From: a bacterium
GTDB taxonomy: Bacteria; UBP6; JAFGXH01
DNA length: 37,239 nt
Direction: 5' to 3'
Assembly: GCA_027064085.1 (NCBI GenBank)
Contig: JAMOQH010000117.1
Location: forward strand, 1 to 37,239
Below are positions 1 to 37,239 of this stretch, one piece after another. The notes below the pieces were generated by a model, which worked only from the letters and a program-made list of their open reading frames with translations, was not told the DNA's origin and ran no database searches. The translations under genes were made by a program, and so were the position numbers. Positions within the stretch are counted from its first letter, which is position 1. Each line of letters starts with the position of its first letter.

Positions 1-2
1 AA

Positions 3-218
3 ATTCCTGAATCTACTCCTGAAGAGGACACCACAGAAGGCTCAATTGATATTGAAATTCCTGAATCTACTCCTGAAGAGGATACCACAGAAGGCTCAAT
101 TGATATTGAAATTCCTGAATCTACTCCCGAAGAGGACACCACAGAAAACTCAATTGATATTGAAACTCCTGAATCTACTCCTGAAGAGGATACCACAGAA
201 AACTCAATTGATATTGAA
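3..218 (+). repeat. Four tandem 54-bp in-frame coding repeats
   Basis: Units lie at 3-56, 57-110, 111-164 and 165-218. Each encodes 18 residues close to IPESTPEEDTTEGSIDIE, with Gly to Asn at one site in units 3 and 4 and Ile to Thr at the start of unit 4. The array probably continues to the left of the window. The near-identity at DNA level, including silent positions, points to recent slippage or unequal exchange rather than old protein-level selection. Confidence 0.95.
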
Positions 219-1511
219 AATATCTCAAAAGAAGAAGTGCTTTTGAGTAAATTAAATGATCAACCATCAATTGATGAAGAATATGAAGAAAAGAAGCCAG
301 AGGTTTTTAATAAATCTAGTTATTATTTTAAAACGAAAGAAGAGTATATTAAAGCTAAAAATGGTGAAAATGTTGAAATATTGGAGAAAAAGAAAGTTGA
401 TTTACCGGTTTTAGATTTATCAGAAGTTAATATAATTGAAACCCCAGAACCTCAAACTGAAAAGTTAGAACTAGAGATGTCAAATATTATTATTGAAAAA
501 GATGATGATGAAATAAGTAATAAATCTATTGAGACAGAAGAAACATTCTTAGGTGAAGCATCTAGAACTAATATTGAGATTAATCTTACAGAAGAAGAAG
601 TTGAAGTTAAAAATGAACATATTACAATAAACTCAGAATTAATCACTCCAATAAATATGCGGGTAGAAGATTTTGTTGATAAGTTAAATAATGCAAAAAG
701 AACTTCAATTAATGATATTATTTCAGAAAATAAAAACTTAAATTCCCTTGAGGTAATGGATAAGATTTTAGAGATATTTCCAGGCAGATTATGGATGAAT
801 GAAATTGATGCTTATAATTTTATTGTTCCAATAGAGCAACATGGGCCTATACTATATTATTTGGTAAAGAACAAAGATATTAATTTATCCAAGTTAAAAG
901 AATTTTTTAATTCAATGGATAATCAAAAGAAGTTTTATTCTATTTATATTTATACTAAAATTAAAGATGAAGATGTTATTCCAAGTTTAATTAATAAGAT
1001 TACTGATAGGGTGGTATCATTAGTTGCAATAAAAGCTCTTGAAAATCATAAAAAATTTAAAATATATACAAGAATTAAGTATAAATTTGAATCAGCGGTA
1101 CATTCTAAAATGCCTTCCATTGTAATCGATTGGATTACTGCAATTAAAATATTAAGAGATGAGTTTTTTGTTCCAATTTTGATAGATGCTTTAGATACAT
1201 GGAAAAAAGAAAAAATTATTAAAAATAAGATAGTAGAATTATTAACAGAACTAACTAAGCAAGATTTTGGCGATTCTGAAAAAAAATGGTCAAAATGGTG
1301 GGCAAATAATCAATATAAAATGAGAAAAGACTGGATTTTAGATGGTTTGATTCATAAAAAGAAAAAAATAAGAATATCTTCTTTAAATGAAGCCAAAAAA
1401 TGTTTTAAATCTTTATATAATTACACTGTTGATTTATCTACAAAAGAACAATTAAAGATTATAGATAAAATAAAAGAAGATGAATATGATAAAAGAAGAG
1501 GGGTTCTTTAA
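3..1511 (+). CDS. Acidic repeat protein with C-terminal HEAT-like region (5' end outside window)
   Basis: The reading frame is open from base 3, so the gene starts before the window; a GTG at 237 is internal and not a credible start. The visible 502 residues begin with four near-identical 18-residue units rich in Glu, Asp, Thr, Ser and Pro, then a long acidic low-complexity stretch, then a helical C-terminal part from about 660 bp onward. That part looks like degenerate HEAT repeats, with VVSLVAIKALENHKKF, VPILIDALDTWKKEKI and a KWSKWWANN tryptophan motif that often closes HEAT-repeat proteins. Function is unknown; a scaffold or envelope-associated protein is my inference. No membrane segment is visible in this part. 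A promoter-bearing gap separates it from cysE. Confidence 0.8.
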   Translation: MPESTPEEDTTEGSIDIEIPESTPEEDTTEGSIDIEIPESTPEEDTTENSIDIETPESTPEEDTTENSIDIENISKEEVLLSKLNDQPSIDEEYEEKKPEVFNKSSYYFKTKEEYIKAKNGENVEILEKKKVDLPVLDLSEVNIIETPEPQTEKLELEMSNIIIEKDDDEISNKSIETEETFLGEASRTNIEINLTEEEVEVKNEHITINSELITPINMRVEDFVDKLNNAKRTSINDIISENKNLNSLEVMDKILEIFPGRLWMNEIDAYNFIVPIEQHGPILYYLVKNKDINLSKLKEFFNSMDNQKKFYSIYIYTKIKDEDVIPSLINKITDRVVSLVAIKALENHKKFKIYTRIKYKFESAVHSKMPSIVIDWITAIKILRDEFFVPILIDALDTWKKEKIIKNKIVELLTELTKQDFGDSEKKWSKWWANNQYKMRKDWILDGLIHKKKKIRISSLNEAKKCFKSLYNYTVDLSTKEQLKIIDKIKEDEYDKRRGVL

Positions 1512-1566
1512 AGTTTAAATTTATAATATATTAACTTTTCAAAAAATTAACAATAATAACAAATTT

Positions 1567-1620
1567 AATTCCTGCTAGGGTGATAGGATTTAATTGTGAT
1601 ATTATTATTGCATTTAATAT
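1567..1620 (+). promoter_or_regulatory. Candidate operator and weak promoter upstream of cysE
   Basis: An imperfect dyad AATTCCT (1567-1573) / AGGATTT (1585-1591) lies about 80 bases before cysE. Its right half, ATAGGATTT (1583-1591), is closely matched by ATAGGGTTT (2399-2407) upstream of cysK. It resembles one half of the CymR/Rrf2-type cysteine-regulator site known from Firmicutes, but that is only a likeness. TTGTGA (1594) and TAATAT (1615) are a weak -35/-10 pair with a short 15-base spacer. Confidence 0.3.
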
Positions 1621-1668
1621 GTTAAATAACTAAACTTATTGTAAGAGTTTTATATAAATTGGAGAGAG

Positions 1669-2370
1669 ATGAAAATAATAATAAAAAAAGTAATAAATTT
1701 TAAAGAAGATCTAAAAACCCTTAAAGAAAGAGACCCTGCTGCTCAATCTATTATGGAAGTACTACTCTTATATCCAGGAGTTCATGCAGTATTAGTACAT
1801 AGATTCTCACATTATTTATGGAAAAATAATTTCAAATTATTATCAAGAATAATTTCTCAAGTATCTAGAAATTTTACTGGAATAGAAATACATCCTGGGG
1901 CCAAAATTGGAAGAAGATTGTTTATTGACCATGGAATGGGGGTGGTAATAGGAGAAACTACCGAAATCGGTGATGATGTTACAATTTATCACCAAGTTAC
2001 ATTAGGTGGAGTATCCTTAAAAAAGGGAAAACGACATCCGACTCTAAAAAACAATGTTGTAATAGGTAGTGGAGCAAAAATTTTAGGTGCAATTACTGTT
2101 GGAGAAAGTTCTGCTGTTGGCTCTGGCTCTGTTGTTGTTAAAGAAGTTCCTCCTAAAAAACGAGTTGTTGGGGTACCTGGACGAATATTGCAAAAAACTA
2201 AAAAAGAAAGTAAGCTAAAATATGACTTAGAACATGGTTCGCTTCCTGATCCTATTGTAAAAGCACTTAAAGAATTGTATCAAGAGGTTAATAAACTAAA
2301 AGAGTTACATTTGGAAACAAAAGAAAATAAAGTTAAATGTCCCGAATTTATAAATGGAGAGGGTATTTAA
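1669..2370 (+). CDS. cysE: Serine O-acetyltransferase
   Basis: Transfers acetyl from acetyl-CoA to L-serine to make O-acetylserine, the first step of cysteine synthesis in the cytoplasm. The 233-residue protein is of the shorter CysE type: RDPAAQS near the N-terminus, then left-handed beta-helix hexapeptide repeats ([54 protein letters not shown]), with His residues in FIDHG and IYHQ where the family has its active site, and the usual VVGVPGRI end. The start follows GGAGAGAG. cysK is the next gene, 116 bases on, giving a complete two-step route from serine. Confidence 0.96.
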
Positions 2371-2443
2371 ATGATATTATATAAAGTTTGTCGGAGTTAT
2401 AGGGTTTTCACTTTTATTGAAAAATAACCTAAAAAAAATCACA

Positions 2444-2486
2444 TTTTACCTTTATTATTAGTTAATTTATTATTTTAGAGGTAAAA
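2444..2486 (+). promoter_or_regulatory. Inverted repeat that pairs over the cysK ribosome binding site
   Basis: TTTTACCT (2444-2451) is the exact complement of AGGTAAAA (2479-2486), which contains the AGAGG-type ribosome binding site and touches the cysK ATG at 2487. Folding would hide the initiation region. In such AT-rich DNA an 8-bp match can arise by chance, so this is a suggestion only. Confidence 0.25.
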
Positions 2487-3404
2487 ATGCCTATAGTAAC
2501 ACACTCATTTCAATTAATTGGTAATACTCCAATGTTAAAACTTAATAGTATTGTTTCAGAAAATAGTGCAGATGTTTTTGTTAAACTTGAATTTTTAAAT
2601 CCAGGTGGAAGTGTAAAAGATAGAATTGCATTAAATATGATAGAAACCGCAGAAAATGAAGGTGAAATTTCTTCACAAAAGACTGTTCTAATTGAACCTA
2701 CATCAGGAAATACAGGAATAGGAATTTCTTTGGTTGCTGCTTCAAAGGGCTATAAGGCAATTATGGTTATGCCTGATTCTATGACTCCTGAAAGAAGAAA
2801 ATTAATTAAAGCTTATGGTGCAGAAATCATTTTAACAGCGGGAAATTTAGGAATGAAAGGAGCAATAGATAAAGCTCAAGAATTAGTGGATAGTAACGAA
2901 AATTACTATATGTTAAAGCAATTTGATAATTTAGCAAATCCAAATGCACATGTTAAAACTACAGCGATTGAAATACTAAATGATATGGAAAACAATATAG
3001 ATGCTTTTGTTGCAGGAGTAGGAACGGGTGGAACATTTACTGGGGTTTCTACAGTTTTAAAAGAGAAAATAGCTAATATTAAATTATATGCAGTTGAGCC
3101 TAGTGAAAGCCCTGTTTTATCGGGGGGAAAAGCTGGAGGACATAGGATACAAGGAATAGGTGCAGGTTTTATTCCTAATATTATGAATACTGAGTTAATT
3201 ACAGAAGTTTTAAAAATAAGTAGTGAAGAAGCGTATGAAATTTTAAGGTTAATAGCAAAACAAGAGGGAATATTTTTAGGACCATCTGCTGCTGCTGCTG
3301 TTGCGGCTGCTATAAAAGTTGCTCAAAAGTTAGGAAAGGGTAAAAGAGTTGTTGTAATTGCTCCTGATAACGGGGAAAGATATTTATCTATATTAGATAT
3401 TTAG
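2487..3404 (+). CDS. cysK: Cysteine synthase A (O-acetylserine sulfhydrylase)
   Basis: Pyridoxal-phosphate enzyme that replaces the acetate of O-acetylserine with sulfide to give cysteine. The 305 residues have the full family signature: NPGGSVKDR with the cofactor lysine K44, the substrate loop TSGNTG at 72-77, the phosphate-binding GTGGTFTGV loop, and GPSAAAAV near the C-terminus where the serine contacts the pyridine nitrogen. The C-terminus ends LSILDI; CysK partners of CysE often end in Ile, the residue group that CysE's own C-terminal Ile competes with. Here CysE also ends in Ile (GEGI), so a cysteine synthase complex is plausible. The ATG follows AGAGG. Confidence 0.97.
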   Translation: MPIVTHSFQLIGNTPMLKLNSIVSENSADVFVKLEFLNPGGSVKDRIALNMIETAENEGEISSQKTVLIEPTSGNTGIGISLVAASKGYKAIMVMPDSMTPERRKLIKAYGAEIILTAGNLGMKGAIDKAQELVDSNENYYMLKQFDNLANPNAHVKTTAIEILNDMENNIDAFVAGVGTGGTFTGVSTVLKEKIANIKLYAVEPSESPVLSGGKAGGHRIQGIGAGFIPNIMNTELITEVLKISSEEAYEILRLIAKQEGIFLGPSAAAAVAAAIKVAQKLGKGKRVVVIAPDNGERYLSILDI

Positions 3405-3469
3405 TTTAAAAATTTTATTTTTATAAGCTTTTCAGCCAAATAAATTTGTCTTACAAGCAAAAAAGTAAT

Positions 3470-3494
3470 CAAAGTAAAACTTTGTTTCTTTTTT
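3470..3494. terminator. Bidirectional rho-independent terminator between cysK and uvrB
   Basis: CAAAGT (3470-3475) and ACTTTG (3479-3484) pair around a 3-base loop. On the plus strand TTTCTTTTTT follows; on the minus strand the hairpin is followed by ATTACTTTTTTG. It lies between two convergent genes, as expected for a shared terminator. The stem is short and GC-poor. Confidence 0.5.
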
Positions 3495-3511
3495 AGATAT
3501 GTTTAGTAATT

Positions 3512-5476
3512 TTAATACTCCAATAACAGCTTTTTTAACATAGAAACTCTATCTCTTGCACTTGCTGCTTTTTCAAATTCTAGTTTTTTAGCATGACTTC
3601 TCATCGCTGTACTTAGTTTTTTGATTTCTTTTTCTATTTCTTCTTTTTTATTAAATTTCTCTTTTACTTCTTTTTTAAGGTCGAAAGCATCTTTTTTCAC
3701 TTTTATAATAGATCTTGGAGTAATATTATTCTTTTTATTATATATTATCTGTATCTTTCTTCTTCTTTCTGTTTCTTTTATTGCATAAGCCATAGAATTT
3801 GTAATTTTATCCCCATACATAATAACCCTTCCATTTACATTTCTTGCAGCTCTTCCACATGTTTGAATTAATGATTTTTCACTTCTTAAAAATCCTTCTT
3901 TATCTGCATCTAAAATTGCAACAAGAGAAACTGATGGCAAGTCTAAACCTTCTCTTAGTAAGTTAATACCAACTAATACATCAAAGAAGTCATCTTCAAA
4001 ATCAGCTATAATTTTTACTCGTTCCATGGTATCAATATCAGAGTGCATATATCTAACCCTTACGCCTAAGTTTTCGTAGTATTCCGTTAAATGTTCAGCC
4101 ATCTTTTTAGTTAAAGTAGTAACTAATATCTTTTCTTTATTTTTAATTACTTTAGATATCTCTCCATATAAATCATCAACTTGACCTTTTATTGGTCTTA
4201 CTTCTATTTCAGGGTCTAGTAATCCTGTTGGTCTGATTATTTGTTGAACTATATTATCAGATTCATCTATTTCATAAGCAGATGGAGTAGCAGAAACAAA
4301 GATAGTAGTACCCATTCTATCTTCAAATTCTTCAAATTTTAATGGCCTATTATCTAGTGCAGATGGTAATCTAAAGCCAAAGTCTATAAGAGTTGTTTTT
4401 CTTGCTTTATCTCCCATGTACATACCTCGTAATTGAGGGAGCATTACATGTGATTCATCTATAAATAATAGATATTCTTTAGGAAAGTAGTCTAAAAGAG
4501 TGGGGGGTGGGTCTCCAGCTTTTCTACCTGTAAAATGTCTTGAATAGTTTTCTACTCCATTACAAAAACCTGTTTGTTCTATAAGCTCAATATCGTATTT
4601 TACTCTTTCTTCAAGTCTTTGATGCTCTAATAGTTTTCCTTCTTTTTTTAGTATGGGCAAAACAGCAAGTAATTCATCTTGTATTGATTTTAATGCTCTT
4701 GCCACCATGTGATGGTCTGTTGTAAAGTGAGTTGCAGGATAAACGGCTATTTTTTCGAGTTGTTTTATTTCTTTTTTGGTTAGAAAATCTATTTCATAAA
4801 TACTTTCTATTGTATCACCAAAAAATTCTATTCTTACCGCATTTTTTTCTTCATAAGCAGGAAAAATTTCGAGAGTATCTCCTAAAATTCTAAAATCTCC
4901 TCTTTCAAATGCTATTGTGTTGTTTCTGTAATTAATTTGAACTAATTTTTTAGATATTTTTTCTATACTGTAGTCCATTTCAGTTTCTAAATATAATAAC
5001 ATATCATAGTATGCTTCTGCACTACCTAAACCATAAATTGAAGATACTGAGGCTACAATAATTACATCATTTCTTTCAAAAAGAGCTTTTGTTGCTGCTA
5101 ATCTCATTCTATCTATTTCTTCATTTATGAGTGCAGATTTTTCAATATAAATATCTTTTCCAGGAATATAAGCTTCTGGTTGATAGTAATCATAATAAGA
5201 AACAAAATATTCTACTGAGTTATTAGGAAATAAAACCTTGAATTCAGAATATAATTGAGCCGCTAAAGTTTTATTATGAGCAAGTACTAATGCAGGTCTA
5301 TTAATTTTTTGTATTACATTTGCCATAGTAAATGTTTTTCCACTTCCTGTAACTCCCAATAATACCTGACGGTCAATTTTATTTTTTATACCATTTACAA
5401 GAGAGTCAATCGCTTTGGGTTGGTCTCCAGTTGGTTTATGTGGAGAAGTTAATTCAAATCTTTTTTCGTATTTCAT
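3512..5476 (-). CDS. uvrB: UvrABC excision nuclease subunit B
   Basis: Damage-verifying helicase-like subunit of nucleotide excision repair, loaded by UvrA and then bound by UvrC. The 654-residue length is normal. Walker A GVTGSGKT is at residues 41-48; the beta-hairpin region has YYDYYQPEAY; the Walker B/DEAD-like motif is in LLFIDESHV; helicase motifs IFVSATPS and GRAARN are present. The C-terminal UVR coiled coil that binds UvrC is intact (MRSHAKKLEFEKAASARDR). The ATG at 5476 follows AAGGAAAC. It lies 9 bases after the nitroreductase gene, so the two are probably cotranscribed. Confidence 0.98.
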   Translation of the reverse strand: MKYEKRFELTSPHKPTGDQPKAIDSLVNGIKNKIDRQVLLGVTGSGKTFTMANVIQKINRPALVLAHNKTLAAQLYSEFKVLFPNNSVEYFVSYYDYYQPEAYIPGKDIYIEKSALINEEIDRMRLAATKALFERNDVIIVASVSSIYGLGSAEAYYDMLLYLETEMDYSIEKISKKLVQINYRNNTIAFERGDFRILGDTLEIFPAYEEKNAVRIEFFGDTIESIYEIDFLTKKEIKQLEKIAVYPATHFTTDHHMVARALKSIQDELLAVLPILKKEGKLLEHQRLEERVKYDIELIEQTGFCNGVENYSRHFTGRKAGDPPPTLLDYFPKEYLLFIDESHVMLPQLRGMYMGDKARKTTLIDFGFRLPSALDNRPLKFEEFEDRMGTTIFVSATPSAYEIDESDNIVQQIIRPTGLLDPEIEVRPIKGQVDDLYGEISKVIKNKEKILVTTLTKKMAEHLTEYYENLGVRVRYMHSDIDTMERVKIIADFEDDFFDVLVGINLLREGLDLPSVSLVAILDADKEGFLRSEKSLIQTCGRAARNVNGRVIMYGDKITNSMAYAIKETERRRKIQIIYNKKNNITPRSIIKVKKDAFDLKKEVKEKFNKKEEIEKEIKKLSTAMRSHAKKLEFEKAASARDRVSMLKKLLLEY

Positions 5477-5485
5477 TGTTTCCTT

Positions 5486-6364
5486 TTATTCTATCCAATT
5501 TATATCTTTTTGTTTTCTTTTAATGATTTTATTATATTTATATTTTGGATAACCAAACATTATTGATATTGTTGCTTCATGGTTTTTAGGAATATTAAAA
5601 AATTCTTTTATATCTTCTTCTTTGTTAATTGCAGCAGGAATAATTCCATTCATTGTGGCTCCAAGACCTATAGAATGCATTGCTAATATTAAATAACTTG
5701 CATATATTAAAGCATTATCGGTATGTTCTTCTGTAGACTTATCTGAATGTAAAATAATTAAAGCTGGAGCATCTCTAGTTATTCTATCTCCATATTCTAA
5801 TTTATAATTATTCATTTTTATCATAGGGTAAAGATGGCTTTTTAAAGTATTAAATAGTTCTTCTCCCTTCTTAAATTTAATTACTCTACTTACGATAGGA
5901 CTATCCACCCATTTAATAATATTGTCAAGAAATTTTTCTACTGAAGGCAAAATACTTTCAATTTTTTTACGATTATTTATGATTGTAAGATTAACTCCAC
6001 TTGGGTTTGCTCCATAGGGGGCAAACTGTAAACTATCAATAATTTTTTGTATAGTTTCTTTTTCTACTTTTTTATTTTTAAAATTTCTTACCGAACGGCG
6101 AGTTGATAAAAAATTAATAAATTCATCAAAATCTATTTTATTATTAGGTAATTTATCAAAATCATTTTCATAAGAATAATATGGAACTTTTACTGCATCA
6201 CTAGAACAAATAGCCATACATTGACCACATTCTAAGCATATACTTTCTCGTTCTTTAATAAAATTGACTAAATTATTTCCATCAATTTCTAGTAAATTTA
6301 CAGGGCATACTTCAATGCAAAGTTTACATTTCTTACATTTTTTATTATCAACATAGAAATCCAT
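5486..6364 (-). CDS. Ferredoxin-nitroreductase fusion oxidoreductase
   Basis: A two-domain flavoprotein. The first 60 residues hold two 4Fe-4S motifs: C10, C13, C16, C20 (CKKCKLCIEVCP) and C43, C46, C49, C53 (CLECGQCMAIC). The rest is a nitroreductase-type FMN domain starting at FLSTRRSVRNFKNKKV, with APYGANPSG and IGLGATMNGIIPAA further on. Known relatives reduce nitroaromatics or quinone-like compounds using electrons passed through the ferredoxin domain; the natural substrate here cannot be told. The arrangement is common in anaerobes and suggests access to low-potential electrons. The start follows GGAGG, and uvrB follows after 9 bases. Confidence 0.88.
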   Translation of the reverse strand: MDFYVDNKKCKKCKLCIEVCPVNLLEIDGNNLVNFIKERESICLECGQCMAICSSDAVKVPYYSYENDFDKLPNNKIDFDEFINFLSTRRSVRNFKNKKVEKETIQKIIDSLQFAPYGANPSGVNLTIINNRKKIESILPSVEKFLDNIIKWVDSPIVSRVIKFKKGEELFNTLKSHLYPMIKMNNYKLEYGDRITRDAPALIILHSDKSTEEHTDNALIYASYLILAMHSIGLGATMNGIIPAAINKEEDIKEFFNIPKNHEATISIMFGYPKYKYNKIIKRKQKDINWIE

Positions 6365-6471
6365 TTATCCTCCAATAAAAAGGGTTTAAATATTATAATA
6401 TTTTATTAATAATATGTTCAATAAATAAATTTGTTTTTTTAAATAAAAGTTGCTATAGGAGTTAATTAATA

Positions 6472-6951
6472 TTAGAAAGGAATATCTTCGTCTTCAACAA
6501 TACTAGCATTATTAAAATTATTATTCTGGTTATTATTATAAGAATTATTATTGTTTTGGTTATTATTGTTATAAGAGTTATTATTTCCATAAGAATTATT
6601 ATAGCCACCGCCATTATTTTCTATTTTTTGTAAAATTCTTACTTGATTAGCCCATATTTCAGTTTTATATCTGTTATTTCCATCTTTATCTTGCCATTTA
6701 TTTGTTTTAATTTTACCTTCGACATATAACATGATACCTTTTTTGATGGTTTCTTTATATATTTCTGATAATTTATTCCACATTACAATATTATGCCATT
6801 CTGTTGACTCCTGTTTCTCTCCATTTTTAGTGTAATATTCGCTAGTTGCTAATGAAAACTTTGTTATTTGTGAATTGCCGTTTGGCATAAAACTTGTTTC
6901 AGGGTCTTTTCCTACTCTACCAATTAGAATTACTTTGTTAATACTCGCCAT
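6472..6951 (-). CDS. ssb: Single-stranded DNA-binding protein
   Basis: Binds single-stranded DNA in replication, recombination and repair. The OB fold covers about residues 1-110 (INKVILIGRVGKDPE, EWHNIVMWNKLSEI, GIMLYVEGKIKTNKWQDKDG). The linker from about 112 to 148 is almost only Asn, Gly, Ser, Tyr and Gln, an extreme but typical disordered SSB linker. The C-terminus EDEDIPF is the acidic tip that recruits partner proteins. Total 159 residues, normal size. The ATG follows AAGGAGAT. Confidence 0.97.
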   Translation of the reverse strand: MASINKVILIGRVGKDPETSFMPNGNSQITKFSLATSEYYTKNGEKQESTEWHNIVMWNKLSEIYKETIKKGIMLYVEGKIKTNKWQDKDGNNRYKTEIWANQVRILQKIENNGGGYNNSYGNNNSYNNNNQNNNNSYNNNQNNNFNNASIVEDEDIPF

Positions 6952-6998
6952 TTTATCTCCTTATTAAATACAATGTGCACAATCGCACTATAACTCTA

Positions 6999-7922
6999 TT
7001 ACTCAAATTTAAATTGTTTATCTTTTTTTAAATCTGGTTCTATTTTATATAATGGTTTTGATATAAATGCAAATATTTTTTTAAAAAATTCTAAATTAAA
7101 TTTGTTTTTATTTTCTAGCATAAAAAGATAAGAATCAAGGTAGTTTTTTTGATTTATTAGCTTAAAAATTTTTTTTATTTTTATTGATAACTTATTGTAT
7201 TCTTGAGGAGTATCAAAATTATTATTTACTGGTACATAAACCGATTTTACATAATTACCACTAGTAATTACACATTCTTTTTTACAATTTTGTAGTAATG
7301 CCTTATTTTGGGTAAAGAGTATTGCTAATTTATTATTTAAATTTTTATTTAACTCTATTTTAGTATTGATTTGTTTAAATTTTATCTTACTATTTCTAAC
7401 TTTTAATGAAAAGATTTCTTCATTACTTAAAAGCCATGCATATTTATTTTTTTTAAAATATAAACTATATTTTTTATTATTCATTATTTTATAACTATAC
7501 TTCATTGAGGGTAAATCAGAGATTATGATAGTTTTTAAAGGTTTTAAATTATTGGGAATATTTCCATATTTATTTGGAGAGTCTATAATTAATAAATTAT
7601 ATTTTAATTTAAGTATGCTTTTTAGTTTATATATTGAATTCCCTAATGAAAATATAATATTTTTATTGTGATTACTATAATATTTTTGGTAGTTTTCAAT
7701 TTGAGAAGTAGGGAGAATTATTAATTTATAATTTAGAGGAAGTAATTTACTAGATAATTTATCTATGATTAAGGACTCTTTAGAATAGTCATTATAAATA
7801 ATAAAAATTATATTATTTTCATCTTTATTTAAAATCTTGATATTTTCTTTATCTTGGATAGTTTTTTGTGAAGTACAAGAGATTACAAATAAAGGTATAA
7901 AAAGAAATAAATATTTTAACAA
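6999..7922 (-). CDS. Putative lipoprotein, ABC substrate-binding-like fold
   Basis: The 307-residue protein begins MLKYLFLFIPLFVISC, a short signal peptide with a lipobox ending at C16, so it should be lipidated and anchored in the envelope. The body alternates strands and helices (NIIFIIYNDYSKES, KNIIFSLGNSIY, YNLLIIDSP, LAILFTQNK, CKKECVITSG), which loosely recalls the ABC_sub_bind type of periplasmic protein, but no diagnostic motif is present and function is unknown. The only workable start is TTG at 7920-7922, immediately after the TAA of the FHA gene and in the same frame. No Shine-Dalgarno sequence is visible, so re-initiation after FHA termination is likely. Confidence 0.7.
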   Translation of the reverse strand: MLKYLFLFIPLFVISCTSQKTIQDKENIKILNKDENNIIFIIYNDYSKESLIIDKLSSKLLPLNYKLIILPTSQIENYQKYYSNHNKNIIFSLGNSIYKLKSILKLKYNLLIIDSPNKYGNIPNNLKPLKTIIISDLPSMKYSYKIMNNKKYSLYFKKNKYAWLLSNEEIFSLKVRNSKIKFKQINTKIELNKNLNNKLAILFTQNKALLQNCKKECVITSGNYVKSVYVPVNNNFDTPQEYNKLSIKIKKIFKLINQKNYLDSYLFMLENKNKFNLEFFKKIFAFISKPLYKIEPDLKKDKQFKFE

Positions 7923-8504
7923 TTAGATAAATTTAAATGTAAATGGAACATCACAAATACTATAGGTTTCACCTTCAGAAATTTGTCTAATATCGTATTT
8001 TTTACCTTCAAACTCAAAACCATTAGTTGACCCCATATCTTTTATATAGTATTTTCCATTTTTTTGAAAAACCATAGCATGTTTCCTTGAAACAGAAGGA
8101 TTATTAGTTATTCTAAAATCTGCATTTGAACCTCTTCCTATGATAAATTGTCTATTATTATCAACAGGATATGTTTCTCCTTCTGACTCTAAGAATAATT
8201 GCGGGCCAGCATTTACAGGTGGAACTGGAGGTTTAGGAGGTATTGGAGGCTTAGGAACAGTTGGCTTGCTTGGCTTCATTTTACCCATTTTCTGTGCTTT
8301 TGAAGCTAAATCATCTTCAAGAGAATATTTAGGAACTCTTTTATTTGGTAAATCAATATATCCTTTAGAGTGAGCAAATTCAAGTAATGCTGTATTGATT
8401 AAATAATCTTTTGTCATTCCATAATCTTCAGACATATCACCTATAATTTTAGATAAAACTTCTTTACACATAAAAGTTTCTTTAATATGTTTTCCTTTAG
8501 CCAT
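7923..8504 (-). CDS. FHA-domain protein with N-terminal ribbon-helix-helix-like segment
   Basis: Residues 1-55 (KHIKETFMCKEVL, then a helix, then MTKDYLINTALLEFAHSKGY) have the strand-helix-helix pattern of ribbon-helix-helix DNA-binding proteins. A proline/lysine-rich linker (KPPIPPKPPVPP) follows. The last 90 residues are an FHA phosphothreonine-binding domain with GRGSNADFRI, VSRKHAMV and DMGSTNGFEFEGK containing the conserved Gly-Arg, Ser-x-x-His and Asn residues. It may read Ser/Thr phosphorylation; a PP2C phosphatase is encoded at 23101-23859, but no kinase is visible here. ATG follows GGAGG. 193 residues. DNA binding is inferred from pattern only. Confidence 0.85.
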   Translation of the reverse strand: MAKGKHIKETFMCKEVLSKIIGDMSEDYGMTKDYLINTALLEFAHSKGYIDLPNKRVPKYSLEDDLASKAQKMGKMKPSKPTVPKPPIPPKPPVPPVNAGPQLFLESEGETYPVDNNRQFIIGRGSNADFRITNNPSVSRKHAMVFQKNGKYYIKDMGSTNGFEFEGKKYDIRQISEGETYSICDVPFTFKFI

Positions 8505-8530
8505 TATTCCTCCAACTAAATTTACTAACC

Positions 8531-8560
8531 ATAATATTACAAAATAAATTATTAAGTCAA
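8531..8560 (-). promoter_or_regulatory. Sigma-70-type promoter of the FHA gene
   Basis: Reading the minus strand, TTGACT (8560-8555) and TATTAT (8536-8531) are separated by 18 bases. The -10 lies 26 bases before the FHA ATG. A downstream-facing promoter here suggests FHA and the lipoprotein can be expressed apart from pdp and the ankyrin gene. Confidence 0.55.
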
Positions 8561-8592
8561 GGTTTTTTTAGTTTTTTATAGTATAAACATTG

Positions 8593-9942
8593 CTATTTTC
8601 TTTCAAATTTAAAATTTCTAAGTAAAAATAGGGCTCTTACATACCTAAATTGTTCTGCAATACTCCAAGCTGTTCTACCTTTGTAATAAATATTTTTATT
8701 TGCATTATAAAATAATAAAAGGTATAAAATACCTACTCTATTTAATTCTACTGCCTTAAGTAATGGAGGCATTTTATTTTCACTACCATTAATATCAAAT
8801 CCTGCATTTATTAATATTTTAACCATATCATAACTTCCTCGTCTTACAGCAATTGAAATTAAATTTTGGTCTTTGAAATAATCCTTTTTAGATTTGAGTT
8901 CATTTTTAAACATATTTAAAACTCTATAATCTCCTCTATCAATAATATATAATAATAATGATTTTCCAGCTTTATCTTTTGGAGTAATTGAAGTTTTATT
9001 TTTTATCATAAGAAGATTAAATACACTATAATTATCTACAGCATAAAAATAAACAGTTTTATTATTATTGTCTTTAATGCGTAAATTAGTTTTATCTATT
9101 AGATATTTAATTATTGAATTGTTTTTTCTTGTAATTAAATAGAATAATGCTGTTTTACCAAAAATATCCTTTGCATTTGTATCAATATTCATTTTTAATA
9201 ATTTTTTAATGATTTCATTAGTTTTAAATCTTTGACAGGCAATATGTAAAATGGTTTGTTTTTGTTTAGTTTTAACCGACAAATCAATATTGTCATAATC
9301 TAAGAGTTTAGTAAAAATTTTATAATCACTTAACTTAATTGCTACCATTATTGGGTAATTTCCATATTTAGTAGGTGTATTTAATAATTTTTTATTAATC
9401 TTTAGTAGCTCTTTTATTACTTCAATATTTTTGCTCTTAATTGCAAGTGTTAAAAGGTTCTCTCTTTCCGTTTCATAGTTAAGGGGAATTTTATTTTTTA
9501 TAAAAAAATTACTTAATTTTAAATCACCAATTTTTACAGCTTGTGCTAAAATCATAGGGTCTTTCTTATATTTTACTTTTTTATACAAATAGTAAACAAT
9601 TTCATGATGTTTTCTATTGATTGCAAAAATTAAGGCACTCCAGCCTTTTTTATTTTTTTGATTTACATTTGCTCCATATTTAACCAATAGTTTGACTGTT
9701 TTAAAATCCCCTAAAGTTGCTGCATACATTAATGGAGTTTTTAAAGTTTCCTGATTTATTTTATAATAAATTTTTTTAGTATTTCTGCCAATATTAGGAT
9801 TTGCACCCTTTTTTAACAACTCTTTAGTTTTATCATAATTTTTATTTATTACAGATAACATTAAAGGGGTATAACCAGAACTATCATAGTTGTTTATTCC
9901 TGTTTGAATACTGAAAAAACCAATAAAAAATAATAAAAACAT
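8593..9942 (-). CDS. Exported ankyrin-repeat protein
   Basis: A 449-residue protein made almost entirely of ankyrin repeats. MFLLFFIGFFSIQTG at the N-terminus is a probable signal sequence, so the repeats would act outside the cytoplasm. Clear repeats include GYTPLMLSVINKNYDKTKELLKKGANPN, TPLMYAATLGDFKTVKLLVKYGANVN, GWSALIFAINRKHHEIVYYL, QTILHIACQRF and KTALFYLITRKNNSIIKYLI; I count about eleven to twelve units, several degenerate. Partner unknown. The ATG at 9942 is 2 bases after the pdp stop with no visible ribosome binding site, so translation is probably coupled to pdp. A decayed gene at 31.7-33.6 kb also carries ankyrin-like repeats in an envelope protein. Confidence 0.88.
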   Translation of the reverse strand: MFLLFFIGFFSIQTGINNYDSSGYTPLMLSVINKNYDKTKELLKKGANPNIGRNTKKIYYKINQETLKTPLMYAATLGDFKTVKLLVKYGANVNQKNKKGWSALIFAINRKHHEIVYYLYKKVKYKKDPMILAQAVKIGDLKLSNFFIKNKIPLNYETERENLLTLAIKSKNIEVIKELLKINKKLLNTPTKYGNYPIMVAIKLSDYKIFTKLLDYDNIDLSVKTKQKQTILHIACQRFKTNEIIKKLLKMNIDTNAKDIFGKTALFYLITRKNNSIIKYLIDKTNLRIKDNNNKTVYFYAVDNYSVFNLLMIKNKTSITPKDKAGKSLLLYIIDRGDYRVLNMFKNELKSKKDYFKDQNLISIAVRRGSYDMVKILINAGFDINGSENKMPPLLKAVELNRVGILYLLLFYNANKNIYYKGRTAWSIAEQFRYVRALFLLRNFKFERK

Positions 9943-9944
9943 AA

Positions 9945-11249
9945 CTATTTAACAATATCCAAAATAAGTTTAAAGTTTTCGGGCTTTTCTTTTGAATAAA
10001 ATACACCTTTTTCAAATCTTTTTATGGCATCTTTGAGTTTGTCTTCATTATTGTGTATCATTATTGCAAGAGTTTCACCTTCTTTAACTTCATCTCCTAC
10101 TTTTTTAAGTAGTTGTATTCCTACGCTTGGGTCAACATCATCTTCTTTGGTTTTTCTACCCGCACCAAGTAACATTGCTGCTACTCCGATATCTTCGGTA
10201 TTAAAGTGATTAATATATCCATTTTGTTTTGCTTTTACTTCAAATTTTTCAGTTGCAACAGGGAGTAGCGAATAATCATCATAGGAGTTTTCATTTCCTC
10301 CTTGATATTTTATTATTTCTTTCATTTTTTCACCTGCTTCACCACTAGCAATTTTTTTATCAAATAAAGCATAAGCTTCTTCATCAGTTTTAACAATACC
10401 TGCAAGTTTAATCATTTCTGCACCAAGTTTATATGTTAAATCTTTAATATCTTTTGGGCCTCTTCCTTTTAATGTTTCAAATGATTCTATCATTTCAAGA
10501 GAATTACCTATCATTTCGCCAAGAGGTTGATTCATATTTGTAATAACAGCAGTAACATTTCTATCCATTTCTGCACCGATTTTAACCATAGATTGAGCTA
10601 ATTCTTTTGCATCTTTCATAGTTTTCATAAATGCACCTGTTCCAACTTTTACATCTAAAACAAGCCCTTTAATACCCTCTGCAAGCTTTTTACTCATAAT
10701 AGATGCTGTAATAAGTTGTATTGATTCTACTGTTGATGTTGCATCTCTTAGTGCATATATTTTTTTATCAGCAGGAATCATTTGCCCGGTTTGACCTATT
10801 AATGAAACTCCAACTTTTTTGGTCATTTCAATGAACCCTTCCATGCTTAAGTTTACATTAAATCCCGGAACTGATTCTAGTTTGTCAAGTGTTCCGCCTG
10901 TATGCCCTAAGCCTCTTCCTGAAATCATAGGGATATAAGCTCCACAAGAGGCTACTAAAGGAGCTAAAGGTATTGATATTTTATCACCAACACCACCAGT
11001 TGAATGCTTATCAACTAGATATCCTTCAAAGTTACCAAAATCAACAATATCACCACTGTTCATCATCTCAAATGTTAAAGTTGCTGTTTCTACTTCGTTT
11101 AATCCATTTAAAAAAGCTGCCATCAAGAAGGCTGACATTTGATAATCTTTTATTTCTCCACTAGTGTAATTTCTTACTAAAAATATAATTTCTTCTTTTG
11201 TTAATGCTTGTTTATCTCTCTTTTTTTTAATAATGTCTTGAATTCTCAT
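9945..11249 (-). CDS. pdp: Pyrimidine-nucleoside (thymidine) phosphorylase
   Basis: Splits thymidine or uridine with phosphate to the free base and (deoxy)ribose-1-phosphate, for pyrimidine salvage. At 434 residues it has the normal length. The signature is complete: an N-terminal alpha domain (MRIQDIIKKKRDKQALTKEE), then VDKHSTGGVGDKIS and ISGRGLGHTGGTLDKLES with phosphate- and base-contacting residues, LRDATSTVESI, and the C-terminal barrel-sandwich part (GYINHFNTEDIG). Symbol pdp rather than deoA is used because substrate range cannot be read from sequence. The ATG follows GGGAGAG. The ankyrin gene starts 2 bases after its stop. Confidence 0.95.
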   Translation of the reverse strand: MRIQDIIKKKRDKQALTKEEIIFLVRNYTSGEIKDYQMSAFLMAAFLNGLNEVETATLTFEMMNSGDIVDFGNFEGYLVDKHSTGGVGDKISIPLAPLVASCGAYIPMISGRGLGHTGGTLDKLESVPGFNVNLSMEGFIEMTKKVGVSLIGQTGQMIPADKKIYALRDATSTVESIQLITASIMSKKLAEGIKGLVLDVKVGTGAFMKTMKDAKELAQSMVKIGAEMDRNVTAVITNMNQPLGEMIGNSLEMIESFETLKGRGPKDIKDLTYKLGAEMIKLAGIVKTDEEAYALFDKKIASGEAGEKMKEIIKYQGGNENSYDDYSLLPVATEKFEVKAKQNGYINHFNTEDIGVAAMLLGAGRKTKEDDVDPSVGIQLLKKVGDEVKEGETLAIMIHNNEDKLKDAIKRFEKGVFYSKEKPENFKLILDIVK

Positions 11250-11335
11250 ATTTCTCTCCCAAAGTTAGGGTACTAATATAGCAAATTAATGATTATTCTT
11301 CAATTCTTTTATCTATTCTCTTTAGTTTTTTTATT

Positions 11336-11492
11336 ACTAAGTGGTATTTTTACCTTTTGTAATACCTATTTAGTGAAAATAATTGCTAATAAGATAGTTG
11401 GTAAAAGGAATGTATAAACACAACTATGCTTATACCACTAATACGGTCGTTGCAAGAACATTTCGCCAAGCTCAGTACATTGCATTGCGTAT
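11336..11492. other. Structured, compositionally distinct intergenic block between the OmpA-like gene and pdp
   Basis: The 270-base gap holds three inverted-repeat elements. ACTAA-GT-GGTATT (11336-11348) pairs with AATACC-TA-TTTAGT (11361-11374). GTATAA (11412-11417) pairs with TTATAC (11430-11435). ATACG...TTGCA (from 11441) faces TTGCA...CGTAT (to about 11491). AGTGGTAT (11340) and ATACCACT (11432) also form an 8-bp inverted pair. The part from 11440 to 11490 is visibly richer in G and C than its surroundings. Short open frames on both strands here look like chance. No T-run follows any stem, so these are not obvious terminators. Confidence 0.45.
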
Positions 11493-11519
11493 ATGTTTCT
11501 TTTATTATAGTAGTAGTGT

Positions 11520-12488
11520 TTACTGCTCCACAATTTCAACTCGTCTATTTCTTGCTTTTCCTTTATCTGTTGAGTTTGAGGTAACAGGGGAAAGATTTGC
11601 AACGCCATATGATTTGATTTGATTTGCATCAACACCATACTTAGATATTAATTCATTTTTTACTGCTTTTGCTCTGTTTTCAGACAATTTCATATTTGCT
11701 GTAAAACTGCCTATGTTATCTGTATGACCAACAATAAAAAACTTTTTATTTTTGTTGGAATTAAGGTACTTGGAAATATTTTTTAAGGCAGAAATTGATT
11801 TTTCAGTTAGTTTTGTCTTTCCTGTTTCAAAGAAAATACCAACAAGTGCTAAATGTCCATTTTTATCAATTTCTTTTGTTAAAATTTTTGCAGTTACTAA
11901 TCCTATATCTGGATTCTTTATAGTTATTATATCCTGATTTATCATAGTAAATTTATCCTTTTCAATAATATAAATCATAGCATAATATGATGTATCATTG
12001 TTTTCAAATTTAGCTGCGATATAAGCATAATCATTACCACGGAAATTATATTTACTTCCAAATTTTTTATCTAATCCAAGTCCCTCTTGAAACATATAAT
12101 ATTGCCATTCATAACTTTCATTTCCAAGTTCATTGTCTCCAGAACCACTAAATAGTATTTTCCAATTAGATTTTTTTAATGCTGATAAATAATTTGCATA
12201 AACAAGGGAAGCATTGTTTTCTTTCTTTGTTGTATATTGAATTCGATTTACTTTTCCTTCTAATTTTAATTTTTTATCCCAATTTTTTCCGCCTCCGACA
12301 TTTTTTATTTTTGTAATTGGCAAAATATAAATATCCCATTTTACCGTATTTTCGTATGCTATAAAAGAATCATTAAACCTTGAAATCAACGAATTATCTT
12401 TTGTGTTATTAATATCTGATGTTCTTTGTGCAAAAAGATTTGTTGGAATTAATAATATAATGGCTAAAATTAATGTTACTGTTTTCAT
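11520..12488 (-). CDS. OmpA-family protein with DUF4892-like N-terminal domain
   Basis: Signal peptide MKTVTLILAIILLIPTNLFAQ, then about 180 residues resembling the DUF4892-type module (YILPITKIK, LKLEGKVNRIQYTTKKENNASLVYANYLSALKKSNW), then a C-terminal OmpA-like peptidoglycan-binding domain: GIFFETGKTKL, FFIVGHTDNIGS, LSENRAKAVKNEL and NRRVEIVEQ. The conserved Asp of HTDNIG and Arg of NRRVEI are those that bind diaminopimelate. It should sit in the periplasm or outer membrane and tether to peptidoglycan. Translation starts at ATG 12488 after AGGAGG. Upstream is a broken outer-membrane gene that may once have been its partner. Confidence 0.9.
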   Translation of the reverse strand: MKTVTLILAIILLIPTNLFAQRTSDINNTKDNSLISRFNDSFIAYENTVKWDIYILPITKIKNVGGGKNWDKKLKLEGKVNRIQYTTKKENNASLVYANYLSALKKSNWKILFSGSGDNELGNESYEWQYYMFQEGLGLDKKFGSKYNFRGNDYAYIAAKFENNDTSYYAMIYIIEKDKFTMINQDIITIKNPDIGLVTAKILTKEIDKNGHLALVGIFFETGKTKLTEKSISALKNISKYLNSNKNKKFFIVGHTDNIGSFTANMKLSENRAKAVKNELISKYGVDANQIKSYGVANLSPVTSNSTDKGKARNRRVEIVEQ

Positions 12489-12507
12489 TGTAAAACCTCC
12501 TTATTTA

Positions 12508-12661
12508 TTAAAAATTAAATGATAATCCTATTTGTAGACCTATTCCTCCTAAATTTGTTTTTCATAATCTTAACGCCTTCACTATTCGCATATTTCAATT
12601 CTGTAGGAATAAAACTATATTTTATACCTGATATTAATGACAGAAATTTATTAACGCGAAC
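12508..12661 (-). pseudogene. Remnant C-terminus of an outer-membrane beta-barrel protein
   Basis: Read on the minus strand, about 50 codons survive: VRVNKFLSLISGIKYSFIP, TELKYANSEGVKIMK, then after a one-base shift TNLGGIGLQIGLSFNF and a stop at 12508-12510. The ending, alternating hydrophobic residues closing in Phe, is the beta-signal of outer-membrane proteins. The shift falls at a run of five A's (12558-12562 on plus as T's); removing one restores a single frame. An in-frame TGA lies at 12662-12664, and nothing of the N-terminal part is recognisable upstream. The fragment ends 20 bases before the OmpA-like gene, in the same direction. Confidence 0.65.
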
Positions 12662-12889
12662 TCAGGATTAAAATAAATGGCTCATTTTCTCTAAACACTA
12701 TAAAATATAATAAAAAACTTATTACAGGATAAAAAAATGAACATATTGAGTATAATTAAATTATTTGTAAAAGTCAAAAATATATAGAAAATTAGCATTT
12801 ATATTACAACAAATTTTTAAAATGGTTTCGTTATTACAAGTGGTATTTTCATTGATGAATATAATCGGAAAGTATAGCGACAAGTAAGA
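12662..12889. other. Gap without a gene
   Basis: The long non-coding stretch upstream of the OmpA-like gene (12489-12914) contains the remnant at 12508-12661, the promoter-like pair at 12749-12777 and the terminator at its far end. In the rest I see no open frame with a plausible start. It is probably degraded sequence of the lost outer-membrane gene, too diverged to recognise. Confidence 0.5.
12749..12777 (-). promoter_or_regulatory. Sigma-70-type promoter, orphaned upstream of the remnant
   Basis: On the minus strand TTGACT (12777-12772) and TATACT (12754-12749) are 17 bases apart, a near-consensus pair. It points to the outer-membrane remnant and beyond it the OmpA-like gene, about 260 bases downstream, and is a good candidate for the promoter that still drives that gene. 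Confidence 0.5.
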
Positions 12890-12926
12890 AAATAAAAAAA
12901 GAAGAACGGAGTTTTTATCTTCTTTT
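12890..12926 (-). terminator. Terminator of the TPR gene, overlapping its stop codon
   Basis: On the minus strand AAAAGAAGA (12926-12918) pairs with TCTTCTTTT (12905-12897), nine pairs around a 12-base loop, followed by a T-rich tail (TTTATTTTC). The left arm is made of the last codons of the TPR gene and the stop TAA is in the loop. Confidence 0.55.
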
Positions 12927-13673
12927 GATTCTTTGTTTTTTACTTGATTTGAACATTTGTCTTTGTGCTTGAACTTCTTGAGGGTGTTTTTCTAATCTAA
13001 ATTGATACCATTCATCACCATAGACATTAAGTTTTATTTTTTTGTCATTTTGTAAATTAGTTAATGAAATATTTAGGTTTTTATCATTAGGTAAAATAGT
13101 TAAACCCTTTTGTAATACAGAAATAGCTTTATCCTTTTTCTTTATTTGTAATAAACACCAAGCATACATATTATAGAGAAGAGAAATCTTTTTATTAACT
13201 TTAATCGCTTCATCAAATATTGCTTCCATTTTATCATATTCTTTTTTCTTGAAGTGATTAGAAGCTAACATTGCTCTTGCGACCCAATGTCTCATAAAAG
13301 CTTTTTCTAAATATGGAAGGGCTTTTTTTACTTGATTATTAGTATAATATATTACTCCAATTTGAGCATTTATTTGAGGAACTATAAAAAACTGCCATTT
13401 TCCTAAAGGATAACCAGATTTAAGTATCTCAATTGCCTTATCTACAGAACGAAGTTGAGGGTTTTTAATTTTTCCCAATCTTTGGAACTCCATTTGCATA
13501 TTCATCATTAATGTTTCAAAAATTCTGTATGTTTTTCTTGCCATAACAATATAAACAAAGACTAAGACAATTAATGATGGTAAAATTGCTGCCCAGTATG
13601 GGAAGCCAAATGGAACTTTTATCAATAAAAACATTAAAGCAGCTGAAGCTATTGATATTAAAAGATTATACAT
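12915..13673 (-). CDS. Membrane-anchored TPR protein
   Basis: Two hydrophobic segments at residues 3-22 (LLISIASAALMFLLIKVPFG) and 26-43 (PYWAAILPSLIVLVFVYI) anchor the protein; the rest contains about three tetratricopeptide-like helix pairs (INAQIGVIYYTNNQVKKALPYLEKAF, VARAMLASNHFKKKEYDKMEAIFDEAI, LLYNMYAWCLLQIKKKDKAISVLQKGLTILPND). The tail is very basic (KSSKKQRIKRR). 252 residues. TPR domains mediate protein binding; partner unknown. The ATG follows GAGGAG. It is divergent from the cytochrome gene, with 196 bases between, where promoters for both should lie, although I cannot single them out. Confidence 0.8.
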   Translation of the reverse strand: MYNLLISIASAALMFLLIKVPFGFPYWAAILPSLIVLVFVYIVMARKTYRIFETLMMNMQMEFQRLGKIKNPQLRSVDKAIEILKSGYPLGKWQFFIVPQINAQIGVIYYTNNQVKKALPYLEKAFMRHWVARAMLASNHFKKKEYDKMEAIFDEAIKVNKKISLLYNMYAWCLLQIKKKDKAISVLQKGLTILPNDKNLNISLTNLQNDKKIKLNVYGDEWYQFRLEKHPQEVQAQRQMFKSSKKQRIKRR

Positions 13674-13869
13674 ACACTCTCCTCAAAAAGAGACTGTTTT
13701 TAACATTATTTATTAAAATTATCAAGATTAAATTTTTATATCTAGTTTAAATTTAAAAATATCAATAACTTAAAAAATAAACATGAAATTTACAATGAAT
13801 ATTGCGATAAAAATTAGTTGAATTTCATTTGTCATTATGTTATTAATATGAGATTAAAGAGGAGGATTT

Positions 13870-14298
13870 TTGTTTATAACTTTGTTGAAAACTTTGTTGA
13901 TAACTTTATTTTTTGTGTTTTTTTTCACAAATTTATATAGCTATGACAAACATTTTGGCTCAAAAAATTGCTCACAATGTCATAGCAAACAATACGATAC
14001 TTGGAAGGCTTCGCCTCATTTTAAAGCAGATGAAGTTCTTACTGAAAAAGAAAAAAAAGACCCAACTTGTATGTCTTGTCATAAAACCAATAAAAAAGAT
14101 AAGGGTGTTACATGTGAATCATGTCATGGTCAAGGTAAAGATTATGCAAAAGATTATGTAATGAAAGATAAAAAACTTTCAAAAATATTAGGATTAAAAA
14201 AAGTAACTCAAAAAACTTGTGATAGATGTCATAATAACTATTCTAAAACAGGTAAAAAAGATATAGATAAATTTAAGGATATATGTCCATCAAAATAA
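13870..14298 (+). CDS. Small exported tetraheme cytochrome c
   Basis: 142 residues with a hydrophobic N-terminal signal (LLKTLLITLFFVFFFTNLYS) and four CxxCH heme-attachment motifs: CSQCH, CMSCH, CESCH and CDRCH. HFGSKNCSQCHSKQYDTWKASPHFK is typical of the cytochrome c-554 type of multiheme domain, whose extra His residues are heme ligands. It should carry electrons in the periplasm; donor and acceptor are unknown. There is no ATG; TTG at 13870 fits a strong GGAGG four bases upstream. It overlaps the next gene by 16 bases, so the two are translationally linked. Confidence 0.88.
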   Translation: MFITLLKTLLITLFFVFFFTNLYSYDKHFGSKNCSQCHSKQYDTWKASPHFKADEVLTEKEKKDPTCMSCHKTNKKDKGVTCESCHGQGKDYAKDYVMKDKKLSKILGLKKVTQKTCDRCHNNYSKTGKKDIDKFKDICPSK

Positions 14299-15158
14299 TT
14301 CCATTTATAATTTATACAATTAGTATAATACCTTACCTTATGCTTGATAATCAATATGTAAAATTATTTTTATTGTTGATTATTTCATCAATACTGTTTT
14401 ACAATATTATAAAGAATCTTTTGAATGAAAAGTCAAAACTAGTAACCCCTATTATAAATATGATAATTTTGGTTTTGTTAATTATAACATTTTTATATCA
14501 ACCGTTTACTGTAATTAAAGAAATTACTGGTGGTGAATATATATCATTTGGTAAAACTAAAGAAAATAAACTTAAGAAGCTAAATGGTAAATTAACTGTT
14601 ATTGATAATAATGGAGTTGAATTTATTAAATTTAAAGATGATAACTCTTTTTTGATAAAAAAAGAATATAAAAAGAATATAAAAATAAATAATCTTCAAG
14701 TTGAGATACTCTCTAAATCAAAATACTTAACGGGAAATTATATATTGTATATAAAAAATAACTTAACAAATGAAAATCAAGAGTATTCAATTTCAAATAG
14801 TGGAAATATTGACTTTGGCAATGGAATAAAAATAAAAATGCTAAATAAATCTAATAATTTTAAAAACTCAGGTAAAGCTATTCAAATCTCTTATAGTTTT
14901 CCACAATCTAAAAGAAGTCATAAGCAATGGCTTTATAAAGATTACAAGGAATTTAACCTAATTACGGGCTCTGATGACCCTCTAATTATTATGTATGCAG
15001 ATGATGAAGCCAAAAATATTTATCATGTAAAAATATCTTTTATTCCGCCGTATCAAGAAACAATACTTTATTTAATAATACTACTATCTTTGATATTTTT
15101 AATTTTAAACTTATTTCATATAAAAGATAAAGTAAAAGAGGAAAAAAATGAAAATTAA
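14283..15158 (+). CDS. Membrane protein with ResB-like layout, partner of the tetraheme cytochrome
   Basis: 291 residues: three hydrophobic segments at the N-terminus (about 5-22, 28-44 and 57-75), a soluble domain of roughly 180 beta-rich residues, and one hydrophobic segment near the C-terminus (about 260-280). This topology resembles ResB-type cytochrome c maturation proteins, but those are usually longer and I see no diagnostic motif, so the name is an inference from layout and context. ATG at 14283 lies inside the end of the cytochrome gene, and its own end overlaps engB by 11 bases. The tight coupling to a multiheme cytochrome suggests a role in its assembly or membrane attachment. Confidence 0.6.
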   Translation: MSIKIIPFIIYTISIIPYLMLDNQYVKLFLLLIISSILFYNIIKNLLNEKSKLVTPIINMIILVLLIITFLYQPFTVIKEITGGEYISFGKTKENKLKKLNGKLTVIDNNGVEFIKFKDDNSFLIKKEYKKNIKINNLQVEILSKSKYLTGNYILYIKNNLTNENQEYSISNSGNIDFGNGIKIKMLNKSNNFKNSGKAIQISYSFPQSKRSHKQWLYKDYKEFNLITGSDDPLIIMYADDEAKNIYHVKISFIPPYQETILYLIILLSLIFLILNLFHIKDKVKEEKNEN

Positions 15159-15780
15159 ATATTCAGAATTTATAACATCTGCAACTAAACCTGCTCAGTA
15201 TCCAATTCACCACTTATCAGAAATCGCATTTATTGGCAAATCCAATGTTGGCAAATCATCATTGATAAATATGCTTTTAGAGAGAAAAAAACTTGCAAAA
15301 GTATCATCTACACCTGGTAAGACTACTTTAATTAACTTTTTTGATGTAAATGGTGAAATTTCATTTGTTGATCTACCGGGTTATGGTTATGCAAGTCGTT
15401 CTAGAAAGGAGCAACAAAACTGGGGCGTAATGATAGAAACATATTTAAGTATTAGAGAGAATTTAATTTTATTCTTTTTGTTACTAGATATAAGAAGAAT
15501 TCCTTCTGAAAATGATTTGCAAATACTTACATGGTTAAAATCATATACTAAAAACTTTGCAATTATTTTAACTAAAGCTGATAAATTAAACCAAAAAGAA
15601 AGAAATAAGCAAATTAAAAAAATTTCAGAGAAAACTGGTTTAGATAAAAAAGACTTTTATGTGATATCGGCACTAAAGAAAACTGGAAGAATTGAAGTTT
15701 TAAAATTAATAGAAAATACTCTTGAAAACCACAGAAATGAAAAAATATATGCTCCAATAAAAGATATGGAAGATGAATAA
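15148..15780 (+). CDS. engB: Ribosome biogenesis GTPase EngB/YsxC
   Basis: GTPase needed for assembly of the large ribosomal subunit. 210 residues with all G motifs: G1 GKSNVGKS (30-37), G2 in STPGKTTLINFF, G3 DLPGYGYA, G4 TKADKL and G5 SALKK. The family hallmark DLPGYGYA followed by a run of basic residues is intact. ATG at 15148 overlaps the previous gene by 11 bases, and the stop overlaps rimI by 8 bases, so three genes in a row are fused by overlaps. Confidence 0.96.
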   Translation: MKIKYSEFITSATKPAQYPIHHLSEIAFIGKSNVGKSSLINMLLERKKLAKVSSTPGKTTLINFFDVNGEISFVDLPGYGYASRSRKEQQNWGVMIETYLSIRENLILFFLLLDIRRIPSENDLQILTWLKSYTKNFAIILTKADKLNQKERNKQIKKISEKTGLDKKDFYVISALKKTGRIEVLKLIENTLENHRNEKIYAPIKDMEDE

Positions 15781-16219
15781 TTTAAAAATATCTGATTTTA
15801 AATTCAAACATTTAAATGATATATTAAAGATAGAGCTAGATGCTTATGGTCGTGATCATTGGAATAGAGATGTTTTTTATTCTGAGTTAGATAAACCAAA
15901 CTCCTATAATAAAGTCGTTTTAAATAATAATAATAAAGCAATTGCTTTTTTGATAACATCAAACCTATTTGAAGAGGCCGAGATATTATCTATAGCTGTA
16001 TCGAAAGGGTATCAAGGAATGGGGGTTTCTAAATTATTACTTAATGATTTTATTAAATATAGTAAATTTAATGGAATTGAAAAAATTTTTTTAGAAGTAA
16101 AAGAAAATAATAAAATTGCAATTTCACTCTATATAAAATTTGGGTTTAAAAAGATATCACAAAGAAAGCACTATTATTCAGATGGAACTAATGCTGATAT
16201 TATGATGCTTGAATTTTAA
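15773..16219 (+). CDS. rimI: GNAT N-acetyltransferase, RimI-like
   Basis: 148 residues with a complete GNAT fold: HWNRDVFYSELD near the N-terminus, EAEILSIAVSKGYQGMGVSKLLL carrying the acetyl-CoA-binding Q/R-x-x-G-x-G/A signature, EVKENNKIAISLYIKFGFKK and HYYSDGTNADIMML at the end. The EAEIL.IAV and KFGF..YYSDG patterns are those of RimI, which acetylates the N-terminus of ribosomal protein S18 (and possibly others). Another protein N-acetyltransferase is possible. The ATG is inside the last codons of engB. Confidence 0.82.
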   Translation: MNNLKISDFKFKHLNDILKIELDAYGRDHWNRDVFYSELDKPNSYNKVVLNNNNKAIAFLITSNLFEEAEILSIAVSKGYQGMGVSKLLLNDFIKYSKFNGIEKIFLEVKENNKIAISLYIKFGFKKISQRKHYYSDGTNADIMMLEF

Positions 16220-16304
16220 ATAAATAAAAATAATAAATAAAAATTAACCTTTTTAGCATAGTAATGTCTTAGTAGTGTTGATTAATTATTCCGTTGGAGG
16301 AAAT

Positions 16305-16847
16305 ATGAAAAAGCTAATGATAATTGCATTGATTCTAATGTCATCTGTGATGTTTGCGCAAAGAAAAGGTATGGGAAATGGCCAAGGAAAGGGGCCTAGT
16401 GCTATGAAAAATCTTAGTCCAGAACAAAGATTTCAGAATCGTACTCAAAGAAAGTATGAAATGGTTAAAAAGCATTTAAGCAAAAAAAACGCAGATAAAG
16501 TTCTACCTATTTTAAAGAAGTATGATAAAAAAGTATTTGCTTTAATGAAGCCTCATATGGAAAAAGCTCAGAAATTAAGAAGTGCCGAATATGCAAATTA
16601 TAAGGCAAAGCTTACTTTGATAGAAGAAGGATTGGATTTAAGAGTAAAAGTTTTAAAGTTGAAAAAACAAGAATTGAAAGAATTAAAAGCTACGGGCTTA
16701 AGTAATGAACTTTTAGTGAAAATTGCTAGAAAAGAAATGCGTCATGGAAAAAGAGCTAGAAGAGGAATGAGAGGTCTTCGTGGTAGAAGAGGAATGAAAG
16801 GTCATCATAATAGAAGAGGTCAAAATCAAGGAAATAACCCTTGGTAA
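16305..16847 (+). CDS. Spy/CpxP-like periplasmic protein with Arg/Gly-rich tail
   Basis: 180 residues. ATG at 16305 follows TTGGAGG and gives a clean signal peptide MKKLMIIALILMSSVMFAQ; an in-frame start 30 bases upstream would put the ribosome binding site inside the gene and is rejected. The middle is an all-helical, lysine-rich region (LSPEQRFQNRTQRKYEMVKKHL, VLPILKKYDKKVFALMKPHM) like the Spy/CpxP chaperone-like or metal-resistance family. The C-terminal 35 residues are low-complexity Arg, Gly, Met, His and Asn (RGMRGLRGRRGMKGHH), which might bind nucleic acid, metal or acidic envelope polymers. A strong terminator follows, so it closes the run of genes. Confidence 0.7.
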   Translation: MKKLMIIALILMSSVMFAQRKGMGNGQGKGPSAMKNLSPEQRFQNRTQRKYEMVKKHLSKKNADKVLPILKKYDKKVFALMKPHMEKAQKLRSAEYANYKAKLTLIEEGLDLRVKVLKLKKQELKELKATGLSNELLVKIARKEMRHGKRARRGMRGLRGRRGMKGHHNRRGQNQGNNPW

Positions 16848-16877
16848 ATAAATAAGAAAACAAACACAGTTTAATTA

Positions 16878-16898
16878 GGGGCTTTATGCCCCTTTTTT
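16878..16898 (+). terminator. Rho-independent terminator after the Spy-like gene
   Basis: GGGGC (16878-16882), loop TTTAT, GCCCC (16888-16892), then six T's. A compact GC stem with a T-run, the clearest terminator in the window. Confidence 0.9.
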
Positions 16899-16960
16899 AT
16901 ATTTTAATCTTTTTTTTAAAAAATCCGATAGAGTAATAATAATACTTTATGGAGTTTATT

Positions 16961-18034
16961 ATGGGCTTTTGGGATATTTTCAAAAAAAAGGAAAAACAAA
17001 AACAAAAAATAAAAAAAACTCCATCTTTACCTACAACTAAAAACAAAAAAGCTAAAGAATCAGATAATTCAACCGATAAAGAACTAATAATTAATGATAG
17101 CTTACTTGAAGAACTTGTATATAAATGGGAAGGTGGAGATGAAATTATTGACTCTTTAGTTAAAGAGGCAAGTAATCAAACAGAGGCTAATGTTAAGTTT
17201 ATTGAATATCTTGTTAATTTGATTGATAGTGAAAAACTTGAAATACCTATGTTGCCTGATATTGTAATGAAAATTATAAATTTGTCTGAAAACCCAGATA
17301 CTGAAATTGCCAAGTATGTTGAACTTATTAAATCAGATCAAGCTATTGCCTTAAAGGTTATAAAATTAGCTAATTCTACAATGTATAAAGGGATTAGAGA
17401 TGTAAATGATTTAAATTTAGCAATAAGTAGAATCGGAATAAATGAGTTAAAAAATTTAGTATTAATGCTTTCTTTGCAAAGTAAGATTTTTAAAAATAAA
17501 GAATTTAAAGAATTAATTGAAGAAATATGGAAAACTTCTTTGCTAACATCAATTTTGTCTTCAAAACTAGCTTCTTATTATAGTTTAAATGCTTCAAATG
17601 CATATACCATTGCATTAACACATGATGTTGGAGAGATAATAGTATTTAATTCTATTAAAGGATATGAACAGTTTTATAAAAGAAAATACAAGGTTGATGC
17701 TTATTTTATAAAGAGAATTGCAAAGTCATATCATCAAGAAATTTCTGCTTTTACATTAGCTCACTGGAATTTTTCAAAAGAGCAAATTGATATCGTTAGA
17801 AACCATCATACTCCACCAATGGATAATTCTAATGACTACCATAAATTATTGTTTATAGCATATCAAACATCAGTGATTTTACTTAATTTTAAATTCAATA
17901 AAGATAATATTTATAATTTCCCTTATGAGTTTTTAATTAAGTTTTCAAAGCTCCCTTTAAGTGAAGATGCTTTTTATTTACTATTAAAAGATAGTTTAAA
18001 GGAATTTAATGACTTATCTTTAATAATTTCTTGA
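16961..18034 (+). CDS. HDOD-domain signalling protein
   Basis: 357 residues from ATG 16961. The upstream in-frame ATG at 16949 is within ATGGAG, which serves as the ribosome binding site of the chosen start. The first 50 residues are a lysine-rich linker (KKKEKQKQKIKKTPS). From about residue 85 an HDOD domain follows: IPMLPDIVMKIINLSENPD, ALKVIKLANSTMYKG, AISRIGINELKNLVL and ALTHDVGEIIVFN. HDOD is an HD-related domain without the full metal-binding set; such proteins relay signals in motility, biofilm or cell-cycle control. No receiver or GGDEF/EAL domain is attached. Confidence 0.85.
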   Translation: MGFWDIFKKKEKQKQKIKKTPSLPTTKNKKAKESDNSTDKELIINDSLLEELVYKWEGGDEIIDSLVKEASNQTEANVKFIEYLVNLIDSEKLEIPMLPDIVMKIINLSENPDTEIAKYVELIKSDQAIALKVIKLANSTMYKGIRDVNDLNLAISRIGINELKNLVLMLSLQSKIFKNKEFKELIEEIWKTSLLTSILSSKLASYYSLNASNAYTIALTHDVGEIIVFNSIKGYEQFYKRKYKVDAYFIKRIAKSYHQEISAFTLAHWNFSKEQIDIVRNHHTPPMDNSNDYHKLLFIAYQTSVILLNFKFNKDNIYNFPYEFLIKFSKLPLSEDAFYLLLKDSLKEFNDLSLIIS

Positions 18035-18085
18035 CATATAATCTAAATTTTGAAAGAATATAACGAACTTTTTGATAGGTAAAAC

Positions 18086-19147
18086 ATGAAAATAACATTT
18101 TTAACAACTTTGTTTCTGTTTTTTGCGATAGGCTTAACATCTTCTCTTATGGCAAATACAAATATAAATGATTCTATTAAGAATTTAAAAAAAGATTATT
18201 CTTCTAAGCAAGTAGTAAATGATTTTAATAAAAATGAAATACTTTTAGCTAGAAGAAGTGGTGGCAGGAGTGGCTCAAGAGGGTTTTCAAGTAGGAGGTC
18301 TTCAAGTCGTAAAAGTTATGGTGGTTCTCGTAGCCGTAGCCGTAGTGGAAGTAGCTATGGTTCAAGAAGTAGAGGAAGAAGTGGAAATAATTTTATTTAT
18401 GTTAGTGGCGGTGGTCATCGCAGTGGCTATTATGGTAGCAGAAGTCGTGGCGGTGTTTCATGGATAGGTGTATTAATATTTTTATTGATTATTGGGCTTA
18501 TAGTTTTCTTTGTTATAAAAAATAGAAGAAATAGTGGAGGGGGATATTCTGAAGGATATGCCGTGCCAAGTGAGGAATTCAATACGCTAAAGCTTCAATT
18601 TGCCCTTTATGCAACTGCAGATGATTTTGAAAAAGAGGTTAAAAACCTTGCTAAAGAATTGGATTATGATAGTGAACAAGATCTAAAAACTCTTGTTAAT
18701 GAAACGAGTATGTTGTTAGTTCAAAATCAAGATTATATTAAATATGCTTTTGTTAAACAAGGTAAAGCGACTAAAAATATTGATGTTGCTGAAAGAAATT
18801 TTGATAGTTTTATAAATGAAGAAACTGCTAAGTTTAGCCAAATAACATTTCAAAATAGAAGTGGAAAAGTCAGGGATAGGGATTTAAGTGATGGAAATAA
18901 GCCTGATTTTATGGAAGTAGATGAGTATTTCATTATAAGTTTGGTTGTATCTTATGCAAATACTAAAATAAAACTTAAAGATGATAATTATTCTTGGGAT
19001 GAATATAGTGAACTTTTAAGAAATGTTGGAGCTATTCCTTCAAATAATATTGTTGCTGCTGAAATTATATGGTCTCCTGATGCAGATGATGATATTTTAA
19101 CTGAAGATGACATTATTACTCATTATCCATACATGATTCAATTATAG
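18086..19147 (+). CDS. DUF1517 membrane protein with Arg/Ser/Gly-rich segment
   Basis: 353 residues. Signal peptide (MKITFLTTLFLFFAIGLTSSLMA), about 30 charged residues, then NEILLARRSGGRSGSRGFSSRR opening a strongly basic Arg/Ser/Gly/Tyr tract to about residue 125, one membrane helix (WIGVLIFLLIIGLIVFFVI), and a soluble domain from about 165. That domain ends NNIVAAEIIWSPDADDDILTE and THYPYMIQL, matching DUF1517 (known from cyanobacteria and chloroplasts), whose members end in a similar WxP...L.EDE...YP pattern. Function of DUF1517 is unknown. ATG follows TAGGT. The next gene begins 1 base after the stop and repeats the N-terminal module. Confidence 0.85.
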   Translation: MKITFLTTLFLFFAIGLTSSLMANTNINDSIKNLKKDYSSKQVVNDFNKNEILLARRSGGRSGSRGFSSRRSSSRKSYGGSRSRSRSGSSYGSRSRGRSGNNFIYVSGGGHRSGYYGSRSRGGVSWIGVLIFLLIIGLIVFFVIKNRRNSGGGYSEGYAVPSEEFNTLKLQFALYATADDFEKEVKNLAKELDYDSEQDLKTLVNETSMLLVQNQDYIKYAFVKQGKATKNIDVAERNFDSFINEETAKFSQITFQNRSGKVRDRDLSDGNKPDFMEVDEYFIISLVVSYANTKIKLKDDNYSWDEYSELLRNVGAIPSNNIVAAEIIWSPDADDDILTEDDIITHYPYMIQL

Positions 19148-19148
19148 G

Positions 19149-19583
19149 ATGAATATGAAATCTTTTTTTATTGTATTAATATTTTTTATTTCATTTTCTT
19201 TATTTGGCAATAAAGGAAATAGTGATAATGTATCAAACAAGAATTTAATAAACTCCGTTTTAAATCAAAAGCAACACACAAACAAAGTTGCTAAAGAAAA
19301 TTATAATTCTGAAATTTTATTGGCTAGGAGAAGTGGTGGGCGTAGTGGTGGTCGAAGCTTTTCTAGCAGGAGATCATCAAGTCGAAGTAGTGGATATGGT
19401 GGCACAAGAAGGTCTTCTTCAAGCAGAGGATACTCAAGAGGTAGAAGCGGAGGTGGATTCTTCTTTTTTGGAGGAAGTATTCAATCTCTTGTTATCTTTT
19501 TGATAATTATGGGTATTATTTACTATATTAGAAATAGAAATAGAAACGACAACGATGACGATGATTTTAGGGATAGATTCTAA
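19149..19583 (+). CDS. Short paralogue of the DUF1517 protein lacking the DUF1517 domain
   Basis: 144 residues: signal peptide (MKSFFIVLIFFISFSLFG), a charged spacer, then NSEILLARRSGGRSGGRSFSSR and a basic Ser/Gly tract, one membrane helix (SIQSLVIFLIIMGIIYYI), and an acidic tail NRNRNDNDDDDFRDRF. The ILLARRSGGRSG-R-FSSRRSSSR stretch is shared with the neighbour upstream, so this looks like duplication of its N-terminal half. The basic tract with acidic tail could interact in cis or trans. ATG 19155 (second codon pair, after AGGATGA) is an equally good start. Its stop overlaps the next ATG by one base. Confidence 0.75.
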   Translation: MNMKSFFIVLIFFISFSLFGNKGNSDNVSNKNLINSVLNQKQHTNKVAKENYNSEILLARRSGGRSGGRSFSSRRSSSRSSGYGGTRRSSSSRGYSRGRSGGGFFFFGGSIQSLVIFLIIMGIIYYIRNRNRNDNDDDDFRDRF

Positions 19584-20002
19584 TGCTATGTCATATTTGT
19601 AATAAAAAATTAGAAAAGACTACTAAAGGAAATGTAGATCTTTATCTTTGTCCAAGTTGTGAGGGTATTGCTGTTAAAGATAAAGATTTAAAAAATATTA
19701 TATTAATGACAAAAAAGGTTATAAGAAAGGATAGTTCTGCTCCTCCAATTAAAATTGATGTAATGAAATATTCAAAACAAAAAGTTCCTTTATCTAAATG
19801 TCCAAATTGTAGATATAATTTATATGTAATTGAAAGTAAAGGTTTAGAGTTGGATTATTGTTTAAATTGTAAAACATTTTGGTTTGATAAAGGAGAGCTT
19901 TCATCTTTTATTGAAAGATATAAAAATGGTAAAGCAATTATTTTAGAATCTTCAGAATATACTGATGATTCTGTCATAAATCTTATTTTTTCATTGATTT
20001 AA
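19583..20002 (+). CDS. Double TFIIB-type zinc-ribbon protein
   Basis: 139 residues with two zinc ribbons: CHICNKKLEKTTKGNVDLYLCPSC at residues 3-25 and CPNCRYNLYVIESKGLELDYCLNC at about 73-97. The second is followed by KTFWFDKGELSSFI, the WFDxGEL signature of bacterial zf-TFIIB proteins. Such proteins are cytoplasmic and of unknown function. It starts at TAATG, where the previous gene's stop and this start share a base, so the product is made together with the DUF1517-like pair. A promoter and tRNA genes follow. Confidence 0.85.
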   Translation: MLCHICNKKLEKTTKGNVDLYLCPSCEGIAVKDKDLKNIILMTKKVIRKDSSAPPIKIDVMKYSKQKVPLSKCPNCRYNLYVIESKGLELDYCLNCKTFWFDKGELSSFIERYKNGKAIILESSEYTDDSVINLIFSLI

Positions 20003-20012
20003 TAAAAATATA

Positions 20013-20041
20013 TTGACAAATCGCAAAAATTCTGCTAAAAG
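20013..20041 (+). promoter_or_regulatory. Promoter of the tRNA-Gln genes
   Basis: TTGACA (20013-20018), 17 bases, TAAAAG (20036-20041), 34 bases before the first tRNA. A perfect -35 with correct spacing directly ahead of stable-RNA genes. Confidence 0.65.
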
Positions 20042-20075
20042 ATTCGAGCTTTAATTTTTTTATTAGAGTATGTAC

Positions 20076-20147
20076 TGGGGCGTGGCCAAGTGGTAAGGCA
20101 CCGGATTTTGATTCCGGCATTCGCAGGTTCAAATCCTGCCGTCCCAG
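20076..20147 (+). tRNA. tRNA-Gln (anticodon TTG), copy 1
   Basis: 72-base cloverleaf. Acceptor TGGGGCG pairs with CGTCCCA (one G-T pair), discriminator G at 20147. Anticodon stem CCGGA/TCCGG encloses TTTTGAT with anticodon TTG, reading CAA and CAG. T arm GCAGG-TTCAAAT-CCTGC is perfect. The CCA end is not encoded. Confidence 0.97.
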
Positions 20148-20160
20148 TTTTTTTTTATGC

Positions 20161-20232
20161 TGGGGCGTGGCCAAGTGGTAAGGCACCGGATTTTGATTCC
20201 GGCATTCGCAGGTTCAAATCCTGCCGTCCCAG
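20161..20232 (+). tRNA. tRNA-Gln (anticodon TTG), copy 2
   Basis: Base-for-base identical to the copy 85 bases upstream over all 72 positions. A 13-base T-rich spacer separates them. A recent tandem duplication or active gene conversion explains the identity. CCA is not encoded. rplY starts 35 bases after this gene. Confidence 0.97.
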
Positions 20233-20266
20233 TTTTTGTTTAGAGTATATTTCTTTGGAGTTGAAC

Positions 20267-20899
20267 ATGCTTACAGTATATGAAAGGATTGGTAAAGGTA
20301 AAGAATACAATCACAAATTAAAAGCGAAAAAACTTATTCCTGGAGTTGTTTATGGTACAGGTCTGAAATCACCATTAATGGTTGAATTTAGTCCTAATGA
20401 ATTTTTAAAAGCAATTAAAACTCCTAAAAAATTCAATACAATTATAGAATTAGATATTAATTTTACTGATGGTAAAAAAGAAACTAAAAAGGTATTTTTA
20501 AAAGAATTACAAAAACATCCTTTTAAAGAAGAATATCGTCATGCTGATTTTTTTGCTTATGACAATGATGTTCCTCAAGTATTTAAAGTTCCTTTTAAAA
20601 CAGAAGGTCGTGCTGTTGGTGTTATTGCTGGTGGTAAATTAAAAATTGCAATGAAGAAAATTAAAATTCTTGCAAATCCTGAGCAAGTACCTGTAGAGTT
20701 GGTACATGATATTACTAATTTAGAGAGAGGTGGTGTTGTAAGAATTTCTGATCTTGCATATCCAGAAGGAGTTAAGCCTTTATATAGTCCTCGTCAAGCA
20801 CTTGTTTCTATAACTTCTCTTAAATTAGGACCTAATGGTCAAGAGATTGTTGAAGGTGATGAATTAGAGTTAGAAACAGAAATAGAAACAGAAGAATAA
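20267..20899 (+). CDS. rplY: 50S ribosomal protein L25 (CTC-type, general stress form)
   Basis: Binds 5S rRNA in the large subunit. 210 residues, so it is the long form with the extra C-terminal TL5/CTC beta domain: L25 core MLTVYERIGKGKEYNHKLKAKKLIPGVVYGTG, FLKELQKHPFKEEYRHADFF, then VPFKTEGRAVGVIAGGKLKI and the beta domain, ending with an acidic tail (EGDELELETEIETEE). ATG 20267 follows TTGGAG. A longer frame running back through the tRNA genes is open only by chance and is rejected. The tRNA-Gln and rplY order is seen in other bacteria, but pth, often next, is not here. Confidence 0.95.
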   Translation: MLTVYERIGKGKEYNHKLKAKKLIPGVVYGTGLKSPLMVEFSPNEFLKAIKTPKKFNTIIELDINFTDGKKETKKVFLKELQKHPFKEEYRHADFFAYDNDVPQVFKVPFKTEGRAVGVIAGGKLKIAMKKIKILANPEQVPVELVHDITNLERGGVVRISDLAYPEGVKPLYSPRQALVSITSLKLGPNGQEIVEGDELELETEIETEE

Positions 20900-21015
20900 T
20901 TGTCAGAATATTGTCGTTTTCAATAAAATCCAATAAAATTTAATAAATATCTTTAAAATGTAGTAGAATTATCAGGAAAAAATATTGCTTCGTTATAATT
21001 ATCATGGGGGTAATT

Positions 21016-22125
21016 ATGACTGTAGAAAAAATAACAGCTTCATCAATGAATAGGGCAATGTTGAAGGCTAAAAGAATTTTTAAAGATGATGCTATAATAA
21101 TAGAGTCTAAAAATATTGTTTTAGATGGAAAGAATTATTATGAACTACTTGTTTCTGGAACAAGAGTAGCTAATGAAAATGAAGAAATAAATTATGCCAG
21201 AGAAAATGCTCAACAAGTTTTAGATATTGTAAATAAAATAAATAGAGATAGTCAAAAAAAAGTAAAAACAGAAAAGCCAATTAGTATTTCAAATAATTTA
21301 ATTAATGATAAATTAAAATATTTTTTTGAAGATGAATATGATATCATATTAGGTTTAGATAAAAATAAATTGGAGATATATAAAAAACTAAGAAAAAAAC
21401 AAATTTCTTATGATATTGCTTATTCTATTGTTCAGGAATTATTTGATTTCGGGTTTGAGAGTAAAGATGAGCAAAATATGATAATTGAGAGAATTATTAA
21501 AGATAATCTAAATGTTTCTGGTAATTTGTATAAAAATAATTATGAACAGAGAATTGTATCTTTGATGGGAACAACAGGTGTTGGGAAAACTACAACTTTA
21601 GCTAAAATTGTTTCAGAAGCATTAATTTCTTATAATAAAAAAGTTGTATTATTTACATTTGATAATTATAAAAAATCTACACTACTTCAATTAAAGGTTC
21701 ATGCCTCTTTATTAAAGGTTCCATTTGAAATAGTTAAATCAAGAAATGATTTTGAAAATAAGTTGATAAAATATAGTGATTATGATTTAGTTTTGCTAGA
21801 TATGGAAGGAATTGATGTTTTTGATGATAACGAATTAGATAATCTTAAACATTTATTAGCTATGCCTCCTAAAATAGAAAAACATTTAACTTTACCGGTT
21901 AATTTAAGAGAATATGATCAGGAAAAGATCTTTAAAAAGTTTAAAGTATTTGACCCTGATTATTTAATTTTTACAAGGCTTGATGAAACTGATTTATATT
22001 CTTCAATGTTAAATATGAATTTAAAAACAGATATACCTATTTCATATTTAACAACAGGTCCTCATATTACAGGAGATATAATGTTAGCGTCTAAGGCTAA
22101 GATGGCTAGATTAATTATGAATTAA
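21016..22125 (+). CDS. flhF: FlhF-like SRP-type GTPase with altered switch motifs
   Basis: FlhF places and numbers polar flagella together with FlhG. 369 residues from ATG 21016; the ATG at 21004 sits inside the GGGGG ribosome binding site. Typical FlhF features: N-terminal B domain start (VEKITASSMNRAMLKAKRIFKDDAIIIESK), G1 GTTGVGKTTTLAKI at about 185-198, FTRLDETDLYSSMLNM and ISYLTTGPHITGDIMLAS. Two nucleotide-switch motifs differ from usual: the family's DTYRIGA is here DNYKKST, and the G3 DTAGR is DMEGI at about 261-265. The protein may bind GTP but hydrolyse it poorly. No other flagellar gene is in the window. Its end overlaps the convergent gene by 11 bases. Confidence 0.85.
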   Translation: MTVEKITASSMNRAMLKAKRIFKDDAIIIESKNIVLDGKNYYELLVSGTRVANENEEINYARENAQQVLDIVNKINRDSQKKVKTEKPISISNNLINDKLKYFFEDEYDIILGLDKNKLEIYKKLRKKQISYDIAYSIVQELFDFGFESKDEQNMIIERIIKDNLNVSGNLYKNNYEQRIVSLMGTTGVGKTTTLAKIVSEALISYNKKVVLFTFDNYKKSTLLQLKVHASLLKVPFEIVKSRNDFENKLIKYSDYDLVLLDMEGIDVFDDNELDNLKHLLAMPPKIEKHLTLPVNLREYDQEKIFKKFKVFDPDYLIFTRLDETDLYSSMLNMNLKTDIPISYLTTGPHITGDIMLASKAKMARLIMN

Positions 22126-23068
22126 GTAACTGCAATTTATTAACAGCTCTATTAAATTCATTTTTTAAGTTATCAAAAATTTCATTAACGGAAAGAAGTT
22201 CATTTATTAATGCAGAGGATTGTCCTGCTAGTGGAGTACCATTGATGATATCACCTTCTATAATAGCTTTGTAAGACCCTCCATGACCAATATTTTTTAA
22301 TATGTTTTCATTTGATAAGTCAGAATATTCCCAAGATAAGATTTTTTGAGAGAAGTCATTTTTTAGAGCTCTAACCGGAGCTAATCTTCTTCCTGTTAAA
22401 GTTGTTGAGTTGTCTTTACTATTAATTACTGCATTTTTATAATTAATATGTGAATCAGACTCTTTTGATGCTGCAAATATAGTCCCTAATTGAACTCCTG
22501 ATGCTCCTAAAGCAAAAGATGCAAGGATCTGTTCACCTGTAGCAATACCACCTGCTATAACAATAGGAATAGTTACTTTTTTTACAATATTTGGAAGCAT
22601 GACAAAAGTTGTTAGCTCATCTTGTCCATTATGCCCGCCAGCTTCCACACCTTCTGCTATAATTGCATCTACTCCTGCTTCTTCCGATTTTATAGCAAAT
22701 TTTTCATTTGCAACAACATGTAATACTTTTATACCTGATTTTTTAAATGTTTGGGTATATTTTTTAGGATTTCCTGCAGAGGTTATAACAACAGGTACTT
22801 TGTAGTTTAAACATACTTCTGCAAGCATATCAGCATGAGGATAAATCATTGGAATGTTTACCGCAAAAGGTTTATTGGTATTACTTTTTAAGTAATTTAC
22901 TTTAGAAATTAAATCTTTTGGGCTTAAACAAGATGCTCCCGCGATAGTGCCAAGTCCACCATTTTCAGAAACCGCAATAGCTAAACTTTCTCCTCCTGCC
23001 CAAATCATTCCTCCCTCTATAATCGGATATTTTATATTTAGGAGTTTAGTAATTTTAGTTTTATACAT
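22115..23068 (-). CDS. Nitronate monooxygenase / FabK-like FMN enzyme
   Basis: 317-residue TIM-barrel flavoprotein of the 2-nitropropane dioxygenase superfamily. Motifs: KYPIIEGGMIWAGGESLAIAVSENGGLGTI, AIIAEGVEAGGHNG with the conserved His, IPIVIAGGIATGEQILASFALGASGVQLGT for FMN phosphate. The family includes nitronate monooxygenases and enoyl-ACP reductase II (FabK). The GMIWAG start and EAGGH motif occur in both, so I cannot decide; if FabK, it makes fatty acids, and no fab gene is nearby to help. It is the last of three minus-strand genes (PEGA-barrel, PP2C, this), 32 bases after PP2C. Confidence 0.85.
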   Translation of the reverse strand: MYKTKITKLLNIKYPIIEGGMIWAGGESLAIAVSENGGLGTIAGASCLSPKDLISKVNYLKSNTNKPFAVNIPMIYPHADMLAEVCLNYKVPVVITSAGNPKKYTQTFKKSGIKVLHVVANEKFAIKSEEAGVDAIIAEGVEAGGHNGQDELTTFVMLPNIVKKVTIPIVIAGGIATGEQILASFALGASGVQLGTIFAASKESDSHINYKNAVINSKDNSTTLTGRRLAPVRALKNDFSQKILSWEYSDLSNENILKNIGHGGSYKAIIEGDIINGTPLAGQSSALINELLSVNEIFDNLKNEFNRAVNKLQLLNS

Positions 23069-23100
23069 TTAAGTCCATAAAAAATAAGAAATAAGAAATA

Positions 23101-23859
23101 TTATAATTCTTCTATTTTTACTGTAGCAATAGTAATATTATCTTCTCCACCTCTTTCTAATGCTTTGTCTATCATATGTTGTGCTAAATCATTAAAATCA
23201 ACTTTTACAAAAGTATTTGCAATTTCAATTGGTTTAAAATATCTGTAATAACCATCACTACAAGCCATGAAAATATCATCTTTTTTTAATTCTTTTAATA
23301 CATTACAATCTACTTCTACATCTGGATTGAAACCAACTGCTCGGGTAATAATATCTTTTATTTCATAGGTTTCGGCTTCTTCTCTTGTTATAATTTCATT
23401 GGCAATTTGTTCTTCTATTAGAGAGTGGTCTGTAGTTATTTGAGAAAGCAATCGTTTGCCTTCTGTCATATCATATCTTGATATATAAACTCTACTATCT
23501 CCAACCCAAGCGATATAAGCTTTTTTTTCAAATAAAAAAATTACAGTAATGGTTGTACCCATTCCAGCTTCTTCAGGATTCTTTTGAGAACGATTATATA
23601 CATTTTTATTTGCAAGTTTTATAGCTTTTTTTAAAAAAATAACAGGATCTTCTTTTTTATGTTTTAAAAGTTTAAAATTTTCTTTAAAATATTCATATAT
23701 TGTATCAACAGTAACCTTACTTGCAACCTCCCCTGCATTATGACCGCCCATACCATCTGCAACAATATATAAATGCATGTCATCATATATGCCATAGCTG
23801 TCTTCATTATTTGTTCTTGCTTTGCCTAGGTCTGTTAAACCCTTTGAAGAAATTTTCAT
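23101..23859 (-). CDS. PP2C-family Ser/Thr protein phosphatase
   Basis: 252 residues, normal for bacterial Stp/PrpC. Metal-binding and catalytic motifs are intact: DLGKARTNNEDSYG, VADGMGGHNAGEVAS, GTTITV, WVGDSRVYI, TTDHSLIEEQ, CSDGYYRY and GGEDNITI. It removes phosphate from Ser/Thr in target proteins and usually opposes an Hanks-type kinase; none is visible here. Possible reader of the same signals is the FHA protein at 7923-8504. Start ATG follows AGGGGGG. It lies 7 bases after the PEGA-barrel gene. Confidence 0.95.
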   Translation of the reverse strand: MKISSKGLTDLGKARTNNEDSYGIYDDMHLYIVADGMGGHNAGEVASKVTVDTIYEYFKENFKLLKHKKEDPVIFLKKAIKLANKNVYNRSQKNPEEAGMGTTITVIFLFEKKAYIAWVGDSRVYISRYDMTEGKRLLSQITTDHSLIEEQIANEIITREEAETYEIKDIITRAVGFNPDVEVDCNVLKELKKDDIFMACSDGYYRYFKPIEIANTFVKVDFNDLAQHMIDKALERGGEDNITIATVKIEEL

Positions 23860-23866
23860 GTCCCCC

Positions 23867-24949
23867 CTAAAAATAATAAATAAGCCCTATCTTTCCTAAT
23901 ACATCATAGAATTTACTATTATACATGTAATGTAGCCTATTCGTTAACTCTAAATTAACTCTAAGCTTGTCAATAATTTTGATATATCCGCCTAAATTTA
24001 AGCCAATTCCATTTTCTAGATATTCAGTTGTATCATCTATATACTTAGAAAAAATTAAGTCCATACCTAGATAAATATTTAATATTTTATTATATCTAAA
24101 TACATCGTATGAACTTCCTAATACTACTCCATAATATTCAGAGTCGTTAGAAAAGTTTACAACATATATTAAGTCAAATTTAAAATTTATTTTACTTTTA
24201 AGTTTCAATTCAATGTTTAATTCGGGGAAGCCTCCTAGTAATCTTCCATAAAGATATGAAATACCTGTTCCTAATTGTAGGGCTTTAGGCTTTTTGATGA
24301 GTTTATAATTGACAATTAAGTTTTTGTTGGTGATATTTATTTCTTTTTCGTATGGAAAGTATCCGTCTTTTAGGATAGATAGATTATATTTTCCAAATTT
24401 TAATGATTTTTTACAGTTACCTTTACAAATTTCTTTTCCATTTAACCTAATTGAAGCTTTTGGATATTTTCCATTTATTGTAAGTAATTTTTTTATATTT
24501 TGCATTTTGGGAAGATTTAAGTGATATGTTTGACCTAAATCTATTTTAAATTTTAGATTATTTTCTGCATAATAATCTTTTTTTTCTTTTATATTTATAG
24601 TTTTAGAAGAATCAAATTTAATTAATTCTCCTTTTTCTATCTTTTTACCATCAATTAATACCATACTATTTATATTATCTGATGTAATTACCAATGTTGC
24701 TTGTATTGGTAATAAGTTAATATTTAGAGCTATATCTTTATCTATAATCCAGAACTTTTTATCATAACACTGATAATTGTTTTTACAGACCTTAAGTTGA
24801 TATTGACCTTCTTTTAAATCTATTTTTGAAGTGTCAGATAAAATCTTATTATTTATCATAACTTTTGAATCTGAAGGAACTAAATTTATTTTAAGGTTAT
24901 ATGAGTGTAGAATATTTGTAAAAAGAAAAAAAATAAGTATTGCTTTCAT
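23867..24949 (-). CDS. PEGA-domain protein with C-terminal beta-barrel
   Basis: 360 residues from ATG 24949 (the in-frame ATG at 24961 is part of the ATGGAG ribosome binding site). A signal peptide (MKAILIFFLFTNILHS) leads to three PEGA-like modules of about 65 residues: SDSKVMINNKILSDTSKIDLKEGQY, NSMVLIDGKKIEKGE and KASIRLNGKEICKGNCKKSLKFGKYNLSILKDGYFPYEK. The last 135 residues are amphipathic strands (LGTGISYLYGRLLGG, FKFDLIYVVNFSN, YGVVLGSSYDVF) ending GKIGLIYYF, an outer-membrane barrel signature. So surface or peptidoglycan-facing PEGA domains would be tethered by an 8-stranded-size barrel. First of a three-gene unit with PP2C. Confidence 0.8.
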   Translation of the reverse strand: MKAILIFFLFTNILHSYNLKINLVPSDSKVMINNKILSDTSKIDLKEGQYQLKVCKNNYQCYDKKFWIIDKDIALNINLLPIQATLVITSDNINSMVLIDGKKIEKGELIKFDSSKTINIKEKKDYYAENNLKFKIDLGQTYHLNLPKMQNIKKLLTINGKYPKASIRLNGKEICKGNCKKSLKFGKYNLSILKDGYFPYEKEINITNKNLIVNYKLIKKPKALQLGTGISYLYGRLLGGFPELNIELKLKSKINFKFDLIYVVNFSNDSEYYGVVLGSSYDVFRYNKILNIYLGMDLIFSKYIDDTTEYLENGIGLNLGGYIKIIDKLRVNLELTNRLHYMYNSKFYDVLGKIGLIYYF

Positions 24950-24993
24950 TATAATCTCCATAAAAGTAGTAAATTATATAAAATTAATAAGAT

Positions 24994-25112
24994 AAAATCA
25001 ATTTTTGATTTTAGAAATAGTTAAATTTAATGTTTTTTCTGAAAAATTGCTTATTTTTAGCTGTTTTAGAAAAACAAATTAATAATGTTAGAAAAATCAT
25101 TGATTTTTCTAA
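24994..25112. promoter_or_regulatory. Divergent control region with three inverted repeats
   Basis: Between the PEGA-barrel gene and the cyclic-nucleotide-binding gene lie three dyads: AAAATCAA / TTGATTTT (24994-25001, 25005-25012), TTTTTC / GAAAAA (25034-25039, 25041-25046), and TTAGAAAAATC with its exact complement (25088-25098, 25102-25112), 11 perfect pairs around 3 bases. TTAGAAA recurs at several places. The long dyad ends 42 bases before the plus-strand start codon. These look like operators or hairpins; no protein can be assigned. Confidence 0.5.
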
Positions 25113-25154
25113 TATTATCTTTATAATTTAATTTTATTATTGTTTTGGGGGATA

Positions 25155-25625
25155 ATGATAGATAATAAAATAAGATTAAAGACGAATAGAGCTACAATAG
25201 AATCATTAATTGAAAATAATGAAATCTTAAAAAACTCTATTTGGTTTAAATATCTTACCTTAGAAGCTAAAAGATACTGTTATGATACATCTAAGCCTAA
25301 AACAATTAATGAGGGAGAAATATTATACCCTCGCAAAGATTCAAATAAATTGTATTTTATTATTTCTGGTGAATTTTATATATTATTTAAAAAAAATAAT
25401 TCTCAAAAATTAATAAAAGTTTTATCGGCGGGAGATTTTTTTTCAATAAGAAAGGATTTTGAGAATTTATTAATATATCCTAAAAAAAGATCTTTAGTAT
25501 TTGTACTTGAAAAGGAAGAACTATTTAAAACTTTTTCTTATTCTCCGCAAAGTAAAAAATTATTAAAAGATTTCTTTGTGGAAATTGCAACTCAATTACA
25601 GACTTTAAATAATTTGAATAAATAA
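25155..25625 (+). CDS. Cyclic-nucleotide-binding-like domain protein without a DNA-binding domain
   Basis: 156 residues from ATG 25155 after GGGGG (the TTG at 25140 is rejected). A single jelly-roll domain of the CRP/cNMP-binding type: INEGEILYPRKDSNKLYFIISGEFYILFKK, then KLIKVLSAGDFFSIRK. The usual phosphate-binding loop after AGDFF (RxA/S consensus) is not clear, so ligand binding is uncertain. The CRP helix-turn-helix is absent; the C-terminus is one helix (SKKLLKDFFVEIATQLQTLNNLNK). It may regulate a partner protein. mlaC follows 44 bases later. Confidence 0.72.
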   Translation: MIDNKIRLKTNRATIESLIENNEILKNSIWFKYLTLEAKRYCYDTSKPKTINEGEILYPRKDSNKLYFIISGEFYILFKKNNSQKLIKVLSAGDFFSIRKDFENLLIYPKKRSLVFVLEKEELFKTFSYSPQSKKLLKDFFVEIATQLQTLNNLNK

Positions 25626-25669
25626 AATATAGCTTAGTCTAAAAGTTTATGTTTTTATTGGAGGACATT

Positions 25670-26284
25670 ATGAAAATAATAATTATTTTAACATTATTAA
25701 CAGTGAGCTTATTGGGTTCACAAATTGATAGATTAAAAAAATCAGAAACAGAAATCTTTAATCTTGCAAATGAGAAATATGAACTAAAAAGTAAAAAATA
25801 TATCGAAAGAGATGAAAAAATTAAAACTATTTTAAATTCATTAATTGATTATGATAGTTTTGCGAAAAATACTTTAAGAGGAAAAAATAAAAAGACTAAA
25901 AAAACTTATTGGAATTCAATAACAGTAGAGCAACAAAAAGAATTTACTAGTTTATTTAAACAATTAATTGAAACTGCTTGGACTAAAGAATTAAAGAATT
26001 TTAATAAAAAAAAGAAAACTATAAAAAAAGATGAAAAATATCATATAGAATATAAAGACGAAAAATCAAGAGGTAATTTAACAATGGTTTATACTGTTGT
26101 TACAACAGAAGATGAAGTTACCGCTGTTGACTTTAGATTTACAAAAGATAAAATAACTGACTTTATTATTGATGATCGGTCAACAACAAGAAGATATAGA
26201 AAATCTTTTTCAAAACATATAAGAAAACATGGCTTTGATCATTTAATTGAAAAAATGAAAAATAAATTAAAAGAAGAAAAATAA
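25670..26284 (+). CDS. mlaC: MlaC/Ttg2D-family phospholipid shuttle protein
   Basis: Periplasmic carrier of phospholipids between the outer and inner membranes. 204 residues from ATG 25670 after GGAGG. Signal peptide MKIIIILTLLTVSLLGS. Family motifs: RDEKIKTILNSLIDYDSFAKNTL, then WNSITVEQQKEFTSLFKQLIETAW (the LTxEQ.xEF signature), and YTVVTTEDEVTAVDFRF. The rest of an Mla system (MlaFEDB) is not in the window, so this is an orphan copy. It is highly basic at the C-terminus. Convergent with SCP2, only one base apart. Confidence 0.85.
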   Translation: MKIIIILTLLTVSLLGSQIDRLKKSETEIFNLANEKYELKSKKYIERDEKIKTILNSLIDYDSFAKNTLRGKNKKTKKTYWNSITVEQQKEFTSLFKQLIETAWTKELKNFNKKKKTIKKDEKYHIEYKDEKSRGNLTMVYTVVTTEDEVTAVDFRFTKDKITDFIIDDRSTTRRYRKSFSKHIRKHGFDHLIEKMKNKLKEEK

Positions 26285-26285
26285 A

Positions 26286-26711
26286 TTATTTTTTAGAAAA
26301 TACCTTTTTTGCAACAGATTTAACAACAGGACCACCAAGTAGTAAAACTTTTAAATATCCTTTTGTCATAATTTTAAAAATACCAATATGAAGTTTTACT
26401 TCTATTTTTTCTCCATTTTTTTTAGCTTTCATGATTTGAAAAAACTTTATGCCAAAATCACCAACATTTTCAGATTCGAATTCAACAAGTTTTTTAACAG
26501 CTCCTTGTTCGAGTTTTATTGTGAAATCTGGTTTACTAGGAGGCGTATCAAATAAAGTTGCAAATTTACCATCTTTTTTAAAGGAATAGCTTTTAGTATT
26601 ATCTTCAAGAAATATAACTTCTCCTAAAGCCTTTTTACCTAGTGGTTTTGTTGCTTTGTTTGCAACCGTTCTATTATCGAAAAATTTTTTTAATAATTTA
26701 TAACTTTCCAA
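26286..26711 (-). CDS. SCP2 sterol-binding-like protein
   Basis: 141 residues. SCP2-like lipid-binding fold with the typical order: YSFKKDGKFATLFDTPPSKPDFTIKLEQGAVKKLVE, then DFGIKFFQIMKAKK, and the hydrophobic C-terminal helix (IMTKGYLKVLLLGGPVVKSVAKKVF). Bacterial homologues bind acyl chains or other hydrophobic molecules. The only start is TTG at 26711-26709, with a strong AAGGAG seven bases upstream. It follows the OPT transporter by 9 bases on the same strand, so the two are probably cotranscribed. Confidence 0.75.
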   Translation of the reverse strand: MESYKLLKKFFDNRTVANKATKPLGKKALGEVIFLEDNTKSYSFKKDGKFATLFDTPPSKPDFTIKLEQGAVKKLVEFESENVGDFGIKFFQIMKAKKNGEKIEVKLHIGIFKIMTKGYLKVLLLGGPVVKSVAKKVFSKK

Positions 26712-26720
26712 TTGATCTCC

Positions 26721-28508
26721 TTATTTCATAAAAACTTGTATAACCGCAATAACTGCACCTGTAATTCCCTCACCTGCAATACCGCCTGACGCTATAGATA
26801 TAGAATATTTTTCCATTATGTCTTTCCATTTTAAAGATAGTAACCATTGAACAAAAGAACCTGCAAACATTATAACAGCATAGAACGCAGGGAGAACCAT
26901 TGCCAAACCAAGACCCATTGCTGAAGGAAAAAATCTGGCAACCTTGGGTTTATATTTTTCTATGATAGGAATGATAATACCAATTGCAATTGAAAGATAT
27001 AATGCAATATCAACGAATTTAGGTAGTTTTGTACCACTTGATACTAATTTTGCAACACCTGATGCTGTAATTGCTCCTAATGCAGGCATTTCTTTTGTTG
27101 CTATTCCATATTTTGAAGTAATTGCAAGGTAAACAGGTACAGCTGCTAATGCTCCTATTGTTAGGCCAATTAATTGAGCATAAAATTGCTTTTTAGGTGT
27201 TGCTCCAACTAAATATCCTGTTTTTAAATCTTGCATCATATCTGCAGCTTCAGATGCTCCTGAATATGTCACACCTGCAGTAAGTAATGTTGTTGTTGTA
27301 CTTCCTGGATGAATTGCACCAAAAATAATTTGAGTAATATTTCCTAAAGAACTAACTGGATTAATATCAGTTTCTCCTGTTGCTCTTACTGCAATAATTG
27401 ATAAGAAAAATGCAATAAAGATAGATAATACTGCTAGTAAAATAGGAACATCAAAAACCATTTTCATAATGATAATTAATCCAACTGAAGAAATAGATAA
27501 ACCAACTGCCCATAAAGTCATTGGTACTTCAAGATGTTTAAAGTCTGTTAAAGCGTCATTGTCTCCATCTTTTGCTCCCTTCATTGATTTAAATGCATTT
27601 ACAAATACTTTCCAACGCATTGCTGTTGCTGTCAGTCCGCTTGTTACCATTAGGGCAATTCCTGGCCACATTGTCCAATGAATAATTTTTCTGTATCCCA
27701 TAGTTGCAACAATTCCACTATCAACTAGCCATGGAGCAATTACAAGCCATGTAATCAGCCCCATTCCCATCATTGTTATTGTAACCCTTAATCCTACAAG
27801 AAAACCTGCTCCAAATAACATAGGAGAAACGGCAACTCCCATTGTTAACTGTTCTGACTTATATTTGCCTATGCTGAAAAAAGTTGCAGGGATCATATCA
27901 GGTATTTTATGAAATGCATCTTGCAGAACCTTAATTAATGAACCTACTAAGCCTGTTCCTATTAAGACCATTGCTTTTTTCATACCATCACTGCCTTCTG
28001 CATGCATTGCTTCTATTGTTGTTGCGGCCGCAGTACCTGTAGGGAATTTTAATTTTTCATGAACAACAACTTGTTTTCTTAATGGTACGGCAAAAAATAC
28101 ACCTAAAAAGCTTGTAAAAAATACCCATAAGAATATTTTCCACCATGGCATATCAACACCCATTAAAGTAAGAGCAGGAATAATATTGACAATACAGCCA
28201 ATACTTCCACCTGCAGAAGCCATTGTTTGGGTAATATTATTTTCTAAAGTTGTATAGCCTGCTACAACTCCAATGCTTATTAATGCTTTCATAAAAGCAA
28301 AGGATAAAATAACTGCAATTAATGAGCCTCCAACTCCCCAACCAATTTTTAATCCCATATAAACATTCATTGCAACCATAATCATTGCTAAAAACATACC
28401 AACAAACAATACTTTAGGGGTAAATTCATTGATTTTATTCCCTTTGTAGGTATTTTGATACCAATTTTGTTCTTCTGTTAAGACATTTTCATTTTTTTCA
28501 TTATCCAT
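26721..28508 (-). CDS. OPT-family oligopeptide transporter
   Basis: 595 residues and about 14-16 hydrophobic segments. OPT family proteins import small peptides or metal complexes by proton coupling. Recognisable parts: FTPKVLFVGMFLAMIMVAMNVYMGLKIGWGVGGS, NNITQTMASAGGSIG, PLRKQVVVHEKLKFPTGTAAA, and the region AGVTYSGASEAADMMQDLKTGYLVGATPKKQFYAQLIG, all typical of bacterial OPTs. The N-terminal 30 residues are soluble. The ATG is 7 bases after an AGGAGTAAGG site, and a consensus promoter lies just upstream. Substrate cannot be told from sequence. Confidence 0.93.
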   Translation of the reverse strand: MDNEKNENVLTEEQNWYQNTYKGNKINEFTPKVLFVGMFLAMIMVAMNVYMGLKIGWGVGGSLIAVILSFAFMKALISIGVVAGYTTLENNITQTMASAGGSIGCIVNIIPALTLMGVDMPWWKIFLWVFFTSFLGVFFAVPLRKQVVVHEKLKFPTGTAAATTIEAMHAEGSDGMKKAMVLIGTGLVGSLIKVLQDAFHKIPDMIPATFFSIGKYKSEQLTMGVAVSPMLFGAGFLVGLRVTITMMGMGLITWLVIAPWLVDSGIVATMGYRKIIHWTMWPGIALMVTSGLTATAMRWKVFVNAFKSMKGAKDGDNDALTDFKHLEVPMTLWAVGLSISSVGLIIIMKMVFDVPILLAVLSIFIAFFLSIIAVRATGETDINPVSSLGNITQIIFGAIHPGSTTTTLLTAGVTYSGASEAADMMQDLKTGYLVGATPKKQFYAQLIGLTIGALAAVPVYLAITSKYGIATKEMPALGAITASGVAKLVSSGTKLPKFVDIALYLSIAIGIIIPIIEKYKPKVARFFPSAMGLGLAMVLPAFYAVIMFAGSFVQWLLSLKWKDIMEKYSISIASGGIAGEGITGAVIAVIQVFMK

Positions 28509-28537
28509 TCCCTTACTCCTAAAATTCTTGAAATAAG

Positions 28538-28566
28538 TATATATAATGTTTGAGTGATTTTGTCAA
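28538..28566 (-). promoter_or_regulatory. Sigma-70 promoter of the OPT-SCP2 unit
   Basis: Minus strand TTGACA (28566-28561), 17 bases, TATATA (28543-28538), 30 bases before the OPT ATG. A consensus -35 with ideal spacing. Confidence 0.65.
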
Positions 28567-28606
28567 AATTTTTTTATATAATTTTCTTTAGAGTATATAT
28601 TCCAGT

Positions 28607-28697
28607 GGGCTTGAAAATCTATGTATTCGCCCTGTCGCTTTCGCGACCAAAGTGGTTGGAATGGCATCAAGAAATCTAAGCTAATTAAGCTCTTTTA
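28607..28697. repeat. Island-border repeat, copy A
   Basis: Three blocks shared in order with copy B at 34453: GGGCTTGAAAATC-ATGTA (28607-28625, 18 of 19 bases), TTCGCCCT (28626) and TGGTTGGAATGGCAT (28653-28667, 14 of 15). Then a 16-base exact match, TAATTAAGCTCTTTTA (28682-28697), which in copy B is the end of the aconitase gene. A small hairpin, GTCGC-TTTC-GCGAC (28634-28647), sits where copy B has another with different sequence. Copy A lacks 25 bases of copy B that form the first half of a larger hairpin. Confidence 0.75.
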
Positions 28698-28732
28698 AAA
28701 TATTTCAAAAAATAAGTCAATATAAAATGAAA

Positions 28733-28756
28733 TTAAAAATGGCTTTATGATAAAGC
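28733..28756 (-). terminator. Terminator of the DUF4143 ATPase gene
   Basis: Minus strand GCTTTA (28756-28751), loop TCA, TAAAGC (28747-28742), followed by CATTTTTAATT. It starts 5 bases beyond the stop codon at 28761. Confidence 0.5.
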
Positions 28757-28760
28757 ATGT

Positions 28761-29912
28761 TTAAATAATATCCTCTAATTTATTCCAAGGAAGAACAAGG
28801 GTATCTTTTCTTATTTCTTTAGTATCACCACCATAAATTAAAAATGATTTATTTATGGTTTTTGATATTTTATTATAATAGTTAATTCCTTTGAAAAAAG
28901 ATTTTGTAATCGTTTTGCCTGACTTAAGTTCAAAAATATCTACAACGTTCAAATTTTCAGATAATATATCTAATTCATTGCCAGTTTTATCTCTCCAATA
29001 ATATAAATTACTTTCTTTTCCTGTATTAAATCTAGATTTAAGCATTTCAGTAATTATTAAATTTTCAAACAATGCTCCTTTGAGATAGTGAGTGTTAATT
29101 TGTTCTTTATATTCTACTCCAAGTAGTGAACTTACTAATCCAATATCATAAAAGTATAACTTTGGCATCTTTATCACTCTTTTATTGTGATTTCTATGAT
29201 GAGGCTTAAGAAAATATATAATATAACTTGATTCAAGTATTGAAAGCCAATCTCTAACTGTTGGAACGGTTAAACCCAAATCATTTGATAGTGAACTGAA
29301 GTTAACAATTTGTCCAACTCTTCCTGCTACTAATTTAAGAAAAACCTGAAATTTGTTCAAATCTTTTATATTTTTAATACTTCTAACATCTTTTTCAAGA
29401 TATGTTTGTATATAATTTGGATACCAATCTGTTGGATGTAATTCTAAATCATAAATTCTAGGATAAAAACCTTTAAAAATATAATCATCATAATTATCAT
29501 AAATAATATTGCTATTTTTTAGTTCCTGATATGAAAATGGAAGTAATTTTAAAATTGCAACACGACCAGCAAGTGTTTGTGATATCTGCTGGTGAAGTAG
29601 AAAATTTTGTGAACCTGAAAGTATAAATTTTCCTTTATCATTATCAACTTTTTCTTGAATATAAGAAAATAATTTTGGAACTCTCTGAATTTCGTCAAAA
29701 ATTACATTGTTAGAGTAAGTTTTTAAAAAACCTCTAGGATCTTCAATAGCAAAAAATCTTGTATCTGGATTTTCTAAAGACACATATATCATATCAGGAA
29801 ATGTCATCTTCAATAAAGTAGTTTTTCCTGATTGTCTTGGACCAGTTACTGCTACAACAGGAAATTTAGAAACTAAATATTTTAACTTTTCTGTTAACTT
29901 TCTATAAATCAT
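28761..29912 (-). CDS. AAA_14/DUF4143-type ATPase
   Basis: 383 residues. Walker A GPRQSGKTT (about 24-32), Walker B VIFDEIQRVP, sensor-like FILSGSQNFLL, then LLPFSYQELK and the DUF4143 half (FLKLVAGRVGQIVNFSSLSNDLGLTVPTVRDWLSILE, YFYDIGLVSSLLGV). The end, NELDILSENLNVVDIFELKSGKT, follows the PD-(D/E)xK-like E-L-D...E-x-K pattern and might be a nuclease-like domain. The family is common in islands and genomes with defence or toxin genes; real role is unknown. ATG follows no strong ribosome binding site (GGAATTAAA). Upstream is a 14-bp inverted repeat. Confidence 0.85.
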   Translation of the reverse strand: MIYRKLTEKLKYLVSKFPVVAVTGPRQSGKTTLLKMTFPDMIYVSLENPDTRFFAIEDPRGFLKTYSNNVIFDEIQRVPKLFSYIQEKVDNDKGKFILSGSQNFLLHQQISQTLAGRVAILKLLPFSYQELKNSNIIYDNYDDYIFKGFYPRIYDLELHPTDWYPNYIQTYLEKDVRSIKNIKDLNKFQVFLKLVAGRVGQIVNFSSLSNDLGLTVPTVRDWLSILESSYIIYFLKPHHRNHNKRVIKMPKLYFYDIGLVSSLLGVEYKEQINTHYLKGALFENLIITEMLKSRFNTGKESNLYYWRDKTGNELDILSENLNVVDIFELKSGKTITKSFFKGINYYNKISKTINKSFLIYGGDTKEIRKDTLVLPWNKLEDII

Positions 29913-29944
29913 TTTAATTCCAAAATAAAATCATACCATAAGAC

Positions 29945-29979
29945 TAGACAAATTTAAAGTTATATTTTAAATTTGTCTA
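29945..29979. repeat. Perfect 14-bp inverted repeat upstream of the DUF4143 gene
   Basis: TAGACAAATTTAAA (29945-29958) is exactly complementary to 29966-29979 around a 7-base loop. On the minus strand, TTTAAA in the second arm could be the -35 of a promoter with TATGAT 17 bases later. The other arm contains the stop of the Rpn-like remnant. No T-run follows on either side, so an operator or a folded RNA is more likely than a terminator. Confidence 0.6.
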
Positions 29980-30056
29980 AAACCGTAATGCTCCAACTCT
30001 TCCTTCTCCACCATCCTCACTTCCTCAACAGATAAACCAGTATATTTGGAAATAAA
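29967..30056 (-). pseudogene. C-terminal fragment of an Rpn/PD-(D/E)XK-type gene, copy 1
   Basis: Minus strand reads FISKYTGLSVEEVRM, VEKEELEHYGFRQI and a stop at 29967-29969; an in-frame TAG precedes it. The YTGLS-EE motif is the usual C-terminus of Rpn family nuclease/putative transposase proteins and relatives. No N-terminal part is present; the upstream neighbour on this strand is the intact second ATPase. A 39-base stretch (30017-30055) recurs at 33625-33663. Confidence 0.5.
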
Positions 30057-30087
30057 CTATAACGATAACTTATCTGCAAAAATCAGC

Positions 30088-31632
30088 CTACTTCTTATCG
30101 CATTCAAAACCAGTAATATTCCTTTCCTCTTCATCAAAATTAATTCCAACTAAATATATTTTTTTACCTTCATTCATATATTTCTGAGCATAATTTTTAT
30201 TTATAATCTGTTGCAAAGCATTACCATTTCCAATTTTAAATTCAATAATATAAATTTTATCCTCAATCTTAACAGTTAAATCAATTCTGCCTTTATTTGT
30301 AATATCTTCAGCTATTAATTCTAATCCTAAAGACATTAAATAAGCATATAAAATACTTGCATAATATCCTTCATAATGTGAAATATTATTTTTTGTATAA
30401 TTATTATTAGGAATTGATGCAAAAATTGAAATAAAGGCTTCTTTCAAATTATCTAAATCAGCATTTCTTAAAGATTTTAATATCAACTTTTGAATAGGTT
30501 GATATCTATAATTACTGGTTAAATGATCTATTAAAATATTATTCAATGATTTTTTCACCTCTTTATTCGGTATTTTTAGCTTATATTCTATGAAATCATC
30601 TTCATCAATAATCTGCTCATCTATGGTTAAATAACCAGTTTGTAAAAATAATGATTCTATTTTAATATTATTTATGTCAAAAGAGTTTAATAATTCTTCT
30701 CCAACTATTAAATTAGAGAATTGAGGTAGAAAATAGTTTTTTTCTTTAATAAGTTTAATTAAAAATGTAGGAGTCCCTGTTTCAAACCAATAGTTTTTAT
30801 ATTTATAGTCATTTTGTATAAAAAGTAATACATTATAAGGGTTATAAACCTTGTCCTTTAAAAAATTGTAACCATTATACCATGTTTTTAATTTTTCTAA
30901 ATCAACTCCTTGTAAATATGGTAAAAATGAAGTTTCTATATCTTTTTGTGTGTATCCACAGATATTTCCATATCTAGCATTTAAGGTTATGTCTGTAATA
31001 TTATTTAATCCTGAAAAAATACTTGTTTTACTAAATTTACTAACTCCAGTTAAAAAGGCAAACTTTAAATATTCATCACTTCCTTTTATTACTGAATAAA
31101 AATTAGCTAAACCTTCTCTTATTTCATTTGCTTGTTCTAGTTTGTTAATATTATCTAAAATTGGCTTATCATATTCATCAATTAAAATCACAACCTTTTC
31201 ATTATATCTTTCACTAGCTTTAATAATTAAATCTCTAAAACATATAGAAACGTTGCTTGTATCCTTACACTCTAGTCCTAATGACTTTTGATTTTCTTCA
31301 AGTATATTTATAATCTCTATGTCTAATTCCTTTCTACTACTTACTTTACCATTTGCAAAAGATATTTTTATAACTGGATACTTTTTTTCAAAGTTCCATC
31401 TTTTATAAATATATAAACCTTTAAAGAGTTCTTTATTTCCTTCAAAAATATTTTTTAGAGTATCCAAAAATAAAGATTTACCAAACCTCCTAGGACGAGA
31501 TAAAAACACATATTTATTATTATTTATTACATTTAAGGCAATTTCTGTTTTATCTATGTATAGGTAGTTATTTCCTATAATTTCCTTTAGTGTATAAATA
31601 CCAACAGGTAGTTTTTTTAGTTTGTTATTCAT
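30088..31632 (-). CDS. AAA-ATPase-like protein with C-terminal PD-(D/E)XK nuclease-like domain (DUF1703 type)
   Basis: 514 residues from ATG 31632 after GGGAGGC; the ATG-like codon at 31644 is upstream of the ribosome binding site. N-terminus KKLPVGIYTLKEIIGNNYLYIDKTEIA and FLSRPRRFGKSLFLDTL (P-loop-like with GKS) are the hallmark of this family, as are VVILIDEYDKPILDNI, FAFLTGVSKFSKTSIFSGLNNITDIT and TWYNGYNF. The C-terminal part ends with RIDLTVKIEDKIYIIEFKIGN, the D...E-x-K nuclease motif, and a short tail. Role unknown; homologues are often found in many copies per genome and resemble defence or mobile ATPases. Divergent from the PEGA pseudogene. Confidence 0.88.
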   Translation of the reverse strand: MNNKLKKLPVGIYTLKEIIGNNYLYIDKTEIALNVINNNKYVFLSRPRRFGKSLFLDTLKNIFEGNKELFKGLYIYKRWNFEKKYPVIKISFANGKVSSRKELDIEIINILEENQKSLGLECKDTSNVSICFRDLIIKASERYNEKVVILIDEYDKPILDNINKLEQANEIREGLANFYSVIKGSDEYLKFAFLTGVSKFSKTSIFSGLNNITDITLNARYGNICGYTQKDIETSFLPYLQGVDLEKLKTWYNGYNFLKDKVYNPYNVLLFIQNDYKYKNYWFETGTPTFLIKLIKEKNYFLPQFSNLIVGEELLNSFDINNIKIESLFLQTGYLTIDEQIIDEDDFIEYKLKIPNKEVKKSLNNILIDHLTSNYRYQPIQKLILKSLRNADLDNLKEAFISIFASIPNNNYTKNNISHYEGYYASILYAYLMSLGLELIAEDITNKGRIDLTVKIEDKIYIIEFKIGNGNALQQIINKNYAQKYMNEGKKIYLVGINFDEEERNITGFECDKK

Positions 31633-31653
31633 ATTGCCTCCCAAAGTAAAATT

Positions 31654-31682
31654 ATTATATCATAATTAGATATGATAGGCAA
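31654..31682 (-). promoter_or_regulatory. Sigma-70 promoter of the DUF1703-type ATPase gene
   Basis: Minus strand TTGCCT (31682-31677), 17 bases, TATAAT (31659-31654), 21 bases before the ATG. A perfect -10. Its -35 coincides with the first surviving codons of the pseudogene on the other strand, marking the junction where that gene lost its beginning. Confidence 0.65.
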
Positions 31683-33613
31683 AAATTGATACATTTCGCT
31701 CTGGTGCAAAAGATAGTTTGACATCTCAAAACTATATGCTTATATCAAAAGAACAGCAAAATGAAGCCTTAAAAGAACAAGCAGAACAGCAAAACTCTGA
31801 TTGTTATGATGACGCTTGCTTGGTTAGTACTGGTAGAATGATGGCCACTCAAATGATTTTTATTGTTACTATTAGTAAAATGGGAAATGAATATGTTTTT
31901 AAAGCAAGATTAGTTGACTTAGAATCCGCTTCTACAAAGAAAACTGTTACTAAACTCTATAAAGGAAGGCTGAGTTCTGCTTCTGAGTTGTTAAAGTTTG
32001 CTAAAGAGTTGACTAATGAGGCATTGGGGGTGAAAAAAGAGGAAATGACAGCTCAAGTTAATTATTCAAATACTAACTCTGCTGATTTTATTAAAGTTGT
32101 AATTTCTTCAAATCCTGTAGGTGCAAGTTTATTTGTAGATGGCAAATTTGCAGGAAAAACACCTGCACAGGCAAGAATTCCAAAAGGAAAGCATAAGTTT
32201 AAATTGACAATGAAGGATTATGATGATTATATATTTGAGAAAGAGCTTTATATGGATACAAGTGAAAATATTGATTTAGTTTATAAATATGTTGTTATTT
32301 CTTTTAATTATGAACCATCAGGAGCAAAGGTTTATGTTGATAATAGGCAGTTGGACAAACTACATTTTCCTATAAGTCACTAAAAGGTTCTTATGATATT
32401 TTAATTAAAAAACATGGTATGATGGATAAAAAATATAAAAAATATTTTGATAATGAGACTAATGAGTATATAGAATTATATATTTGTAATGAAACTAATC
32501 CTGAAGTTTGTTATAATTATATAGAAAAAAATTATAACATGATAAATATAGATATAAAGTAAGAAATTTTTAAAAATAGCATGTGATTTTAATTATCAAA
32601 AAGCTTGTGATAAATTAAAGAATATTAGAAAAGAAATAAGTGATAAAAATTTTATTGATGATATTAGATATGGTAAAATTTATACTGATACCTTGATAAA
32701 GGCAGTAAAAAGTAATAATTTAGAAGCGGTAAAATTTATTTTTGATAAAAAACCTAATATAAAGCAATACTATTTAGCTGATTTTCATATAGATTTACAA
32801 AAAAAATGTGCAATACATTATGCTGTTGAAAATAATAATTATGAAATGGTTAAATTATTATTGAAACGAATAAATACAGCAGAAAGTCCGTTTGATAAGT
32901 GGTGTTATTTTGCTTATATAAATAATAAAATAACACCACATTATTTAGCAGCTACAAATAAAAATATTAAAATTCATAAATTATTGATGGATTACTATAA
33001 ACCAATTGATACCAGGCTAGAACTACAAGTATTTAATAAAATTAATGGTAAATCAATGATTGATTTATTTGAAGAATTAGATAATAAAGAATATTCTGAA
33101 GAATTGAAAGAGGTAGCAAGGAGATATTCAAATAACTTTATTCCAATAACTTTAATATATTCACCTGAATTATCAGGATTTTTATTTGGTCTAGATACAA
33201 TGATCCATCGTTGGGAAAATTTTTATTGGAGATACTGGGGTATTTATGGTGGATATAATAAATTTGATGAAATAAATATTATTCCTTTGCACACTGGTTC
33301 AACACTTGGATATAAGTTTAATTTCTATAAAAGTTTTCATTCTATAAATATTGGATTAGGGCTAGCATTTCAAGTTAATGTTATAAAATATAAAGGAGAT
33401 GATGTCGCAGATCAATTTAGTTTACTTCCAATTGAATTATCTTATAGATTTACATATAATCAAAATTTATTTATTGAGTTAGGTATTATAAAATTTATTA
33501 TTAATTTTGATATGGTAAAAGAAAAATACTATCATAGTGATATTGACTTTAATAGTATTAAGGCTCCTGATTTTAGTAAGATTAATTTCTTTCTACGATT
33601 TGGTTTCTTATAA
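31679..33613 (+). pseudogene. Decayed outer-membrane gene: CsgG-like, PEGA, ankyrin and beta-barrel parts
   Basis: One ancestral gene in three frames. From 31679 (after an in-frame TAG, no start or signal peptide) it encodes RSGAKDSLTSQNYMLISK, SDCYDDACLVSTGRMM and KARLVDLESA, the tail of a CsgG-like domain, then PEGA modules (SSNPVGASLFVDGKFAGKTPA; EPSGAKVYVDNRQL). At about 32354 (TTGG before ACA) one base is lost; the next frame continues GQTTFSYKSLKGSYDILIKK to NMINIDIK and TAA at 32560. One base too many there; the frame after it continues KKFLKIACDFNYQKACDKL, ankyrin-like repeats (AVKSNNLEAVKFIFDKKPN, AIHYAVENNNYEMVKLLLKR) and a barrel ending INFFLRFGFL. The three parts fit end to end. 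Confidence 0.8.
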
Positions 33614-33673
33614 ACTTTCTTCCATCACTTCCTCAATAGATAAACCAGTATACCTAGAAATAAGTACACAGAT
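33608..33673 (-). pseudogene. C-terminal fragment of an Rpn/PD-(D/E)XK-type gene, copy 2
   Basis: Minus strand reads ICVLISRYTGLSIEEVMEESL and stops at 33608-33610, overlapping the end of the pseudogene on the other strand. Bases 33625-33663 match 30017-30055 at about 35 of 39 positions. Only the C-terminal 20 codons remain; an in-frame TAA bounds them. It follows hepT on the same strand. Confidence 0.45.
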
Positions 33674-33679
33674 TTATTC

Positions 33680-34015
33680 CTATGACTCTAAATATTTAAC
33701 AACTTCAATCTTTAATTTAGGTAAATGGCTTATTATAATTCCCCAAATTACTGTATCATCTACTTTATCATATCCATGAATAACCCAGTTTCTTGTATCA
33801 ATTATTCTTCTAGCATTTTGAATACTACAATTTGGTTCTAATTTCAATATTCTACTCATTGCTTCACCAATAATTTCAATTTCTCTTTCAATACCTCTTC
33901 GTAATAATTTATTATTTTGATAATTAAAAAAGTTCCTTTCTTTTCCAAGATAAACTTCAATTGATTCTATTGATACTTTTATGTCATAAAGGTACTTTTT
34001 TACTTCAAGCTTCAT
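33680..34015 (-). CDS. hepT: HepT-like HEPN-domain toxin
   Basis: 111 residues, the usual size of HepT (DUF86). The catalytic RNase motif R-x4-H-x-Y is intact: R75, H80, Y82 in RNWVIHGY. Earlier helices contain REIEIIGEAMSRI, typical of the family. In known systems HepT is an RNase or toxin neutralised by the partner MntA, which adds AMP units to the Tyr of this motif. It overlaps mntA by 11 bases, in the usual antitoxin-then-toxin order, so the pair is a type VII toxin-antitoxin module. Confidence 0.93.
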   Translation of the reverse strand: MKLEVKKYLYDIKVSIESIEVYLGKERNFFNYQNNKLLRRGIEREIEIIGEAMSRILKLEPNCSIQNARRIIDTRNWVIHGYDKVDDTVIWGIIISHLPKLKIEVVKYLES

Positions 34016-34313
34016 AAATTAATTCCTTAGTATTATTTATACTTTCAATAAAAAAAGGATTTGAGAGGGTCTGTTCTGTTACTATATCAATATTACGATT
34101 AAATATTTTTCTTAACTTGTAGTGTAATTTGAAATAATTTTCAGTGTATTCATCTATAGATAATTCCTCTGAGAATAAAATTAAAAAATCTATATCACTA
34201 TTATCTGTAAATTTATTACTTACAGAAGAACCAAATATATTCATTTTTTTTATACCAAGAGATTTGCAAAGAGCAATTAACTTATCTTTATTTTTCTCTA
34301 TTAATTGAATCAT
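34005..34313 (-). CDS. mntA: MntA-like nucleotidyltransferase antitoxin
   Basis: 102 residues. Minimal nucleotidyltransferase with GS-x10-D-x-D intact: G28, S29, D40, D42 in GSSVSNKFTDNSDID. A third carboxylate is probably the Asp in RNIDIVTE. It should AMPylate and so silence HepT. ATG follows GAGGAGG. Its own promoter is just upstream, so the pair does not depend on the aconitase transcript. Confidence 0.93.
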   Translation of the reverse strand: MIQLIEKNKDKLIALCKSLGIKKMNIFGSSVSNKFTDNSDIDFLILFSEELSIDEYTENYFKLHYKLRKIFNRNIDIVTEQTLSNPFFIESINNTKELIYEA

Positions 34314-34340
34314 ATTACCTCCTCACAAAATCCTATTAAT

Positions 34341-34369
34341 AGTATAACTTTATTATTTAGATTATGCAA
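34341..34369 (-). promoter_or_regulatory. Sigma-70 promoter of mntA-hepT
   Basis: Minus strand TTGCAT (34369-34364), 17 bases, TATACT (34346-34341), 27 bases before the ATG. Confidence 0.6.
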
Positions 34370-34452
34370 GGAGTATTCAAATTTCATATTCATGATTATA
34401 TCATCAAAAAAATTTAAACTTAGGTTAAATTTTAATTTTCAAGACTTTGTAT

Positions 34453-34567
34453 GGGCTTGAAAATCCATGTAAAACACCATAGGGGCGAACCTTGTGTTCG
34501 CCCTCCTGTTTTGCAGGTGGTGGTTGAAATGGCATATATTATAGAATGTAGTAATTAAGCTCTTTTA
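34453..34567. repeat. Island-border repeat, copy B, ending inside the aconitase gene
   Basis: Same block order as copy A at 28607: GGGCTTGAAAATC-ATGTA (34453-34471), TTCGCCCT (34497), TGGTTGAAATGGCAT (34521-34535), TAATTAAGCTCTTTTA (34552-34567). It contains a full hairpin, GGGCGAAC (34483-34490) with GTTCGCCC (34496-34503) around 5 bases, and a second, CCTG (34505) with CAGG (34514). The last block is the stop codon and final codons of the aconitase gene (KRA, stop). The strong hairpin could also stop transcription downstream of that gene. The GGGCGAA..TTCGCCC core resembles REP-type dispersed repeats. Confidence 0.8.
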
Positions 34568-36495
34568 CTCATGTAGTTAAGAGTTCCACCATCTAAAAGT
34601 GTTTCTCTTTGTCTATCAGAAACTTCTAAGTTAAGAGGAATTTTTATTCCTTTTGTTTTGTTTGTTAAGAAGATATCACCTTTTGTTTCTACAGCCTTTC
34701 TAATATCTGTTAATTCTAATTCGTCACTTTGGTCTATCTTCTCTAAATCAGCTTCATTAACAAAAGTTAATGGTAAAATTCCAAAATTAATTAAATTAGC
34801 CTTGTGTATCCTTTCAAAACTTTGAACAACAACAGCTTTTACATCTAAATACATAGGACAAATTGCAGCATGCTCTCTTGAAGAACCTTGACCATAAGAT
34901 TTTCCACCAATGATAAAGTTAGCAATTTTTTTATCTTTATTTGTAAAACAACGAGTTGCAAAAGTGCTATCAACACCTTCAAATACAAATTCTGAGTATT
35001 TAGGTATATTAGATCTATACTTTAATCTTGCTCCCGCAGGCATAATATGGTCTGTAGTAATTTTATCACCAACTTTTAAAGTTGCTTCACCGGTAATTGT
35101 TTCCATTAAAGGGTCAGTTGCAGGAGGATTACCTATATTTGGTCCTCTAACAACTTCTGCTTGAGCCATATCAGTTTCGTTAATAGGTTCAATAATCATA
35201 GAGTCATCAATATAAAATTTTTCTGGGTTTTCAACGGTAGGGTATTCTCCTAATTCGCTTGGAACAGTTATTTTGCCAGTTAAAGCTGCGGCAACAGCTG
35301 TTTCAGGAGATACTAAATAAACTTGTGCACTATCAGTACCACTTCTTCCATAAAAGTTACGGTTATTTGTTCTTAATGAAATAGCATTTGTTTCGGGTGA
35401 TTGTCCTGCACCTATACAGAATCCACATGCTGATTCTAATATTCTTGCTCCAGCTTTTACCATATCTACTAAAGCACCATTTTCAGCTATCATATCTAAA
35501 ACTTGACGGCTTCCTGGAGCAACACCAAAAGATACATCAGGATGTATCTTTTTACCTTTTAAAGCAGAAGCAACTATCATTAAATCTCTGTATGAAGAGT
35601 TTGTACAAGAACCAACCAATACCTGATTCACTTTCATTCCTTCCAGGTTTTTAATAGTATCAATATTGCCAGGTGAATGAGGTTTTGCTGTCATAGGCAC
35701 TAATTCGTCCAGATTAATTTCTATAACTTTATCATAACTAGCATCTGCATCAGCTTTTAATTCTCTAAAATGATCTTCTCTACCTTGAGCTTTTAAAAAT
35801 TGTCTTGTTTTTTCGTCTGAAGGAAACACTGAAGTAGTAACACCTAATTCTGCTCCCATGTTTGTAATAGTTGCTCTTTGTGGTACTTCAAGTGTCTCAA
35901 CACCATCACCAATATATTCTACAATAACACCAACATTACCTTTGGTTGTCATAATTTCCAAAACTTTTAAAATAATATCCTTTGAACTAACCCATGGCTT
36001 TAACTTTCCTGTTAATTTAACAGCGACAACTTTTGGTCTTGGCATGTAAAATGCTCCACCTGCCATTGCAACAGCAATGTCTAAACCACCTGCACCTATA
36101 GAAATCATACCTATTCCACCACCAGTTGGAGTATGACTATCTGAACCAAGAAGTGTCCAGCCTGGACGACCAATTCTCTCTAAGTTTACCTGATGACAAA
36201 TACCGTTTCCAGCTTTTGAATATTTAATTCCATGCTTATAAGCTACTGTTTGTAAATATCTGTGGTCATCAGCATTTTCAAAACCTTGTTGTAAAGTATT
36301 GTGATCAATATAACTAATACTTAATTTTGTTTTAACTCTTGGAACCCCCATAGACTCAAACTGTAAATAAGCCATAGTTCCAGTTGCGTCTTGAGTAAGA
36401 GTTTGGTCTATTCTTATACCAATTTCCTCACCTTCTGTAAGTGAACCATCAACTAAATGCTCTTCTAAAATTTTTTGAACTAAATTTTTTCCCAT
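34555..36495 (-). CDS. acn: Aconitate hydratase
   Basis: 4Fe-4S enzyme that interconverts citrate and isocitrate in the TCA cycle. At 646 residues it is the compact single-chain form found in anaerobes and some other bacteria, shorter than AcnA or AcnB. Order of parts: MGKNLVQKILEEHLVDG, LLGSDSHTPTGGGIGM, QVLVGSCTNSSYRD with the first cluster cysteine, ESACGFCIGAGQSP with the CxxC pair, then the swivel domain GDKITTDHIMPAG and SYGQGSSREHAAICPMYLDVK with the catalytic Ser-Arg. ATG follows TTAGGAGA. Complete; no other TCA gene is in the window. Confidence 0.97.
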   Translation of the reverse strand: MGKNLVQKILEEHLVDGSLTEGEEIGIRIDQTLTQDATGTMAYLQFESMGVPRVKTKLSISYIDHNTLQQGFENADDHRYLQTVAYKHGIKYSKAGNGICHQVNLERIGRPGWTLLGSDSHTPTGGGIGMISIGAGGLDIAVAMAGGAFYMPRPKVVAVKLTGKLKPWVSSKDIILKVLEIMTTKGNVGVIVEYIGDGVETLEVPQRATITNMGAELGVTTSVFPSDEKTRQFLKAQGREDHFRELKADADASYDKVIEINLDELVPMTAKPHSPGNIDTIKNLEGMKVNQVLVGSCTNSSYRDLMIVASALKGKKIHPDVSFGVAPGSRQVLDMIAENGALVDMVKAGARILESACGFCIGAGQSPETNAISLRTNNRNFYGRSGTDSAQVYLVSPETAVAAALTGKITVPSELGEYPTVENPEKFYIDDSMIIEPINETDMAQAEVVRGPNIGNPPATDPLMETITGEATLKVGDKITTDHIMPAGARLKYRSNIPKYSEFVFEGVDSTFATRCFTNKDKKIANFIIGGKSYGQGSSREHAAICPMYLDVKAVVVQSFERIHKANLINFGILPLTFVNEADLEKIDQSDELELTDIRKAVETKGDIFLTNKTKGIKIPLNLEVSDRQRETLLDGGTLNYMSKRA

Positions 36496-36519
36496 TATAA
36501 TTCTCCTAACAAATAAACG

Positions 36520-36553
36520 CTGTTATTATAACAGTTTCTTATGTTAAATGCAA
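36520..36553 (-). promoter_or_regulatory. Aconitase promoter with a palindrome over the -10
   Basis: Minus strand TTGCAT (36553-36548), 17 bases, TATAAT (36530-36525). The -10 is the centre of the palindrome CTGTTATAATAACAG (36534-36520), 7-bp arms around one base. A repressor bound here would block the polymerase. The -10 ends 29 bases before the ATG. Confidence 0.65.
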
Positions 36554-36640
36554 TTTTTAGTAATTCTTTATTAAATTTATTTTAATATGAATAAAAAAGA
36601 AAAAGAAAGGTCTAAATATAAGTACTATTTTGGAGTTTCA

Positions 36641-37239
36641 ATGAAATTTCTTTTAATGATGATGATTATATTAACATCTACTATGTTTGCAGATGATTTT
36701 AATTTAAATACTTCTAAGGCTAATAAGGAAGAAAACACAATAAAAAGTGACAAAAAGCCTATTGATGTACAGGCAATTCGTAATATTACTAATAATGTAA
36801 TTAATAATATTATAAATTTTCAAAATATGCTTCCAGAAGTAACGGGTAAAATAATTTCTTTACCAAAAGCAGGAACTATTGGTATTCAATTTGATAAAGA
36901 TAAAATTAGTATTCATGAAGGGATGAAGTTAGTTGCGAAAAGAAGAGGTATAGAAAAACCATTAGTTGGAGAGGGAATTATTTATCTAAAGTATAATAAA
37001 TATAATCAACTTGTTGGAAAATATGGTCGTTCTCAAGTTGGAAAATTTGACATTGCAGATAAAGTTAATTCTAAATGGTATAAACCTATATTCATTATTG
37101 GAAACATAACTGATAATATTGGAAATAATCAAGAATTAATAAATACTTTAAAGGATTCTTTGCTTAATAGTATTAAAAACAACAAAAATATAAAAACAAA
37201 AGGCAATAAAAAGATAAATATGATATTAAATAAAATATC
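36641..37239 (+). CDS. Exported protein of unknown function, FlgT-like C-terminal pattern (3' end outside window)
   Basis: Starts at ATG 36641, preceded by TGGAG, and is still open at the window edge after 199 codons; a further in-frame ATG at 36587 has no ribosome binding site. Signal peptide MKFLLMMMIILTSTMFA. After an Asn/Lys-rich region, VTGKIISLPKAGTIGIQFDKDKISIHEGMKLVAKRRG and SQVGKFDIADKV form a small beta-rich module like the FlgT C-terminal or other SH3-like domains in envelope proteins. The rest is Asn/Lys/Ile-rich and gives no clue. Divergent from the aconitase gene, with about 145 bases between. Confidence 0.75.
   Translation, partial: MKFLLMMMIILTSTMFADDFNLNTSKANKEENTIKSDKKPIDVQAIRNITNNVINNIINFQNMLPEVTGKIISLPKAGTIGIQFDKDKISIHEGMKLVAKRRGIEKPLVGEGIIYLKYNKYNQLVGKYGRSQVGKFDIADKVNSKWYKPIFIIGNITDNIGNNQELINTLKDSLLNSIKNNKNIKTKGNKKINMILNKI

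Follow-up and report, generated by a model that had tools for sequence, protein, structure and literature searches.

A DUF1517 membrane protein, its domain-less paralogue and a conserved SGG[R/G]xGG motif in a bacterium of the UBP6 lineage

Three closely packed genes, referred to here as P1, P2 and P3, are found on the forward strand of the window, i.e., the whole stretch of DNA that was analysed (37,239 nucleotides; contig JAMOQH010000117.1 of assembly GCA_027064085.1; GTDB lineage Bacteria; UBP6; JAFGXH01). The features of the locus are the following (coordinates are those of the window):

18031..18059, + strand: weak promoter-like sequence TTGACA-17-AAGAAT upstream of P1 (scan; total matches at chance level)
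18086..19147, + strand: P1, DUF1517 membrane protein of the FLAP1/FlpA family, 353 aa (ORF; PF07466, E 1.2e-38)
18086..18154, + strand: hydrophobic, signal-peptide-like N-terminus of P1, MKITFLTTLFLFFAIGLTSSLMA (hydropathy; putative cleavage site)
18248..18457, + strand: Arg/Ser/Gly tract of P1, net charge +16 to +17, no acidic residues (charge count)
18254..18274, + strand: RSGGRSG motif of P1, residues 57-63 (sequence)
18461..18517, + strand: TM helix of P1, residues 126-144 (hydropathy 3.24; helix in the structure model)
18581..19144, + strand: DUF1517 domain of P1, alpha/beta, probably cytoplasmic (Pfam and model; predicted membrane side)
19149..19583, + strand: P2, domain-less paralogue of the N-terminal half of P1, 144 aa (ORF, Pfam search, alignment, codon comparison)
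19329..19349, + strand: RSGGRSG motif of P2, residues 61-67 (sequence)
19476..19529, + strand: TM helix of P2 (hydropathy)
19545..19580, + strand: acidic tail NDNDDDDFRDRF at the C-terminal end of P2 (sequence)
19583..20002, + strand: P3, double Zn_ribbon_TFIIB protein, 139 aa (PF13453, E 3.4e-15; eight invariant Cys)
19589..19660, + strand: zinc ribbon 1 of P3, C3, C6, C23 and C26 (Cys alignment)
19799..19870, + strand: zinc ribbon 2 of P3, C73, C76, C93 and C96 (Cys alignment)

A single base separates the end of P1 (19147) from the start of P2 (19149), and the stop codon TAA of P2 (19581-19583) has one base, 19583, in common with the ATG of P3. Both this start/stop overlap and the coordinates and packing of the DUF1517, shortened-paralogue and zinc-ribbon genes had been described in a first-pass annotation and hold on inspection of the ORFs; the arrangement suggests co-translation. 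Promoter and terminator scans around the trio gave matches at chance level only. Downstream of P3 lie two tRNA-Gln genes and the gene encoding ribosomal L25; the former are a tandem tRNA-Gln(TTG) pair of near-identical sequences (20075-20233) located between P3 and the L25 gene.

The DUF1517 family (PF07466) includes Arabidopsis FLAP1 (At1g54520) and Synechocystis FlpA. Residues 166-353 of P1 match positions 3-184 of the 184-position profile (133.5 bits against a curated cut-off of 23.3), the C-terminal DUF1517 core being conserved, and the domain is preceded by an exported N-terminus, an SGG[R/G]xGG motif and a single TM helix, in agreement with membership in the FLAP1/FlpA family. The Tim44-like profile (PF04280) was found by the Pfam search in neither P1 nor P2. 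A structure model of the DUF1517 domain (pLDDT 77, pTM 0.70) had no match with E below 1 in the PDB when searched with Foldseek (best second-look Z 3.1, 3n08), and no solved structure for DUF1517 was retrieved by sequence search.

P2 aligns with the N-terminal half of P1 with a score of 214, against a maximum of 89 among 500 shuffles, thus their kinship is no by-product of composition, and the earlier description of two paralogous proteins with a common sequence and an Arg/Ser/Gly-rich tract is sustained. Both contain EILLARRSGGRSG and FSSRRSSSR, begin with a signal-peptide-like segment and have a single TM helix past the tract. The DUF1517 domain, as had also been noticed, is present only in P1: PF07466 is not matched by P2, which displays no Pfam domain at all, and no DUF1517 relic was found downstream of it. 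P2 is a partial paralogue and not a DUF1517 protein. Weak matches to Pfam, NCBIfam and PHROG families (SA1362, phrog_5281 and others), located mostly on the TM helix, were ignored, and no P2 relatives were detected in viral contigs. The acidic tail reported at its C-terminus is present as well. Concerning the tract, which had been placed right after a possible cleavage site and before a membrane helix, a TM helix does come next, while immediate vicinity to the cleavage site is only one of two possibilities; in P1 and P2 the motif is found about 30 residues past the first hydrophobic segment.

P3 contains two PF13453 stretches with paired CxxC (55.6 bits against a cut-off of 22), and all eight Cys are invariant in three orthologues, which bears out the double TFIIB-type zinc ribbon proposed for this protein. 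Neither a signal peptide nor a TM helix is apparent from its sequence, and P3 is probably a cytoplasmic protein that merely shares the transcript.

The first-pass annotation had regarded the trio as a functional set, and had itself held that a lack of conserved adjacency beyond the genus would speak against it. Within the available genomes no such conservation was observed. In a phylum sample of about 28 genomes, in which the sister genera are represented by G001 (MAG JAFGXH01) and G002 (MAG DYRY01), DUF1517 was detected in the three genomes of the window's family, the others not being above the cut-off. G001 encodes three DUF1517 genes and G002 one, with different neighbours each time, and in both assemblies the P3 orthologue is found on a contig separate from those of DUF1517, in other surroundings. 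The sister-genome P3 orthologue, at 45% identity and with the eight Cys retained, precedes a 242-aa gene and follows a gene for a 150-aa single-TM protein that belongs to no Pfam family and had no match in the genome of the window. P2 was not found in G001 or G002, assemblies that are 93% and 82% complete, respectively, two of the G001 DUF1517 genes being near contig ends. Furthermore, no P3-like ribbon gene was detected near about 40 DUF1517 loci (flanks mostly of 1.5 to 5 kb). A conserved system of three genes was rejected, given that DUF1517 and P3 are unlinked and P2 was not found in the sister genera; as far as visible, the P1-P2-P3 adjacency is a feature of one genome. The MAG DYRY01 (L058, DYRY01000052.1) is labelled Anaeromyxobacter dehalogenans, yet both its DUF1517 gene and the genome itself cluster with the low-GC lineage of the window; the label looks wrong.

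The RSGGRSG motif, noticed at first in P1 and P2, is not confined to these two proteins. It is family-wide: among the 37 DUF1517 proteins whose N-terminus is intact, 36 have SGG[R/G]xGG or a close form just past the signal peptide or propeptide, a set drawn from the window's lineage and Deinococcota in which most members are Thermus relatives and hence not independent. The DUF1517 protein of the cyanobacterium Crinalium also has the motif, as AYAASSGGRSGGGSF; its gene (L067 3446-4549) is carried on the mobilizable plasmid pCRI9333.01, beside an integrase. The motif lies outside the Pfam DUF1517 domain and, to judge from these proteins, is an N-terminal hallmark of the family. When the 3.65 Mb of the window's genome were scanned with a DNA pattern encoding R-[ST]-G-G-R-x-G, five matches were obtained, versus one for the reversed pattern used as a control. 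All five follow signal peptides, those of P1, P2, a Tim44-like protein and two proteins without an assigned family; the last three are the following:

L025 6214-7014: Tim44-like protein with the motif RSGGRSGGRGF (pattern match past the signal peptide)
L024 5639-6496: exported single-TM protein of 273-285 aa with RSGGRSGSRGF, flanked by mutL and the gene of an exported VIT-VWA protein; its C-terminal domain has no assigned family
L085 1288-1809, minus strand: Asn/Arg-rich secreted protein of 173 aa with ARRTGGRSGSRSGF past the signal peptide, no Pfam family

In G001, the three pattern matches are its three DUF1517 genes. A Deinococcota DUF1517 protein (L117; G063:C261, 555-aa frame) has the motif and linker twice, with two copies of W[AV]KRSGGSFGG[TS]SRSS about 150 residues apart, both before the TM helix, which shows that extra copies are tolerated or useful; this pair in one chain parallels, in cis, the arrangement of P1 and P2. 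A literature search for the motif string gave no match.

Since in Thermus, Meiothermus and Crinalium the motif comes after an AxA-like site, and since it is carried by unrelated exported proteins of the window's genome (the Tim44-like protein and the two without an assigned family), RSGGRxGG might represent an export or processing signal recognized by a protease, a translocon factor or a chaperone at the mature N-terminus, unrelated to DUF1517 function as such. This explanation is considered doubtful, as the motif is at least 30 residues inside in P1, P2 and L056 (a full-length DUF1517 protein of a sister genus), the second copy of L117 is about 150 residues further in, and within any one genome it is limited to a few exported proteins, so that it is no general export signal.

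It had also been proposed that the exposed basic segments could bind polyanions or each other. As a general role, binding of polyanions or anionic lipids, with P1, P2 and P3 forming a complex through the tract, appears improbable, even though the tracts of P1 and P2 are strongly basic (+16/+17 and +11/+12, respectively) and devoid of acidic residues, and the acidic tail of P2 could pair with basic segments. The net charge is +6 in L056, -1 in L059, +2 in Thermus, +5 in Crinalium and +18 in L057, so that among DUF1517 proteins it varies from -1 to +18 while the SGG[R/G]xGG motif is constant; this lack of conservation of charge argues against electrostatic binding as a general role and in favor of the motif as the working element. 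In addition, the tail and the tract of P2 are predicted to be on opposite sides of the membrane, and P3 is unlinked from DUF1517 in other genomes.

The codon comparison indicates that P2 is maintained. For the 125 codons that align between P1 and P2, pS is 0.75 (saturated) and pN 0.38, and in the 27-codon core EILLARRSGGRSG...FSSRRSSSR pS is 0.76 and pN 0.12; the core has thus retained its amino acids although its codons drifted, hence P2 is neither recent nor dead, contrary to the possibility of a recent dead duplicate contemplated in the first-pass annotation. The N-terminal half of L056 scores 236 with P2 and 171 with P1, and GGGFFFFGG is common to P2 and L056; as P2 is at least as close as P1 to this protein, the P1/P2 duplication may be older than the genus split. 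That P2 is a functionless, decaying truncated duplicate would be in line with its occurrence without the domain in only one of the genomes compared, but is unlikely, as its frame is open, its motif, signal peptide and TM helix are kept though synonymous sites are saturated, and its motif core is preserved with the codons changed.

Based on this evidence, it is tentatively proposed, at somewhat less than even confidence, that P1 is a FLAP1/FlpA-type protein, that P2 is a maintained tag-plus-anchor paralogue acting with or against P1 via the same periplasmic partner, and that P3 is independent of both. The N-terminus of P1 would be exported, carrying RSGGRxGG on a flexible Ser/Gly-rich linker, and one helix would span the inner membrane. 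With signal peptide, motif, linker, TM helix and domain following one another in this sequence, the motif would be outside and the DUF1517 domain on the cytoplasmic side, a topology predicted from hydropathy. By homology with FLAP1/FlpA, P1 may modulate the balance of ions or protons at the inner membrane. P2 would be an old tandem paralogue that lost DUF1517 or never had it, and in which selection has preserved the anchor and linker together with the motif and the export signal. Located in the same membrane, with the outside part of P1 and no inside domain, it could share, recruit or compete for the motif partner; most likely it would work with or against P1 by exposing an additional motif to the periplasmic partner of P1. 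P3 would be a cytoplasmic zinc-ribbon protein with a separate life, placed behind P2 in the window's lineage. A broader and unlikely reading is that RSGGRxGGxxF constitutes a previously undescribed mobile periplasmic tag through which DUF1517 proteins, Tim44-like proteins and further exported proteins dock on one common envelope partner, P2 being a stand-alone version of tag plus anchor that would compete for this docking or organise it.

The noteworthy part of the locus is the conserved motif and not the trio, the zinc-ribbon gene being behind P2 by local accident. FLAP1 and FlpA, for which no partners have been reported, control proton balance (PMC9174948), and the exported SGG[R/G]xGG motif draws attention to a part outside the Pfam domain. 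The motif is conserved among the DUF1517 proteins analysed (the window's lineage, Deinococcota and one cyanobacterium) and is also found on Tim44-like proteins, and P2, a natural construct of the motif part without the domain, offers a direct way in for partner capture.

Compared with known systems, P3 resembles other Zn_ribbon_TFIIB proteins (PF13453) in its two ribbons with all eight Cys, whereas its place behind P2 is its own, an unrelated single-TM protein coming before the orthologues. Tim44-like bacterial membrane proteins (PF04280) have, like P1, a signal peptide, an Arg/Gly motif, a Ser/Gly linker and a TM helix followed by the domain, the motif being RSGGRSGGRGF in the window's genome and RPGGGHSF or RAGGGESY in some proteins from other phyla, which also contain zinc ribbons. 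However, the Tim44-like domain is not detectably related to DUF1517, and the idea that both are one fold was rejected as no profile match was obtained (hhalign probability 0.3%). Two Tim44-like proteins (L069 and L073) show Gly-rich N-termini past the signal peptide and zinc ribbons in cis, L069 also containing a TerB domain.

In the literature CemA/PxcA (PF03040) has been linked to FLAP1. In contrast to FLAP1 and FlpA, which act in photosynthetic membranes with CemA-family neighbours, P1 belongs to a genome with no CemA/PxcA match above the cut-off and to an organism not known as a phototroph, thus the FLAP1 role may not carry over. FLAP1 and FlpA are DUF1517 proteins that control H+ translocation across the thylakoid and plasma membranes (PMC9174948), and in both, as in P1, the DUF1517 domain comes after a single TM helix; the Crinalium protein shares with P1 the complete layout of signal peptide, SGGRSGG, linker and TM helix. 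What sets P1 apart from FLAP1 and FlpA is the domain-less paralogue that adjoins it.
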